From Terriglobia bacterium (GTDB lineage Bacteria > Acidobacteriota > Terriglobia > UBA7540), in NCBI GenBank assembly GCA_030041095.1, contig JASHON010000028.1, positions 1-64,000 of the forward strand: 64,000 nt of DNA, in the 5' to 3' direction. Positions 1 to 64,000 of the stretch are shown here, one piece after another (position 1 is the first letter of the stretch; each line of letters starts with the position of its first letter). The position numbers and the translations under genes are program-made. The notes under the pieces are model-generated. The model saw nothing but the letters and a program-made list of their open reading frames with translations. It ran no database searches and was not told the origin of the DNA.

Positions 1-337
1 TTCCGTGCCCCTGCCGACCCGTTCCCCTCCGCCGCCGGGGGAACCTGGTTTTCAAACCAGCCTTCAGGGGCGAAGTTTGTTCAATAGAATCAACAAGCGG
101 TTTGCTGGCCCGAAGCTAATTTGGACAGCCCTGGGTTTGAAACCCGCCCCTACCCCAAACGCTTTCATCGCTTCGTGGGTGTCGCGAAGCGACACGACCA
201 ACTGATGCAGGGGCACCGAAGCGGCTGCTGGGGTACCCGGGAAACGCCGCACAAAATGTAGAAACTCCAGTCGCATACATCACAGAACGCGCGATCTATG
301 CGCCACCCGCTCAGGTCACATTTGGACCTCAGCTAAT
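1..337. other. Intergenic segment at window edge with repeat-like sequence
   Basis: No gene is supported here. The stretch carries repeat-like text found elsewhere in the window: the run 'aatgtagaaactccag' near 255-272 recurs (in either orientation) near 10670-10700 and 19535-19555. A perfect hairpin GTGTCGC-gaa-GCGACAC lies at 179-195; it has no T-run, so calling it a terminator would be a guess. Short open frames on both strands look like chance products of this repeat text. Confidence 0.5.
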
Positions 338-2747
338 CTAATCCGCCCGCCGGCGGGAATCGAGTGCGTCGAACAGTTCATCCGGGCGCATTCCTTGAGC
401 TTTCACCACCACCGGCTCGGAATTCAAGTCAAGCCTTCGGCCCCGCAGCGGGCGGCCAAACTCGTCGAACGACGATAACCCCTCCCTGCCAGTCTCCCGA
501 GCCGCGTAAGGTCTGGCAATCTCCTCGTCCCCTCCTCTCACTCCCGTTCCCTTTCCTGCCTGCCGAATCTCCAAGCGGCGAGTGGAGGACAGGTCATCCC
601 AAATGACGGCCACTGAACCCCAAGCTCCCGAAACAATCCTTCCGCCCACACCTTTCTGCAACTGTTCTGAAAGGTCGTCGATCGCATACTCTTCGGGATC
701 GATATCCATGACTTCGGCCGAGATTTGGCTGGTTTCTGTTACCAGTTCATTCCACCGCCGAACCAAATGTTCCGTACCGGGAACGAGCGGCTCGCCTTTC
801 AAATTGCCGCGAGCCACAAACGCCTTTTGCTGGGCCCATTGGTAGCGGGCAAGCACGAGTTCGACGCCCAAGCCCACGCCCGCTTGCGGATCATGCAGCG
901 CCTTCACTCGTCTGGAGAACAACGTTCCTTTCAACAAATGGTAAAACAGCTTGGCCTGGCGCAGCGTAAAGTTCATGGAGTTTTGCTCGCCAGCCAGCCG
1001 CTCCCTGTAAGTGACGCTTTGGCTGCGCCGGGCAGCGTCGTTGAGCGAATCATTCGCCTTCGCCAGTGGTCCCGTTGCCGCTTGCTCCAGGCAGCGGAGA
1101 CGAAATTCCAGCGCGCCGTCGCTCTCTCGTTCAAACTTCATCGAGTCCCACGCATCGCCAGGATGCTCGTAAGGGCAGACCTTCAGCACATCCTTCAGAC
1201 CAAGGTTCAATTCCCGAAAGTATTCTATGAGCGCCGGATCGCCCCAATATAACGTTGCATACTCCTTCAGAGGTTTCCACAGATCGGCAGAGGGATTCCA
1301 TAGCGCCTTGGGATAAAGAAACAGATTCGTCTGAGGAGTTTGAAAGTTGCTGGTATTGGTCATAAGGGAGCCCACGGCTGGGATGCCCAGCCGGTGGTAA
1401 TACTGCGCGTCCCGGCTGATGACGTCAGGAAGGGGCGGATCGGTCATGTTTTCAAAGAGGATTTCATCAGTGTAGTATTCAAACACTTCGGCATCCGCGC
1501 GGTTGAACATCGGCAAGGCTTTCTCCAGCGCCTCTGCGTATTTCTGATTCAACGCGCATCCAGGGTCATCCAGCGCATGCGCATAACACCGCTCCCGAGG
1601 CGCGTAGAAGAAGGCGATGCCCGGAGCAGGTTTTTCAACTTGGGGCGGGAAGACCGTGTCATGATAAGCGAGGAACGATAGCTTGGCATGGGGTAGCTTC
1701 TGGCGCACCCGCCCGATCAGATTGTTATAAACCAGCAACGCCTGGTCAGACGGTGTGTAGCGCTGCTTTCCCGGTTCATGGCTCCAGCCGCCTCCCTCAA
1801 TGTCATCTGCCCAAACGTGGAACAGGCTCGCCTCCGGCATCCGCACAAGAAAATCTTCTGCATTTGAAGTGAGCATGGCGCGGGCGCGGGCGCTGAAAGG
1901 ATTCAGGTTGTAATCGTTCACCCGCTCGCCTTTCTGATTCATTCGGAACCACGCCGGATGCGTTTTGATCAGATTTCTGGGAAGAAAAGTCGAAAGAAAG
2001 TGCCCTCCGGTCTCTGTTTCCAGGCCTCGCTTCCTGAGCAGCGGCAAAAGATCCGCGCGGCGGTTGATATACCAATCTCGCGCCGGCCAAGTGTAGTGAA
2101 ACGCCATCCGGTTCAAACGCATTTTCGCTGCAAAATCAATCCAATCCTCAACGGGCGAATAGCTGTTTGGCCAGTAAAAAGAGGATGCGTTTCCGAAAGG
2201 CCGGCGACTCCGTGATGTCGTAAGCTTCATTCCAATCGAGCGCTCGACGGGGGATAACCTCGTAGGGATTGCCCGGAAAGAACCAGCGCGCGCCCAATCG
2301 CTCCAGAAACGCATAGCAGGCATGCAGGTTGCCACGCGCTCCTTTGCCCAGTAATGCGATGTCCGGCCCAACCGAACGAATCACAAACCCGTCTTCTTGA
2401 AGCCCGCTGAGGCTGTTGCGCAGCTCTTGTGCTGCGCGAGCGGGAACGGACGATGGAATTTCTCCAACATAGATATGATGGCTGAACGACTCGTCGCCAA
2501 TCGCCACCTCGCTTCCCGTTATCAGCATCAAGTACCGCTGGGGCTCTTCGACGGCAAATAAAAGCACCGGGTCCTGCCTGTTCGCGGCGATGATGGAAAA
2601 CGAGGTCTTTTGCGAAGTCGTCTCGCCCCGGAAAGCATCGCCTGATCCGCTCGCCCCCATATTCTTCGCGGCCACGTTCAGGGCGGGTACACCCGTGGCG
2701 GCAATTCTGAGGAATTTTCTGCGCGACTGCCTGTCACCAAAGCTCAT
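338..2747 (-). pseudogene. DUF4838 / GH67-like glycosidase, Tat-exported, frameshifted
   Basis: Two overlapping minus-strand frames make one protein of about 800 residues. The N-terminal frame (from 2747) opens with a Tat-type signal, SRRKFLR followed by a hydrophobic stretch, and runs through an alpha-glucuronidase N-domain-like region ending ...ITESPAFRKR. It then hits a stop at 2148. The rest of the protein continues in another frame with YWPNSYSPVEDW and the DUF4838 body, including WADDIEGGGWSHE, down to 338. The frames join if one base is removed from the five-A run at 2176-2180 (plus strand), giving ...RKRILFYWPNSYS. The function would be an exported carbohydrate-active enzyme; the substrate is not readable. 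A one-base homopolymer difference may be a real mutation or a sequencing error. The family call is moderately sure and the frameshift very sure. Confidence 0.75.
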
Positions 2748-3090
2748 TCGCTACTCCTTGAGATTTCACGCCAGACATTTTTCTGGCCCTCGGGCCGTCC
2801 GTCAATCTTACTCCGAACCATCCACGCCGCGCTCCCGGGAACGGGGCGCGAAACTGAGAAGGTGTAAAGAAATTCATCGACCCTGTCATCCTGAGCGAGA
2901 GCGAAGGATCTCTGCAGCTTGTTCTGTTCACGGTTTCTGGCGGATTTGCAAACAGTCACTGCCTCGTATTAGGAGCCCGGCGTCAAAAGTATTAAAACTA
3001 TAAAAAAGTCCGCTTGACTTGACAGTGAATTTCAAGTAACTTCTGAGGGCATCTACATGTTTTCAAATAAATCTTTAGCGAGGTCGGAAG
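2748..3090. other. Intergenic region between divergent genes, with a dispersed repeat
   Basis: No gene seen. Around 2884-2920 lies a copy of a short dispersed repeat ('gtcatcctgagcgagagcga') related to copies near 18980, 19150 and 33040. Upstream of the TonB receptor, a -35-like TTGACT/TTGACA pair overlaps at 3014-3024, but no convincing -10 follows, so no promoter is called. Confidence 0.45.
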
Positions 3091-6000
3091 ATGCGTGACT
3101 CGTATTTCCGCCGTCAGATAATAATTCGGCCAGGCGTTTGCTTGTGCGTCGCCGGTCTTCTTGTGTTTCTCGCCGGATTGCCTCTTTGCGGCCAGGTTGT
3201 CAATGCCAGCTTGTCTGGAATAGTGACTGACCCGAGCGGAGCGGTCGTTCCGGCAGTGAGCGTGACGGCAACCAATCTGGGCACGGGCGCCAAGACGAGG
3301 ATCAGCACAAACGCTTCGGGATACTATATCTTTCCCTCGCTCGTTCCAGGCAATTACACCGTCCAATATACAAAATCCGGCTTCAAGACGGGCCTGGTCA
3401 GGGGAATTGTTCTCCAGGTGGACCAGAAGGCCAACTTGAACCAGCAGATGCACGTTGGGGCCGTCAGCCAGCAAGTCTCCGTCACCACTCGTGTGCCGCT
3501 CGTCAACACCTCCACCGGCACCATCGGCACCGTGATTACCTCGCGAGAAACCGTGGAGCTGCCCTTGAACCTCCGTGAATATGGGTCGCTGGCTACGTTG
3601 GTGCCGGGCGCAGTCCCGGATAACGGCGGCTTCGCATCAAGCACCTTTGGGTCGCCTTTCAGCCAGACCAGTTACAATTCCGAGGGCCTGCGCTCAGCCA
3701 GCAACAGTTTTTTGATTGACGGAGTTGAGTCACGCAATCTGACCTTCGGTGGCTTTGGTTTGCAGCCCCCTCCGGACGCCGTGCAGGAATTCAACCTGGA
3801 GCAGAACATTTATGATGCCGCGTTCGGCCTTGCCGCCGGCTCGACCGTCAACCTCACCACCAAGTCAGGCACCAATCAAATTCACGGCGGAGTGTATGAG
3901 TTCCTGCGCAACGAAAAGTTAGACGCGCGCAACTTCTTTAGTTTAAATCAGACGAACCCATCCACAGGGGCGCAGATTCCCGGCTCCGCGAGGTCCGCAT
4001 TTATCCGCAACCAGTTTGGCTTCGATTTGGGCGGACCGGTCAAGAAAAACAAGGCTTTCTGGTTCGTCAATTATGAAGGCTTGCGCCGGATTGAAGGCGG
4101 CTCATCGCTCAACACCGTTCCGACGCCTTCAGAGCTCGGCGGCGACTTAAGCCCGTTCCTCACCGGCAAAACCGTAAATCTCTGCGGCGCGGGCGGGCCG
4201 GCGAACATGAATTTCGATAGTGGCCAGTTGTTCAACCCGGCTACTTTGACTTCCGTCACCTGCCCCGCTGGAAGCGCGGACGCCGGGTCTTCCGTCCTTA
4301 CGGGCACGCCGGTTCCCGGAAACATCATCACCAACATCAATGGGGTTGCAGCGCATACCATTTCTCTCAACCCATTCCCCGCGCCTAACTATCCTGCGAG
4401 CACGCTGGACGCTCCCAACTTCATCGAAACTTCGCCGATATCTGAATCGGACAACTCCTTCATTGCGAAGACCAGCCAGCAACTGGGTCAAAAAGACCAG
4501 TTCGTCGAGCGATACATGTTTGGGCAATCCAGTTGGAACGATCCCTACTCCGGCTACAGTTCGCTTCCCGGCTTTGGCGACAAGCTTTACTACCGAGGGC
4601 AAAACGCGGTAGTCGGCTGGACGCACACCATTAGCCCGACGCTTTTGAACGAAGCGCACATCGGTTTTCAGCGGGATTATGACATCAATAACTGCGCGTC
4701 TTGTCCGCGGGCGCCTGATTTTATGAGTAGCTTCGGCATCACCAACCTGAACGGGTTCTCCACGGACACGATTGGCTTTCCTATCTTCTCTTTCGTAAAC
4801 TTTTCAACCATTGGTGATTCGGAATATCGCCCTGTCATCAGCCCTGACATGGTTGAGACTTATAAGGACACCGTCACGTGGGTTCGTGGCAAGCACACGG
4901 TCTCCTTTGGAGGAGAAGTGGACCCTTGGCAGGTTCTGCGTGAGGAATCACCCTTTTCGCCACACGGGCAGCTTGCGTTCAACGGCGAGTTTTCGGGCTT
5001 GGCAGGCGAGCTGCCCGGAGCGGCGCTCGGGTCAGACTTGGCTGACTTCCTCCTGGGCTACCCGCAGAGCGCCAACGAAACCCTCCGCTTCGAAGATACC
5101 AACCAGCGCGGCGGCAAGTTTTGGGACTTTTTTGGGCAGGACGACTGGAAAGTGACGCGGCGCTTGACCGTGAATCTGGGCTTACGCTGGGAATATCGCG
5201 AGTGGCCTACCGATACGCGGAATAACCTTGTCACCTTCGCCCAAACGGGGCCTGCTTTCAGTGGATATAGTAATGCGTTGCTCGTTACGGCCTTGCCTGC
5301 CGCGCAAAATGACGCACTATGTACCAGTGCCGCCTACTCGTTTCTGATCTCTCCCGTCACGGGCGATTGCCTGGTGGCAAGCTCCTCCGAGCGTTCTCAG
5401 CTTGGCTTTACCGGCGGCACGGCAAGAACTTTGATCTTCCCGTATTATCGCTACATTGACCCGCGGTTTGGTTATGCTTTCCGGCCTTTCAGCTCCGACA
5501 AGGTCGTCTTCCGCGGCGGCTTCGGCATCTTCACGGATTTGCCGAACTTCAACAACCAGCACTTTGTGGATGATAACCCCATTAACGGCACTACGGACCT
5601 TTACGAGACGGCCCTCGGGTCGCCCCCTCCGCTTACCAACGGCGTTCCAACGACGAGCGAGAACGTCTTTGCGGGCAGCGGCGGCATTCCGAACCTCAAC
5701 GCGCAGTTTAGCTCCTTGTATGTCTCTCCAAATTACAAGGATCCGCAGATTCTGGAATGGAGCTTCGGCGTGCAGTCGGAGCTTGGCCGGAACTATGCTC
5801 TGCAAATTAATTACGTTGGCAATCACGGCTACTGGGAGGGTAACTTACAACTCTTCGGCAACCAGCCCTTACCGGGTGTGGGCCCGGTGCAGGCGCGCCG
5901 CCCCTATCCGGCCTTTAACCAGCTTCTCTGGACCACCCCGGATGCCGAGTCCATCTACAACTCGCTCCAGATCGAGCTTACCAAGCGCTTTTCAAACGGT

Positions 6001-6708
6001 TTTCTTTTTACGGCCGGCTATACTTGGGAGAACGCCTTTGACGATGGCGAAGGCGACGAGGGTTTTGGCACCGCGCCTGGAAATGCAAATCCACAAAATG
6101 AGAACTGCGTGATGTGCAATTGGGGACCTTCCTATGTTGACGCGCACCAACGCTTCGTCCTGAGCGGCGTCTATGAGTTGCCCCTGGGCGCGGGAAAGCG
6201 GTTCCTTTCGAGCTCGAGCGGGGCCGTCAACGGGTTGATCAGCGGATGGAGAGCTTCGGGCATTTACAGCTACCAGACCGGCTACCCATTCACCGTGCTT
6301 GCGAATGAGGACTACTCCAATTCCCAGTCCACCAACGAATTTGCTGATCGGGTCTGCAACGGCAATAACGGACCCAAGACCATCGCGGAATGGTTTAGCA
6401 CAAATTGCTTTACCGTCGCGCCGTTAGAGGCGGCCTTGGCTGCGGGCCACCCGGAGTACGGCAACGAAGCTCCGGGCGCCGTCGTCGGCCCTCCATCCAA
6501 CGACTTGGATTTTGCGCTTTTGAAAGAGATCAGGATGAGTGAGCGATTCCACCTGGAATTCCGTGGAGAGTTTTACGACTTCTTGAACGTCCCGAGCTTC
6601 GCCTACCCGGGTGCTACCGTGGGCACTGCAACCTTCGGCGAGATTACCGGCACGAAGAACCCGGACACAGAGCGTGAAGTTCAGCTCGGCCTCAAGCTGC
6701 TCTTCTGA
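3091..6708 (+). CDS. TonB-dependent receptor with carboxypeptidase regulatory-like domain
   Basis: An outer-membrane beta-barrel of 1205 residues. An N-terminal hydrophobic signal (about residues 15-35, ending near LPLCGQ) precedes a carboxypeptidase-regulatory-like Ig fold (about 38-120; SGIVTDPSGAVVPAVSV, then SGYYIFPSLVPGNYTV). A plug-like region follows (about 130-260; YNSEGLRSASNSFLIDGVES), then a long barrel that ends in LGLKLLF with the terminal Phe typical of outer-membrane proteins. This Oar-like architecture is hugely expanded in Acidobacteriota and usually linked to uptake of complex carbohydrates or peptides; the ligand here is unknown. The ATG is preceded by a GAGG-type ribosome site. 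The gene starts divergently from the glycosidase-like gene, which may hint at a shared substrate but does not prove it. Confidence 0.9.
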   Translation: MRDSYFRRQIIIRPGVCLCVAGLLVFLAGLPLCGQVVNASLSGIVTDPSGAVVPAVSVTATNLGTGAKTRISTNASGYYIFPSLVPGNYTVQYTKSGFKTGLVRGIVLQVDQKANLNQQMHVGAVSQQVSVTTRVPLVNTSTGTIGTVITSRETVELPLNLREYGSLATLVPGAVPDNGGFASSTFGSPFSQTSYNSEGLRSASNSFLIDGVESRNLTFGGFGLQPPPDAVQEFNLEQNIYDAAFGLAAGSTVNLTTKSGTNQIHGGVYEFLRNEKLDARNFFSLNQTNPSTGAQIPGSARSAFIRNQFGFDLGGPVKKNKAFWFVNYEGLRRIEGGSSLNTVPTPSELGGDLSPFLTGKTVNLCGAGGPANMNFDSGQLFNPATLTSVTCPAGSADAGSSVLTGTPVPGNIITNINGVAAHTISLNPFPAPNYPASTLDAPNFIETSPISESDNSFIAKTSQQLGQKDQFVERYMFGQSSWNDPYSGYSSLPGFGDKLYYRGQNAVVGWTHTISPTLLNEAHIGFQRDYDINNCASCPRAPDFMSSFGITNLNGFSTDTIGFPIFSFVNFSTIGDSEYRPVISPDMVETYKDTVTWVRGKHTVSFGGEVDPWQVLREESPFSPHGQLAFNGEFSGLAGELPGAALGSDLADFLLGYPQSANETLRFEDTNQRGGKFWDFFGQDDWKVTRRLTVNLGLRWEYREWPTDTRNNLVTFAQTGPAFSGYSNALLVTALPAAQNDALCTSAAYSFLISPVTGDCLVASSSERSQLGFTGGTARTLIFPYYRYIDPRFGYAFRPFSSDKVVFRGGFGIFTDLPNFNNQHFVDDNPINGTTDLYETALGSPPPLTNGVPTTSENVFAGSGGIPNLNAQFSSLYVSPNYKDPQILEWSFGVQSELGRNYALQINYVGNHGYWEGNLQLFGNQPLPGVGPVQARRPYPAFNQLLWTTPDAESIYNSLQIELTKRFSNGFLFTAGYTWENAFDDGEGDEGFGTAPGNANPQNENCVMCNWGPSYVDAHQRFVLSGVYELPLGAGKRFLSSSSGAVNGLISGWRASGIYSYQTGYPFTVLANEDYSNSQSTNEFADRVCNGNNGPKTIAEWFSTNCFTVAPLEAALAAGHPEYGNEAPGAVVGPPSNDLDFALLKEIRMSERFHLEFRGEFYDFLNVPSFAYPGATVGTATFGEITGTKNPDTEREVQLGLKLLF

Positions 6709-6719
6709 CAGTGCGCTGG

Positions 6720-6756
6720 CCACGGTCCATCCCTTCCGATTGGCCGTGGGGTTTTT
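6720..6756 (+). terminator. Rho-independent terminator after the TonB receptor
   Basis: CCACGG (6720-6725) pairs with CCGTGG (6744-6749) across an 18-base loop, followed by GG and five T (6752-6756). It begins 12 bases past the receptor stop codon. Confidence 0.6.
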
Positions 6757-6879
6757 CCCGTCGTGAGCCAGGCTCCGAAGAAATCAAAGGGCACCCTTGC
6801 TTTCTTGGCGGGGCTTGGCGGCTTTGCGCCTTTGCGTGATGTTTTTTCCCTTCGTTCTTCCCTTGAATTTCTACAATTA

Positions 6880-7227
6880 CTAATGACTCATCTCGCGTCG
6901 CAATTGCTTCGAGAGCTTTTCAATCCGCTTCAAGCGCGGGAGTAAATCCTTCGGAAGCTTTCCTTGCGCCACTTTGTTAATCTCCGGAGGTACGGATTGC
7001 GCCAGGCGCGCCAATTCCTGAGCCTGTTTTTCGGCCTGTTTCGCTTGGAAGGCCTGCCTGTGACTCTTGTGGACGACACTGGGCGGCTGATCATTGGGAA
7101 ACGTTGGATTCGGGCTGCTTTGGCCCGGAGGTGGAAAAGTCTGTGGGACCAGTGGGGTTCTATTTTGCGCTGCATAGAGGAAAATGGTCATCAGGCAAAC
7201 AACTCCAAAGGCGCCGAATATCTTCAT
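6880..7227 (-). CDS. Small secreted hypothetical protein
   Basis: 115 residues with an N-terminal hydrophobic segment (about 1-20, MKIFGAFGVVCLMTIFLYAA) that looks like a signal peptide or anchor. A Pro-rich linker follows (about 25-50), then a charged helical stretch rich in Lys, Glu and Gln (about 55-112). A strong ribosome site GGAGGTGAG lies just before the ATG, which makes a real gene likely. No domain is recognised. A role in the envelope is inferred only from the leader. It is convergent with the TonB receptor. Confidence 0.6.
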   Translation of the reverse strand: MKIFGAFGVVCLMTIFLYAAQNRTPLVPQTFPPPGQSSPNPTFPNDQPPSVVHKSHRQAFQAKQAEKQAQELARLAQSVPPEINKVAQGKLPKDLLPRLKRIEKLSKQLRREMSH

Positions 7228-7307
7228 CTCTCACCTCCGACTCCCGAATTATGAATCGCCAGCCCGGAATTGTAAACGCGCTCGACGGGCCCGCTGCTTG
7301 TCTCCGC

Positions 7308-7368
7308 TTTGCGCTTCCTTAGCGGCTTAGCGCCTTGGCAAGAGGCCGTTCAAGCTTTTAGAGCTTCA
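7308..7368. repeat. 61-bp direct repeat, copy 1
   Basis: The text 'tttgcgcttccttagcggct' and what follows, to '...tttagagcttca', recurs at 7452-7512 with only a few changes. A related but shorter, diverged match lies near 6800-6845. The region 7228-7624 otherwise contains no gene. Confidence 0.7.
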
Positions 7369-7451
7369 ACAGCACCGAGACAAATGACAGACGTAGGATG
7401 GAGAAAGAACAGCAATGCACCGAGTCCCGCAAAGAAGCCCAACGGTGAGTC

Positions 7452-7512
7452 TTTGCGCTTCCTTGGCGGCTTAGCGCCTTGGCGAGAGGCCGTTCAAGCT
7501 TTTAGAGCTTCA
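7452..7512. repeat. 61-bp direct repeat, copy 2
   Basis: Near-identical to 7308-7368 (visible differences are single A/G changes), separated by 83 bases. Two copies with a non-uniform neighbourhood do not make a CRISPR array. Its 3' part is followed by about 110 bases leading to the sulfatase-like gene, and might lie in that gene's leader. Confidence 0.7.
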
Positions 7513-7624
7513 TCCTTGTAACTTACTCCCCAGAAGCAGCCTATACTGAACCGTTCCACCCTACGCAAGCCCACTCGCGCTGGATCACAGCTTCTTACCC
7601 CCGGCGCGAACCAGGAGAGCAGTC

Positions 7625-9745
7625 GTGAATCAACATAGGGCAGTTCCCTTCCCAGGTTTAGCTCTCATTCTTATTTTGCTTTCGACCTCCTACGCTCTCC
7701 CCTCTTCGCCGGCTGCCGCTCCCTCTCAAATGCCTTCTGTCGTCATAATCTCGGTTGACACCTTGCGAGCGGACCGGTTGAGTTCCTACGGTTATCGGCA
7801 TTACACAACTCCGCACATCGATGCCATCGCCAAAGGTGGAACGCTTTTTTCCGCCATTAGCTCACAAGTGCCCCTCACTCTGCCTTCCCACACTTGCTTG
7901 CTCACTTCCACCTATCCTTTTGCTAACGGAGTTGAAGACAACGGTGAAAAGGTTTCTCCCCACACGCTCACCCTCGCCCGGATCCTGAAATCGCACGGGT
8001 ATCATACGGCTGCCTTCGTCGGCGGCTTCGTTCTCGATCGTCGCTTCGGATTGGATCAGGGCTTCGATTTATACGATAGCCCCTTTGACCTCCACAAAGA
8101 GCGTGGGACTGACGTAGGCGACATCAAGCTCCTGGGCAGCCGGGTGGTCGATTCCGCCACGCAATGGCTGCAAAAGAACTCCGGCGGCCCGTTCTTCCTC
8201 TTCATCCACCTGTACGATTTGCATAGTCCGTACAACGTTCCTCAACCGTACCGGACGCGCTTTGGAAATAGCTATGACGGTGAGATCCGCTACGTCGATG
8301 TGGAGGTCGGCCAGTTCTGGGATTTCCTCAGCCGCGCCGGCCTGCTCAAAAACACTCTCATCGTTTTCACCGCCGATCATGGAGAAAGTCTTGGGCAGCA
8401 CGGAGAGATGACGCATGGTTATTTCATCTACCAGAGCACGCTTTGGGTTCCATTGATTTTTCACTGGCCGGCCGAAAGCAAACTTTCCTTTGCTCCGCGC
8501 GTGAGCGCGCCGGCGGGCCTCGTCGATGTGGCGCCCACCATATTGCAGTTTCTCGGGATTCCATCTCCTCCGCAGTTCCAAGGCAAAAGTCTCCTGGGCT
8601 GGCTGAGGAATGGGAAGCCGCACAGGGATCGGGAAGTTTACAGCGAGAGCTTATATGCCCATGACCATTTTGGCTGCAGCGGACTGCAAAGCTTAAGAGT
8701 AGGACGGTACAAGTATATCGATGCTCCTAACCCGGAGCTCTACGATCTCGAGCATGACCCGGAAGAGTTGCACAATCTTGATTCGCAAAAGCGCGGCCTC
8801 GCTCTTGCTTATCGCAAGCGCCTTCTCGCCTTGGTGGCGAAAAACGAGAGGAAACATCAACCGGCCGGCCACGCGCTGAGTGCGGAGGCGATGGCGCGTC
8901 TCCGTTCGCTCGGATACATAGCTGCCAATTCCAGCAGCAGCCAGCCGATTGATGCCGGAGCGGATCCAAAGGACCGGGTTCGCGCCTATGACCAATATGG
9001 CCGTGCTGTTGCCCTGGCAGCAGTGGGCAATCTTCGGCAATCCAACGCTTTGCTTCGTGCGGTACTCGCTCAGTATCCTCATCTCACCAATCCCCGTGTC
9101 AGCCTCGGATTGAATGACCAGAAAATGGGGCATTATTCTGCGGCGGCGAAAGAATTCAGACTGGTTCTCCAGGAAGATCCCGGGAATGAGATTGCCCACT
9201 TTGACCTCGGCGTCAGCTATTTCAAATTAGGTCAGCCCCAGAGCGCCATGGAAGAGCTGCGCGCTGCCCTGGCCATTGCGCCTTATTACACGCAGGCAGA
9301 AAATCTATTGGGAACCATCTGGCTGCATCAGGGAAACTACCAAAAGGCAGCAACGCACTTCCACCACATTCTCACGATCGATCCCGAGGATTTTGCAGCT
9401 AATTATGATTTAGGAGCTCTTGACATACTCGGGCAGCACTGGAGCCAGGCGGGTGAGCGCTTGCTTGCCGCCGTCCGCGTTGAGCCGGATAATTCCGCGG
9501 CGCACAACGTGCTCGGAAGTTACTACCTTCAGCGGAGCGAGCTAATCAGAGCCCAGGAGGAGTTCACGCGAGCGATTCAGATCAGACCCAGGTTCGCAAG
9601 AGCGCATTACAACCTGGGGCTTGTCTACTATCGTGAAAAGCAAGTCGGAAAAGCAGCGGATGAATTTCGGCGGGCATTGTCCATCAATCCACAGTTCACT
9701 GCGGCACGCCGGGCTCTGGAGATGATCAAGTCTTCTGATAATTAG
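7625..9745 (+). CDS. Sulfatase/alkaline-phosphatase-fold hydrolase with C-terminal TPR repeats
   Basis: 706 residues. The signal peptide covers about residues 8-28. The alkaline-phosphatase-superfamily core runs from about 38 to 420, with a metal-site Asp in SVDTLRAD (D45) and a second metal site DHGE at 251-254, and the usual late motif YDLEHDPEELHNL. At the nucleophile position the sequence is T-L-P-S-H (85-89). True formylglycine sulfatases need C/S-x-P-x-R, so this protein keeps the fold but probably uses Thr (as phosphoglycerol transferases do) or another chemistry. From about 455 to 700 there are some six TPR motifs. The start is GTG at 7625 with AGGAGAG just upstream. It is probably periplasmic or membrane-attached; the substrate is unknown. 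Confidence 0.85.
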   Translation: MNQHRAVPFPGLALILILLSTSYALPSSPAAAPSQMPSVVIISVDTLRADRLSSYGYRHYTTPHIDAIAKGGTLFSAISSQVPLTLPSHTCLLTSTYPFANGVEDNGEKVSPHTLTLARILKSHGYHTAAFVGGFVLDRRFGLDQGFDLYDSPFDLHKERGTDVGDIKLLGSRVVDSATQWLQKNSGGPFFLFIHLYDLHSPYNVPQPYRTRFGNSYDGEIRYVDVEVGQFWDFLSRAGLLKNTLIVFTADHGESLGQHGEMTHGYFIYQSTLWVPLIFHWPAESKLSFAPRVSAPAGLVDVAPTILQFLGIPSPPQFQGKSLLGWLRNGKPHRDREVYSESLYAHDHFGCSGLQSLRVGRYKYIDAPNPELYDLEHDPEELHNLDSQKRGLALAYRKRLLALVAKNERKHQPAGHALSAEAMARLRSLGYIAANSSSSQPIDAGADPKDRVRAYDQYGRAVALAAVGNLRQSNALLRAVLAQYPHLTNPRVSLGLNDQKMGHYSAAAKEFRLVLQEDPGNEIAHFDLGVSYFKLGQPQSAMEELRAALAIAPYYTQAENLLGTIWLHQGNYQKAATHFHHILTIDPEDFAANYDLGALDILGQHWSQAGERLLAAVRVEPDNSAAHNVLGSYYLQRSELIRAQEEFTRAIQIRPRFARAHYNLGLVYYREKQVGKAADEFRRALSINPQFTAARRALEMIKSSDN

Positions 9746-9787
9746 CGCGCAGAGAGTGCGAAAGGAGCCACCGGGATCCGAGCTGCC

Positions 9788-10558
9788 TTAGCGCCCTCCC
9801 GGCCGGTAGAACCGAATGCGGTCGCTGTACGGGTCTGTGAGTGCTTTGAGCTCTTCAAGCCCGCCTCCGCCGACGTTGGCGCTCACGAAGGCCGCCGGTG
9901 GTTTTCCTTGATCGGCCAGAAGCCTGGCGGCTTCGATAAACGTCGCGTTGAGGATCGCAGCCCCGGTAATGGTGGAAAGGGGGCCCAGGAGCGTGGCCAT
10001 TCCCGGGACTTGAATCGCCGCATCGCCAGGCGGACAACGATTGTCCAGCGTGACGTCGGCAACCTCAAATAAGCGCTTGCCGCTTGGATGCCGGGACGGG
10101 GCCGCGCGCGACTGCTCGACGTTGGTTAGGGCGATCACAGCCAGCCCGGCAGCCTTCATGCGCAACCCCATCTCCACCGGAAGGCTGTTGCGTCCGGAAT
10201 TTGAGATGACGATCCCCGCATCGCCGGCGCGGAAGCCCGCTGCCCGAGCCAGGTCGTCCGCTCCTTCCGCTTGCCGCTCGAATTCCGTGCCTTCGATCGC
10301 GCCCCGCTCAAACCCCAGCCGAGGATCGATGATTGGATTCACGGCGACGAGGCCGCCCGCCCGGTGAAAAACTTCCTGTGCGAGCATGTTCGAGTGGCCT
10401 GTGCCGAACAGGTGCGCGATTCCGCCGAATTCGATCGCCTGCGCGATCAAAGCCGCAGCCTCTCGGACTTCCCGCTTGCGAATGGAGTCAAGCGCGTGGT
10501 GAATGGCGGTGAAGTATCTGTCGATGGGATCGGGTTGGAGGTCCTGCATGGGTCGCAA
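9788..10558 (-). CDS. SIS-domain sugar-phosphate isomerase/binding protein (UPF0309-like)
   Basis: 256 residues with a SIS fold. FGTGHSNMLAQE is the first phosphosugar-binding loop, and GIVISNSGRNSLPVEM is the second Ser-rich loop typical of phosphosugar isomerases such as MurQ and GmhA relatives. The length fits the UPF0309/sugar isomerase-domain family. The protein is expected in the cytosol, binding an amino-sugar or sugar phosphate; no partner enzyme adjoins it. It is convergent with the sulfatase-like gene. A second in-frame ATG lies nine bases into the gene, and neither start has a strong ribosome site. Confidence 0.8.
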   Translation of the reverse strand: MRPMQDLQPDPIDRYFTAIHHALDSIRKREVREAAALIAQAIEFGGIAHLFGTGHSNMLAQEVFHRAGGLVAVNPIIDPRLGFERGAIEGTEFERQAEGADDLARAAGFRAGDAGIVISNSGRNSLPVEMGLRMKAAGLAVIALTNVEQSRAAPSRHPSGKRLFEVADVTLDNRCPPGDAAIQVPGMATLLGPLSTITGAAILNATFIEAARLLADQGKPPAAFVSANVGGGGLEELKALTDPYSDRIRFYRPGGR

Positions 10559-10639
10559 AGTCGCCGTCAGCTATTTTCCGGCCGGCGTAGATGAGTTTAT
10601 ATCACACGAACCTGCATTTCCCACTACGGCGGAAACATC

Positions 10640-10705
10640 CCGACGGCGAAGTGGAAGGGCGGCGTTTCAACCCCGCCGCTGGAGTTTCTACATTTCACGC
10701 GCTGT
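10640..10705. repeat. Dispersed repeat containing '...ggagtttctacatt'
   Basis: The stretch 'ggcggcgtttcaaccccgcc' followed by 'gctggagtttctacatttca' is the reverse complement of text near 19535-19580 (aaatgcagaaactccagggc...), and a short match occurs near 255-275. No coding potential is seen. Confidence 0.55.
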
Positions 10706-10721
10706 TTCCCGGGGCGCCTCG

Positions 10722-10785
10722 GCGCCCCGGTATCAGGGCATGACTTCAGTCATGCCGACTCAGCTCCGCCAATGGCCAGGCTTTA
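10722..10785. repeat. Palindromic dispersed repeat (GGCATGACT-tc-AGTCATGCC)
   Basis: A perfect 9-bp inverted repeat GGCATGACT/AGTCATGCC is followed by 'gactcagctccgccaatggc' and 'caggctttagcccctg'. The same unit occurs at 19229-19292 and, with changes, at 19014-19075. It sits directly against the 131-bp MITE-like element that follows. Confidence 0.65.
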
Positions 10786-10916
10786 GCCCCTGCTGGGAGT
10801 TTCGCCGTCGCCGCGAACGTAGCGCCGGCATCTTGCCGGCCTCCGTTGAATTGAAGGGAGTTGCCGGCTGGAAGCCGGTGCTACGTCAACTCCCGAAAGA
10901 GTTTTTCCGCAGCCTG
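10786..10916 (-). mobile_element. 131-bp MITE-like element, copy 1
   Basis: Same orientation as the copy at 60026-60156. The right end GAGTTTTTCCGCAGCCTG matches the terminal inverted repeat; the left end is degenerate. The core contains two palindromes, GCCGGCATCTTGCCGGC and GCCGGCTGGAAGCCGG. Length and internal spacing match the other three copies exactly. It lies downstream of jag and carries no open frame, so it would be non-autonomous. Confidence 0.65.
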
Positions 10917-10946
10917 TTTAGCCCCCGTTGCTTTCCGCTTTGCCAA

Positions 10947-10978
10947 GCAGCCGCACCATCCCCATGCGAAGCGGCTGC
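10947..10978 (-). terminator. Possible stem-loop downstream of jag
   Basis: GCAGCCGC (10947-10954) is the exact complement of GCGGCTGC (10971-10978), with a 16-base loop, 13 bases beyond the jag stop. There is no T-run, so this is a stem-loop that may end or stabilise the operon transcript; it is not a classical terminator. Confidence 0.3.
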
Positions 10979-10990
10979 CGGAGTGCCCGG

Positions 10991-11512
10991 TTACCGAACG
11001 GGCACAATCACCACGTGCCGGTCCGGACCGGCGCCCTGGCTTTCCGTTCGAACTTCGGATTTGTCTTTGAGCGCCAGATGAACCAGGCGCCGCTCGGAGG
11101 AGTTCATTGGGTTCAAGGCAAAGGCCTCACCGGTTTCCACGGCGCGGTCGGCGGCCAACTGAGCCGTAAGCCGCAACTCCGCAGCACGCGTCGCGCGATA
11201 GTCCTCGCAGTCGAAGTTAATCTTCCGGCGAAAGCTCTCGCTCAAATGCGCGCCGCGGCTGCCCACATACGCCAATGCTTCCAGAAGCTCGGCGTGCCCT
11301 TCCAGCAGAAGCGCGGAATCACTGCCGGAAAATTCGACCGCCCATTCCGGGCCGTCAGGCTGGGGCGGCGCTTCTGATACTTTGCGAATTTGTACCTTTA
11401 GCGCAAAGCCGCCCAGTTCGAGGATCTGCTCAAGAAATGCCTGAAGCGGCTTCAGACTCTGCTCTTCTCCCGCCGTTGCCTGCTCCCTCGACTCCATGGT
11501 CTTCGATTCCAT
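10991..11512 (-). CDS. jag: Jag/KhpB-type RNA-binding protein (KH-R3H)
   Basis: 173 residues. The N-terminal half has a KH-like region (about 20-95; LLLEGHAELLEALAYVGSR, with no clear GxxG loop). The C-terminal half is an R3H domain ending FALNPMNSSERRLVHLALKD...VRTESQGAGPDRHVVIVPVR, where the R-x3-H signature is clear. Family members bind RNA and act with KhpA. Gene position, ten bases after yidC and the last of the rpmH operon, is the classical one for jag. The Jag-N domain of Firmicute versions is absent, as is common outside that phylum. Confidence 0.88.
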   Translation of the reverse strand: MESKTMESREQATAGEEQSLKPLQAFLEQILELGGFALKVQIRKVSEAPPQPDGPEWAVEFSGSDSALLLEGHAELLEALAYVGSRGAHLSESFRRKINFDCEDYRATRAAELRLTAQLAADRAVETGEAFALNPMNSSERRLVHLALKDKSEVRTESQGAGPDRHVVIVPVR

Positions 11513-11521
11513 GAACCAGCT

Positions 11522-13285
11522 CTACCTGGCCTTGACTCCCACGGGCTTCTGCGGGCCCGCGCCTTGCCCTGGTCCGAGACTCCGCCCCTTCTGGCGCGCG
11601 GCGCCGCCGCCGGCTTGAGCCTCCGCAGCTTTCTGTGAAGCGGATTTCGCAGGCGGTATCATCCGGTTGATCCAAAGCTGTTGGAATACGCCGATAAGGC
11701 TGAACACCATGTAATAGAGATTATCTCCTGCAGGCAGCCGAAAGAAGATGATTCCGACGAATAACGGCATGAACATCATCATCCGCTGCTGGGCGGGATC
11801 GGCGGCGGGCATCGGCGTCATGCGGTACATCAGAAATGAAAGCACGATTCCGAGCGCCGGGAGAACATAATACGGGTCCGGGACGGACAGGTCCTTAATC
11901 CACCAGAGCCAGGGCGCGTGCCGGAAAGCAATGCTGGTCTCCAGAACTTCGTAGAAACCATAGAAGATGGGTAGCTGCGGCAGCATCCACAGGCATCCGC
12001 TGAGCGAGCTGAACGGGCTCATGCCGTGCTGCTCGTACAGCTTCATGATTTCCTGGTTCATCCGCTGCCGGCGCGGGTCATTGAGTTTATATTGCTTGTA
12101 CCGGTCCTGAATCTGCTTCATCAGCGGCGCGAGCTTTTGCATGGCCTGAGCGGACCGAACTTGTTTGATTTTCATCGGCATGAAAATCATGTTGAGGACG
12201 ACGGTGAGGATGATGATCGTCCAACCCCAGTTGGCGACAACGTGCTTGTAAATCCACTGCATGCCTAAAAGAACCGGCTTGGCCACAATGCCTGCGATGC
12301 CGAAATGAACGAGGCTTTCGAGGGCCGGGTTGACGGCGCGCAAAACGCTCAACCGCTTGGGAACGACGGAAAGGCTGAATTGGAGCGGCTGTCGCCTCGC
12401 CATCAGCAGAGAAGCCGTGAGCGGCGCGGGCAGGTTCTTTTCACTCTTGCCGGCAGGACGCCAGCTTTGGCGCTCGAACTGGAAACTCTCGTCCGGTGAC
12501 CCCGGCACGAAAATGCCTGCGAAGAATTTGTCCTCGACTCCGGCGGAAACCAGGGGGCCGGGTATGGCATCGATACCGTCCACCTTTTTCTCAACGGTCG
12601 TCTTGATTCCGGTCCCAGCGTCGTAAAACGCCCAAGTCTCATTGTCCCGCTCGGATTGCGGCAAAGATTGATCGCCAATATCTCCCGGCCAGCGAAGAGC
12701 TACTGGCAGTTCGCCCTTGCCGTCGAGAACAGATACCTTCACTCCAACGTCATATCCCCGCCCAAAAGAGAATTCCTTGCGCACTTCCACCTTGCCGTTG
12801 CCGTAAGTGAAAACGAGCCGCGCGGGAGCGCTGAGAGTAGCGCTGGCGGGCGCGGCCTGGTAAATGGCTGAATTAACCTGATCCGTAAGCTCAAGGCTTT
12901 CAAGCTGCAGGTTCATGGGAAAGCCGAGTTCGGCGCAGGCCGCAGCATTCACCAGGTCAAGCGGCTTGTAATGGGCATCCTGGTAATTCTTCAAGATCCA
13001 GCTCTTGATGACGGCGCCGCGCGTGGAGAAGGTGACACGATAGATGGGCGTTTCCACCACGATTTGCTGCGCCTTGGCGCCTGAAACCACGGGTATGACC
13101 GCTGCTTTCGCAGTTGCGTGAGGAACCGGGACGGGCCGGGAGGGCCCGGCGGGCGTCTTTGAGGCAGATTGCCTGGCAGGCGCAGGCTTAGGCGGAGGTG
13201 GCGCGACGAACGCCTTCCAGAGCATCAACACTCCGAACGAGAGAATGAAGGCCACGAGCAGCCGTTTTTCCGTGTCTGAGTTCAT
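11522..13285 (-). CDS. yidC: Membrane protein insertase YidC
   Basis: 587 residues, the usual length for a Gram-negative YidC with a large periplasmic domain. The N-terminal membrane helix spans about residues 8-26 (LLVAFILSFGVLMLWKAF), followed by a Pro/Ala-rich linker. The periplasmic beta-supersandwich spans about 60-350. The conserved insertase core is from about 365 (WGWTIIILTVVLN, then MKIKQVRSAQAMQKLAPLMK, then LWMLPQLPIFYGFYEVL). It inserts and folds inner-membrane proteins, alone or with SecYEG. It sits third-to-last in rpmH-rnpA-yidD-yidC-jag, 51 bases after yidD. Confidence 0.97.
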   Translation of the reverse strand: MNSDTEKRLLVAFILSFGVLMLWKAFVAPPPPKPAPARQSASKTPAGPSRPVPVPHATAKAAVIPVVSGAKAQQIVVETPIYRVTFSTRGAVIKSWILKNYQDAHYKPLDLVNAAACAELGFPMNLQLESLELTDQVNSAIYQAAPASATLSAPARLVFTYGNGKVEVRKEFSFGRGYDVGVKVSVLDGKGELPVALRWPGDIGDQSLPQSERDNETWAFYDAGTGIKTTVEKKVDGIDAIPGPLVSAGVEDKFFAGIFVPGSPDESFQFERQSWRPAGKSEKNLPAPLTASLLMARRQPLQFSLSVVPKRLSVLRAVNPALESLVHFGIAGIVAKPVLLGMQWIYKHVVANWGWTIIILTVVLNMIFMPMKIKQVRSAQAMQKLAPLMKQIQDRYKQYKLNDPRRQRMNQEIMKLYEQHGMSPFSSLSGCLWMLPQLPIFYGFYEVLETSIAFRHAPWLWWIKDLSVPDPYYVLPALGIVLSFLMYRMTPMPAADPAQQRMMMFMPLFVGIIFFRLPAGDNLYYMVFSLIGVFQQLWINRMIPPAKSASQKAAEAQAGGGAARQKGRSLGPGQGAGPQKPVGVKAR

Positions 13286-13336
13286 CTAGATCTCGTTCAG
13301 TGCCATGGGCGCTCGCGGAGCCGCGGATTCACGGCT

Positions 13337-13552
13337 TCAAGGGACAGGATCATAGCCGCTTCCCCCAAAAGGATGGCAACGCAGCAGGCGTCGCAACGCG
13401 AAGTAGGCGCCTCGCAGCACACCCCATTTTTCGATGGCCTCATACGCGTAAGCCGAACACGTCGGGACATAGCGGCAGGCAAATGGCTGAAGGGGCGAAA
13501 GGAGGACTTGGTAAAGCCGGATGAGAAAGAGAGCTAGATACCGGGCCGCACG
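13337..13552 (-). CDS. yidD: Membrane protein insertion efficiency factor YidD, start codon unclear
   Basis: The conserved YidD core is complete: [20 protein letters not shown], then [20 protein letters not shown] and [10 protein letters not shown], with the Cys and the terminal GYDPVP of the family. The family helps YidC-dependent insertion at the inner face of the membrane. The region overlaps the end of rnpA. No ATG, GTG or TTG exists in this frame near the expected N-terminus. The nearest ATG (13822) would add about 90 residues read out of frame through rnpA. The left edge given here is where homology appears to begin (RAARYLALF). Initiation may use a rare codon, or one base may be wrong. 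Confidence 0.8.
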
Positions 13553-13929
13553 GGTGGCTTGGCCGCAGACGCTCCTGGCGGGCGCGAAGGGAGCAAGTGA
13601 AGTATTTCCTGCGCCAGGTTGGGAAACGGCATGCCGGCCACTTCGGCTCGCGGATTGAGCACAACATCCCAGCCGGGCGGAAGCGCCGCCTGATTCAGAC
13701 GGATCACTTCCCGTAGGCGCCGCCGCACCCGGTTGCGGATCACGGCATTGCCAATGGCTTTGGGCGTCGTGATCCCCACGCGAAAGCGCGAAAGATTGTT
13801 GGAGCGATAATACACGAGGCATACGCGCGTGCTTCGCCGCCGTCCTTCCTGATACACCTTGCGAAACTCACGAGGACGTAGCAGGCGCATCCCTTTGGGA
13901 AAGGAATACGATCGCTCGCCTCCACTCAT
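13534..13929 (-). CDS. rnpA: Ribonuclease P protein component
   Basis: 131 residues. It has the family core [28 protein letters not shown] (the RNR signature, about residues 50-80), preceded by [18 protein letters not shown]. It is the protein subunit of RNase P, which matures the 5' end of tRNAs. Its ATG overlaps the rpmH stop (ATGA), and its 3' end overlaps yidD. A Pro/Ala-rich tail of about 20 residues after the core is not conserved. Confidence 0.95.
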
Positions 13930-14060
13930 GGGATCAGACGATGGCGTCCCTTTTGCCTCCGACGCTTGAGGGTATTACGGCCGCCCGCGGTTCGCATGCG
14001 AACCCGAAAGCCGTGCGTCTTGGCGCGGCGCCGCCGGTTGGGTTGAAAAGTTCGCTTCAA
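13926..14060 (-). CDS. rpmH: 50S ribosomal protein L34, TTG start
   Basis: 44 residues: the start codon, then [20 protein letters not shown], then [20 protein letters not shown] and LIP. This is a full-length L34. The family always begins M-K-R-T-(F/Y)-Q-P, and the codon at that position is TTG (14060-14058), with AAAGGA about 11 bases upstream, so a TTG start is the best choice over the ATG 99 bases upstream. It is the first gene of the rpmH-rnpA-yidD-yidC-jag operon; the stop overlaps the rnpA start by four bases. Confidence 0.95.
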
Positions 14061-14130
14061 AGTTCGATCGGTCCTTTTTTCAGGATTTGGCGCCGGAAGC
14101 GCGGAAACGTGACGTGCAGCACCCTTTCCT

Positions 14131-14159
14131 AAAATACCGTGGGGCTCCGGATTCGTCAA
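14131..14159 (-). promoter_or_regulatory. Sigma-70-type promoter of the rpmH operon
   Basis: On the minus strand TTGACG (14159-14154), a 17-base spacer and TATTTT (14136-14131). A second TTGACA lies ten bases further upstream (14169-14164). Predicted transcription would start near 14124, giving a leader of about 65 bases before the rpmH TTG. Confidence 0.6.
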
Positions 14160-14169
14160 GCAATGTCAA

Positions 14170-14801
14170 CCATCTAACGAAATCTGTCCTATTTGTCCCC
14201 ACCGTCTCATTTAAATGTGAAATAGTGTAAGGGGTCTGTTGTTGACGAAAACACGGAGATCCTTTGCTGTCGCGCAGCATCGCAGGCTGGCGCGATTGCT
14301 TTATACCTTCGACGCGATGGGAGGGAAAGAACCGTGAGCAGGCAGGAGTCGTTGAGCGTTGATAAAGTCCCAAGGCGGAAAGGCGGATGGTGGAAATTAC
14401 GGACAACGGGCAACGGACCATTGGCGGGCGAAACTGGATAAATAATCTGGCCGGCTTAAGAATAACAATTTTTTGGGGAAACGAAGCCGTTAAGTTATTC
14501 AGAATGAATAACATGAGAAAATGCTAACCAAAAACGAAGCCGTGAAAGCCGTTAAATTATTGAAGATAAATATAGTTATGCGTTTTCAAAGCCGTTAAGT
14601 TGTTGGAAATAGGTAGGGGACATCGACGATAGGTGGCTGCCAAGAGGCAATTCGTCAGCGGAGACGAACGAAAAAAGAAGGACAAGTGACAAAGGACAAA
14701 GCGCTGCTGGCTAAGGACGCTGGGCAAAAAAGCAGTCCAGAATTTTGCTCGCAGAGCTCGAATCTGACATCATGACGATTTCGCACTTCCAAGGAGCTTG
14801 A
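14170..14801. other. Long AT-rich intergenic region upstream of rpmH
   Basis: No gene is supported in this 630-base gap between divergent operons. Its middle (about 14430-14620) is clearly richer in A+T than its surroundings. It holds three iteron-like repeats (listed separately) and a perfect palindrome GTTATTC-agaat-GAATAAC at 14495-14513. The rpmH side of this operon is often near the replication origin in bacteria, but no dnaA gene and no clear TTATCCACA box are present, so an origin is not called. Confidence 0.45.
14484..14604 (+). repeat. Three 16-bp iteron-like direct repeats AAGCCGTTAARTTRTT
   Basis: Copies at 14484-14499 (AAGCCGTTAAGTTATT), 14546-14561 (AAGCCGTTAAATTATT) and 14589-14604 (AAGCCGTTAAGTTGTT). 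Start-to-start spacing is 62 and 43 bases. An extra partial copy, GAAGCCGT, lies at 14536-14543. They may be sites for a DNA-binding protein or remains of a dispersed repeat. Confidence 0.6.
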
Positions 14802-16265
14802 GTGGCGCTAGGCCCCATCGATCTTGCCATTGTTATTGCCTACCTGGCCGGCATCACGGTTTTCGGCGCTCACTTTCGCAAGCGGCAGCGAAGCCTTCGT
14901 GACTATTTCCTCGGAGGCAAGCGCGTTCCCTGGTGGGCCATCACGTTCTCAATTGTATCCGCCGAAACCAGCATCCTGACGATCATCAGCACGCCGGGCA
15001 TCGCGTACAGCTCAAACATGAACTTCCTGCAGCTCATTTTTGGCTATCTTGCCGGAAGATGTGTTGTGAGCTTTTTATTGATTCCGAAGTTCTTCGCGGG
15101 TGAAATCTTCACAGCGTACGAGTTCATCGAGCAGCGGTTCGGGCGGCCGCTGAAGGCGTTCACAGCCGGGCTGTTTGTGGTGACGCGGGCGCTTGCAGAG
15201 GGAGTGCGCGTCTTTGCGATTGCCATCGTATTTGAAATCGTTTTTCGAACGGGCGTTCTTGCGGCAGTCGTTTTGGTGACGGTGCTGACGCTGATTTACA
15301 CGTTCGAAGGCGGCTTTACGGCCGTCATCTGGACTGACGTGACGCAGCTTACAATCTATATCATCGGGAGCGTCGCCGCGCTCCTGCTTGCCCTTCACAG
15401 CATCCCTGGCGGCTGGAGCGCGGTGAGCCATCTGGCGACGATTTCAGGAAACAAGCTGGACGTCTTCAACTTCCATTTCAGTTTTCATCAGCCGTACGTA
15501 TTTCTTTCCGGCGTCATCGGCGGCGTTTTTCTGGATAGCGCGAGCCACGGCGCAGACCAACTGATCGTCCAGCGTCTTTTGGCAGCGCGCACGAAGCGTG
15601 AAAGCCAAACGGCTTTGCTGACGAGCGGCGTAGTGATTCTGCTGCAATTCGCGCTTTTCCTGGTGATTGGCGTGGTTTTGTTTGCTTACTATCATCTCCA
15701 TCCTCCCGCGCAGCGCTTCAGCCGGCCGGACCAGATCTTTCCCTATTTCGCGGTCCATTCGTTGCCCGTCGGCCTGTCCGGCTTGCTGATCGCGGCCATC
15801 ATCGCGGCCGGAATGGCCAATATGAGCGCCGCCCTGAATGCGCTTTCCTCGAGCTCGGTAATGGATTTCTATCGCCCGTGGATCCGGCCCGGGCGCGAGG
15901 AGGGCCATTACCTGCGCGTCTCGAAAGGAATGACGCTGTTCTGGGGCGGCGTGCTGATCTTCATGGCGTTGCTGGCCCACTTGCTGAAGGAGAGTGTTCT
16001 GGTGCTCGCGCTGACGGTGGCGTCGTTTCCTTACGGCAGCTTGCTGGGAATCTTTCTTCTGGCCGTTCTCGTCAGGAAGGCTAACTGGAAAGGAACGCTA
16101 TTCGGTGCGGTTGCCGGCCTGGTGGCGCTTGGCGGCGTTGTAGAATTCACTTCGGTTGCCTGGACGTGGTATGTCGCCATCGGAACCGTTGTAACGTTCA
16201 GTATCGGTTGGGTGGCCAGCGCGCTTTACGCGAGGGGGGAGACACTCAAGATGAAAAATGCGTAG
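14802..16265 (+). CDS. Sodium:solute symporter (SSS family)
   Basis: 487 residues with about 13 hydrophobic segments across the length. Early SSS features are clear: LRDYFLGGKRVPWWAITFS, SAETSILTIISTPGIAY and YEFIEQRFGRPLKAF. Inner-membrane sodium-coupled uptake of a small solute (sugar, amino acid, vitamin or carboxylate) is expected; the substrate cannot be read. The start is GTG at 14802 with AAGGAG five to six bases upstream. It leads a tight operon with a TolC-type channel (nine-base gap) and a periplasmic adaptor, an uncommon pairing of an importer with efflux parts. Confidence 0.88.
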   Translation: MALGPIDLAIVIAYLAGITVFGAHFRKRQRSLRDYFLGGKRVPWWAITFSIVSAETSILTIISTPGIAYSSNMNFLQLIFGYLAGRCVVSFLLIPKFFAGEIFTAYEFIEQRFGRPLKAFTAGLFVVTRALAEGVRVFAIAIVFEIVFRTGVLAAVVLVTVLTLIYTFEGGFTAVIWTDVTQLTIYIIGSVAALLLALHSIPGGWSAVSHLATISGNKLDVFNFHFSFHQPYVFLSGVIGGVFLDSASHGADQLIVQRLLAARTKRESQTALLTSGVVILLQFALFLVIGVVLFAYYHLHPPAQRFSRPDQIFPYFAVHSLPVGLSGLLIAAIIAAGMANMSAALNALSSSSVMDFYRPWIRPGREEGHYLRVSKGMTLFWGGVLIFMALLAHLLKESVLVLALTVASFPYGSLLGIFLLAVLVRKANWKGTLFGAVAGLVALGGVVEFTSVAWTWYVAIGTVVTFSIGWVASALYARGETLKMKNA

Positions 16266-16274
16266 GAGGCAGAC

Positions 16275-17660
16275 ATGAAATTCGTAGCGTATCTTCTCGC
16301 GATCGTGCTTGCAGGAGCTGCCGGTGCCAGGGCTGTCACGAAAAAGAAGATGGCCGCGTTCGATCCGCAAGCCGAGTTACAGTTGCTTCAGCCGGGCTCG
16401 CCGGCAAACTCCGGCCCGCCGCTCACCCTTACGCTGGCGGACGCCATGCAGCGGGCGCAGCAGAACAGTCCCGTATTTCAGTCTGCTCTTACCGCCGTTC
16501 GCATCGCGCAGGAAGGCCGCAAGCAGGCTACGGCCTCTATGCTTCCGTCCTTCGGAGATACCACTCAATATTTGAATACTCAGGGCAACGGTCTGGGTAC
16601 AGGCCGGTTCGTGGAGAATGACGGTGTTCACGTTTATCACGAGTGGCTCGAAGCGGGCGAGCCTTTGCCTTCCACATTCTTCATCCGCGCTCTGCCCCGG
16701 CAAGCCGCGTATGCGGAGGCGCTGGCGAGAGCGAACGAAGAGATCGCACAGCGCGGATTAGTGGTGACCGTGACGCAGGACTATTATGCGCTGGTCGTGG
16801 CGGAGCGTGAATACGCGACGGCGCAGCGAAGTCTGGCTGACGCACGCCACTTTCTTTCCATCGCGGAGGCTCTCGAGCAGGGCGGCGAGGTCGCGCATAC
16901 GGACGTCATCCGCTTCGAGTTACAATATAACGGCCAGCAACAGGCTCTGGAGAACGCCGGGCTGGCCATGGACAATGCCAGGCTGGCGCTGGCCGTACTC
17001 CTGTTTCCTGCGCTGAACCAAAACTTCACGGTCGTGGACGATTTGGACACGCCTCCTGTCCTGCCGCCGTTTCACGAAGTTCGCAGGCTCGCAGAAACGG
17101 CAAATCCGCAGGTGCGAGCTGCGTTTGCGCAGTGGGATCAGGCGGCTCTGGGCGTCGCCGTGGCGCGCGCCGCCTATTTCCCTTCCTTCGGCATCGATCT
17201 CGATTACGGCCTTGATGCGAACGCGTTCGCGCTGAAGTCGCGTCCTTCCGAGCAAGACGCCCGCGTCCCCGAGATGGGCTATTTTGTGACTTACTCGATG
17301 AACGTTCCAGTCTGGGACTGGGGAATCCGGCGCAGCCAGTTGCGGGAAGCGAAAGACCGGCGCAACCTGGCCCGGCTCAACCTGACTTACGCGCAGCGCA
17401 AAGTTCTCAGTGAATTGTACTCGTTCTATAATCAGGCGCAGGTGGCTTCGAACCAGTTGGATACTCTCCGCAATTCTTCCCAGCTCGCTGCAAGAAACCT
17501 GCAACTGGTCACCATGCAATACAAAGCGGGTGAGGCGACCGTCTTGCAAGTGCTCGACGCCGAAAATTCCCTCACTGCGGCCCAGAATGCGTATGCCGCC
17601 GGCCAGGCTCTCTATCGCACTGACCTGGCCGATCTTCAAACTCTGACCGGGAGATTCTGA
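16275..17660 (+). CDS. TolC-family outer-membrane channel
   Basis: 461 residues. A signal peptide (about 1-21, ending GARA) precedes two outer-membrane-efflux repeats with the long alpha-helical hairpins of the family (Gln/Ala/Leu-rich; YNGQQQALENAGLAMDNARL and LRNSSQLAARNLQLVTMQYK, then AGEATVLQVLDAENSLTAAQ). It would form a trimeric tunnel across the outer membrane and periplasm for efflux or secretion. GGAGG lies just ahead of the ATG. It is followed three bases after its stop by the adaptor gene, but no inner-membrane pump is encoded next to them. Confidence 0.88.
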   Translation: MKFVAYLLAIVLAGAAGARAVTKKKMAAFDPQAELQLLQPGSPANSGPPLTLTLADAMQRAQQNSPVFQSALTAVRIAQEGRKQATASMLPSFGDTTQYLNTQGNGLGTGRFVENDGVHVYHEWLEAGEPLPSTFFIRALPRQAAYAEALARANEEIAQRGLVVTVTQDYYALVVAEREYATAQRSLADARHFLSIAEALEQGGEVAHTDVIRFELQYNGQQQALENAGLAMDNARLALAVLLFPALNQNFTVVDDLDTPPVLPPFHEVRRLAETANPQVRAAFAQWDQAALGVAVARAAYFPSFGIDLDYGLDANAFALKSRPSEQDARVPEMGYFVTYSMNVPVWDWGIRRSQLREAKDRRNLARLNLTYAQRKVLSELYSFYNQAQVASNQLDTLRNSSQLAARNLQLVTMQYKAGEATVLQVLDAENSLTAAQNAYAAGQALYRTDLADLQTLTGRF

Positions 17661-17663
17661 GGA

Positions 17664-18926
17664 GTGCTGAATTCCGGGCGATTCACGACGATCGCGGCTC
17701 CAGGCAAGGGATGCTGGCCCCTACTTGCGTCCCTGGTCGTTGCGGTGGCGCTGGTGACGACTGCGTGCTCCGGCGGCAGCCCCGCTCAGCCCGAAACGAT
17801 GGTCAAGGTGCAAACCGTCATCGTGCGCCCGGCCGCCATCCAACAGCTCGTCAGCGCGGAAGCGGTGCTTTATCCCATCAATCAGGCTCCCATCGTGCCG
17901 AAGATCAGCGCTCCAATTTCAGAGTATGACGTGGAGCGCGGCAGCCGCGTCCATGCCGGCGAGTTGCTCGCCGTGCTCGAAAACGCTGACCTCGCTGCCG
18001 CCGTTACGGAAACGCGGGGTGCTTACGAGCAGGCACAGGCGGCGTACGCCACCAGCGTGCAGGAAAGCCTGCCGGTCGAAATCCAGACGGCCGAGCTCCA
18101 CGTCAAAGCCACGGAGCAGGCACGGTCTGCTGCGCGGCAGGTTTACCAAAGCCGCCAGAAGCTTTATAAGGCTGGCGCGCTTGCCCGGAATTTGCTGGAT
18201 CAGTCCTACGTCGCGTACATACGCGCGCGCAACCAGTACGAGCTTGCGGTATCAACCCTCAAAGGACTTCAGGACGTAGGAAAAGAGCAGCAAATCAAAT
18301 CCGCGAAGGCGCAGATGACCGCGGCCAAGGGCAGGTACGAGGCTGCTCTTGCCCAGCTCAAGTACTCGGAAATCCGTAGCCCCATCAACGGCGTGGTGGC
18401 GAGCCGTCCGCTTTACGAAGGGGAAATGGCGTCCGCCGGGTCGCCCTTGATCACGGTGATGGATATTTCGAAGGTCGTTGCGCGTGTTCACATCACGCCA
18501 CAACAGGCGGCGTTTCTCCGGGTGGGTGACCCGGCTTACATTTCGCTTGGCAACCAAAAGGACGTCCAGGGGAAAATCACGGTCGTGAGCCCGGCGCTCG
18601 ATCCCGGCAGCACGACCGTTCAGGTGTGGGTGCAGACCGCGAATCCACAGGATGAGTTGAGGCCAGGAGCCGCGGTTGACGTGACGATGGTGGCGAAGAC
18701 GGTTCGCGACGCTCTGTGCGTGCCATCGTCGGCCGTTGTTACGGGAGAAGACGGAAAACCCTCCGTGATGGTGGTTGGTGCCGGCGATCTCGCGCGCCAG
18801 CGCGCGGTGACGCTGGGAATTCAGGAAGGTGACCGTGTGCAGGTGACCGGCGGACTTCGGCCGGGAGAGCGCGTGGTGACTGAGGGCGCTTTCGGCTTGC
18901 CCGACGGTACAAAGGTAGAGTATTAG
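17664..18926 (+). CDS. RND-type periplasmic adaptor (membrane fusion protein)
   Basis: 420 residues. The N-terminus has a lipoprotein-like leader (VVAVALVTTAC, Cys35). Then come a barrel-sandwich half (APIVPKISAPISEYDVERGS, with RVHAGELLAVLENADL), a coiled hairpin (about 105-225), the second lipoyl half (LKYSEIRSPINGVVASR), a beta-barrel domain, and the membrane-proximal domain ending RPGERVVTEGAFGLPDGTKV. The order fits HlyD/AcrA-type adaptors. The start is GTG at 17664, with GAGG just upstream. It should bridge an inner-membrane pump, encoded elsewhere, to the TolC-type channel encoded upstream. Confidence 0.88.
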   Translation: MLNSGRFTTIAAPGKGCWPLLASLVVAVALVTTACSGGSPAQPETMVKVQTVIVRPAAIQQLVSAEAVLYPINQAPIVPKISAPISEYDVERGSRVHAGELLAVLENADLAAAVTETRGAYEQAQAAYATSVQESLPVEIQTAELHVKATEQARSAARQVYQSRQKLYKAGALARNLLDQSYVAYIRARNQYELAVSTLKGLQDVGKEQQIKSAKAQMTAAKGRYEAALAQLKYSEIRSPINGVVASRPLYEGEMASAGSPLITVMDISKVVARVHITPQQAAFLRVGDPAYISLGNQKDVQGKITVVSPALDPGSTTVQVWVQTANPQDELRPGAAVDVTMVAKTVRDALCVPSSAVVTGEDGKPSVMVVGAGDLARQRAVTLGIQEGDRVQVTGGLRPGERVVTEGAFGLPDGTKVEY

Positions 18927-18927
18927 T

Positions 18928-19042
18928 CTGCATTTCTTTGGAAACGAATGCTGGGATTCTTCGCAACGCTCAGAGTGACATTCGTCGATGGGATTGATCG
19001 AAGCCGCAGTGTATCAGGGCATGAATTTAGTCATGCCGCACT
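18928..19042. repeat. About 115-bp direct repeat, copy 1
   Basis: Begins 'ctgcatttctttggaaacga', runs through 'ctgggattcttcgcaacgct' and ends at the palindromic 'gggcatgaatttagtcatgc'. It is matched along its length by 19141-19257. It follows the adaptor gene directly. Confidence 0.7.
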
Positions 19043-19140
19043 GCGTCGCAGACTCCAACGGCTTTAGCCGCTGGCCGGCGCAACCGGAGGCTAAACCGGC
19101 CGCGGGAAAAGGCCACTTTGTCATGCTGAGCGAAGCGAAG

Positions 19141-19257
19141 CATCTCTGCATTTCTTGGGAAACGGATGCTGGGATTCTTCGCTACGCTCTGAATGACATT
19201 CGTCGAGGGGATTGATCGAAGCCGCAATGTATCAGGGCATGACTTCAGTCATGCCGA
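19141..19257. repeat. About 115-bp direct repeat, copy 2
   Basis: Near-copy of 18928-19042, with the perfect palindrome GGCATGACT-tc-AGTCATGCC at its end, then 'ggccgggctttagcccctgc' as near 10770. The 650-base gap from 18940 to 19626 is almost wholly repeat-derived. It also holds a perfect GGAAAGGC-aa-GCCTTTCC hairpin near 19458-19475. I see no gene in it. Confidence 0.7.
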
Positions 19258-19626
19258 CTCAGGTCCGCCGTGGCCGGGCTTTAGCCCCTGCGGCTTTTCG
19301 ATGGATGGCGTATACATCTCGCATGTTGCGATGTATGCGACCCGTGAAGACAGACATGGCTCAAAGCTGCCATGTCTGCGCCACCCAGATTAGAGCGAGG
19401 GTCGCAAGGCGCAGCCTTGCTTCGGAAAAAGAAAGAACGATCGGAGGGGGTAGGATCCGGAAAGGCAAGCCTTTCCGCACGTCAGTCGGCGGAGCCGCAC
19501 CGTGCCTCGGCGACACTCTTCAACAAATGCAGAAACTCCAGGGCGGGGTTTCCACTCCGCCGCCGGCACGTACCCGCCGTCGTGAGAAATGCAGGTCAGG
19601 CGCTCGCCAGGCGGTTCGGCGCCGCT

Positions 19627-19635
19627 TGCTATAAT
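19627..19635 (+). promoter_or_regulatory. Extended -10 promoter upstream of otsA
   Basis: TGCTATAAT is a perfect extended -10 element (TGn-TATAAT), 45 bases ahead of the otsA ATG. No good -35 is present at the expected distance, as extended -10 promoters allow. Predicted transcription starts near 19642. Confidence 0.5.
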
Positions 19636-19680
19636 GAAGGTGGGCTTCGGAATTCAGGAAATCTTTAAGGCCTTCACGCT

Positions 19681-21933
19681 ATGCGGATCAGCCTGCGGCT
19701 CATTTTTTCACTCATTGCCGGCATTACGGTGGTGACGTTCCTTTTTGCTCGTTATCAGGTTCGCTCGCAAAAACGCTGGCTATGGAAGGATCTCGACAGT
19801 CATTCCCAAATGCTCGGGCAGAGCCTGGAAGAGGTTGTCGAGCCGCTCCTGGACTTCGAGTCCATCAAACTCCTGCAGGGCACGATTAACCGTTTCGCAA
19901 GAAGCGAGCATGTTTTGGGGATCGCGATCTATGGCGGAGCGGCCAAACGGCTCGCCATTACTCCCCGGCTCAAATCGATCTTCAGAGATCCGCCGGCGCT
20001 GGTGTTCAGATGCATGGGGCAACATCGGGGGTTGAGCGAAACGTTGAAGGCTGGTACGACGCCGATACAACTGTTCGCGACGCCGCTCGTCAACGGAAGC
20101 ATTGTGGAAGGGACGCTGGTCATTGCTGAGGATGGAAGCTACATCGATCGCCAGAGCGCTCGCATTTGGCGCGCGACCTTGCAGCACGTGCTGGTGCAGG
20201 TGCTTCTGATCGTACTGATCACTCTGCTGATCGTTCGCTGGACCATTGTGAATCCACTGGCAAGGACGGCGCAATGGGTGCGGGCGTTGCGCACGGGAAA
20301 GGCCGGGCAGCGGCCGCCTGATTTAGACCACTTGCATCCCGTCGGAACGCTTACGGCTGAGGTGACGCATCTCGCCCGCAGCTTGACCGCTGCGCGAACT
20401 GCAGCGAGAGAGGAAGCTCGCCTGCGCGCGACGGCAGAGTCGACGTGGACGTCGGAGCGGCTTCGCGTCTTCGTGGAAAACAAGCTGGGGAGAAACCGCC
20501 TGTTCGTGGTCTCAAACCGCGAGCCTTATTCCCACCAGAGCCGCGGGAAATCGCTCGAAGTGGTCGTTCCGGCCAGCGGCCTGGTGACCGCGCTCGAGCC
20601 CATCTTGTGTGCTTGCCATGGCACGTGGATTGCTCACGGCTCAGGGGAGGCGGATCGGGAAGTGGTCGACGAGCATGATCGGATTGCGGTTCCCCCGGGC
20701 GATCCACAGTATGTCCTCCGGCGCGTCTGGATGGACAAGGAGGAGGAAGCGGGTTACTACTACGGCTTCGCCAACGAGGGTCTATGGCCGCTTTGCCATA
20801 TTGCCTATACGCGACCGATCTTCCGCGCGAACGATTGGCAATATTATCAAAAGATGAATGAACGATTTGCGGATATCGTTCTTGATGAAATGGGACGCAT
20901 TGCTGACCCGTCATTGCTGGTTCAGGATTATCACTTCGCCCTTCTGCCTCGAATCGTCAAGGAGCGGCGGCCCGGCGTGCGCATTGCGATCTTCTGGCAC
21001 ATTCCCTGGCCGCATCCGGATGCGTTCCGCGTATGCCCGTGGCAGCAGGAACTCCTGGATGGATTGCTCGGCGCTGACCTGATTGGGTTTCACATTCAAG
21101 CGCATTGCATGAACTTCCTTGAGACGGTGGACCGCACGCTCGAGTCTCGCATCGATTGGGAGCGCTTCGCCGTCAACCGCGGCGGGCACTCGACCACGGT
21201 GAAACCTTATCCGATCAGCGTGGTCTTTCCGGAGCACGGCAAAGACAGCGCGCCGACGGCGGGGCGGGATGCGCTTCTGAAGCAGCACGGCGTAGAAGCG
21301 CTGCACATGGGCATCGGTGTGGACCGTGTGGATTATACGAAAGGGATTCTGGAGCGCTTCCTGGCCATCGAGCGCTTCTTTGAAAAATATCCAGCGTTTC
21401 GCGGTCAATTCACCTTCGTTCAGATTGGCGCGCCCAGCCGCACCCGCATTCGCCGTTATCTCGATCTCTTGTCGGAAGTGCGCGGCGAAGCTGAGCGAAT
21501 CAACTGGAAGTTCGAAACCGGCAAGTGGAAACCCATCGTTTTGCTCGAGCAGCATCATGGCCGGCAGGCGATTCAAGCTTATTATCGCGCGGCGGATGTG
21601 TGCCTCGTCACTTCTCTCCACGACGGGATGAACATGGTGGCTAAAGAGTTTGTGGCAGCGCGAGAGGATAACCAGGGCGTGCTCATCCTGAGCGCCTTTA
21701 CCGGGGCGGCTCGCGAGCTCATCGACGCGTTGATTGTGAATCCCTACGACATCGAGGGAATGGCCGATCTCATCCACGCGGCGCTCACCATGGATGTGCG
21801 GGAGCGCGAAACACGCATGCGCCGCATGCGGCAGGGTGTTCGTGAAAACAATATCTACCGTTGGGCGGCGGAACTCATCGGCGGATTGTCCGAGATCCGG
21901 CCGGAGGAGCCCGCCACGGTGGGAACACCCTAG
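19681..21933 (+). CDS. otsA: Membrane-anchored trehalose-6-phosphate synthase with sensor-like N-terminus
   Basis: 750 residues. Residues 1-265 are not part of normal OtsA: membrane helix 1 (about 5-24), an extracytoplasmic stretch of about 140 residues, helix 2 (about 167-187), then a HAMP-like linker and coiled coil (188-250). From about 271 ([11 protein letters not shown]) to 735 there is a complete GT20 domain with [26 protein letters not shown] and [16 protein letters not shown], which bind UDP-glucose and glucose-6-phosphate. The reaction gives trehalose-6-phosphate, dephosphorylated by the next gene. Placing a HAMP-like relay ahead of GT20 suggests synthesis controlled by a signal outside the membrane; that is inference. 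otsB follows with a seven-base gap. Confidence 0.9.
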
Positions 21934-21940
21934 CAGGAAG

Positions 21941-22831
21941 ATGGAAATTGGATCGCGGAGAAAGCCCTCGCGCCGGCCACTCCCGCTGTTCGAAGAGTGG
22001 CGTGCGGTCGCGCGCCGGTTGCGCCGCGCGAAACACGTCGCCGTTTTCCTGGATTTCGACGGCACGCTGGCGCCCCGCCGCCGGAAGCCCGACCAGGTGC
22101 GGCTAAAGACCGCAACACGCCGCGTCCTGGCGCAACTCGCCCAAGACCCACGCGTCACCGTCAAGATCATCAGCGGAAGAACCCTGGCGGACTTGAAGAA
22201 GCTGGCGGACGTGCCCGGAGTCGAATGCCTTGGATTACACGGACAGGAAGTTGACTCAGAGCGGTCTTCGAAGCTGGCGGCTTCGCCCATTCTCGAGCGC
22301 GCCCGCCGGCAGCTTGCCGCGCGGCTGAGCGGGCTTTCCGGAATTTGGATCGAGAACAAAGGTCCGGTTTTCGTGGTGCACTATCGCGGTGCGCCTGCAG
22401 CGGAGGTTCGTGAAGCGGCGCGCGCCGTCGAAGCGGTTGCCGCGGCGTTCCAGCCAGATTTACGAATGATGCCTGGCAGCAAAATTTGGGAGATGCTTCC
22501 CGGAAACTTCAAGAACAAGGGAGATGCGGTGAAGGAGGCGCTTTCGCGACTACCGGCCGCCACACTTCCCATATACGCTGGAGATGATACGACGGATGAG
22601 GATGCGTTCAAGGTGTTGACGAAAGGGATTACCGTGAAGATCGGGGCCGGCGGGTTTACAGCCGCGCGGTATTACCTGCCTCGCCCGGAAGGGGTGCGCG
22701 TCTTCCTCGATCGGCTTCAGGAGGAACTCGACTCGGCGTCGCCGAGGACAGCGCTAGCGGCGCGGTCACCGGCGGCTTCCGAGCCTGTGAAAGAATCCGC
22801 GGCCCCACGCAGAAGCGCGAACGCGCGGTGA
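21941..22831 (+). CDS. otsB: Trehalose-6-phosphate phosphatase
   Basis: 296 residues of the HAD superfamily. The nucleophile motif is FLDFDGTLAP (Asp nucleophile plus Asp at +2). The motif-2 region is VKIISGRTLADL, and the late acidic motif is YAGDDTTDEDAFKVL. It converts trehalose-6-phosphate to trehalose in the cytosol. The ATG at 21941 is chosen because it follows the otsA stop by seven bases; the frame stays open upstream to 21794, but that would overlap otsA by 140 bases. The C-terminal 30 residues are low-complexity Ala/Ser/Arg. Confidence 0.93.
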   Translation: MEIGSRRKPSRRPLPLFEEWRAVARRLRRAKHVAVFLDFDGTLAPRRRKPDQVRLKTATRRVLAQLAQDPRVTVKIISGRTLADLKKLADVPGVECLGLHGQEVDSERSSKLAASPILERARRQLAARLSGLSGIWIENKGPVFVVHYRGAPAAEVREAARAVEAVAAAFQPDLRMMPGSKIWEMLPGNFKNKGDAVKEALSRLPAATLPIYAGDDTTDEDAFKVLTKGITVKIGAGGFTAARYYLPRPEGVRVFLDRLQEELDSASPRTALAARSPAASEPVKESAAPRRSANAR

Positions 22832-22906
22832 CTCAGAGAATAGAATTCGTGCGACGCCTTGGCGCTCGTATGCAGTTTGCGTCACTCGTGATGTTTGGTG
22901 TGCGGT

Positions 22907-23809
22907 ATGGCTTGGCTTATCGTCAATGGAGATGATTTCGGGCGGTCGCCCCAGGTCAATGCGGGCATCCTCAAGGCTCACCGGGAAGGCATACTCACAA
23001 GCGCCAGCCTGATGGTGGCCGGGGAAGCGTGTGATGAGGCGGTCGTCGCAGCGCGCGACAACCCTGCGCTCGATGTTGGTTTGCACGTGGTCGCGTGCAA
23101 TGGCAAGAGCGTTCTGGGCGCGAGCCGCCTTCGTGGACTCGTAGACGAGCGCGGGTATTTTCCGCGGAGCGAGGTTTGGGCTGGGTTCCGCTATGCCTTC
23201 GGCCGCACGCGACGGGCGCGGCTGCGCGATGAGTTTCGCGCACAAATCGAGCGCCACCTGGAACGCGTGGGGTATCTTTATCACCTTGACGGCCACCACA
23301 ATTTACACCTTCATCCGGTCCTGGCGGACATTTTGCTGCCTCTTGCGGCTGAATATCACGTGCCCTACGTTCGCCTCGTCCGCGAGGCCATATGGACCAC
23401 GCTGAGCATTGATTCGTCGTCAGGACTTCGCAAGCTCAGAGATCATGCTTTCTTCTACTGGCTTTCCTCGAGGGCGGCCCGCCAGGCACGCGCGCTTGGC
23501 CTTGGCTCGAACGATTGCACGCAAGGATTTCACCAGACTGGCCAACTCAGCGAGCGTTATGTGATCCAGGCATTGGAGCGTCTGCCCCGGGACGCTACGA
23601 CAGAATTCTATTTTCATCCAGCGGTCGAGTGGGACCATCGGCCGCCGCTTCACTCCTCGCAATCCCTCGAATGCGAAATTCTCACCAGCCCGAGTGTCCG
23701 TGCCGCTCTCACCCGTTCGGCCATCCGCCTTACCACCTACCGTGAGCTTGCGAGCCGGAAGATGGTTTCAACAGAGGGCGGAAGGAATCGCGACGCCGTC
23801 CGTGCGTAG
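22907..23809 (+). CDS. hpnK: ChbG/HpnK-family deacetylase
   Basis: 300 residues of the YdjC/ChbG fold. The N-terminus IVNGDDFGRSP and the later DGHHNLHLHP carry the metal-binding Asp and His residues. Two families are possible, chito-oligosaccharide deacetylase (ChbG) and the hopanoid-linked HpnK. The HpnK reading is preferred because an HpnL-like flippase and an HpnI-type glycosyltransferase follow within 2.5 kb. In Burkholderia work, HpnK removes the acetyl group from GlcNAc attached to bacteriohopanetetrol. An upstream TTG (22895) is possible, but the ATG gives the usual N-terminus. Confidence 0.8.
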   Translation: MAWLIVNGDDFGRSPQVNAGILKAHREGILTSASLMVAGEACDEAVVAARDNPALDVGLHVVACNGKSVLGASRLRGLVDERGYFPRSEVWAGFRYAFGRTRRARLRDEFRAQIERHLERVGYLYHLDGHHNLHLHPVLADILLPLAAEYHVPYVRLVREAIWTTLSIDSSSGLRKLRDHAFFYWLSSRAARQARALGLGSNDCTQGFHQTGQLSERYVIQALERLPRDATTEFYFHPAVEWDHRPPLHSSQSLECEILTSPSVRAALTRSAIRLTTYRELASRKMVSTEGGRNRDAVRA

Positions 23810-23868
23810 GGGTTCGATGTTAGACTGAGCTTGGGTGGGTTGTTTTTATTTTCCGTGAGCTTTTAAGT

Positions 23869-24897
23869 ATGAGCACGGCTAGCTTCGCAGCCCGCAATGA
23901 TGCCGCGTCCGAAACTGGCTCCGGCGCTTCCACCGTCCCGGTGGACCGGTCCCGGAAGCGTCTGTGGTGGCGTGTTGCGCTTCCTTACGCCGCGGCCGCA
24001 GGGATCATCATTCTCCTGGCGCGCGGTATCACGGTAAAGCAATGGACGGGAGTGTTGTGGGGAGTGAAGCCGTGGTGGTTTCTGCTTGCCAGTGTGGCAT
24101 CGGTAAGCGTCTGGTTCGTGGGTGACACACTGAGTTTTTCCCGGCTATTCAGCGCATTTCACGTGAAGACGACGTTTCGGGAAATGCTGCCCGTGAACGC
24201 GGCTCAGTATTTCTTGCAAACGGTCAATCATGTGGCGGGTGGCACCGCCCTGGCATTTTTCATGCGCCGCCGCAAAGGAGTGCCAATCGTTTCTGCCGGA
24301 TGTTCAATGATATTTCTTGGCCTTATCGATTTTCTGGTCATGGGAGTGATGGGGCTTCTGGCGGCCCTGCTGGTTCCAACATCGTTGATTGCTTCCGGAT
24401 GGTACTACGCCGTGGCGGTCATTGCCGGCATCGGCCTGTTCGCCTGGTTTTGGCGCCGCGGCCGGCCTTCAACCGTGATCTTACGGTGGATTTACGAGCT
24501 TCCGGCGTTTTCCAGCTTCCGGAGGGCGCGGGCTTCGCATTACTTGCGCCTGATGCTTTTGCGCGCCTTGATCTTTACCGGGGAAGGACTCACGCTCTAC
24601 GTCCAGTTGAGAAGTTTTGGGGTTCACGTGCCGCTCGTCCAGGTGTTGGCTTTCGAGCCGGTTGAGTTGTTCCTGACCGCACTTCCGGTGACGCCCGCAG
24701 GTCTGGGGATTGCGCAGGCCGTGCTCGTCTTAGGCTTCCATTCGTATGGATCTCGCGCTACGCTCCTGGCGCTCAGCCTCGCCATCAGCACGATGGGAAT
24801 CATGTTGAGGCTGCCGCTGGGCGCGGGGGCAGGTGGCGCCTTCGCGCGCGAATTCAAGGGCACGCCGGATGCGCATCGGAATCTGGCCGTTTCTTGA
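23869..24897 (+). CDS. HpnL-like flippase-like membrane protein (UPF0104)
   Basis: 342 residues with about eight membrane segments. It has the UPF0104/lysylphosphatidylglycerol-synthase membrane-domain pattern: AAQYFLQTVNHVAGGTALAF near the middle and LTALPVTPAGLGIAQAVLVL near the end, the second being the hallmark loop. HpnL proteins sit in hopanoid clusters and are thought to move or organise modified hopanoids; the exact role is not settled. It lies 59 bases after the hpnK-like gene on the same strand and is convergent with the glycosyltransferase. Confidence 0.78.
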   Translation: MSTASFAARNDAASETGSGASTVPVDRSRKRLWWRVALPYAAAAGIIILLARGITVKQWTGVLWGVKPWWFLLASVASVSVWFVGDTLSFSRLFSAFHVKTTFREMLPVNAAQYFLQTVNHVAGGTALAFFMRRRKGVPIVSAGCSMIFLGLIDFLVMGVMGLLAALLVPTSLIASGWYYAVAVIAGIGLFAWFWRRGRPSTVILRWIYELPAFSSFRRARASHYLRLMLLRALIFTGEGLTLYVQLRSFGVHVPLVQVLAFEPVELFLTALPVTPAGLGIAQAVLVLGFHSYGSRATLLALSLAISTMGIMLRLPLGAGAGGAFAREFKGTPDAHRNLAVS

Positions 24898-24997
24898 CGG
24901 GCTGGCAGTCGTCAAAAGCTGGCGACCCGTCAGTTTCGCTTGTCTTCAAGCAAGACGGCCATCGCCTCGGTGGCTTAACCCCATGCTGAGCCGCAGC

Positions 24998-26152
24998 TCA
25001 CGGCCCCAATTCTTTCATCTCGCCGGTGCGCAGCAACCGCAGCTTTCTCCCTCGCCATTCCACCTTATTTCCGAACAAGCTGCCGAGCCACACGGCTTGC
25101 ATCACGAGATCTTTGACGGGCGTGAGAACGAGATCGGCAATCCGCACGGGAAGTCCGAGGACCGTCCGGAGCGTGATCGCCGTCATCGCCAGGCGGATTC
25201 CCAGCACCAGAGCCGCCGATGCCACCGAGGGGGCGCTGAAGCTGCACGCGATCATCAGCGCCAGAGCCCAAAATGGTCCGTTAATGCCGATCCGCGCCAG
25301 GCTGACGGGACGGATTTTACGGTCGACGCGCGCCCAGCGCATCTGTCGGCCCCAAAATTCCGCCAGGCTGATCCGATCGGTAGCCATCGTCACAATGGAA
25401 CTCGAAAGGACGATCTGGTAGCCGGCGCCTGCAACGCGCCGCGCAAGCGCGAAATCGTCTCCAAAGGCGTTCTTCACGCTTGTAAGCCCGCCCACTTCCT
25501 CGAGGGTGCTCTGCCGGATCGCAATGGTGGAAGCAAAAGCGTGGCGCATGGGCTCGATGTAATAAGAAAAAATGGCAGTCGGAGTGAAGTCCGTGTTAAT
25601 GTACAACGCTTCCAGCTTCGCTCCCAAGCTTCGACGCGGGGCAACGCCGCGATACAGGCAGGTCACCATGCCGACGCGGGGGCTGCTGCACAATTCAGCC
25701 ACAACGCGCTGCAAGTAATCCTCCTTCACCAAGACGTCGGCGTCGCTGATCACCAGGATTTCCGAAGAAGGGGGACGGCGCAACATTCGAAGCAGCTTGC
25801 CGACCTTCCGATTGGTCGACGGCTCATCACCGACGGTCTGAGTAATTTGCGCTTCCGGATGGCGCCGGCGCAGCTCCTCGACAGCCGCCACGGCGGGGTC
25901 GTCAACCGTCGTGACGCCGAAAACATATTCCTTGTGCGGATAGTTCAGGCGGAAAAAACTCTCAAGATTCTGCACGAGAGCCGGATCGGTTCCATGCAGC
26001 GGCTTCAATAGTGCCACCTCGGGCGCCTTGTCAGGAAGCCGGGCGGGCCGCGCCGCGCGCCGCCCGAACCGTAAGCCGGCGATGATCGCTAGAATATAAA
26101 AGAGCACAGAGGCGCCGGCTAAGCTCCAGCAGAGATCTCGAAATACGGTCAA
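24998..26152 (-). CDS. hpnI: HpnI-type hopanoid glycosyltransferase (GT21-like), TTG start
   Basis: 384 residues. An N-terminal membrane helix is followed by a GT-A domain of the ceramide-glucosyltransferase type: LLKPLHGTDPALVQNLESFF, ILVISDADVLV (the DxD), NAFGDDFALARRVAGAGY and the QxxRW motif (GRQMRWARV). Two or three membrane segments follow. HpnI transfers GlcNAc onto bacteriohopanetetrol, the step before HpnK. The start is TTG at 26152: AAGGAG lies nine bases upstream and the family N-terminus begins here. The frame stays open to 26557, but the extra part is antisense to the next gene. Confidence 0.8.
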   Translation of the reverse strand: MTVFRDLCWSLAGASVLFYILAIIAGLRFGRRAARPARLPDKAPEVALLKPLHGTDPALVQNLESFFRLNYPHKEYVFGVTTVDDPAVAAVEELRRRHPEAQITQTVGDEPSTNRKVGKLLRMLRRPPSSEILVISDADVLVKEDYLQRVVAELCSSPRVGMVTCLYRGVAPRRSLGAKLEALYINTDFTPTAIFSYYIEPMRHAFASTIAIRQSTLEEVGGLTSVKNAFGDDFALARRVAGAGYQIVLSSSIVTMATDRISLAEFWGRQMRWARVDRKIRPVSLARIGINGPFWALALMIACSFSAPSVASAALVLGIRLAMTAITLRTVLGLPVRIADLVLTPVKDLVMQAVWLGSLFGNKVEWRGRKLRLLRTGEMKELGP

Positions 26153-26314
26153 CGATTTTTTCTCCTTGGAAGGCTGCGCGCCCGTGGCATTATGCTGCAG
26201 AGCTTCGCCGGGGAGGCGGAAAAGCAGCCGCAAGCGTCGGGGGCCCTGGGCGAGCGAACGTGCGGGCGACCAAGCTGTTAGTTTACGAAGCGTGCTGAGG
26301 CGTGTCAAACGAAG

Positions 26315-27370
26315 ATGAGCGCGTACCAAATTGCTTTGATTCCAGGCGACGGGATCGGTAAGGAAGTGGTGCCTGCGGCGGTCCGCGTGCTCGAGGCCGC
26401 CGGCAAAGGGATCGGCTTCAACTTCGAGTGCTTCGATTGGGGGTGCGAATTCTACCTTCGCACCGGGCGAATGATGCCAGCGGATGGCTTGGAACGCTTG
26501 CTTGGCTTCGATGCTATCCTCCTCGGAGCCATCGGCCATCCCAGCGTTCCGGACCACATTTCGCTCCGTGAGCTATTGCTGCGCATCCGCTTTGAGTTTG
26601 ACCTGTACGTCAATCTGCGTCCCGTGGAGGTTCTGCCGGGCCTGGAATCCCCGCTGCGTTGGAAGCGTCCGGATCAGATTGATATGCTGTTTATCCGCGA
26701 GAATACGGAAGGGGAATACTGCGGAGTTGGAGGCCGGTTCAAGCGAGGCACGGCGGACGAGGTTGCCGTACAACAATCCATTTTCACGCGCAAGGGCACG
26801 GAGCGCATTATTCGCTACGCCTTCGAGCAGGCACGGCGACGCCGGAAGACACTGGCCAGCATCACGAAGTCGAACGCGATGCAGTTTACGATGGTGCTGT
26901 GGGACGAGGTGTTTGCGGAAATTGCGAGCGAGTTCCGGGATGTCGAAACGGCTAAGTATCACGTGGATGCGGCAGCGGCGCGCATGATTGTAGCGCCGGA
27001 GAGTTTGGACGTGGTGGTCGGTTCGAACTTGTTTGCAGATATACTGACGGACTTGGGGGGCGCGCTGCAGGGCAGCTTGGGACTTGCGGCCAGCGCGAAC
27101 CTTAATCCGGTTGAGCGGCGAGGGCCACCGATGTTCGAGCCCGTGCACGGCAGCGCGCCCGATATTGAAGGCCGCGGCATTGCGAATCCGATTGCCGCAA
27201 TCTGGGCAGCTTCGCTCATGATGGAGCATCTCGGCGAACACGACGTCTCGTCACGAATCATGACGGCTCTTCGTGCCGTGACGAAGGCGCGGAGTGTGTT
27301 TACGCCGGATCTGGGTGGCAACTCCACGACGGACCAATTCACTTCTGCCGTGATCGGAAAAATTGCCTGA
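26315..27370 (+). CDS. Isocitrate/isopropylmalate-type dehydrogenase (tartrate/D-malate group)
   Basis: 351 residues of the beta-decarboxylating dehydrogenase family. Signatures: ALIPGDGIGKEVVPAAVRVL, LGAIGHPSVPDHISL, FIRENTEGEYCGVGG, the catalytic region ASITKSNAMQFTMVLWDEVF, and FADILTDLGGALQGSLGLAA. NAD-dependent oxidation and decarboxylation of a 2-hydroxy acid is expected. The GHPSVPDHISL loop resembles tartrate/D-malate dehydrogenases more than leucine-pathway LeuB, and no leu genes adjoin. The substrate remains open. dapD follows 13 bases later, so both may share a transcript. Confidence 0.85.
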   Translation: MSAYQIALIPGDGIGKEVVPAAVRVLEAAGKGIGFNFECFDWGCEFYLRTGRMMPADGLERLLGFDAILLGAIGHPSVPDHISLRELLLRIRFEFDLYVNLRPVEVLPGLESPLRWKRPDQIDMLFIRENTEGEYCGVGGRFKRGTADEVAVQQSIFTRKGTERIIRYAFEQARRRRKTLASITKSNAMQFTMVLWDEVFAEIASEFRDVETAKYHVDAAAARMIVAPESLDVVVGSNLFADILTDLGGALQGSLGLAASANLNPVERRGPPMFEPVHGSAPDIEGRGIANPIAAIWAASLMMEHLGEHDVSSRIMTALRAVTKARSVFTPDLGGNSTTDQFTSAVIGKIA

Positions 27371-27383
27371 CCGGCTGCATTCC

Positions 27384-28229
27384 ATGACTCTCCAATCAAC
27401 GATCGAAAGCCTCTTCGCGGAAAGCATTGAGGGAAGCCGCGACCCTGGCTCCCAATGGGAAGAGCCATTCCGGGAACTGATGGCCGGACTGGATGAGGGC
27501 AGCATTCGGGCCGCAGCTCCGGATGCAGCCAGCCCGGTGGGCTGGAAAGCCAACTCATGGGTTAAAAAGGGAATTCTGCTCGGATTCCGCATGGGGAAGA
27601 TCGTCGAAATGTCTGCCGGGGGACTGCCCTTTTACGATAAACACACATTTCCTCTCAAAAAACTTTCTACCAACCTGTCGGTGCGTGTGGTCCCAGGTGG
27701 TTCATCGATTCGCCGCGGGTGCTTCATTGGACAGCGTGTTACCTGCATGCCGCCGATGTACATTAATGTGGGCGCGTATGTAGATAACGAGACACTGGTG
27801 GACTCTCATGCGCTGGTCGGATCCTGCGCGCAGGTGGGCAAACGCTGCCATCTGAGCGCCGCCGTCCAGATTGGCGGCGTGCTTGAGCCCGTGGGCGCCC
27901 TGCCCGTGATTATTGAAGACGACGTTTTGGTTGGCGGGAATTGTGGCGTTTACGAGGGCACGATCGTCGGCAAGGGATCCGTACTCGGGGCAGGAGTCAT
28001 TTTAACCGGCTCAACCCCCGTTTACGATCTTGTCCGGGAAACGGTCTACAGGAACGAAAACGGCCAACCCCTCCACATCCCTCCTGGCGCTGTTGTCGTT
28101 CCCGGCTCGCGCGCCGTCTCCAGCCGGCTCGGGCGCGAATGGGGACTCTCCCTGGCTACGCCGGTGATCGTGAAATACCGCGACGACCGGACGCGTGAAG
28201 CCGTCAAGCTGGAAGAATGGCTGCGCTAG
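27384..28229 (+). CDS. dapD: Tetrahydrodipicolinate N-succinyltransferase
   Basis: 281 residues, close to the family norm. The N-terminal helical part is followed by a left-handed beta-helix of hexapeptide repeats (SIRRGCFIGQRVTCMPPMYI, NVGAYVDNETLVDSHALVGS, then CAQVGKRCHLSAAVQIGGVL). It makes N-succinyl-2-amino-6-oxopimelate in the lysine and diaminopimelate pathway, in the cytosol as a trimer. The ATG at 27384 is preferred over a TTG at 27363 that overlaps the preceding stop. No other dap gene is in the window. Confidence 0.93.
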   Translation: MTLQSTIESLFAESIEGSRDPGSQWEEPFRELMAGLDEGSIRAAAPDAASPVGWKANSWVKKGILLGFRMGKIVEMSAGGLPFYDKHTFPLKKLSTNLSVRVVPGGSSIRRGCFIGQRVTCMPPMYINVGAYVDNETLVDSHALVGSCAQVGKRCHLSAAVQIGGVLEPVGALPVIIEDDVLVGGNCGVYEGTIVGKGSVLGAGVILTGSTPVYDLVRETVYRNENGQPLHIPPGAVVVPGSRAVSSRLGREWGLSLATPVIVKYRDDRTREAVKLEEWLR

Positions 28230-28359
28230 CTGCCGCAACGGACCACCGGTTCGAACGGCGTGGTTCTGCGCGCCGCCGTTCTCCCCTCCCTCTGATTCAT
28301 AACATACAGAATAATTGAGTAACTGCCGATAGAGTCTACGGCTGCGGCGGCTGGTTCAT

Positions 28360-28434
28360 TGGTGGGCGATACAGGATTCGAACCTGTGACTTCTACCTTG
28401 TGAAGATAGCACTCTACCGCTGAGTTAATCGCCC
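28360..28434 (-). tRNA. tRNA-Val (anticodon CAC), CCA encoded
   Basis: Read on the minus strand, all arms form: acceptor GGGCGAT/ATCGCCC, D stem ACTC/GAGT, anticodon stem CTATC/GGTAG with loop TTCACAA, T stem ACAGG/CCTGT with loop TTCGAAT. The discriminator is A, followed by a genome-encoded CCA (28362-28360). The anticodon CAC reads GUG. Confidence 0.95.
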
Positions 28435-28529
28435 ATGGGCAAATCGACGGGTGAGTTCGCGAACAGGCATCCCACGACATTAGTAATACCAGATTCGCAT
28501 AGGCTGGTCCAGGCGTATCGGAAAACACC

Positions 28530-29501
28530 ATGAGTCATCTGCAGGTCCAAAACGGGCCGGCGGCCGGCGCCGAAATCCTCTCTCGGTTACAACGAACCGT
28601 AGGCCGCACCGTCCGGGGAAAGGATGACGCCATTCGCTTGGCGCTGACGGCGCTCGTCGCCGGCGGCCACCTGCTGATCGAAGACGTTCCTGGCGTAGGT
28701 AAGACCACACTGGCGCGAGCGCTGGCCCACTCGTTCCGCTGCACGTTCCAGCGGATCCAATTCACCTCCGACATGATGCCTTCGGATGTCACCGGCGTCA
28801 ATGTTTACAACCAGGAGAGCAAGGAATTCGAATTCCGCCCCGGCCCCATCTTTGCAAACTTCATCCTCGCAGACGAAATCAACCGCACCACGCCCAAGAC
28901 CCAGAGCGCTCTACTCGAAGCCATGAATGAATCCCAGGTAACAGTGGACGATCACACCTATCCCTTGCCGCAGCCGTTCATCGTGATCGCCACCCAGAAC
29001 CCGGTGGAGCATCACGGTGCTTTCCCGATTCCGGAGTCACAGCGTGACCGGTTTCTGATGCGGATTGAAATCGGCTATCCGTCTCCCGAAAGTGAAAAGG
29101 AAATTCTTCGCGCTTCCGCCGCGCCGGATCCGCTGCGCGAAGTTGAAGCCATTATGACCGGTGGCCAGGTGGCGCAGGCGCAGCAGGAAGCAAGGCAGGT
29201 GTGGGTTGAAGACGACCTGCTGGACTACCTGATGACCCTCGTCGAGAAGACTCGAAGTCATCCGCAGGTGGCGATCGGCGTCAGCCCGCGTGGGTCCATA
29301 TCCTTGCATCGGGCGGGGCAGGCGTGGGCCTACCTTGACGGGCGCGATTACTGCATCGCGGACGATTTCAAGCGCCTGGCCCTGCCGGTTTTCGCTCATC
29401 GGCTCGTCGTGAATACGGAGTATTCTTCGCTGACTGAGAACTTCGCCCAGGCCGGGACGATCGTGAAAGGAATCATCGAGAATACTCCGGTCCCTCTATA
29501 G
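28530..29501 (+). CDS. MoxR-family AAA ATPase
   Basis: 323 residues. Walker A is EDVPGVGKTTLARAL, Walker B is ILADEINR, and the MoxR pattern RIQFTSDMMPSDVTGVNVYN plus TQNPVEHHGAFPIPESQRDR is complete. The lid domain holds IGVSPRGSISLHRAGQAWAY. MoxR proteins act as chaperone-like ATPases that help fold or insert cofactors into partners carrying von Willebrand or DUF58 domains. The next gene, two bases downstream, is such a DUF58 partner. It is cytosolic. Confidence 0.92.
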   Translation: MSHLQVQNGPAAGAEILSRLQRTVGRTVRGKDDAIRLALTALVAGGHLLIEDVPGVGKTTLARALAHSFRCTFQRIQFTSDMMPSDVTGVNVYNQESKEFEFRPGPIFANFILADEINRTTPKTQSALLEAMNESQVTVDDHTYPLPQPFIVIATQNPVEHHGAFPIPESQRDRFLMRIEIGYPSPESEKEILRASAAPDPLREVEAIMTGGQVAQAQQEARQVWVEDDLLDYLMTLVEKTRSHPQVAIGVSPRGSISLHRAGQAWAYLDGRDYCIADDFKRLALPVFAHRLVVNTEYSSLTENFAQAGTIVKGIIENTPVPL

Positions 29502-29503
29502 TC

Positions 29504-30892
29504 GTGGCCTGCACTTCCATGTCGGCGCCGTCGCTCGAGTTTCGCCGCACGCGGGCTCGCGGGTCGGGTTCACTCTTTCCCAAGGAGAGCGCAGATTCGC
29601 AGGCTGCAGGAGTGCGGCGAAGAGTTTTTTTGGGTACGGCCGCGGGTCTCGGATTATCGCTTATTGGAGCGCTTTACTCCGCCGCTCTCGAGAGAGAAGG
29701 CCGCGCCGGGCTCGCGAGCTTTTTCGCCCTCCTGGCCTTAGCTCTCGCGGGTGTCTCCGGATGTTGGATCATCCGGGCGCTTCTTCGGCGGTCGCTCGCG
29801 AGAATGCAGGAAGGATATTCCTGGACGCGCGGCGGAGCGCTTTATGTGGCAATCGCCGGAGTGATCGCGGCAGCAGCCTTCAACACCGGCAACAATTTGT
29901 TGTACCTTATTCTGGCCATCCTGCTTGCTGGCTTCGCTGTATCGGTTCTCCTCACCAAATGGGTTCTCGACCGTCTCGAGATCGCGATCGATGTCCCCGA
30001 TCACGTCTTTGCCCGCCAGGAAACACCGGCGTATCTGACGCTTCGCAATCGCAAGCGATGGGTTCCTTCGTATTCGATCACGCTGAGCTCGCCCCTCGCT
30101 GGGAACAGAGCTGCGAATTCCACGCCATGTGAGCCGGGAGCGACTGTGGATAACATTTTCGATCGTCCGGTCCACATACCCTACGTTCCCCCGCGAGGCG
30201 TTCTGACGGAAAGGATCGACTTGCGTCTTCCAACTCGCGGGCGGTACATTCAGAAAGGGCTGGTGGCTGAGTCGAAATTCCCCTTTGGCGTCTTGCGCCG
30301 AAGGCGGCTGGTTCCCTGCCATCATGAGATCCTCGTTTTGCCGGCCGTGAGCCACATCCCTCCGAAACATCCCTGGGTTTCCGAAGCCGGCGGAGAGCTT
30401 GAAAGCGCGTTGAAGGGAAATGGGGACGAGCCCTGTTCGTTACGTCCCTACGTTCCGGGTGATTCCGTTCGCCGCGTGGATTGGAAAGCCTCGGCAAAAA
30501 CCCAGCGGCTCACGGTTCGCGAGCTCACCCAACCTCAGGGAAACCGGATCCGATTGATTTTCGACACAGGAGTTACGGATTGCAGTGCGGAAACTTTCGC
30601 GCGCTTCGAGAAATCCGTGGAAGCGTGCGCGTCTCTGGTCTGGCGGCTTTATCGAGAATCCATGTGGTTGGAATTCATGAGTCCGGAGTTCAAGCTTCCG
30701 ATGTCGCCGGCGGCAACGGTCGTATTTCGCGTACTGGAAGCCTTGGCCCTCATCCGTCCCTTGGCGTTGAGCGGAGCAGAAAACGTGTCGCAGATGCCAG
30801 CGCGCACAGGCGCGTGCCGCGGGGAGATCGTTTTCTCATCGGCATCGTCTCTGCCATTGGACCCGGCTGGAGCGCGATCAGAAAATCCGTAG
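29504..30892 (+). CDS. DUF58-domain membrane protein, MoxR partner
   Basis: 462 residues. Two pairs of hydrophobic segments lie near the N-terminus (about 40-100 and 110-150; NTGNNLLYLILAILLAGFAV). The DUF58 core sits in the C-terminal half with the hallmark GDEPCSLRPYVPGDSVRRVD followed by WKASAKTQRLTVREL. It is encoded right after moxR, a conserved pair in many bacteria, usually of unknown cellular role. The start is GTG at 29504; an ATG five codons in is an alternative. Its last 15 bases overlap the convergent mlaD-like gene. Confidence 0.88.
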   Translation: MACTSMSAPSLEFRRTRARGSGSLFPKESADSQAAGVRRRVFLGTAAGLGLSLIGALYSAALEREGRAGLASFFALLALALAGVSGCWIIRALLRRSLARMQEGYSWTRGGALYVAIAGVIAAAAFNTGNNLLYLILAILLAGFAVSVLLTKWVLDRLEIAIDVPDHVFARQETPAYLTLRNRKRWVPSYSITLSSPLAGNRAANSTPCEPGATVDNIFDRPVHIPYVPPRGVLTERIDLRLPTRGRYIQKGLVAESKFPFGVLRRRRLVPCHHEILVLPAVSHIPPKHPWVSEAGGELESALKGNGDEPCSLRPYVPGDSVRRVDWKASAKTQRLTVRELTQPQGNRIRLIFDTGVTDCSAETFARFEKSVEACASLVWRLYRESMWLEFMSPEFKLPMSPAATVVFRVLEALALIRPLALSGAENVSQMPARTGACRGEIVFSSASSLPLDPAGARSENP

Positions 30893-31954
30893 GTGCAGCG
30901 TGAGATATTTCTTGGGATTCTTTCTGAACTCGGCCAGAAACTCCCGAAGCGTTTCCGCACTTTGGCTGAGATTATCGTAGAGTTTGGAGTCCGTGGAAAG
31001 CAAGCCGAGCGATCCTTGTCCTTTCACGATACGGCTTGAGATGGTATCCAGGTTGGCCGCAATGTCGTTGACGCGGTCATAAAGCTGACGATTGGCATAC
31101 AACTGGCCAAGAGAGCCCTGGCCGTTCTTGATCTGAGCGAGCATCGTCTTCAGCTCGGACGCGTCCTGGTTGAAGTTGTTATACAGCGAAGGATCGGTCA
31201 TGACTTTGGCGAGCGTGCCGTTGCCGTGCTGAGCCTGGTCGAGCAACTGGTTCAGGCGGTCGAGGGTGAGGTTCATTTTATCTGCAAGCGTGTTGGTGGT
31301 GACCATCTGTCCCAACGTGCCCTGACCTTTTGAAATACCGTTAACGAGCTCTTGCATCTTGCCCACCGTATCGTTAAACCGGTTGTAGAGCGTTGGATCG
31401 TAGATGAATTTACCGATCGTTCCTTTTCCCGACGTAATTTGATCGCCGATGTGCTCGAGCTGGTTGCTCACCTGCCGGAGGTTCAACAACACGTCATTGA
31501 CATTGTTGGTGACGGCCTTGATGTCCGAGCCTGCGCTGCCTCGAATCTCGCCGCCGTTTGCAATGGCAGGCTCATTTGCGCTTCCTCGAGAGATGTTGAC
31601 AAAGCTCTCGCCCAGCAGCCCGGCGGTCTCGATTTCCGCAACGGAATCGCGGCGAATATCATTCTTGTACTTTCGCTGAACCTTCATCACCACCACGACG
31701 GCGCGCGCGGGATCGGTGGAGGACGAAAGATAAAGCCGCTCGACGTTGCCTACCGCGATGCCTGCCAGGTCCACCTCCGATCCTCCTCGCAGGCCTTGCG
31801 CGCCGCTAAAGTAGGCTTTAAGGCTGTAGTGGCCTCCGAGAACTCCAACTTCGCCGCTGATCAGGAAGATTGCGGCCATAATGATAATGAGACCTGCGCC
31901 AACTGTCAGGCCTACTCGAAGTTGTCCCCAAGTCAGCTCTTTGCGTTGCGGCAT
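30878..31954 (-). CDS. MlaD-like MCE-domain protein with C-terminal repeats
   Basis: 358 residues. One N-terminal membrane helix (about 15-37) precedes the MCE domain (about 42-120; YFSGAQGLRGGSEVDLAGIA, VGNVERLYL). The C-terminal half is built of five repeats of roughly 38-43 residues with the pattern G-x-G-(T/S)-(L/I)-(G/A)-x7-LY-x3-N, for example GKGTIGKFIYDPTLYNRFND and GQGSLGQLYANRQLYDRVND. MCE proteins ferry lipids between membranes. The gene follows an MlaF-type ATPase by 33 bases. The MlaE permease is not encoded nearby. Confidence 0.88.
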   Translation of the reverse strand: MPQRKELTWGQLRVGLTVGAGLIIIMAAIFLISGEVGVLGGHYSLKAYFSGAQGLRGGSEVDLAGIAVGNVERLYLSSSTDPARAVVVVMKVQRKYKNDIRRDSVAEIETAGLLGESFVNISRGSANEPAIANGGEIRGSAGSDIKAVTNNVNDVLLNLRQVSNQLEHIGDQITSGKGTIGKFIYDPTLYNRFNDTVGKMQELVNGISKGQGTLGQMVTTNTLADKMNLTLDRLNQLLDQAQHGNGTLAKVMTDPSLYNNFNQDASELKTMLAQIKNGQGSLGQLYANRQLYDRVNDIAANLDTISSRIVKGQGSLGLLSTDSKLYDNLSQSAETLREFLAEFRKNPKKYLTLHLRIF

Positions 31955-31987
31955 GTTTCTATTCCTTTCTTAGATTCTAACCAATCC

Positions 31988-32794
31988 CTATGATACAAAT
32001 CTCAGGAGGTACGGGTCGCCGGTGGCCATGAGCTGCTGGATGGTTCCGATGAAGTGGATATTTCCGTCCCGCAACACCAGAAAGCGGGTGATCGGCGCCG
32101 GATGTGTATTGCCGTTGGGCGATGCAGGGATCAGCGCTTGCTGGTCCGGTGAGTAGACCGAATTGTCCAGCATCAGAGCATCTTGGATGCGCTGAGTGAC
32201 GAGAAGTGACGTAACATCTTGAACGTCTCGGAGCTTGGCAATAAGGATGTTGATGGTGTGGGCCGTGACAGGATCCAGGCCGGCTGTGGGCGAATCGTAG
32301 AGCATCAGTGAGGGACGGTTGATGATCGCTCGCGCAATAGAGACCCTCCGTCTCATGCCGCCCGAAAGCTCAGCCGGCATCTTACCGATGGCTTCTTCCA
32401 GCTCAACGAAGCTCAGCATTTCGCGCACGGCTCCGTCCAGAACGTCCTCGTCTTCTTCGCCTGCTTCGCGGAGCGAGTAGGCGACGTTCTCGCGAACGGA
32501 AAGAGAGTCAAAAAGCGCGCCCTCCTGAAATACGATGCCCATGTGCTTGCGGAACGGCAAAAGTTGGCTTTCGGAAAGTGGAACGATATCCTCGCCTTCA
32601 ATAAGAACGTTGCCGCGATCGGGCTTCACGAGGCCTGCGATAAGCTTCAGCAGAATCGACTTGCCGCTTCCCGTGACGCCGAGCAGCACCAGGGTTTCCC
32701 CTCGCGCCACTTGGAACGAGACGTCCTTAAGCACCTGCTTTTCACCAAACGAGATAGATAGGCCGGATACTGTGAGAGGATGATTCGAAGCCAT
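31988..32794 (-). CDS. MlaF-like ABC transporter ATP-binding protein
   Basis: 268 residues with the full ABC ATPase set: Walker A GVTGSGKSILLKL, Q-loop IVFQEGALFDSL (the MlaF/Ttg2A-like form), signature ELSGGMRRRVSIARA, Walker B SLMLYDSPTAGLDP, and the switch region SLLVTQR, where the usual His is replaced by Gln. It would power lipid transport with an MCE protein and an MlaE permease. It is followed by the mlaD-like gene. The His-to-Gln change in the switch is worth checking against relatives. Confidence 0.88.
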   Translation of the reverse strand: MASNHPLTVSGLSISFGEKQVLKDVSFQVARGETLVLLGVTGSGKSILLKLIAGLVKPDRGNVLIEGEDIVPLSESQLLPFRKHMGIVFQEGALFDSLSVRENVAYSLREAGEEDEDVLDGAVREMLSFVELEEAIGKMPAELSGGMRRRVSIARAIINRPSLMLYDSPTAGLDPVTAHTINILIAKLRDVQDVTSLLVTQRIQDALMLDNSVYSPDQQALIPASPNGNTHPAPITRFLVLRDGNIHFIGTIQQLMATGDPYLLRFVS

Positions 32795-33307
32795 AGATTC
32801 GATGCACGCCGAGGGAAAGCTGGTCCGTGACGCTCGACTCTTGGCGCAACCACGAACGGCTGCGTGAAAATCATTCTAACGCGGACGCAGGAGCGATGAA
32901 AAGTTGCTCCAGCCGCGGCGCACTCGTGGTGGTGAAGCGCTGCAGGCTGCGAACGGCCGCCTCATCTGCCCGATTTCACGGCATCAAGCCGGCGGGTTAC
33001 GCTTAGCAGGATGCTGAAAAACGCTTCCAACGGATGTCATTCTGAGCGCAGCGAAGAATCCCAGCATTTGTTTTCGAAGGGAGGGAGGAATTCTTCTCGT
33101 TCGGCCTGCGGTTCAGCATGACAGTCCTCCGAAGGACTTCCTGCCAGCTTTTTCTGGTTGTCCCGGTTGGAAAATCCTTGTAAATTTGACAGAATTCAGC
33201 TTGTGTCTGCCTGAGTGGAAAATGAGGATTGCGTGAAGACTCAGCAAATTGAACCATGCCGGAGTGTCGCAGCTTCGCCGGATGTGAGCTTGGGGGAAAC
33301 GATCCAG
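32795..33307. other. Intergenic region with a large imperfect inverted repeat
   Basis: No gene is seen between mlaF and nadK. At 33035-33123 the text 'tgtcattctgagcgcagcga' is mirrored by '...ttcagcatgaca', with 'agaat/attct' inside, forming a long imperfect hairpin. It is flanked on its left by CAGGATGCTGAAAAAC (33007-33022), which resembles the ends of the 131-bp elements in this window. A TTGACA at 33186-33191 has no good -10. Confidence 0.5.
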
Positions 33308-34183
33308 ATGCAGCACCCGACCGAGATCAAGAAAGTCGGTATCACTTCCAAGCCTGGAAAGCCTGAAATCAAGCAGATCGTTCCGCCGCTTGCGGATTGG
33401 CTGAGAAAGCGGCGTATCGAAGTCTTTATCGATAAGGAGACGGCGTCCAACCTCGCCATGACGGATCCCGGAATGGCTCGGAGCGAGATCGCTTCCATCG
33501 CGGACCTGGTGGTTGTGTTCGGAGGCGACGGCACTTTGCTTGCCACCGCGAGATCAATGGACTGCCACTTGATCCCGATTCTGGCCGTGAATCTGGGTGG
33601 CCTGGGCTTCCTGACGGTGACGACCCTCGATGAGCTCTACTCCACGCTGGAAATGGTGCTCGCAGGGCAATGCCGGACGGAGCGCCGGGGCCGTATTGAG
33701 GCGGAATTGATCCGAGGCGGCAAAACCGTAGCAAAATCACTAGCCTTGAACGATGTTGTTCTCAACAAAGGTGCGATCGCCCGGCTCCTGGACTTCGACG
33801 TTTGCGTGGATGGCCAGTTCGTCTCAAAGTATAAGGCCGACGGCTTGATCATCTCCACTCCCACAGGCTCCACGGCATACTCGCTGGCGGCAAACGGCCC
33901 GGTGGTTGTGCCTGCAGTTCCTGCATTCATCATCACGCCCATTTGTGCCCATACTCTTACCAACCGGCCCCTCGTCGTTCCGGATTCTGCGACGGTTGAA
34001 GTGGCCACAAAAACCATCCACGAGTCCGCTTATCTTACGGTGGACGGACAGGAAGCTTTGGAGCTCGTCAGCAACGATCGCACGCTCCTGAGACGCTCCG
34101 ATACGTTCATCGAGCTGGTTCAACCTCCGGGCAAAACGTATTACGAAATTCTGCGCCAGAAACTGAAGTGGGGGGAAAGATGA
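33308..34183 (+). CDS. nadK: NAD kinase
   Basis: 291 residues from the ATG at 33308, the usual length. The GGDGT motif (VVFGGDGTLLATARSM) holds the catalytic Asp, followed by ILAVNLGGLGFLT, then ADGLIISTPTGSTAYSLAAN with the second signature, and PICAHTLTNRPLVVP. It phosphorylates NAD to NADP in the cytosol. An in-frame upstream ATG at 33215 would add 31 unconserved residues; the purine run GGGGGAAA ten bases ahead of 33308 supports the shorter form. A methyltransferase gene follows on the same strand. Confidence 0.92.
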   Translation: MQHPTEIKKVGITSKPGKPEIKQIVPPLADWLRKRRIEVFIDKETASNLAMTDPGMARSEIASIADLVVVFGGDGTLLATARSMDCHLIPILAVNLGGLGFLTVTTLDELYSTLEMVLAGQCRTERRGRIEAELIRGGKTVAKSLALNDVVLNKGAIARLLDFDVCVDGQFVSKYKADGLIISTPTGSTAYSLAANGPVVVPAVPAFIITPICAHTLTNRPLVVPDSATVEVATKTIHESAYLTVDGQEALELVSNDRTLLRRSDTFIELVQPPGKTYYEILRQKLKWGER

Positions 34184-34208
34184 TCGCAAGCGGAGGTGCT
34201 CGCGGATT

Positions 34209-34904
34209 GTGAAGTGGTTGACCGTGGTCCGGAGGCCCGAGTCCGAAGTGATGGAAGAGGAGGCCGGCGTGGAGGCCTACACTTCCGCCACAGCCCAGGT
34301 CTATTTGGACGCCATCGATGATACGCTGGTGGAGCAAGTGATTTCGCTGGGTCTTGAAGTGGGAAGCGTGCTCGACGTGGGGACAGGACCGGGTTCCATC
34401 CCTCTGAAAATCGCGCGCCGAAGGCCGGGCCTGAACCTGATCGGTGTTGACCGTTCGCGGCCCATGCTGCAGGCAGCCCGGGCTGCCGCGCGTGCCTGCG
34501 GGCTGGGACTCCGCGTTTCATTCTGCGATGGCGATGCGCTCCGGCTTCCGTTTCCTGACAGCCGCTTCGATTTGGTGCTTTCAAATTCCGTGCTTCATCA
34601 TCTTCCCGATCCGGCTGGAGCGTTCAGGGAAATGGCCCGAGTCGCCAAGCCTCGGGGCCAAGTTCTGGTGCGCGATCTTCGGCGTCCGTCGCGCCTGATG
34701 TTCGCAGCGCACTTGCGCTGGAACGGCCGCCACTATTCAGGACGCATGAAGCAGCTCTTCGAGGATTCCGTTCGTGCGTCGTACACGCTCTCGGAGCTTG
34801 CGGAGTTGATTCGTGAGTCGGGTCTCACCCAGGCGCGCGTCTTTTCTCACAAGCGCACCCATCTCGGTCTGGTGTGGAACAAGCCTCCGCAGGAGAGGAA
34901 CTAA
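34209..34904 (+). CDS. Class I SAM-dependent methyltransferase
   Basis: 231 residues, GTG start. Motif I is VLDVGTGPGSIPLKIA, the acidic end of strand 2 is LIGVDRSRPML, and the later DLVLSNSVLHHLPDPAGAFR and PRGQVLVRDL match the UbiE/type-11 methyltransferase pattern. The substrate is unknown. It sits between nadK and a secreted protein, both close enough for a shared transcript. A 26-base gap separates it from nadK. Confidence 0.82.
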   Translation: MKWLTVVRRPESEVMEEEAGVEAYTSATAQVYLDAIDDTLVEQVISLGLEVGSVLDVGTGPGSIPLKIARRRPGLNLIGVDRSRPMLQAARAAARACGLGLRVSFCDGDALRLPFPDSRFDLVLSNSVLHHLPDPAGAFREMARVAKPRGQVLVRDLRRPSRLMFAAHLRWNGRHYSGRMKQLFEDSVRASYTLSELAELIRESGLTQARVFSHKRTHLGLVWNKPPQERN

Positions 34905-34905
34905 A

Positions 34906-35580
34906 ATGAAATCCATTGTTCTGGTTTGCTTGTGTGTGGCGGCGTGCTTTCCCTTAGCTGCCCAGCAGAAGCCGTCCCGCGCCTATAGCATTCCTACGCC
35001 TGCCGAGCCGAATTTTTCCAATGTGGATTGGCTCATAGGTGAATGGGCGGGCAAAACCGTCGGCAAAGGGCCGACCGGGGAAGTACTACTTTCCGCCTCT
35101 TACGAGCTCGGGCGTTATTTCATGGTGATTCGGGAACAAGTTTCCCTTCCCGCCACCAAGGGCGCGCCCGCAACACATGAAGGGGAGATGGGAATCCTGA
35201 GTGCGAGCCCCTCCGGCAAGAGCTTCGATCTAACCCTCTATTCCACCCATGGATTCGTGACGCGTTATCAGGTGACGGCAACAAAAGGTCAGATTGACTT
35301 CAATCCAGCCGGAGGACCGATGCCGCCTTCGGGCTGGCTTTTCCGCTGGAACATTGCCCGTTCGGGCAATAACCAGTGCTCCGTGCGCGTGGACGTTGCT
35401 CCGCCGGGACAGTCATTTTTCAATTACTACACGGCGCTTCTCAGCCAGGTGACTCGTGGAACCACAACGAGTGCGGTTCCAGCCGGTACCGCATCCCAGG
35501 GAACGCCTCCTAAGCACAAACGGTTTTCGCTTGGGCATCCGGAAAAGCAAGAACAAAATGGCGCCCCAGGGGGGAATTAG
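34906..35580 (+). CDS. Secreted protein, DUF1579/lipocalin-like
   Basis: 224 residues. The signal peptide is MKSIVLVCLCVAACFPLAAQ. The body begins with NVDWLIGEWAGKTVGKGPTG, a 'GxW' lipocalin-type opening, and continues as alternating beta strands to about residue 180. The C-terminal 40 residues are polar and disordered-looking. The ATG at 34906 is chosen because GGAGAGGAA lies just upstream and the signal peptide begins there. The fold assignment is tentative and no substrate can be named. It lies in line with nadK and the methyltransferase. Confidence 0.65.
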   Translation: MKSIVLVCLCVAACFPLAAQQKPSRAYSIPTPAEPNFSNVDWLIGEWAGKTVGKGPTGEVLLSASYELGRYFMVIREQVSLPATKGAPATHEGEMGILSASPSGKSFDLTLYSTHGFVTRYQVTATKGQIDFNPAGGPMPPSGWLFRWNIARSGNNQCSVRVDVAPPGQSFFNYYTALLSQVTRGTTTSAVPAGTASQGTPPKHKRFSLGHPEKQEQNGAPGGN

Positions 35581-36017
35581 GGCTTACGGCGCCTGCTCGT
35601 TCTGTTCGGCATCCCTCGTTAGGCGGCCTGCCAGGCATATCCTCGAGTGCTCTCGCCAGAAAGGCCGCTTCCGGCCTCGCGTCATCGCCACTTATGCAGA
35701 AGTTGTCGCACGGTTATCCGGAGGTCGATTCAGCGACCACTGGGTTTTCGGAAATCGGCCTTAGGTGGCGGGCAGGACTTGCTGCTTCCCGAAGATTTCG
35801 GGCACGACGTTCGACGTTGTATTCGAGCGCCATCCGGTATAGACTCCGAGCCTGTCGGGCCAAGAGTTTAGAGAATCCCGATCCACGGGTTCGCCCGGCG
35901 ACGGAACGCGCGGCAAGGTGTAAGCGTGGTTCCTTTTCCATCGGCAGGGCGCCTTAACAAGGGGATAGAACCGGCCTTACGCGTCACGCGGGCGCCTACC
36001 GGAGCCGGGAGACTCAC
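35581..36017. other. Intergenic region upstream of the radical SAM gene
   Basis: 437 bases without a supported gene. Short open frames on both strands show no recognisable domain. I looked for cobalamin and c-di-GMP riboswitch core sequences ahead of the B12-binding radical SAM gene and did not see them. Confidence 0.4.
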
Positions 36018-37664
36018 ATGAAAGGATCGCCTATGGCTTCCGCATTCGCTTCTTTGCGGGATATCGAAGGGGTATTCCCTCCGCTTGGCAAGGGCCTCAA
36101 AGCACTTCTGGTCTGGCCCAGGATCCCCAATTCATTCTGGACATTCACCGGAATGATGGAACTTCTGCCGGAGAAGGTTGTCATGCCACCGCTGGGGCTG
36201 ATTACCGTGGCGGCGCTGTGTCCGGAAAGCTGGACACTTCGCCTGGTAGACCAGGGCGTGGAGGAACTCACTGACGATGACATCCTCTGGGCCGACCTCG
36301 TAATGGTCAGCGCCATGACCGTGCAACGCGAGGGCCTCCAGGAAACCCTGGCGCGCGCGCGACGCCTGGGTCGGCGGACGATGGTGGGCGGGCCCTACGC
36401 CAGCGGCGAACCGGCTCGCATGTTGGCCATCGCCGACCACGTCGTTGTGGGCGAGCCCGACGAAGTATTTGGTGAAATCGCCCGCGACCTGGAGGAGGGC
36501 ACGGCGCGGCGTCTCTATGAAATCGCCCACAAGCCCGACGTCACCCGGACTCCGGCCCCCCGCTTCGACCTGCTCAACCTGAATTGCTACGCTTCGATGT
36601 CAGTGCAGTTTTCCCGCGGCTGTCCCTTCCAGTGCGAATTCTGCGACATCATCATCCTTTACGGGCGCAAACCGCGTACCAAGCTCCCCGCCCAGATGCT
36701 GGCCGAACTCGACACGCTGCTCCGCCTGGGATGGCGGAAGCAGGTCTTTATGGTGGACGACAACTTCATCGGCAATCACACCCGCGCCCTCGAACTCTGC
36801 GTTGAGCTCGAGAAGTGGCAGCAGGCGCGAGGTTATCCCGTCATGTTCTACACCGAGGCCTCGATGGACCTGGCGCGCAAATCCGCGCTCATGGAAGCGA
36901 TGGTGCGCGCGAACTTCTTCTACGTGTTCCTGGGTATCGAAAGCCCTTCCAAAGAGTCCCTCCAGGAGGTGAAGAAGCTCCAGAACCTGGCGATGGACCC
37001 GGTAAGTTGCATCGACACCATTCACAAGAAGGGCCTCTGGGTGACCGGCGGCTTCATCGTAGGCTTCGATTCGGATACGGAAGGGATCTTCGAGCAGCAG
37101 GTGGAATTTATCGAGCGCACCGCGATTCCCTGGGCGCTGATCAACTTCCTGCACGCGCTGCCGCGCACGGCGCTTTACGACCGCATGCAGCGCGAAGGGC
37201 GCATGCTGGAATCGCGCGGCAGCAGCAGTGATGGCACACCGCCCAATTTCCGCACTCTCATGGAGCCGGACGCCCTGCTCAGAGGTTTCGGCAGTACCGT
37301 GGCGGCAATCTACGACCCGGAAACATTCTACGCGCGCGCTTGGCGTTCTCTCCAGAGCTGGGAGTCCAAGCGTTGCCAGCATCCTGCGCAGCAGCCCACC
37401 GCTCTGACCATTGCGGGGATTCTTGCGCGGTCCATCTGGCTTCAAGGCCTGGGCTCCTCATATCGGAAAGCCTATTGGAAATATTTCCTCAAGATCCTCA
37501 TCCATTTCCCATTGAATCGCGCCAAGCTTTGGATGGGCGTAACCATTCTGATTTCCGGCCAGCATTTCATTCCTTACGCCGGGGAACTGGCCAACAAGGT
37601 TGAGAGCGAATTGGAACGCGTTGGGCGCCTTCGTGAGGTGATCCCTGTCTCCGTGGCGCGGTAG
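36018..37664 (+). CDS. B12-binding radical SAM protein with DUF4070 (HpnP-like group)
   Basis: 548 residues. The N-terminal cobalamin-binding-type domain (about 25-160; MPPLGLITVAALCPESWTLR, then MVSAMTVQREGLQ) precedes a radical SAM domain with the cluster motif SRGCPFQCEFCD (CxxxCxxC, about residues 198-205). A C-terminal DUF4070 region (INFLHALPRTALYDRMQREG) follows. This architecture is shared with the hopanoid C-2 methylase HpnP and with other poorly known enzymes, so a methyl or carbon-skeleton reaction is likely but the substrate is open. Hopanoid-type genes lie 10-13 kb upstream, which makes a lipid substrate worth testing. The ATG is preceded by GGGAG. Confidence 0.85.
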   Translation: MKGSPMASAFASLRDIEGVFPPLGKGLKALLVWPRIPNSFWTFTGMMELLPEKVVMPPLGLITVAALCPESWTLRLVDQGVEELTDDDILWADLVMVSAMTVQREGLQETLARARRLGRRTMVGGPYASGEPARMLAIADHVVVGEPDEVFGEIARDLEEGTARRLYEIAHKPDVTRTPAPRFDLLNLNCYASMSVQFSRGCPFQCEFCDIIILYGRKPRTKLPAQMLAELDTLLRLGWRKQVFMVDDNFIGNHTRALELCVELEKWQQARGYPVMFYTEASMDLARKSALMEAMVRANFFYVFLGIESPSKESLQEVKKLQNLAMDPVSCIDTIHKKGLWVTGGFIVGFDSDTEGIFEQQVEFIERTAIPWALINFLHALPRTALYDRMQREGRMLESRGSSSDGTPPNFRTLMEPDALLRGFGSTVAAIYDPETFYARAWRSLQSWESKRCQHPAQQPTALTIAGILARSIWLQGLGSSYRKAYWKYFLKILIHFPLNRAKLWMGVTILISGQHFIPYAGELANKVESELERVGRLREVIPVSVAR

Positions 37665-37706
37665 CCTTCCGCTGCCACCTGAGCAACTATTCGGTGCGGT
37701 CCCGAC

Positions 37707-39110
37707 CTAAAACGCATCCAGGAGGGCTCGCAACTGTAGCTTGCCCGACTGGTTCCGGAGCTTGCGCAAGGCTTGGGCTTCAATTTGCCGGATCCGTTCC
37801 CGCGTCACGGCAAAACTCTCACCCACCTGTTCGAGCGTACAGGCATTTCCGTCCTCGAGTCCGAAGCGCATCCGGATGATCTTCTCTTCCCGCGAAGTCA
37901 GAATCTTCAGTGCTGCTTGCGTGCACTGCTTCAGACTGGCGCCGATCGCAACTTCGGACGCGGAAATAACGCCGCGGTCTTCTATCAAATCACCGAAGCG
38001 AGTCTCCTCTTGTTCGCCGATCGGCATGTCGAGCGAAATGGGCCTTCGTGCGATTCTAAGGATGTTCTGAACCTCGTTTAGAGGAAGACCGATGTTCCTG
38101 GCGATCTCCTCAGCGCTTGGCTTACGGCCTCGCTCCTGAACCAGTTGATGTACCGTGCGCTTGACCTTATTGATCCTCTCAAACATGTGAACGGGGACCC
38201 GAATTGTTCGCCCCTGGTCGGCAATGGCGCGCATCACGGACTGGCGGATCCACCACGTCGCATATGTTGAAAACTTGTAACCACGATGATAGTCAAACTT
38301 TTCCACAGCTTTCATTAGCCCCAGGTTTCCCTCCTGGATTAAGTCCGCGAGTTCGAGACCGCGATTTACAAATTTCCTGGCGATGGCCACGACAAGGCGA
38401 AGATTGGCCTCCGCGAGATCTCTCTTGGCTGCCTCCGTGGCCTGGACGGCCGCGCGAAGCTCCTCGTACGTCCGCTTCAGTTCAGCACCGGAGCAAGCAG
38501 CACGTTCTTCGATCGCAGCCCGTTCACGCCGACACTGGCTGAGCCCGTTTCGCAGGCTCCTGTCGCGTGGTCTGAGTTGGACCCTTTTTTCAATGCCTTC
38601 CCGCTCGCGTTCGATAGACTGTAGCGCTTCGTGCGTTTCCCGAATCATCCCGATCAACGCCAGGCGATCGGCATATCCGAGGCCGATGGATCGAATCAGT
38701 CGTGAAATCTGCACTTGCCGCCGGCCCACAGCCCATCTGTTAGCGGCTCCTTCCATTGGCCTAATACGGCGGGTCGCTCTCAATTTCGCCAACTGCCGTT
38801 CCAGACACTGGACGCTCTCGATCGCGCTTCCGGCTGCCCGTCGGCGTGCCTCTACAAGTTCATCGGTCTCTTCCTCCTCAGGGGAAAACACGATCTCTTG
38901 AACAGAGAGCTTTCCGTCGTTCGATTCTCCAAATAACCGGCAGATTTCGCGGGCAACCATTCGGGAACGGGAAAGGACCTTGAGGGTTTTCAGTTGTCCG
39001 CGCTCGATCCGCTTGGCAACATTAACTTCCGCTTCGCGCGTCAGCAGGGATATACGCCCTGCCTCATGGAGATAAATGCGTACAACGTCGGCTGCGTCTC
39101 CCAACCTCAC
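37707..39110 (-). CDS. RpoD/SigA-family sigma factor
   Basis: 467 residues. Region 1.2 opens near the N-terminus ([20 protein letters not shown]). There is a non-conserved insert of about 180 residues before region 2 ([20 protein letters not shown], then [20 protein letters not shown] and [15 protein letters not shown]). Region 3 and region 4 ([20 protein letters not shown]) complete it. Region 1.1 is absent. It may be the housekeeping factor or a second primary-type factor. The start is an uncertain GTG at 39110 with no good ribosome site, and the N-terminal boundary could shift. It is convergent with the radical SAM gene. Confidence 0.9.
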
Positions 39111-39313
39111 TGGCGTGCTACGTGACTTAGGCTGAGTTAACGTGCGTTTCAGACCAGACTCCTTGGTTATTCGGGTGACCTGAGCTCAGTCCCATTGCAG
39201 CACGCGCGCAGATATGGTTTTGCCCTCCCACACAGCGCACGCCGGAGCACGAAAACGCACAGGCAGCTTGATGAGGTCCCATTCCAGAATCACAATGTTA
39301 TTTCACGCGGCTT

Positions 39314-39955
39314 TCAGTAGTCGCGTTTTCGACCAAAGCCACCACGACCGCGACCACCAAAATTCCCGCCGCCGCGCGGCCCCGAAAAGCCGGAACGCTG
39401 AGGACGAGCCTCATTCACGGTCAACTGGCGATCTTGCAGCGTTTGGCCGTTCAGCCGTCCAATGGCCTGCTGAAGGTCTATGCCCCCGGCAAGCTCAACA
39501 AATCCGAATCCCTTGGGATCGCCTGTCATCCTATCCCGGATCACCTGTGCCGATGCCACCTCGAAACCGGCATTCGTCACGAATTCGGCCAAATCACTAT
39601 CCGTGACACTCCGGGGAAGATTCCCTACAAACAACTTCGAAGCCATGACTCCTCCATTTTGCGACGTAGGTTCTGAGTTCGCCTCAGTTGACGTCCGGAC
39701 CGTTGGATTGGGACCAGGGTTTACGGCGTCGGGGAAAATTGTTTCAGTACCGGTGGACTCGAGAGTCGGTACACTTTCATCCATCATCTCGCTTTCAGCC
39801 GAAACGAAAAGCTCGTTGAGCCGCTGCGGCGGCTGCGCCTGCGCAAGTTTTTTCTCTGCCTGTCGTTGCTGGCGGCGATCGCGCTTGGTTTGCGCTTTCT
39901 CCCGCAACTTCATCTCTCGCAGACGTTTCTTCTGGGTCGGACTACTTCCTGCCAT
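39314..39955 (-). CDS. RRM RNA-binding protein with basic N-terminal extension
   Basis: 213 residues from the ATG at 39955. Residues 1-45 are a Lys/Arg-rich helix (QKKRLREMKLREKAQTKRDR). An acidic, Ser/Thr-rich linker follows (to about 103). An RRM domain starts at MASKLFVGNLPRSVTDSDLA with RNP2 KLFVGNL and RNP1 KGFGFVEL, and a Gly/Arg-rich tail closes the protein. Bacterial RRM proteins are usually the short form of about 100 residues. Here the RRM begins with its own ATG at 39646, preceded by GGAGGAG, so a second, shorter product (39314-39646, 110 residues) is likely. An even earlier ATG (40099) has no ribosome site. Confidence 0.85.
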   Translation of the reverse strand: MAGSSPTQKKRLREMKLREKAQTKRDRRQQRQAEKKLAQAQPPQRLNELFVSAESEMMDESVPTLESTGTETIFPDAVNPGPNPTVRTSTEANSEPTSQNGGVMASKLFVGNLPRSVTDSDLAEFVTNAGFEVASAQVIRDRMTGDPKGFGFVELAGGIDLQQAIGRLNGQTLQDRQLTVNEARPQRSGFSGPRGGGNFGGRGRGGFGRKRDY

Positions 39956-40201
39956 TGTGCGTACCTCACTTTGAGTTCGCTCGGTTTGCTTACAAGTGAA
40001 GGTTAAAGAAGTGCGGAAAGGAGGCGTGAAATGCCGCGACAACCTTCGATTCGTAACAGACACTTCCCCGGCTCTTTGAAGCCCTCTCCTCGGGGGCACC
40101 GGGAAACGCGCAACTGAGATCCTGATGGTTTCAGATTCTGATCATGACCAGTATACCAGAAAGGGAACGAAGGAAGCCCAGGCTGAGTTACGATGGCTTC
40201 A
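39956..40201. other. Intergenic region upstream of the RRM gene
   Basis: No gene is supported. Together with the element that follows and the 169 bases after it, it fills the gap to padR. Confidence 0.35.
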
Positions 40202-40332
40202 CAGCCTGCAGAAAAAGTCTTTCGGGAGTTGACGTAGCGCCGGCTTCCAGCCGGCAACTCCCTTCAATTCAACGGAGGCCGGCAAGATGCCGGCGCTGCG
40301 TTCGCGGCGGCGTCGAGTTTTTCCGCAGCCTG
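40202..40332 (+). mobile_element. 131-bp MITE-like element, copy 2
   Basis: Opposite orientation to copies 1 and 4. Ends are CAGCCTGCAGAAAAAGTC on the left and GAGTTTTTCCGCAGCCTG on the right, an imperfect terminal inverted repeat. The core has GACGTAGCGCCGGC, a GCCGGC-palindrome pair and CCGGCAAGATGCCGG. Length is 131, as in the other copies. Confidence 0.7.
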
Positions 40333-40501
40333 ATGGTGGACGCGGGCGTGGCGAGGCCTCAGATAGAACGGGCAAGAAGGTGAATGCCCGAGCCGCTGCC
40401 TCAATCGGTGCTAACCGAATTTGCCTTAGACCGTCGAATCAATGTGTGGCCATACCACAACTGAAGGTGATATTCTAACGGGCGTAACCTGAGGAGACGG
40501 C

Positions 40502-40855
40502 ATGTCCAAAGATAAGCTCGACCTTCTTCAAGGCACATTGGACCTTATGGTGCTTCGCACGCTCGTTTCTATGGGTCCGCTGCACGGCTATGGCCTGGCG
40601 CGGCGGATCGAACAGGTCAGCGGCGATCGAGTGCTGCTGAACCAGGGAACCATCTACGCTTCGCTGGTGCGGCTGCAATATCGCGGATTGATTTCGGCCA
40701 AGTGGGGAACTTCCGACGGCGGTCGCCGCGCAAAGTACTATTCGATCACGCGATCTGGCAGAAATCGTCTTGCGGCTGAGACGGAGAATTGGCAAAGGCT
40801 TTCGGCAGTGATGGGCCGCGTGCTGGCTCTGCCGCAAGGAGGGTCGAGCCGATGA
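40502..40855 (+). CDS. PadR-family transcriptional regulator
   Basis: 117 residues: DLLQGTLDLMVLRTLVSMGP, then LHGYGLARRIEQVSGDRVLL and NQGTIYASLVRLQYRGLISA, a complete winged-helix PadR domain. It carries GAGGAG ahead of its ATG. Its stop overlaps the ATG of the permease gene (ATGA), so the two are translationally coupled. In Acidobacteriota this pair is common: PadR is presumed to control the permease, though the inducer is unknown. Confidence 0.92.
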   Translation: MSKDKLDLLQGTLDLMVLRTLVSMGPLHGYGLARRIEQVSGDRVLLNQGTIYASLVRLQYRGLISAKWGTSDGGRRAKYYSITRSGRNRLAAETENWQRLSAVMGRVLALPQGGSSR

Positions 40856-43506
40856 TCGAATTCATTCGCGAGTGCTGGGGCCGATTGCGGTCCTTCTTCC
40901 TCAAAAACGAGCTTGATCGGGATATTGACGATGAGCTTTCTTCCCATCTCGAGATGGCCGTGGAACAAAATCTCCGATTGGGAATGAACCCGGAAGAGGC
41001 CCGTCGTCAGGCGCTCGTGCGCTTGGGCGGAATCGAGCAAGCGAAAGAACGGCATCGCGCCGCCCGCGGGATTCCGCTCTTGGACAGCTTCCTGCAAGAC
41101 CTCCGCTACACTTTTCGGACTTTCAGGCGGGATCGCGGCTTTGCCGTCATCGCCGTGCTGATTCTCGGCGTCGGTATTGGCGCCAATACCGCGGTGTTCA
41201 GCTTCGTCGACACGATTCTGCTTCGCCCCCTCCCGTTTACGAATTCCCAACGGCTTGTCTGGATTGCTCCTCCTCCCACAAAGTGCGGCTTCTCTTGCGA
41301 GACGTACTCTGCAGACGCGTTCGAAGAATTTCGAGCGGAAAACCGCTCGTTTCAGGACGTCGCAGGATATTTTGCATTCTCCTCGGAGGACAATTACAAT
41401 TTGACGGGACGCGGCGAGCCCGTGCCTGCCACCGGAATCCTTGTAACCGGAAGCTTCTTCCAAGTATTAGGCGTTCCCCCTTCGCTTGGGCGCTTGTTCG
41501 ATCCCGATGACGTGCGGAAGGGCAGTCACCCGGTAGTTCTGCTGGCGAATGCTTATTGGAAGCGGCAGTTTGCGGCGGACCCAAGGATTGTGGGAAAAGC
41601 CATCGACCTGAACGGACAACCCACAACCGTCGTAGGTGTTCTGCCACCCACCTTCGATTTCGGCTCTGTTTTTTCGCCCGGTGAAAAGGTCGATCTCTTC
41701 ACGCCGTTCATTCTGGACGATTGGCGCGATGACGGGAACGTCCTGACGATGATCGGCAGGCTGCGGCCCGGAGTGAGCCTGCCTCAGGCGCAAGCGGATG
41801 CGAACCTCGTGGCGCCCCAGCTTTACTTCAACACCAAATATCCGGACACAAAGGGACGGTACAAGGTGAACACGCTGACGCCGCTCAAGAAATATGTGAC
41901 CGGGCGGATGCAGGGGCCGCTCATCATGCTGTGGTGCGCGGTGGGCGTCATTCTACTGATCGTTTGTGTCAACCTCTCGAATCTGCTTCTGGCCCGTGCA
42001 GCCACGCGGAGCAAGGAGTTTGCCTTGCGCAGCGCTTTAGGTGCTGGAAGGATGAGGCTCGTCCGTCAACTGCTTACGGAAAGCCTTGTGCTCTCCGCTG
42101 CGGGCGCGGTTTTAGGCCTGGTCTTAGCTTCCGCGACGACCGCTTTCCTGGCCCATGAGGGCTCTATTGCGCTTCCCCTCTTGAGCGATGTGCGGGTGGA
42201 CGGAACGGCTCTCGCATGGACGGTTCTGCTTGCCGTCGCTGTCGCCGCCCTCTTTGGCGTGGTTCCAGGTCTCAAGGTTTCACGCGGCACGCTGCACGAG
42301 TCGCTGAAGGAGGCTGGGCCGGGGATGTCCGAGGGAAGGAAGCACGAGCGCTTGCGGGCCGCTTTGGTCGTTTCGGAGGTCGCCCTGGCTTCCGTATTGC
42401 TCGTGGGCGCAGGCTTGATGCTGCGAAGCTTTCTTCGGGTGCTGGACGTTAACTTGGGATTCCAGCCCGCGCGTGCTGCCGCGATCAAGGTTGATTATGA
42501 AGCCGGAGCCAGTGCGGCGAAGAGGAGGGTGATCCTCCAGCGGATTCTGAGCCATGTCGAAGCAATTCCCGGTGTCGAGGCCGCGGGTATGGTGGACTAT
42601 CTTCCGCTCGGCCGGAATCGCGAGTGGGGTTCCGTCAAGGCAAAGGGCCGGCTGTACCGCCCGGGCGAGGCGCCGGATCCTCTGGTCTATGTCGTGACGC
42701 CGGGATTCTTCCGCGCCATGGGAATGCGTCTCATGGCAGGACGCGATTTTTCCTGGGCTGATGACCCGACCAACCGAGGAGTGATCATCATCAACGAGGC
42801 GCTTGCCCGTGCACTTTGGCCGCACGAAAATGCGGTGGGTCAAATGGCGTCCGCCGGCCCCTTCAACGCCTGTGTCGTTATCGGTGTGGTCTCCGACGTC
42901 CACGAAACCAGCGTGGAAGGAAGTGCGGGCTGGCAGATCTACTACGCGGCAACTCAAGCGCGTCCTGCGGGAGCCGAGCTTGTCGTTCGGACCCAACTCC
43001 CTCCTGACACGCTGGCGGCCAGCGTACTCCGCACCCTGCGGCAACTGATCCCGAATCAACCTGCCGCAGCATTTCAGCCCATTCAACAAATCGTCGATCA
43101 CGCCGTCTCGCCACGCCGCTTCTTCATGCTGCTTGTCACGAGCTTTGGGTTGTTCGGCCTGATTCTGGCCTCACTCGGCATCTACGGCGTGATCTCCTAC
43201 TCTGTGACTCGGCGAACGCAAGAGATTGGCATCCGGATGGCTCTTGGCGCGTCCCCTGCGAGCGTACGGCGGATGATCGTACGAGCCACGCTGCGGCTGG
43301 CCCTCGCGGGCATCGGAGTGGGAGTGCTTATATCCCTTGCGCTTGCAACCGTGATCAACTCATTGCTGTTCGGAATCGCTGCAACGGATCCGGTTACTTT
43401 TGCCGCGACGGTGATCGTCCTTGCTTCTGTGGCGCTCGCTGCCGGGTATCTTCCTGCCTGGCGCGCCTCTCGGATCGAGCCCATGTCGGCCCTGCGATCC
43501 AATTAG
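40852..43506 (+). CDS. Large MacB/FtsX-type ABC permease (acidobacterial orphan permease)
   Basis: 884 residues. An N-terminal soluble helical part (1-75; LDRDIDDELSSHLEMAVEQN, the mark of this family) precedes the first membrane helix, a MacB periplasmic domain, three FtsX helices with ARAATRSKEFALRSALGAGR, a second periplasmic domain and a final FtsX set (SVTRRTQEIGIRMALGASPA). It is a duplicated permease without a linked ATPase gene. Possible work is export of peptides or lipids or mechanical signalling across the envelope. The ATG at 40852 overlaps the PadR stop; a longer frame from 40789 would overlap padR by 67 bases. Confidence 0.92.
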   Translation: MIEFIRECWGRLRSFFLKNELDRDIDDELSSHLEMAVEQNLRLGMNPEEARRQALVRLGGIEQAKERHRAARGIPLLDSFLQDLRYTFRTFRRDRGFAVIAVLILGVGIGANTAVFSFVDTILLRPLPFTNSQRLVWIAPPPTKCGFSCETYSADAFEEFRAENRSFQDVAGYFAFSSEDNYNLTGRGEPVPATGILVTGSFFQVLGVPPSLGRLFDPDDVRKGSHPVVLLANAYWKRQFAADPRIVGKAIDLNGQPTTVVGVLPPTFDFGSVFSPGEKVDLFTPFILDDWRDDGNVLTMIGRLRPGVSLPQAQADANLVAPQLYFNTKYPDTKGRYKVNTLTPLKKYVTGRMQGPLIMLWCAVGVILLIVCVNLSNLLLARAATRSKEFALRSALGAGRMRLVRQLLTESLVLSAAGAVLGLVLASATTAFLAHEGSIALPLLSDVRVDGTALAWTVLLAVAVAALFGVVPGLKVSRGTLHESLKEAGPGMSEGRKHERLRAALVVSEVALASVLLVGAGLMLRSFLRVLDVNLGFQPARAAAIKVDYEAGASAAKRRVILQRILSHVEAIPGVEAAGMVDYLPLGRNREWGSVKAKGRLYRPGEAPDPLVYVVTPGFFRAMGMRLMAGRDFSWADDPTNRGVIIINEALARALWPHENAVGQMASAGPFNACVVIGVVSDVHETSVEGSAGWQIYYAATQARPAGAELVVRTQLPPDTLAASVLRTLRQLIPNQPAAAFQPIQQIVDHAVSPRRFFMLLVTSFGLFGLILASLGIYGVISYSVTRRTQEIGIRMALGASPASVRRMIVRATLRLALAGIGVGVLISLALATVINSLLFGIAATDPVTFAATVIVLASVALAAGYLPAWRASRIEPMSALRSN

Positions 43507-43571
43507 GGAAACCTCCGTAATTCTCATCGTTCCCTCCTTTGCTGCGCTGGCATTGGGTGAAGATATCGCCC

Positions 43572-44336
43572 TCATGAGCAGGTACATCCTTTCTCCTCTG
43601 CCTCCCGCCTTCGGATAGCGGCTCCCTGAGGGTCGGTGAGTATATCAAGCCACTTCGGGTCAGGTGAAGCCTCGGCAGCGTAGTTGTCGTGCCAGTTCCA
43701 CCACTTGTACGGCGGATTTTGAGGGTAACCTTCTGGAGAATCCTCCCAAGTCTCCTGACGGCCGAGCGGCGTGATATCGAGGTAGTTCCAGACGGTCCCC
43801 AGTGCTTCGTCGCCGCGGTTGTTGATGAAGTAGGTGCGGAACACCTTGTCGCCGTCGCGGAAGAATACGTTATGACCATGCCACTCGTCCACGCCGAAGT
43901 CTTTGTCGAAGCTGTCTGTGATGGTGTACCACGGCATTTTCCAACCCATTCTTGTCTTCAAGCGAGCGATCTCCGCCTGCGGCGCGCGCGAGGCGTATGC
44001 CAGCGTGGTGTCGCGAGCGTTCAGATGGCTCAGGTGCGAGACCTGATCGGCGCCCAATGAGCAGCCGCGGCAAGCGTGGTCAGGCCAGCCGAACACTCCG
44101 GGCTCGAAGAAGGCGCGATAGAGGACCAATTGCCGGCGGCCCTCGAACAGGTCAGGAAGGCTGACTTTGCCCTTGGGTCCGTCGAACTCGTACTTCTTTT
44201 CTACGGCCATCCACGGCATCCGGCGGCGTTCGGCGGCCAACCTATCGCGAGCGCGGGTGAACTCCTTCTCCTTAACAAGCATTTCCTTGCGCGCAACTTC
44301 CCACTCCTGCTGTGACACGATCGGAGGTGTTTTCAT
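43572..44336 (-). CDS. DUF899 thioredoxin-like protein
   Basis: 254 residues of the DUF899 family. Opening VSQQEWEVARKEMLVKEKEF, then PDLFEGRRQLVLYRAFFEPG, DHACRGCSLGADQVSHLSHL with a CxxC pair, and the later WHGHNVFFRDGDKVFRTYFI. The fold is thioredoxin-like; the reaction is unknown, often placed among detoxification-type accessory genes. It is convergent with the permease gene. Confidence 0.85.
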   Translation of the reverse strand: MKTPPIVSQQEWEVARKEMLVKEKEFTRARDRLAAERRRMPWMAVEKKYEFDGPKGKVSLPDLFEGRRQLVLYRAFFEPGVFGWPDHACRGCSLGADQVSHLSHLNARDTTLAYASRAPQAEIARLKTRMGWKMPWYTITDSFDKDFGVDEWHGHNVFFRDGDKVFRTYFINNRGDEALGTVWNYLDITPLGRQETWEDSPEGYPQNPPYKWWNWHDNYAAEASPDPKWLDILTDPQGAAIRRREAEEKGCTCS

Positions 44337-44598
44337 CGGTAGTTGTCCTTTCTCATGTTCGGTATCCCTGTCTTGTTCGTAACGGCCCTTCCCACGCGCA
44401 ATCAGTGGATGGATTCTCGCTGGCGGGGAGTGGCGGGTTAACCGCCAACAGCGCCGGCCAGGATAACTCGCCTTGCCAGGGAGGAGTCAGCCGCGCTGAA
44501 GCCACGAGCCAACTTCTGAGCGGCGGACCACCCGGGAGTTAATGGCGATAAGGCTTTTGTCAGTACTGATTTCCTTCGTCAGCCTGCTCGATATTTGC

Positions 44599-45630
44599 TT
44601 ACGCCGCACCTGCCTGTGACTGTGCCGCAGGCCGCGAGTTGTTTTGGAGCAACCGCCATTGTCCTGGTGTAGTTCCTTCCCAGTGGTGGAAAGCCCGAAA
44701 GAAGGAATTGGCGTCTTCGTAGCCTAACAGGTAGGCAGTTTCATTCAGCTCCCGAGATGAGTGGAGCAGGTAGTGACGGGCCAGTTCACGGCGCGCTTCG
44801 TCCAACAGACGCTGAAATGTAATGCCCTGATCAGTGAGGCGGCGCTGCAGGGTCCGAGTGCTTAGATGCAACTCCCTTGCGAGATCCTGTACTCCCGGAC
44901 GGTGACCGGCGAGGTGCTGCTTCAGGATGCCTTTTGCTTGTTCGGCGAAAGTCTTCTGCGCGAGCTGTTCAGCCAATTCCGCGTCTAGCCGCGGCGCAAC
45001 AATCGCAAGCAACTCAGGGTTGTAGGTGACAAAGGGCAGTTCCATATCCGCCTTGCTGAATACCAGGGCATCCTGGCTGCATTTGAAATTCACGGGACAG
45101 CGGAAATGTGCTTTATACATTTCTCGATGCGCTGAAGGCCGGTGAAGCTCGACGCGCTTGGGATTCAGGGCAAGCCCGGTGCCTCGGCGCCCGATCCCAA
45201 CAATCCATGCAAAACACACGTCCACCAGCAGCGCAGGCTCTTTCTCATGTGCCAGAAGCCAAAAGAACTGGACCGCACATTCATTGCCCCTTTCGACCAG
45301 ACGAATTTCCTCAGGGCAGATGAGTTGCTTGTATCGCGCCGACCGCTCTATGGCGTCCCGAAAGGACCGGGCGGCGAGCGCGGCAATTTTGGCAGGATCG
45401 TAGCGTTCGACGCGCTCGCCGGTCCCCAGTTTAAGGCCAATCGCGGGATCGTTGCTCGCTTCTGCAATTCCCCGGTAAAGGGCGAAGAGCTCCTCGGTGC
45501 TCACCAGGATCTTTTCCTGGCTGAACAAGCCCAGTGGCAGACCCGCTTGGCGCAGTACTGCCTCCGGCGAGAGGCCCAGTTCTTCGAGCCTTCGTGGCAG
45601 TGTGCTCGAAACTCGAAATCGGTTCGTCAT
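44599..45630 (-). CDS. AraC-family transcriptional regulator
   Basis: 343 residues. The N-terminal half is the arabinose-binding-type domain of the OruR group (ALYRGIAEASNDPAIGLKLG), and the C-terminal half is a double HTH (VQDLARELHLSTRTLQRRLT, then LNETAYLLGYEDANSFFRAF). It binds DNA and an unknown small effector. The ATG at 45630 has GAGG just upstream; a GTG four codons earlier is less likely. It may control the adjacent methyltransferase or DUF899 genes, but no operator is visible. Confidence 0.88.
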   Translation of the reverse strand: MTNRFRVSSTLPRRLEELGLSPEAVLRQAGLPLGLFSQEKILVSTEELFALYRGIAEASNDPAIGLKLGTGERVERYDPAKIAALAARSFRDAIERSARYKQLICPEEIRLVERGNECAVQFFWLLAHEKEPALLVDVCFAWIVGIGRRGTGLALNPKRVELHRPSAHREMYKAHFRCPVNFKCSQDALVFSKADMELPFVTYNPELLAIVAPRLDAELAEQLAQKTFAEQAKGILKQHLAGHRPGVQDLARELHLSTRTLQRRLTDQGITFQRLLDEARRELARHYLLHSSRELNETAYLLGYEDANSFFRAFHHWEGTTPGQWRLLQNNSRPAAQSQAGAA

Positions 45631-45797
45631 CGCTGACCTCACACCCTAACCCGGTTCGTCGGGTCCCGTCTTTTCAGCCGACCCTCTTGATTTCCTTTGT
45701 GTGCCTCCGTATGAGTAGAGCCCGTCAGGGCTTCGGGTTCGGTCCGGATGCGACTTGCGTGCCGTTTGCAAGGGTGAGTCGCGCACTGGCTAGGATC

Positions 45798-46415
45798 TCA
45801 GCCGCGCCGCGTTGACGGTTGCGCCGGGGTCATGCGCTGGCGTGACAGGCAGAACCACGCTTTTGCATCGTGAGCGCGGAACTCGCCGGACCGCAGCTCG
45901 ACGATCTCCAGCGCGGGCTCGATAGCACGAACAACATCGCGTGCCGAGCGGCGAGGAGGACCGACTTCTCGAGGCGGACCTTCGGTGCTGCCAATGAGGC
46001 TCAGCCACAAGCCGCCGGGCATCAGGGAACCCGCGACATGCGCGGCGAAGCGCTCGTGCTCCTCGGGTTCGTCGAAGACATGAAAGCAAGCACGGTCAAA
46101 GACGAACTGAAAGGGGCCGTCGGCCACGGGCGCGGCGAGAAAATCCCATGTCGCGAAGCGGCAGCAAAGATTGCGGCCGTCCATTTTGGCGATAGCCCTT
46201 TGGACTGCCAGCGGCGAGACGTCAATGCCGAGCACATCGAAGCCGCGCTCGGCCAGCCAAATCGCATTCGTCCCGGTGCCCGCGCCGATCTCGAGCGTTC
46301 GACCCGGCGCGACGCCGCCTGAATTGACGAACTCGATGAGCAAGGGTTCCGGCTCGCCCGTATCCCAGGGCAGTTCCCCGGAGGCATAGGATTCATTCCA
46401 GGATGGGTGCGGCAT
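45798..46415 (-). CDS. Class I SAM-dependent methyltransferase (TehB/TPMT-like)
   Basis: 205 residues. MPHPSWNESYASGELPWDTG is the typical start of this group, which includes thiopurine- and tellurite-type methyltransferases. Motif I is LEIGAGTGTNAIWLAERGFD, then VLGIDVSPLAVQRA, and a later FVFDRACFHVF. It methylates a small molecule, probably in detoxification; the target is not readable. It lies on the same strand as the AraC gene, 167 bases upstream of it. Confidence 0.85.
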   Translation of the reverse strand: MPHPSWNESYASGELPWDTGEPEPLLIEFVNSGGVAPGRTLEIGAGTGTNAIWLAERGFDVLGIDVSPLAVQRAIAKMDGRNLCCRFATWDFLAAPVADGPFQFVFDRACFHVFDEPEEHERFAAHVAGSLMPGGLWLSLIGSTEGPPREVGPPRRSARDVVRAIEPALEIVELRSGEFRAHDAKAWFCLSRQRMTPAQPSTRRG

Positions 46416-46665
46416 GAGGGCTTGAGTATAGCACTGCCCTCACTTCCTTAACAGCTTGAATGCCTGGTTCCAATTCTCCCCTGTGAACGCGGTAATCATC
46501 CAAATTACCCGCTTCGCCCATCTGAATCGCCTCCACGGACTTGACCCCGTGAACCGCGAGAACCACGAGTTCTCCGAATTTCAGAGTTTGGCGATTGCCA
46601 TAACGATCAAGCGTTGCGATCGAGCGGCATGATTTTGACGGTTGCGGCCCGAGCGCGTGCGCCGA

Positions 46666-46848
46666 TCATGGGTTTAAGATACGGGCTGCCCTTGTATTTC
46701 GTTCTGTATGCGTGGTCGATGCTCCGACAAGGCGTTCCCGTACAGTGTTATTCACACCGCGATCCCGGCCGCCGGACGGCGCCAGACCAAGAATTACGAT
46801 CAGGCCCAGGAACAAAGATGCTGCGCCCAGTGAGAGCAGCTTGCCCAT
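46666..46848 (-). CDS. Possible small membrane protein
   Basis: 60 residues: MGKLLSLGAASLFLGLIVIL, GLAPSGGRDRG and a polar tail. One membrane helix spans about 5-23. AGGAG lies about ten bases ahead of this ATG. It follows the aldo/keto reductase stop by 34 bases on the same strand. No homologue is recognised; it could be chance. The region 46416-46665 upstream of it holds nothing else. Confidence 0.35.
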   Translation of the reverse strand: MGKLLSLGAASLFLGLIVILGLAPSGGRDRGVNNTVRERLVGASTTHTERNTRAARILNP

Positions 46849-46882
46849 GTTCGGTCTGCTCCTGCTTGCCATGTCCAATCAC

Positions 46883-47878
<996 letters not shown>

Positions 47879-48514
47879 TCATCCTCCATCTCTACTTCAG
47901 TGACGCGATTTTCACTCCTCTTCGACGATGCCGCAATACTCATGGCCTATCCGCGGGTGCTATCTGTCATTCAACAGTTTAGATGTCACCGTCTGCGGAG
48001 CGCACTAGCGAAGCGCGCCAATCTGCTTGCAAACCCCGCCATTCTCATTTTCGGACCATAATGAAAGCCTGACAAAAATGCAATGCGCTGTGAGGCTCGT
48101 CGACGATCCGGGTAATTGAACCCACCTGCGCGGAGATACATGGGAGAATCGGATTCAGGAGGGAGCCAGTGGAACGCGGTGAGGCGCCTTCCGATGCCAG
48201 ACCTGCATCACGTCAAGGCTGCCGTTCTCAGGAGCCTCGCTTTCAATAAGACCGTCGTACTGAGGTATCGTATTTCATCTCGAATCCCGGAAGCTGGCGC
48301 CCGGCACGATCAATCTACGGCTCGGGACCGTGCGCCGTCTCCGGAGCTCGAAGTCGATCCCTGCCGGCGATATGATACACAAGGGGCAGGATGGGTGGCG
48401 ACCAATTTGAGACATCGGCCGCAGCAGATGAGCGAATGAACTCGTGGGTCACCGGTACAGACCGACGCAAAGGCCGTTGCGTTCGTTCTGATCGAGCACA
48501 AGGAGCAAACGAAT
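47879..48514. other. Intergenic region between aldo/keto reductase and VOC genes
   Basis: 636 bases without a convincing gene. One plus-strand frame (48116-48439) has no ribosome site and no recognisable domain. No repeat of the families seen elsewhere is evident. Confidence 0.4.
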
Positions 48515-48991
48515 ATGAAGGCAAAGAACACGATCTGCCTCTGGTTCGACAAGGACGCGCATGAGGCGGCGCGCTTTTACGCCGGGACCTTTCCGGCTAG
48601 CGAAGTAACCGCTGTTCACGAGGCCCCCGGTGACTATCCGGGCGGCAGGAAGGGCGATGTGCTCACGGTGGAGTTCGCCGTCCTGGGCATTCCCTGTCTC
48701 GGTCTCAACGGCGGCCCGGCGTTCCGGCACACCGAGGCCTTTTCCTTCCAGGTCGCGACGGAGAATCAGGAAGAGACGGACCGTTACTGGAACGCGATCG
48801 TTGGCAACGGCGGCACAGAAAGCCAGTGCGGTTGGTGCAAGGACCGCTGGGGCCTCTCCTGGCAGATCACCCCGCGCGCGCTAACCGATGCGCTAGCGGC
48901 TGGCGGCGGTGAGGCAAAGCGCGCCTTCGAAGCGATGATGACGATGAAGAAGATCGACGTCGCCACCATCGAGGCGGCGCGGCGAGGTTGA
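48515..48991 (+). CDS. VOC-family protein (PhnB-like)
   Basis: 158 residues. The vicinal-oxygen-chelate fold opens ICLWFDKDAHEAARFYAGTF, then VLTVEFAVLGIPCLGLNGGP, and ends in CGWCKDRWGLSWQITPRALT. This is the PhnB/3-demethylubiquinone-methyltransferase-like subgroup, whose members are mostly of unknown function. AAGGAG lies nine bases before the ATG. It neighbours the DGPF/ECF42 sigma region on the opposite strand, as such VOC genes often do. Confidence 0.88.
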   Translation: MKAKNTICLWFDKDAHEAARFYAGTFPASEVTAVHEAPGDYPGGRKGDVLTVEFAVLGIPCLGLNGGPAFRHTEAFSFQVATENQEETDRYWNAIVGNGGTESQCGWCKDRWGLSWQITPRALTDALAAGGGEAKRAFEAMMTMKKIDVATIEAARRG

Positions 48992-49053
48992 CGTGAACAC
49001 GCCGACACGTCCTTATCTCAAATCCTGTGATAATAGGCAGTGCATGCCAGCAC

Positions 49054-49296
49054 TCACGCGCCTGCCGGATCGCTTTGCCCGCGGAACATGCCTCCGAGCG
49101 GAGTAATGATTGTACTCCCCGGTTGGGTCAGAGAATATTCGACGGCAGTGGTTTTCGATTTCGAGACTCGCCTGGTGATGAACCCTGTGGACTCGAGCCT
49201 GCGAAGATTTCTGGTAAGCATTCGCTGGGAGACCCTTCCAAGGTGGCGACGCAACGGTCCATGTCGATAAGCGCGTTTCAAGGGAGAGGACCGCAC
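49054..49296 (-). pseudogene. HxlR-type regulator, N-terminally truncated
   Basis: An 80-residue frame directly after the sigma gene stop. RHLGRVSQRMLTRNLRRLES, then TGFITRRVSKSKTTAVEYSL and TQPG, match the winged-helix half of HxlR regulators. The first helices and the conserved N-terminal Cys of the family are missing, and no start with a ribosome site is present. It looks like a remnant. Confidence 0.55.
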
Positions 49297-50568
49297 CTAT
49301 ACGGAGAAGGCTGTGTTCTCCAACTGCTTCAACCTGTTCGCCAGCAATTCCTGTTCTCGCAGGTTCTTCGTCATTGCCATGGCACGTTGGATTTCTTCAC
49401 GTGCCTCAGAGAGCCTGCCCATCTTCATCAGCAGGTCTCCGCGAACGCTTGGAAAGAGATGGTAGCCGGCTAGCGCAGAGTCACCGGCGAGGGTGGCGGC
49501 TGCGTCGAGTCCAGCGGCTGGGCCTTGGACCATGCTGACGGCGACTGCGCGATTGAGAGCCACGATTGGAGATGGATTGATTTCGAGCAAGGCGTCGTAG
49601 AGAAGAACGATGCGGTCCCAGTCTGTCTCTTCGGCGGTGCGCGCGCGCATGTGACATGCGGCAATGGCTGCCTGCAACGCGTAGGGTTTCGCGCCACCGC
49701 CTAGTCTTTGCGCTTGTTCGAGCGCGGTCATCCCTCGCTGGATCTGCGCGCAGTCCCACAAGGAGCGGTCCTGATCCGGCAATAATACGGCCTCGCCGTT
49801 TTTGCCCCGGCGCGCTGCGTTGCGCGATGCCTGTAACTCCATTAATGCCACAAGTGCATGAACTTCCGATTCGCCGGGGAGAAGTTGGCCCAGCATGCGC
49901 CCTAGGCGCAGCGCCTCTTCAGAGAGAGCCCCCCGCATCCATTCGTCGCCCGAGGTCGCGGTGTAGCCCTCATTGAAAATCAGGTAGACCACCATGAGCA
50001 CAGACTCAACCCTGCAACGCAAGTCGTCCCCACTCGGCGTCTCAAAGGGAATGTGTGCCTCCGAGAGAGTCCTCTTGGCGCGAGAGATCCGCTGGCCCAG
50101 TGTCTTCTCCGGCACGAGGAAGGCGTGAGCTATTTCCTCCGTGGTGAGGCCGCCGATCAGGCGCAACGTGAGCGCGATGCGTCCTTCCACCGCGAGCACG
50201 GGATGGCACGCGGTGAACATCAGCCGCAGAACGTCGTCGTCGATGACACGATCCAAGGATTCATCAAGTTCCTCTCCGAGTCGCTACTGTTGCCATTTCA
50301 GCTCCCGGGCAATTTCTTCGTGCTTTTGTACGAGCATGCGGCCGCGCCGCAACGAATCGATCGCGCGCCGCTTCGCCGCCTTCATCAGCCATGCTCCAGG
50401 ATTGTCGGGGATGCCTTCCTCGGGCCAGACTTCGAGGGCAGTCACGAGCGCATCCTGCGCCAGCTCCTCTGCAATGCCGATATCGTGGGTGACGCGAACA
50501 ATCGCGGCGATCAGCCGCGTAGACTCGATCTTCCACACCGCCTCAATCGTCTTGTGGATGTCGCTCAT
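49297..50568 (-). pseudogene. ECF42-type sigma factor interrupted by an in-frame TAG
   Basis: One frame of 424 codons from ATG 50568 to 49297. The N-terminal 94 codons hold sigma region 2 (VTHDIGIAEELAQDALVTAL, then AWLMKAAKRRAIDSLRRG) and end ...ELKWQQ, TAG at 50284-50286. The frame continues without shift: RLGEELDESLDRVIDDDVLR, region 4 (GGLTTEEIAHAFLVPEKTLG), then the long C-terminal TPR-like extension of ECF42 factors. The extension is needed for activity in studied ECF42s. The C-part could restart at TTG 50256, but the split separates the -10-binding and -35-binding parts. It overlaps the DGPF gene upstream by four bases (ATGA). Confidence 0.8.
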
Positions 50569-50987
50569 GCCCTCGCCGCTGAAGAGTCTCTGAGGGTCTC
50601 AAAGCCTTCGGCTGCCTTCTGAACATCTTCCGGGAATTCACCCATCTCTTGAATCTGGCGCACTTCGATGATCCCGTCGCACAATATCGGCGCCCGCTTT
50701 GCCCATTCGATGGCCTCTTCGCGCGAGCGGACCTGGATGATCCAGTAACCACCGATGACTTCTTTCGCCTCAGCAAACGGCCCGTCGGTCACCGTCGCCT
50801 TGCCGTCGGCGAAAGAGATGCGGGCTCCGCTGGAAGGAGGAAACAAACCATCCAGCGCGAGCAGCACTCCCGCCTTCTGCAGCGCCCTGTTGTACTCCAT
50901 CATCTTCGCCATCGCTTCCGCGCTGTGAACTTGGTCCGGTGGGGCCGATTCATATCCTTTGGGTATCACGATCATCATGAAACGCAT
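50565..50987 (-). CDS. DGPF/YCII-related protein 1
   Basis: 140 residues. The family marks are MRFMMIVIPKGYES, the DGPF signature (VTDGPFAEAKEVIGGYWIIQ) and EEAIEWAKRAP. DGPF proteins are the standard neighbours and likely targets of ECF42 sigma factors; their biochemical role is unclear. Its stop overlaps the ATG of the sigma gene, a coupling typical of this system. Confidence 0.88.
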   Translation of the reverse strand: MRFMMIVIPKGYESAPPDQVHSAEAMAKMMEYNRALQKAGVLLALDGLFPPSSGARISFADGKATVTDGPFAEAKEVIGGYWIIQVRSREEAIEWAKRAPILCDGIIEVRQIQEMGEFPEDVQKAAEGFETLRDSSAARA

Positions 50988-51100
50988 GGATCTGCTCCTT
51001 AATTATTGTTGATTGCCGCCTGTCAGTTATCTTCATTTCGTTTATTTGAATCCGTCGCCAGCCGAGTCTCGAGGACGCCAGCGCGCTGCTGGCGTACCGA

Positions 51101-51454
51101 TCATTTCTCTGCGGGGGCCGGCATGAAGAAAATCTCTCGCACCTCAACCGGCACCCGGATGGCTTTTGCGCCTTTGCGCGCCCACGCCAGCGCCTCGTCC
51201 AGGTCTGCGCATTCCAGTATCGACAAACCGCCCACGTGTTCTTTGGTCTCCAGGTACGGCCCGTCGGTAACGAGCACTTCACCGTTGGGCTGCGTCCGCA
51301 GTGTGTGGGTCGAGCCCAGGCCGCAGGCGAACTTCCTGACACCTGCAGCGATCATTTCGCGATTGAGCGCGTGAATTTCCTCTACCTTTGCTTGGTCTTC
51401 CGCGGATGGGTCGTAGTTGTCGGGGAGGTACATCGTAACCAGATATTGCGGCAT
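51101..51454 (-). CDS. DGPF/YCII-related protein 2
   Basis: 117 residues: MPQYLVTMYLPDNYDPSAED, later VLVTDGPYLETKEHVGGLSI and ALAWARKGAKAIRVPVEVRE. It is the first gene of the DGPF-DGPF-sigma set, 113 bases ahead of the second DGPF gene. The signature here is DGPY. Confidence 0.87.
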   Translation of the reverse strand: MPQYLVTMYLPDNYDPSAEDQAKVEEIHALNREMIAAGVRKFACGLGSTHTLRTQPNGEVLVTDGPYLETKEHVGGLSILECADLDEALAWARKGAKAIRVPVEVREIFFMPAPAEK

Positions 51455-51689
51455 GTCTTCTTCTCCTGTATTGGTTTTCAGCCGGGGTGTTGGTCCGGCC
51501 TTCAGTATAACGACGAACGGCCAAAGCGGAATTCTACAACCAGTGCGGAAAATTTTATTTCTGGGAAATGTTTAGTTCTGGCTGCGGCTTCAGGCAGTTC
51601 GTAGGATGCGCTTGGCCGGTCTTCTGTGTTTCCGAGGTAAGATGCTCTATTCGCCTGCGTCGAGACCTTTCGAGAATTCTGCCGATCAA

Positions 51690-51884
51690 ATCACAGGTGG
51701 ACTGGTATTGCTCGGAGACACGCCAAAAAGGCTCTCACCGGATTCTCACCCACGTGGTTCGGCCATGCTGAGCGTGCCGATCCATTCGGGCGACGTACCA
51801 CACGGATTATTTCTGCGCATTCTCAAGGACGCGGGCTTCTCTGAACAGGATTTTCTTGGAGGCAAAAAGAAGCGAAAAGTCTGA
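51690..51884 (+). pseudogene. HicA-like toxin remnant, frameshifted
   Basis: The C-terminal part of a HicA mRNA-interferase fold: one frame gives RQKGSHRILTH (the catalytic-His region, G-S-H) up to about 51745, and a second frame picks up AMLSVPIHSGDVPHGLFLRI, then LKDAGFSEQDFLGGKKKRKV from about 51755. Joining them needs one indel near 51745-51755. The N-terminal strand of HicA is not recognisable, and no hicB antitoxin follows. Probably inactive. Confidence 0.5.
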
Positions 51885-51911
51885 GATAAGCAGGAGCTGA
51901 CCTGGCCGCGA

Positions 51912-52952
51912 CTAACGGCCAAGCTTAAGCTGGCCAGCGTAGCCCGCGGCCACGATGTTCCTCTGGACCGCTTCCATGGCCTGACGGTTGGGCATTCCCC
52001 GGGTCATCACGCCCTCAAAGAAGTAGCCCGTGGCCCAATTGCTGTTATCGCCGCCGATGCCAAGGATGATCGCTCCTTCCTGTCGCATCGGCTGATAGCC
52101 GCTGGGAAGAGGGACTGCGCCGGTCGTGCTGAGGGTTCCGGACTGGGCATTGCCCTGGTAGATGACGTAGGTGTGCTGACCGTCGCTGGCGCCCATGGTG
52201 GTGACGAAGGCGGCGCCGGCGGGGACCTTGAGGTGGCCGTAGATGCCGTTCTCCATGTCGAGCCCTGCGTCGGGACTGCATGGGTTTCCGTGACACATGA
52301 TGTTGATGGCGTCCATGTGGCCCGCGTTGTTGTCGAGATTGTCAGTCTCGGCGTTGCCGAAGTCGAAGCAGCACTTTTCGTTGAGATTGAGGGCGGAGGT
52401 AACCATATAGACGCCCTCGGGCTGACCGTTGACCGCCGTTTGTTTCGGACTGTCATTGCGGTAGCCCATGCCAGGGGAGATGGCAATGCCGTAGACCTTG
52501 CGCCCGGCGACGGTTACGGGGAGAGCGTTGGCTTGGGCGGGGAGGTCATAGCCGTTGGGGCCGGGTCCACGAGCTGCGCCGCCTGGAGGCGCGCGCGTGA
52601 GGTCGTTATGGTTGGGTGACTGGTCGTAGATCCTGGTCATGGTGCAGGTGGCGCCGGCGCAAAAGGCCCTCTGCCTGGCGGCGTTGGCGTAGCCGTCGGG
52701 GAGAAGACCTATGTTGATGGAGGTGTTATCGGATTGCCGCGTGACCTGGTAGAGCGGGCCTGTGTACGCGCGGTACAGGGCGCGAGTGGTGCTGTAGGCG
52801 GCAACACAAGGAGTCTTCGCTGCGAAGATGTCACACGGACGCCGTGTGGCTGCAGGCGCTGAAATGACGCCAACCTGAGCGATCGCGAGAGTGAAAAGAA
52901 TAATTGTGGGCGATAGAATTCTTCCGAACAATGAGTGTGATTTGAAGTGCAT
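51912..52952 (-). CDS. GH54 alpha-L-arabinofuranosidase catalytic domain protein
   Basis: 346 residues. A signal peptide (about 8-34) precedes the AbfB-type catalytic domain: RPCDIFAAKTPCVAAYSTTR, ALYRAYTGPLYQVTRQSDNT, later CCFDFGNAETDN with the nucleophile-position Glu (about residue 202) and GIGGDNSNW with the acid-position Asp (about 300). Fungal GH54 enzymes carry a CBM42 domain after this; it is absent here. The product would be exported and release arabinose from plant polysaccharides. It is convergent with the HicA remnant. Confident in the family. Confidence 0.88.
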   Translation of the reverse strand: MHFKSHSLFGRILSPTIILFTLAIAQVGVISAPAATRRPCDIFAAKTPCVAAYSTTRALYRAYTGPLYQVTRQSDNTSINIGLLPDGYANAARQRAFCAGATCTMTRIYDQSPNHNDLTRAPPGGAARGPGPNGYDLPAQANALPVTVAGRKVYGIAISPGMGYRNDSPKQTAVNGQPEGVYMVTSALNLNEKCCFDFGNAETDNLDNNAGHMDAINIMCHGNPCSPDAGLDMENGIYGHLKVPAGAAFVTTMGASDGQHTYVIYQGNAQSGTLSTTGAVPLPSGYQPMRQEGAIILGIGGDNSNWATGYFFEGVMTRGMPNRQAMEAVQRNIVAAGYAGQLKLGR

Positions 52953-52986
52953 GGGCTCGTGAGTTCCTTTGCTTTATCGGTTTCGC

Positions 52987-53117
52987 TTTCCTGCCTAACA
53001 GTTTATTGGGGAGTTGACGTAGCGCCGGCTTCCAGCCGGCAACTCCCTTCAGTTCAACGGAGGCCGGCAAGATGCCGGCGCACCATTTGCGGCGGCGCCT
53101 CGTGTTTCAGCATCCTG
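52987..53117 (+). mobile_element. 131-bp MITE-like element, copy 3
   Basis: Same orientation as copy 2. The core GACGTAGCGCCGGCTTCCAG and GGCCGGCAAGATGCCGGCG match copy 2. The right end is GTGTTTCAGCATCCTG, a variant also seen at 33007-33022; the left end is degenerate. The anchor-to-end distance equals that of the other copies. Confidence 0.65.
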
Positions 53118-53490
53118 CTAAACGGTCGGAGCGGCGCCTATAATCCATAATAGAGCCATTAATACCCACTCCGGATGATTGCTATCCTCAAGCGCAGGCT
53201 GTATAAGTGGGTGGCTCAGCTTGATTGAGCACACACGGCGCCGATTGATGCAACACCTACAGTGACGGCCGCTCAGGACCTGGGCCATAGCGGAGGGTTG
53301 ATCCTGGGCATAAAGCGGGAGACGGGCAGAGCGTATCGTTCCATCCGGAGCCGGGCGCGAGGCTTGCCCCGGATCGAAAGACGACAACAGTTCCGGCCCT
53401 GATTTCCGCGAGAGTTAAGCAAGACAAGCGGTAAATTTCACCTGAGACTTTTCGGCCTCAGGCCAATCCCTGAAAGCGAGGAACCGATCC
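53118..53490. other. Intergenic region after MITE-like copy 3
   Basis: 373 bases without a supported gene; one minus-strand frame (53118-53387) shows no domain or ribosome site. Confidence 0.4.
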
Positions 53491-54084
53491 ATGCCTCATA
53501 TCCAGCTTGACGAAAAACTGCCGGGCATCCGAGGGCTGTTCGCGTTTCGACCAGAAACCGCGATGCCTATGAGCGAGCTTGTCGAAATTCTTCTGCATTC
53601 GCCGGATACGTTGTCGATGGCGGAGCGAGAACTCATTGCCACTTACGTTTCGTCGCAAAATGATTGCTATTACTGCCAGTCGTCCCACGGGGCGATCGCG
53701 GCGGCCCATCTCAACGGCAACGAGGATCTGGTGCGGCAAGTGAAGGAGCATTTTGAGCACGCTGATGTCTCTGAGAAGCTCAAGGCTCTTCTCACGATTG
53801 CGGGCAAGGTACAACAGGGCGGAAAGAACGTAACTACGGAAGACGTGGAGCGCGCGCGCCGGCAAGGCGCAACCGACCGGGAGATCCATGACACGGTGCT
53901 GATTGCTGCTGTTTTTTGCATGTGCAACCGATACGTGGACGGTCTGGCCACCTGGGCTCCTCAGGACGCTGAGACGTACCGGCAGCGAGGGGCAGCGGTG
54001 GCTCGGGATGGCTACGTGAAAGCCTTGCAGGGATACCTGAAGGCGGCTCACGCGGCAGCACCCGGCGGGTCAGCGGCTCAATAG
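53491..54084 (+). CDS. AhpD-like / carboxymuconolactone-decarboxylase-family protein
   Basis: 197 residues of the peroxidase-related AhpD-like group. The motif NDCYYCQSSHGAIA carries the active-site Cys pair (C59, C62) and His66 used in thiol-peroxidase chemistry. The rest is the all-helical CMD fold. Antioxidant function is the family reading; no AhpC gene is linked here. The C-terminal Ala-rich tail is not conserved. Confidence 0.87.
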   Translation: MPHIQLDEKLPGIRGLFAFRPETAMPMSELVEILLHSPDTLSMAERELIATYVSSQNDCYYCQSSHGAIAAAHLNGNEDLVRQVKEHFEHADVSEKLKALLTIAGKVQQGGKNVTTEDVERARRQGATDREIHDTVLIAAVFCMCNRYVDGLATWAPQDAETYRQRGAAVARDGYVKALQGYLKAAHAAAPGGSAAQ

Positions 54085-54507
54085 CAGGACGGTTACAGAT
54101 CAACGGAGACGCTCCCCAAACGGCCAAGCATCGTGCAGACGCTTGGCCGCCAAGGTGAGGGTCGATATAATGTGTCACGAAGACTGATCCGGAGCAGGAT
54201 TTGTGCAATCGAGTCTGCACCCCTTGAGCGCTCACCCAGAAAATTATCCCGCCCACTCTTCCCGCCTCGCAAAGCCCCAGGGCTTCACTTGAATATCTGT
54301 CATTTAGACGTCCGGCGGCCGTTTCCACAGTAGCGTGATCGTTGAAACCGGGCAGCATCGAGCAGCGGGCTTCCGGGTTTTCCGTTCTGATGCGGAAATG
54401 TGGAGGCAGAGAGTAAGCACAGGTTTGCTTCGCAGTTCCCGGCCTTCAAGAAATTAATTCACCGGCAAGCAGCGGCAGGCGCTTTTACGGTCCAAGGAGC
54501 TTATCCC
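54085..54507. other. Intergenic region upstream of the acyl-CoA dehydrogenase-like gene
   Basis: About 420 bases without a supported gene. The open frame that continues upstream of the next gene (to 54400) has no ribosome site and no conserved sequence. Confidence 0.4.
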
Positions 54508-55659
54508 ATGACGAGATCAAAGCAGGATCTTCTGGCGGAGAACGAGAGGCTGGCAAAGGAACTTCTGGCTCCGCGAGCTGACGAAACCGACCGGGCGCGA
54601 AGTTTTCCGCGACAGAACATCCGGGAGTTAGGACGCAGCGGGTTGCTGGGGCTCCTGGTTCCCATAGAGTATGGCGGCGCAGGCGCCGGTATTCCCGAGA
54701 TGGCTCAGGTCCTGGAGCGCATGGGTGAGGCTTGCGCCTCGACGGCCATGGTGACGCTGATGCACTACTGCGGCGCCGCAGTGGTTGCCGCAAGGGGCAG
54801 CGCTGCCTTGAAGCAAAGTCTGTTGCCGGGCGTCGCGCGCGGCGAACATTTGACGACACTTGCATTCAGTGAGGCAGGTTCGGGCGGACACTTCTACATG
54901 CCGGTGAGCGAGGTGAAAAGGAACGGTGGCGGCCTCTATTTGACAGCTCACAAGACTTTTGTGACAAGCGCCGGCGAGGCAGACAGCTACGTTATTTCAA
55001 CGCGCAGAGCGGGCGCCTCCGGGCCTACTGAACTGGATCTTTACCTCGTCCAGAGAGAAACGAAGGGCTTCGAAGTGGGAAGACCTTTTGAGGGCTTGGG
55101 CCTGGCAGCAAATGCCAGCGCGCCCATGAAGCTCGAAAATGTAAGAGTAAGAGACGATCAACGGCTGGGGAGTGAAGGCAGCGGATTTCAAACCATGATG
55201 GAGGTTGTTCTACCGCATTTTCAGGTGGGCGTGGCGGCGGTCTCGCTTGGAATTGCAACAGCGGCCTTTCAAGCGGCCTCGGCGCATGTTGTCTCCCGGA
55301 AATACGAACACGTGGGCGGAGCGGCTCTAGCGGCAATCCCGCGCGTGCAATTCCTCGTCGCCGAGATGGCGCTGGAGCTGCGCTCGGCACGCGCCTACTT
55401 GAGCGAGACCGTTCGCCGCGTCGGGGCGGCCGATCCGGAGGCCATGCTGGATGTTCTTGGCATCAAAGCGCGGGCGGCTGAGGCTGCGCTGGCTATCGCC
55501 TCGCGTGCCATGACCCTGGGTGGTGGGGCAGCTTACGGCCGGCGCGGCGGGCTCGAGCGGATGTTCCGCGACGCACAGGCTGCCTCGGTGATGGCGCCCA
55601 GTACCGACGTTCTTAAAGAGTTTCTGGGGAAGGTGTGCCTGGGAGTTCCACTGTTCTAG
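54508..55659 (+). CDS. Acyl-CoA dehydrogenase-fold flavoprotein without the usual catalytic Glu
   Basis: 383 residues with the acyl-CoA dehydrogenase N-terminal helical, beta and C-terminal helical domains. LGLLVPIEYGGAGAGIPEMA and LTTLAFSEAGSGGHFYMPVS mark the N and beta domains. At the C-terminal catalytic loop, where dehydrogenases have Y-E-G-T, this protein has APSTDVLKE (about 363-371), as in the flavin monooxygenase and nitroalkane-oxidase-like branches. It may be an oxidase or monooxygenase instead of a dehydrogenase. The start is ATG 54508 with AAGGAG nine bases before. First of a three-gene set with a PhnD-like and a di-iron protein. Confidence 0.82.
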   Translation: MTRSKQDLLAENERLAKELLAPRADETDRARSFPRQNIRELGRSGLLGLLVPIEYGGAGAGIPEMAQVLERMGEACASTAMVTLMHYCGAAVVAARGSAALKQSLLPGVARGEHLTTLAFSEAGSGGHFYMPVSEVKRNGGGLYLTAHKTFVTSAGEADSYVISTRRAGASGPTELDLYLVQRETKGFEVGRPFEGLGLAANASAPMKLENVRVRDDQRLGSEGSGFQTMMEVVLPHFQVGVAAVSLGIATAAFQAASAHVVSRKYEHVGGAALAAIPRVQFLVAEMALELRSARAYLSETVRRVGAADPEAMLDVLGIKARAAEAALAIASRAMTLGGGAAYGRRGGLERMFRDAQAASVMAPSTDVLKEFLGKVCLGVPLF

Positions 55660-55774
55660 CCTGGTCTCCGGGATACCGCTTGCTCACCCGCATGCTTTTA
55701 TCGATCCTGATCCGCCAGCGTGAGGGAGCAGTTGCAAGATTCGTGAGGGACGCCACTTCAGCAAAGGGCGGAAT

Positions 55775-56614
55775 ATGACGCAATTGCGTGGAAATCGAAC
55801 CAAGAGGCGTCTGTTGCTCGTTGGCGCGGTGGCTTACGACCCCAAGGTGGTCACCATCTGGGAGGGCTTCAAGTCTTATTTTGAAAAGCGGGGCGCTCCC
55901 ATCGACTACATTTTGTACTCCAACTATGACGCGCAAGTCGAGGCCAATCTCAAGGGTGAGATTGATGTGGCTTGGAACTCACCGCTGGCTTGGGTGAAGA
56001 GCCAGCTCATGAGCCACGGCCATTGCCGCGCGATCGCTATGCGCGATACCGACCGTGACCTGACCACCAAAATTCTCACACGCAAAGACTCAAACATCAC
56101 GAGGTTGACTGACCTCAAAGGGGGAAAGATTGCCACGGGCGCCTCGGATTCCCCTCAGGCCACACTGATTCCTCTGTCGATGCTGGCGGATGCGGGCGTT
56201 ATTCCTGGAGAAGACTGCCGCGTGGTCTACCACGAAGTCATGGTGGGTAAGCACGGCGATCACGTCGGTGGGGAGCGCGATGCCGCGCGAGCGCTCGCGG
56301 CAGGGAACGCCGATGCCGCGTGCGTTCTGGACGCCAACTATACAGTCTTCATCAATGAAGGGACTCTCGATCCGGGCACTACGCGCGTCTTGGCTTCCAC
56401 TCCTCCGTTTGACCACTGTAATTTCACCGTGCGCGACGACCTGCCGGAGGAGCGCTTCCAGCGATTCGTCGAACTCTTGCTCCAGATGTCGTTCCAGGAT
56501 TCTGAAGTACGCACTTTGATGGAGCTTGAAGGATTAAAGCGATGGCTTCCTGCTCGGACGGACGGATACGTGCAGCTTGAAAGAGCAGTGGAGCGTTTCA
56601 AGTTTTATGCCTGA
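55775..56614 (+). CDS. PhnD-like phosphonate/phosphite-type substrate-binding protein, no leader
   Basis: 279 residues of the PhnD/type-2 periplasmic-binding fold: YDPKVVTIWEGFKSYFEKRG, GEIDVAWNSPLAWVKSQ, LKGGKIATGASDSPQATLIP. Relatives are usually exported; this one starts MTQLRGNRTKRRLLLVGAVA with a hydrophobic stretch too short for a signal peptide and no cleavage site, so it may stay in the cytosol. No PhnC/PhnE transporter genes adjoin. It overlaps the following di-iron gene by eight bases. Ligand unknown. Confidence 0.82.
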   Translation: MTQLRGNRTKRRLLLVGAVAYDPKVVTIWEGFKSYFEKRGAPIDYILYSNYDAQVEANLKGEIDVAWNSPLAWVKSQLMSHGHCRAIAMRDTDRDLTTKILTRKDSNITRLTDLKGGKIATGASDSPQATLIPLSMLADAGVIPGEDCRVVYHEVMVGKHGDHVGGERDAARALAAGNADAACVLDANYTVFINEGTLDPGTTRVLASTPPFDHCNFTVRDDLPEERFQRFVELLLQMSFQDSEVRTLMELEGLKRWLPARTDGYVQLERAVERFKFYA

Positions 56615-57788
56615 GCGATTTCCCACGGCGCGGGTGGACCTAGAAGACCTGACGGTTTCTCAGGGAGCGCCGGTTCTGCTGCGGCGAGCACTCGCGAAGC
56701 TGGCTGCTGGAGAGCTTCTCGAAGTATGCGGTGACTCGCCCGATCTGTCGGAGGAGCTGGGCGCGTGGTGCCGCAAGGAAGGACATCGCTATTTGGGGGA
56801 AGCCGCCAGGAAGAACGTCTACCGCATAGAATGCGGCGCAGGACCCGCACCCACAATGGCTTCGGGGCGCCAGCCCTCCGAGGTTGCGGACCCAAGGTGG
56901 GGATTGGCGCCACGCGGAGCCCGAATTGAGGCCGGCGCGCCGGAGTTCGCGTTTACCCTGCGCCGGAAGCGGGAAGTCTGGGCAAGGGAACTGGATAGCA
57001 TTCACAAGCAGGCGGCGGCAAATCAATGGTCTGCCACGCGCGATATCCCTTGGGAAAGCCTTCCGAAGCTGCCTGCCGAGCTCGAGGTTGCGGTCTGCCA
57101 GATGATGACGTTCCTCACGGAGAATGAGTTTGCGGCGCTTTACGTACCCGCCCGGTTCATCCCGCGTATCCACCCTCATTATCGCGAGGTCGTTGAGGTG
57201 CTCGCTGTCCAAGTGGCCGATGAAGCCCGCCATGCCGAGGCGTTTACGCGCAGGGCCGAGGCTGGCGGGTGCGGGCTCGGTACGTCTGCCGTCAGCAGTC
57301 AACTCTCTCTACAGACTCTGCTTGAAGAACCGGACTTCACTACGGCGACGTTCCTGCTTTGCGTGATGGGCGAGGGAACATTCCTCACCCTACTCAAATT
57401 CCTTGAGGACCACGCACCGGAGTCCGTTACAGCAACACTAGCCAACTTAGCTCGTCGTGATGAGGCGCGCCACGTGGCCTTCGGAATGGAGCATCTGCGC
57501 TATGTGCTGGAACGGGAGCCTGAGCGCCGCGCTTCCCTGGCTGCTGCGGTCGAGCGTCGCAGCCGCATGCTCGCGTCGATTTCCGGACTCAGCCCTTATG
57601 TTTATGACGCCTTAACCGTCCTGGCGGGCGGAGGGATTTTGCCCCGGCAGATCCGCGATGGCGCCAGGCGAGTCGCCGCGCTGCACCGCAACATGGATCG
57701 ATCCCGGCGCGAGCGTCTGCAAAGTCTCCGATTTGACGCTGAGGAAGCCAGAGCCCTCTCTGCCTATCACACCAAGAACTTCATGTAG
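56607..57788 (+). CDS. TusA-like / ferritin-like di-iron fusion protein
   Basis: 393 residues. Residues 8-75 resemble TusA (VDLEDLTVSQGAPVLLRRAL, AGELLEVCGDSPDLSEELGA, WCRKEGH), but the catalytic CPxP is replaced by GAPV. Residues 125-390 are a ferritin-like helical bundle with E..ExxH metal ligands: ENEFAALYVP, then VADEARHAEAF, and a second MGEGTFLTLLKF, then RRDEARHVAFGMEH. It looks like a di-iron oxygenase or oxidase. The ATG at 56607 overlaps the end of the PhnD-like gene, so the two are co-translated. Third of the acyl-CoA-dehydrogenase-like/PhnD-like/di-iron set. Family known, reaction not. Confidence 0.75.
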   Translation: MPERFPTARVDLEDLTVSQGAPVLLRRALAKLAAGELLEVCGDSPDLSEELGAWCRKEGHRYLGEAARKNVYRIECGAGPAPTMASGRQPSEVADPRWGLAPRGARIEAGAPEFAFTLRRKREVWARELDSIHKQAAANQWSATRDIPWESLPKLPAELEVAVCQMMTFLTENEFAALYVPARFIPRIHPHYREVVEVLAVQVADEARHAEAFTRRAEAGGCGLGTSAVSSQLSLQTLLEEPDFTTATFLLCVMGEGTFLTLLKFLEDHAPESVTATLANLARRDEARHVAFGMEHLRYVLEREPERRASLAAAVERRSRMLASISGLSPYVYDALTVLAGGGILPRQIRDGARRVAALHRNMDRSRRERLQSLRFDAEEARALSAYHTKNFM

Positions 57789-58260
57789 ACCGCGCATCGC
57801 CGTTTCGGCGATGGTACGGCCCGCAGCGGCTCTACTCGACGGTAACGTTCTTGAAATTTTGGGTGTTCCCAAAGGACCCGCTAGTCCTTTTAACTCCGCG
57901 CTTTCGCGCAATTGTAAGTCGAGGCTAGTGGACACACGATATTGACTGCTAACGCATTCGCAAATAAGCTTTCGTGCTACTTGAGGTTTGGGGGCTCGCC
58001 ATAAGGCTGCTCTGTGCACGGCTACGAATGGCTAGATCCCGAAGCAGCCAGAGTGAACTTCGGGAAGAAGTCGTTAAGAAACCGTTGTTTTCTCTTCCCG
58101 CCTTTCACAGATTGGCGGGAATCCCTTTTGATCGGTCTTCGTAATTCGGGTGGAAGGGCTGGGTGACTATCCTCGCGGGCTCGGTAACCGCGACCCTTGC
58201 GCTACCCCCTGTGAGTTCGATGCCGGTGGCGCGATGGGATCCGTGTCAGGGAAATTTACG
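57789..58260. other. Intergenic region before the response regulator
   Basis: About 470 bases without a supported gene, apart from the terminator-like hairpin listed separately. The open frame that precedes the regulator start (from 58150) is not conserved. Confidence 0.4.
57871..57894 (+). terminator. Terminator-like hairpin after the di-iron gene
   Basis: AAAGGAC (57871-57877) and GTCCTTT (57884-57890) form a perfect 7-bp stem with a 6-base loop; the T-run is short (four T). It lies about 80 bases past the di-iron gene stop. Confidence 0.4.
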
Positions 58261-58914
58261 ATGAGCCCGGTGACAGTTGCCCTTGTTGAAGATCACGCTC
58301 TGGTGCGCCAAGCCTTCCGGCACATGCTGGAAGGCGATCCGCGTATCAAAGTGGTGGCGGAAGGAAGCACGGGACTGGACGCGGTTGAGCTGGCGCAACA
58401 GCATCATCCCGACGTGATCCTGCTCGACATGGTCATGCCCGAGATGAACGGCATTGAGGCAGCGCACAGGATCCGGCAAATAGACCCGCGCATCCGGCTG
58501 ATGATCCTCAGTATGTACTCTGACGAGCTGTACGTGCGGCAGGCGTTGCGCGCCGGCGTGAGAGGTTATGTTCTAAAGGACGTGCTTGACCTGGACCTGG
58601 CCCACGCGGTGCTGACCGTTGCTGAAGGCCAGACGTATCTGAGTCCCGGCGCTGCGGCGGTACTGGCCGAGGTTGTACAGGATGGCCGGGAAGCTGCTGC
58701 CGACGATCCCTACGAGCGGCTGACGCCGCGGGAAAGGCAGATTCTCCAGATGGTGGCGGAGGGGCGTTCCAACAAGGAGATCGCCCAGTTGTTAGAAATC
58801 AGTCCTAAGACTGTTGCCATACATCGAACCAACCTGATGCAGACACTGGATATTCACAGCACGGCAAAGCTCGCGCTCTACGCCGTCAAGAAAGGGTTGG
58901 TGAAGCCGCAGTGA
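58261..58914 (+). CDS. NarL/FixJ-type response regulator
   Basis: 217 residues. The receiver domain has the acid pair E10-D11, phospho-acceptor Asp56 (VILLDMVMPEMNG) and Lys106 (GYVLKDVLD). The C-terminal LuxR-type HTH is LTPRERQILQMVAEGRSNKE, then IAQLLEISPKTVAIHRTNLM. ATG 58261 has AGGGAA upstream and begins the canonical receiver strand. No sensor kinase is encoded nearby, so the signal is unknown. Convergent with the SCO gene. Confidence 0.93.
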   Translation: MSPVTVALVEDHALVRQAFRHMLEGDPRIKVVAEGSTGLDAVELAQQHHPDVILLDMVMPEMNGIEAAHRIRQIDPRIRLMILSMYSDELYVRQALRAGVRGYVLKDVLDLDLAHAVLTVAEGQTYLSPGAAAVLAEVVQDGREAAADDPYERLTPRERQILQMVAEGRSNKEIAQLLEISPKTVAIHRTNLMQTLDIHSTAKLALYAVKKGLVKPQ

Positions 58915-58978
58915 CCAGCGCCTTTTCCCCGCGAGCTGTAGCTCCGTGGTGAGAAGTCTGCGCGTGAACGCTCTTACG

Positions 58979-59953
58979 TCATTTTTGAGTCCTACTGGAG
59001 TTCTGCGAGAGCAGGTCTCGACGGGAGAGCGCCGCTCTTCCTAACTGCCGCGCGTTCCGCGGACTATCCATCACGGTTTCCACAAAATCGCCCAGTTCTC
59101 TCGCGGTGAACTTGTTTCCTTCGATGTTGGCTGCCAAGTCTCCCCGGCGGTTGATGATGACCGTATGCAGCGAATGGGTCATCATGCCCATATCCTGCCA
59201 ATACTCGACGCCAAACATGCTGGTCACTTTCTTAACCTCAGGCGCCGGGCCGGTCAGGAAATGCCACGACGCAGGGTTAGCATTCCAAATGCTGCCGTAC
59301 CGGGTTAAATCTGCCGGTCGATCGTGGTCCGGATCGAGGGTTACGGTCAGTAGAATCAGGCTGCGGCCCATCTGGTTTTTGAAACGCCGCTGAAGAAGGC
59401 CAAAGTTGTTGGAGAGACGAAAGCAGAAATTCGGCAGCGGGCAGCGTGTGTAGACGAAATCTACAGCCACGACTTTGCCGGCGAACTGGGACAGCGCCAC
59501 GCGGCGCCCGGTCTGATCGGTTAAGGAAAAGTCAGGCACGTGCTGGCCAACAGCCAGCGCCGCTCCGGCCGAGGGATTCTTTGCAAGAACCTTGTTCAGC
59601 ACTGCCAGACGGCACGCATCCAGGGGATCAGTCTGAAGGCTTTCGAAATGGCGAATGCGGACGTTTTCGGCATACGAGTCTCTTGGGGTTACCACCAGGG
59701 TGAAGTCCACCATCATGCCCGGCCGCAGACCGTCGAGCTGCTTAGGATCGCGGACAGGCAAAGGCATGACCATGGCATCCATGTAACCCGGTATTTCCTG
59801 AGCGGATACGACGAACATCGTCTGCTTCCGATTCACTTTCAATACGAGTCCGGTGGCAGCGTGTTGTTGCGCTGTCCATGCCGGCAAAACGGAGAGAACC
59901 AGCAGAGCCGCGATCGCTACTCCCCGTTCGATAAGCCAGACTCTCTGTCTCAT
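58979..59953 (-). CDS. SCO1/SenC-family protein with N-terminal copper-binding-like domain
   Basis: 324 residues. A signal peptide or anchor spans about 10-28. Residues 30-95 form a CusF-like small barrel (TGLVLKVNRKQTMFVVSAQE, with a Met/His-poor but YMDAMVMPLPVRD region). From about 140 there is a thioredoxin-like SCO domain; the Cys pair is spaced C-x5-C (RCPLPNFC), wider than the C-x3-C of classical SCO1, with the later His in MTHSLHTVIINRRG. SCO proteins deliver copper to cytochrome oxidase or act as thiol oxidoreductases. The oxidase is not nearby. It is divergent from the next gene's MITE-like insertion. Confidence 0.85.
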   Translation of the reverse strand: MRQRVWLIERGVAIAALLVLSVLPAWTAQQHAATGLVLKVNRKQTMFVVSAQEIPGYMDAMVMPLPVRDPKQLDGLRPGMMVDFTLVVTPRDSYAENVRIRHFESLQTDPLDACRLAVLNKVLAKNPSAGAALAVGQHVPDFSLTDQTGRRVALSQFAGKVVAVDFVYTRCPLPNFCFRLSNNFGLLQRRFKNQMGRSLILLTVTLDPDHDRPADLTRYGSIWNANPASWHFLTGPAPEVKKVTSMFGVEYWQDMGMMTHSLHTVIINRRGDLAANIEGNKFTARELGDFVETVMDSPRNARQLGRAALSRRDLLSQNSSRTQK

Positions 59954-60025
59954 AAAGCTCAGGCCTCCGATTTCCCTTACCCGCTTACGGCCAGCGATCC
60001 CGTATTCCTTTCAACCTCGGCTGCC

Positions 60026-60156
60026 CAGGCTGCGGAAAAACTCGGCGCCGCCGCGAATGGTGCGCCGGCATCTTGCCGGCCTCCGTTGAATTGAAGGGAG
60101 TTGCCGGCTGTAAGCCGGCGCTACGTCATCTTCCAAAAGACTTTTTTCGCAGCCTG
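60026..60156 (-). mobile_element. 131-bp MITE-like element, copy 4
   Basis: Best terminal inverted repeat of the set: CAGGCTGCGGAAAAACTC at the left and GACTTTTTTCGCAGCCTG at the right (4 mismatches or fewer by eye). The core is as in copies 1-3. The right end overlaps the 3' end of the CRTAC1-type gene and supplies its stop codon (TAG at 60123-60121). Confidence 0.75.
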
Positions 60157-62772
60157 TACCGCCGCCTCGCGCGGGAGCCGCATCGAGAGCTGAGGACGGT
60201 CCAGTTTTTCGTAACGTTTGGCGAACTCTTTGATTTCAATAAACTGGTTCGTGTGGAGGCTTGAGAAGGTCTGCCGTGTGTTGCTCACCGGCCACCATAT
60301 CTCAAGCTTTTCAATCCGCGCTGATGGGCCCAGCCCGATGTGTTGCTCTAACGGGTTCGCGCCGAAAGAGCCCCCGCTTCCCACCGTGCGGTAGATGGAC
60401 CGGGAGTCATGCCCTGCGTTCTTCACGGTGATTGCAATCCGCGCTCCCATAGCGGCGCGGTTAGTCTTCACGCCCACCAGTTTCAGCGCGATCCAGTCGT
60501 TGGCATTGCCCGGGTTCTTGAAAAATCGGAAGGCGTGCTTGTCGCCGGGCGTGGCTCCGCCGATCACGGTAAGGATGTCTTCGTGTCCTGCATGGCTCAT
60601 GTCAGCAAAGGCAACGCCGTGTCCCTTGTGCAGCTCCCCCGTTCCCGATGAAGCCGTGATATCCACGAATCTCCTGCCTCCGTCATTACGGAGCAACACG
60701 TTGGGCACCAAGGCGCCGTAGGATGGGTCTCCAGTCCCAAGGTAGATGTCGAGAAACCCGTCGTTATCGACGTCGCCGAAATTAGCGCCCATTGGCATGA
60801 ATACCTTGTCCAGGCCCACCAGGTTCGTGACGTCGTCGAACGTTCCGTCCCTCATGTTTTTGTAGAGCTTCAGAGTTACTGCGTTGTGTGGGAGGCCGAG
60901 ATAGGTCCTCAGGGTCTCGTCGACCGAGGTGTAGTAGCTGGTTGCGAACAGATCGGGCCAGCCATCGTTGTCGTAATCGAAGAACCAGGTTGCGAAGCTT
61001 TGCCCGAACGGATCCCGCACACCGGCCTCCCGGGCGACTTCCCGAAACGTGCCGTTGTGCTGGTTATGGTAGAGGAAGTTGCTGCTGCCAATATTGGTGA
61101 CGTAGAAGTCTACATATCCGTCGTTATCGTAGTCTTCGGCCACCACTCCTTTGGTGAAAGCAATTCGGTCCACTCCGGCGGCGGCGGAGATGTCCTCAAA
61201 CGTTCCGTCGCCCTTGTTCAGGAAAAGATGGCTGGGCCCACGCTCGTTGCCAACGAATAGGTCCAGCAAGCCGTCGTTATTGATGTCGGCCCAGACGCCC
61301 GTTTGCGTGCCGATTAAGTGGGTGAGGCCCGCCTGGCGCGTCACGTCGGTAAAAGTCCCGTCGCCATTACCCCGCAACAGCGACATCGGCTGCGGGTATT
61401 CCCACGCTCCGCGCAGTACCAGTATGTCCAGGCATCCGTCGCTGTTATAATCCGTCTGGATAACATTCAGCCCGCCCAAAAAATCTTCCAGGCCCGCGTG
61501 CTGCGTGCGATCTGAGAAGGTTCCGTCTCCGTTGTTGTGGAAGTAGCGGAGGGCTGCTTGAGAGTCAAAACTGGACACGACAACATCAAACAGGCCGCGA
61601 TTCTCGAAATCATCGACAATGATTCCCCCGCAGTCCGAAAAGTTATTCAGGCCCACGCTGGGCGCCACGTCAACAAATCGCCCGACCGACTGCTTCGACT
61701 CGAACCCCGTCAACGGGAACAGGAACTCCTTCGGGACCCCGGCGGGGTACTTCCCAAGGGTCATATAAGTGAGATTGAGCAGCCACCTCGCCTCGAGGTT
61801 GTTTCGATCCTGGCCGAGATACTTCAAGAAGCGCTCCAAAGCCTCTTGTGAATCCCCTGTCACCGCATAGCGCAGCTTCGAAGACATCGGAAAGAGACAT
61901 TTCTCCCCCGGATTGCGGTATACGTCGTTTTCCATTTCGGATTTGTGCAGGTAGGCAATTCCCAGCACTTCGTCCAGGTAATGAGCCATCTTAGGTGAAG
62001 CGGGCTGGGCAAGTTGATAGCTGGCCCTCCACTGCTCGATCGCCTTCGCCATGTCTCCCTGGAAGGCATAAAGTTGGGCCAAAAGATAGCGCAAGTGAAT
62101 GGTCGTCTCAGCCGGTGGATCATTCGGACTCGCGGGATCCAGGATGCCCTGTACTCGTTTTATTGCGCTGGGAACGGAATTTTGGTGAATTTCTGCGATG
62201 GTTACTAAGTTCCGATCCCAACCCGCTGGCTTATCAGGAAAATCGAGAAAAACCGTTTCCGCCTCTACCAAACCGTCCACGTCGGGTCCGTAGAGGATGG
62301 CTCCAGGCCCAGTCAAAGAAAGGAGACGGCGAGGGCTTCCTTCGTCTGCGGCTCGCGGAGCCTGGCGGTCAATCTTCAGAATGGCATAGCCCTCTGGAAT
62401 TCTGACGATAGGACTAACCTGCCCCGGTGCAAGCCCTTTCAAAGCATCTCTCAGCTCCGGTCGCAACTCCGCGGGGTCAAGCACTCCAAGATAACCGCCT
62501 TGCCTCGCGGTGGGATCGAGCGACCTCTCCATGGCGAGCGAGGCAAAGTCCTCCCCCTCCTTTAGCCGGTCCAGAATCTGCTTCGCTCCGGCGAGAGAAT
62601 CCACCACGATTACCCGTAACGGAATCTTACCCGGAGGTGCGCTCCGCGAGGTTTGTAGCGAAGCCTGAGCGAAAACCGTCGCCGGAGCAGCCATTGCGCC
62701 ACCCAATGTAATCGCGCCCTTGAAGAGCAGTGATCGCCGGGAGAGCAGGGTCTTTGTATCTGCGGTCGACAT
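60121..62772 (-). CDS. CRTAC1-type protein: Tat leader, PpiC domain, FG-GAP repeats, ASPIC/UnbV
   Basis: 883 residues. The Tat-type leader is SRRSLLFKGAITLGGA and a hydrophobic run. Residues 55-135 are a PpiC-like parvulin domain (AKQILDRLKEGEDFASLAME, GGYLGVLDPAELRPEL). A helical, TPR-like middle follows (about 175-345). From about 355 there are many FG-GAP/VCBS-type Asp-rich repeats with Ca-binding DxDxDG-like loops (ADINNDGLLDLFVGNERGPS, DYDNDGYVDFYVTNIG), and an ASPIC/UnbV domain ends it. Exported, with an adhesion or enzyme-maturation role unknown. The last residues before the stop are encoded inside a 131-bp element. Confidence 0.85.
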   Translation of the reverse strand: MSTADTKTLLSRRSLLFKGAITLGGAMAAPATVFAQASLQTSRSAPPGKIPLRVIVVDSLAGAKQILDRLKEGEDFASLAMERSLDPTARQGGYLGVLDPAELRPELRDALKGLAPGQVSPIVRIPEGYAILKIDRQAPRAADEGSPRRLLSLTGPGAILYGPDVDGLVEAETVFLDFPDKPAGWDRNLVTIAEIHQNSVPSAIKRVQGILDPASPNDPPAETTIHLRYLLAQLYAFQGDMAKAIEQWRASYQLAQPASPKMAHYLDEVLGIAYLHKSEMENDVYRNPGEKCLFPMSSKLRYAVTGDSQEALERFLKYLGQDRNNLEARWLLNLTYMTLGKYPAGVPKEFLFPLTGFESKQSVGRFVDVAPSVGLNNFSDCGGIIVDDFENRGLFDVVVSSFDSQAALRYFHNNGDGTFSDRTQHAGLEDFLGGLNVIQTDYNSDGCLDILVLRGAWEYPQPMSLLRGNGDGTFTDVTRQAGLTHLIGTQTGVWADINNDGLLDLFVGNERGPSHLFLNKGDGTFEDISAAAGVDRIAFTKGVVAEDYDNDGYVDFYVTNIGSSNFLYHNQHNGTFREVAREAGVRDPFGQSFATWFFDYDNDGWPDLFATSYYTSVDETLRTYLGLPHNAVTLKLYKNMRDGTFDDVTNLVGLDKVFMPMGANFGDVDNDGFLDIYLGTGDPSYGALVPNVLLRNDGGRRFVDITASSGTGELHKGHGVAFADMSHAGHEDILTVIGGATPGDKHAFRFFKNPGNANDWIALKLVGVKTNRAAMGARIAITVKNAGHDSRSIYRTVGSGGSFGANPLEQHIGLGPSARIEKLEIWWPVSNTRQTFSSLHTNQFIEIKEFAKRYEKLDRPQLSMRLPREAAVQAAKKVFWKMT

Positions 62773-63306
62773 GCGTGTAAAGCCAGAGCATGACTCTACG
62801 GGAGGCGGACAATTCGGACAATAGGGTAGAGTTCCTACAAAACCAGGAACGATTGCCTAATGGCTGGGGAGGGCAGCAGGTCTTTAGCGAGTAACGCGAC
62901 GAACTGTAACGCTCGTCTCGGAAGATGCGGGTATTGGGCCTGCGGCATGCGTCAATGGGCTTATGCGACTCGCATGGTGAGGATAAGCCATCATGGTAAC
63001 TGTATTTATTCGCTCGACTAGTAGATATGCATATTGACCGGTCCTTCGCTTGTAACTATGCTTTTGCGGTGCTTCATGTGCTCTTGACACCAAGCGACGA
63101 GCATCACGTCCATCCCGCAGCTTGCTATCGCTGGCTGAAACACTTCTTTGAGAAGGGGCGGCCCCTGGTGAGATAAGCAGGTGGAAACCGGCGACCTCAG
63201 CATGGCCTTTCTGGAAGCCAAGCTGACGAAGTAAGGGCGAGGCGCGGGCCGAAATGTCTTTTGAGGAAGCGAGCGTGTTGAATTTCAATGCCGGAGGGAC
63301 GCTATT
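62773..63306. other. Intergenic region upstream of the DUF3179 gene
   Basis: 534 bases with no convincing gene; long minus-strand frames here (62884-63315) show no known domain. The ribosome site of the following gene (GGAGGG) is at 63293-63298. Confidence 0.4.
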
Positions 63307-64000
63307 ATGAAACACTCAAAGAAAGTCTTCGGATATTATGGGTTGCTAATAGCGACGCTTCTAGTCTCGTTTTTCTGCCTGGCGTATCCCCTTTACGTCA
63401 TTCGACCGTTCCGTTACCAGGGACCACGCGAGTTGGTGGCGGCCTTAGCGCTCATGGGTGTTCGGCCGCCTATTGAGGTTGTCTGCGTCGTGCTGGCCCT
63501 GGCAGGGCTGGCTTGGTATTGGCGGCTGGAGCCGCGGCGCTGGCGTCGCATCGCTTCGGTGTGTGGGACCTTCTTTGTGTGTGCTTTCGCGGTTCTGTCA
63601 CGGGTCAACGTTTACGAACTAATGTTCCATCCGGACGTGCATCCTGTTTTTGCGGCCGTACGGCAAGTCAAACTGGACCCAGACGACAACGTTCTGGCGG
63701 TCAAGCTTGGAGGCAATGCCCGCGCCTATCCCGTCCGGCTGATTGCCTACCATCACATCATTAACGACGTGGTAGGCGGGGTTCCGATCGCCGCGACCTA
63801 TTGAACGCTCTGTCACACCGGTCTGGTGTGGAGACGGGAAACAGGCGGTTTAGTTCTAACCTTTCATCTTGCCGGCATCAACAATCAGAATTTTCTGATG
63901 CGGGACGATCAGACCGGCTCCTACTGGCAGCAGATCACGGGCGCAGCCGTTTCTGGTCCACTGAAAGGCCGGCGGCTAATTTTAGTCCCGTCCGATGAGT
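63307..64000 (+). CDS. DUF3179-domain membrane protein, probable selenoprotein (UGA at Cys position), cut by window end
   Basis: Codons 1-165 give a protein with about three N-terminal membrane segments (8-29, 47-67, 78-97) and the start of DUF3179: DDNVLAVKLGGNARAYPVRL, then IAYHHIINDVVGGVPIAATY. Codon 166 is TGA (63802-63804). The frame then continues to the window end with TLCHTGLVWRRETGGLVLTF, HLAGINNQNFLMRDDQTGSY and WQQITGAAVSGPLKGRRLIL, the normal DUF3179 continuation. In relatives the residue at codon 166 is the first Cys of a CxxC pair (ATY-C-x-x-C-HTG). A SECIS-like hairpin follows. So the product is best read as U-x-x-C, a selenoprotein redox motif. The start is ATG with GGAGGG nine bases upstream. 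It is partial at the right edge; function unknown. Confidence 0.8.
63814..63830 (+). promoter_or_regulatory. Candidate bacterial SECIS hairpin
   Basis: CACACC (63814-63819) pairs perfectly with GGTGTG (63825-63830) around a GGTCT loop (63820-63824); a further T-G wobble pair (63813/63831) is possible. The loop starts 15 bases after the UGA. The E. coli fdhF SECIS also presents GGUCU in its apical loop at a similar distance (18 bases by my count from memory). Confidence 0.7.

Follow-up and report, generated by a model that had tools for sequence, protein, structure and literature searches.

The window analyzed here, a stretch of 64,000 nucleotides from a soil acidobacterium of the Terriglobia, ends within a gene of the DUF3179 family (PF11376) that carries an in-frame TGA codon, and the evidence presented below indicates that this gene encodes a selenoprotein, an explanation to which, taken as a whole, we assign a probability of about 0.93. 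Decoding of the UGA as selenocysteine (Sec), considered separately, is close to certain. In the proposed mechanism, SelB with Sec-tRNA(UCA), the machinery genes of which are present in the genome, would bind a GGUCU-looped hairpin lying 9 nt past the UGA, and Sec would be inserted at residue 166 instead of a stop; with selenium absent, the product would end at residue 165. The 424-aa protein would then be anchored to the inner membrane through three N-terminal helices and expose to the periplasm two tandem beta domains of predicted Rieske-like fold, where Sec166, paired with Cys169 and lying beside conserved His residues, would probably constitute the reactive centre of a thiol/selenol oxidoreductase.

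The DUF3179 gene, its UGA codon and the adjacent hairpin

The predicted selenoprotein CDS begins at an ATG at position 63307 of the plus strand, which is preceded by GGAGG, a probable ribosome-binding site read directly at 63293-63297 (+), 9 nt 5' of the ATG; at the same ATG begins the match with a Terriglobia MAG (L138), the nearest relative bearing a name. The first 231 of the 424 codons lie within the window (63307-64000) and the rest continues to the stop at contig position 64581. A Pfam scan matches the part within the window to PF11376 with an E value of 2.3e-35, and the whole gene scores 203 bits against a cut-off of 27, with the match spanning the TGA, so that the protein belongs to DUF3179. 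An earlier, sequence-only reading of this DNA had described an unshifted frame with DUF3179-like sequence on both sides of the TGA, and this is borne out by the Pfam match and by the translation, which proceeds as UTLCHTGLVW and then on into the contig beyond the window. Named relatives place the organism among Acidobacteriota of the Terriglobia/Bryobacterales type.

The TGA occupies positions 63802-63804 (+) as codon 166, the predicted Sec codon, and is followed by TGT for Cys169 (63811-63813, +), the second residue of a UxxC motif that is invariant in the subfamily alignments. After a 9-nt spacer, ACGCTCTGT (63805-63813, +), lies the predicted bacterial SECIS hairpin (63814-63830, +), comprising the 5' stem CACACC (63814-63819), the loop GGTCT (63820-63824) and the 3' stem GGTGTG (63825-63830), with one extra T-G pair possible below the stem (63813/63831). 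The perfect 6-bp hairpin initially noticed 9 bases past the UGA, with its GGTCT loop, had thus been located exactly to the base. Its fold energy is -9.2 kcal/mol alone and -13.6 kcal/mol in a 36-nt local fold that includes the lower stem; a competing fold arises when longer RNA windows are folded.

Published constraints for bacterial SECIS elements include an apical loop of 3-9 nt, an upper stem of 4-16 bp, a G within the first two loop positions in a G[G/U] pattern, 16-37 nt from the UGA to the loop and an energy of -7.5 kcal/mol or lower (PMC13188914). The window hairpin falls within these limits in its loop (5 nt), its stem (6 bp plus one possible U-G) and both energies given above, and its GGUCU loop follows the G rule, as do those of all 70 TGA genes compared below. 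Fifteen bases intervene between UGA and loop and the loop G is the 16th base, so that agreement with the 16-37 range depends on the counting convention. The hairpin by itself is no evidence for Sec, since a loosely defined SECIS-like hairpin follows 106 of the 1976 TGAs in the window (~5%); conservation in relatives is. The energy of the hairpin was likewise undistinctive in comparison with shuffled sequences (z about -1.3) and was not used.

Conservation of the hairpin and association with selenocysteine genes

The loop reads GGTCT in all 70 TGA genes compared (69 from named genomes and the window's own) and in none of ten TGC genes, which have GGGCT, GGCAT, GGGAT or GGCCT, and the stem CACACC/GGTGTG is near-invariant across the same 70 genes. 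A Gly codon is covered by the loop, and since GGT makes up just 12% of the Gly codons in the rest of these genes, its invariance indicates that selection acts on the RNA. The genes had been fetched with back-translated degenerate peptide patterns, a procedure which, we infer, should add no bias in synonymous codons. Within the window's clade 95.5% of the hairpin cells are paired and two pairs show compensatory change, including a C-G to G-C replacement in two genes (L198 and L210); covariation is modest here, there being hardly any variation in the hairpin. GGTCT is missing from three more divergent Sec genes (L076-L078), and the loop text is therefore not universal in the subfamily. The SECIS-like hairpin of the sequence-only reading is conserved, loop included, in relatives.

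In the other TGA clade, which includes a paralogue from the window's own genome (contig C55), the hairpin is placed differently and shows strong covariation; 91.9% of its cells are paired and 22 show double changes, a level reached by none of 500 shuffles, with all slid versions far lower. We had considered for the C55 gene a 9-nt spacer and 6-bp hairpin like those of the window, and rejected it because its relatives conserve a different hairpin, of 7 bp and 13 nt past the UGA, with compensatory changes. The latter is taken as the putative SECIS of the C55 gene.

The genome assembly (207 contigs, 95.5% complete) contains selA (1.2e-141), selB (4.1e-94), selD (1.2e-107) and a tRNA-Sec of 73 bits with the UCA anticodon, that is, all four genes whose search had been proposed as a check. 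Moreover, selD (contig C146, L025) has its own in-frame TGA near the start, in the frame ..MVKAAGUAAKLSP.., after which comes a hairpin of 9 bp with the loop GTATT, and the second DUF3179 gene (L004 5100-6648, minus strand) carries a single TGA, in the motif USYC, at the column of the window gene's TGA. This paralogue, which lies near a gene for a COX1-like membrane protein and has its TGA form also in two genomes of the same family, seems from its sequence to encode a product with a signal peptide instead of three helices. The genome therefore has at least three Sec candidates (the two DUF3179 genes and selD), and the suggestion that the organism uses selenocysteine is supported by selABCD together with the TGA codons of selD and the paralogue. 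Three matches to molybdopterin-oxidoreductases included no Sec form.

The DUF3179 gene is immediately followed, on the opposite strand, by a tRNA-Leu(CAA) (L003 2600-2687, -), which accounts for a 36.8-bit match to tRNA-Sec at this place. Another tRNA, of about 90 nt and 51 bits with the tRNA-Sec model (contig C199:13227-13316, -), is a tRNA-Cys (GCA) with a 6-bp D stem, a long variable arm and U73, similar to the selC* tRNA-Cys reported from other phyla (PMC7609411). No copy was found in the 60 relatives searched, and its location at a contig end makes contamination possible.

Across 396 genomes of the phylum Acidobacteriota, DUF3179 is present in 133 and selA in 252 (64%). Among the matches listed, the TGA form occurs in 46 genomes, 43 of which have selA at E <1e-60 and the other three a tRNA-Sec; with a 64% background the binomial probability of at least 43 of 46 is about 3e-6, relatedness being ignored. 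In the window's subfamily, defined by xLCHTG[LIV]VW, selA is found in 21 of 21 TGA genomes compared vs none of ten class-mates with Cys (TGC), and tRNA-Sec was not found in these ten genomes either. A 51-bit tRNA-Sec match in a Cys genome (G130) is a tRNA-Ser. Genomes of the same genus and of the same family keep both TGA and hairpin, and a same-genus relative has the same hairpin as the window rather than a stop with a separate downstream ORF, the situation that had been named as contrary evidence; nor was any other of the refuting outcomes named there observed. The position of the UGA at the first Cys of a CxxC motif was also read correctly, for relatives lacking Sec genes have Cys in the column of codon 166.

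A tree of 115 rows (110 subfamily members and five outgroup rows) clarifies the direction of change. The column has TGA in 90 members and TGC in 20, and the Cys forms make up two groups nested inside the Sec forms, amounting to two Sec-to-Cys changes in all: the larger is a clade dominated by Acidobacteriaceae and including Edaphobacter, the smaller a single Bryobacterales MAG. By this tree, Sec is the original state of the window's subfamily and the Cys forms are replacements. The initial description of Sec replacing the Cys of a CxxC pair is right about the column and is refined as to direction. Several of the Cys genes retain the stem but not the loop sequence, and this resembles a SECIS in decay.

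The same data decide between other readings of the TGA. Standard annotation ends the frame at this codon, and a further ORF, starting with GTG, is present downstream, features compatible with a true stop, leaving a pseudogene or a 165-aa product and, beyond it, a relic or a separate gene; yet the codon is TGA in 90 subfamily members with intact coding downstream, recurs both within the genus and in further families, invariably at the Cys column, and is accompanied by the Sec machinery wherever checked, so that we regard a true stop as very improbable. Decoding by a suppressor tRNA, as Trp, or as Cys by the tRNA-Sec-like tRNA-Cys described above is extremely unlikely: the genome does hold that tRNA, but its anticodon is GCA and it was not found in 60 relatives even though the TGA is a general feature, the use of TGA follows the presence of selA and tRNA-Sec, and no hairpin would be needed. 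Conversion of TGC or TGT to TGA by a sequencing or assembly error, to which the fragmentation into 207 contigs might lend some credence, has a negligible chance of being correct, given that the same TGA and loop recur in independent genomes (named records between L138 and L216) and that the C55 paralogue also has a TGA.

Predicted topology, fold and function

The AlphaFold2 model of L138, the closest named homologue with 87% identity, has a pLDDT of 93.4 and shows three N-terminal helices (2-32, 41-75 and 79-98) followed by two beta domains; the corresponding predicted membrane helices of the window gene lie approximately at 63310-63600 (+). An Arg-rich WYWRLEPRRWRR loop precedes helix 3. This loop, the positive N-terminus and the odd number of helices suggest that the DUF3179 domains should be periplasmic, and a membrane-anchored periplasmic protein is thus quite likely.

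Modelled alone, domain 1 has a pLDDT of 92.0, and its best 50 rows in VIA-align are all Rieske proteins, with Z up to 10.0; for matches to Rieske ferredoxins and oxygenase domains, Z is about 9-10, with about 92-98 residues aligned at 2.6-3.6 angstrom. In the full model, residues 294-420 likewise have Rieske oxygenases as structural matches. The Foldseek E-values for domain 1 are 0.06 and weaker and the comparison of DUF3179 with Rieske profiles revealed no similarity (hhalign probability 0.2), for which reasons we call the domain Rieske-like and not a Rieske protein. The Pfam scan contained no Rieske match and the cluster ligands CxH...CxxH are absent, the invariant residues of alignment A5 being YHH and CxxCH. 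DUF3179 is predicted to have a tandem Rieske-like fold lacking the Rieske cluster ligands, and the aligned ranges would place its UxxC before the cluster-binding loops.

The motif and the predicted fold make a redox function through Sec reasonably probable. The idea of a CxxC-type redox pair agrees with the invariant UxxC of the window's subfamily but does not extend family-wide, where the second Cys is often absent: it is missing in 19 of 51 distinct TGA sequences sampled (UxxA in 12, UxxT in four, and V, D and S in one each), suggesting that Sec itself, not the pair, is the essential element. Sec166 could alternatively serve as a metal ligand or lone nucleophile in the Rieske-like domain and not as half of a redox pair, which is the main rival to a periplasmic Sec-dependent oxidoreductase. 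The sequences without the second Cys, the exclusively Rieske matches among the best 50 for domain 1 and the Tyr-His-His and His after UxxC, invariant in the window's subfamily, would fit such a role; the UxxC, invariant in the same subfamily, the missing CxH/CxxH ligands and the profile comparison argue against it, and on balance we find it rather unlikely. A tentative and doubtful extension is that these proteins form a new class of periplasmic selenoenzyme, with tandem Rieske-like domains that have lost their Fe-S ligands and in which Sec, with nearby His and often no resolving Cys, would be the reactive or metal-binding centre.

No sequence match was found in the PDB or NCBIfam, and no neighbouring gene is conserved across the DUF3179 family. 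The window also encodes, on the minus strand, a protein in which a CusF-like copper domain is joined to SCO1/SenC, with TRCPLPNFC in its active-site region (58979-59953), and an unusual fusion protein that has a signal-like region at its N-terminus and combines a PPIC rotamase domain, FG-GAP repeats and ASPIC/UnbV (60121-62772).

Comparison with known selenoproteins and Rieske proteins

The analysis corrects how a gene is annotated that is truncated at its UGA by standard pipelines, and provides a structural lead on a protein family of unknown function. It further establishes Sec machinery as common in Acidobacteriota, selA being present in 252 of the 396 genomes sampled, and offers natural replicates of Sec-to-Cys replacement within one family, SECIS hairpins decaying in step with the loss of Sec genes. 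Sec DUF3179 is old and widespread in this phylum.

DUF3179 has already been listed as a UxxC/T selenoprotein family, in keeping with the statement of the sequence-only reading that seleno-forms were annotated elsewhere; the entries, credited to work on an Olavius algarvensis symbiont, give motif and accession but no function in the passages located in two reviews (PMC9312934, PMC13188914), in which text searches also found no mention of Acidobacteria or Acidobacteriota. The proteins described here share with those listed the Pfam family, the in-frame UGA and Sec as the first residue of UxxC/T, and differ in coming from Acidobacteriota and in the UxxA/V/S/D forms of the wider family. Within the literature searched, the following points are new: how abundant this selenoprotein is in Acidobacteriota, the loss of Sec on two occasions together with hairpin decay, the existence of UxxA/V/S/D forms, and the fold prediction.

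The window hairpin resembles the SECIS of E. coli fdhF, whose loop text is likewise GGUCU, in lying just past the UGA within the coding region and in having a small loop with GGU; it differs in its spacing, at the short end with 15 nt between, and in a stem without the bulged U of fdhF. Compared with Rieske ferredoxins and oxygenase domains (such as 2de5, 2qpz and 3c0d), finally, DUF3179 shares the predicted fold of domain 1, whereas it has no CxH...CxxH ligands, contains two domains in tandem and possesses the UxxC motif.
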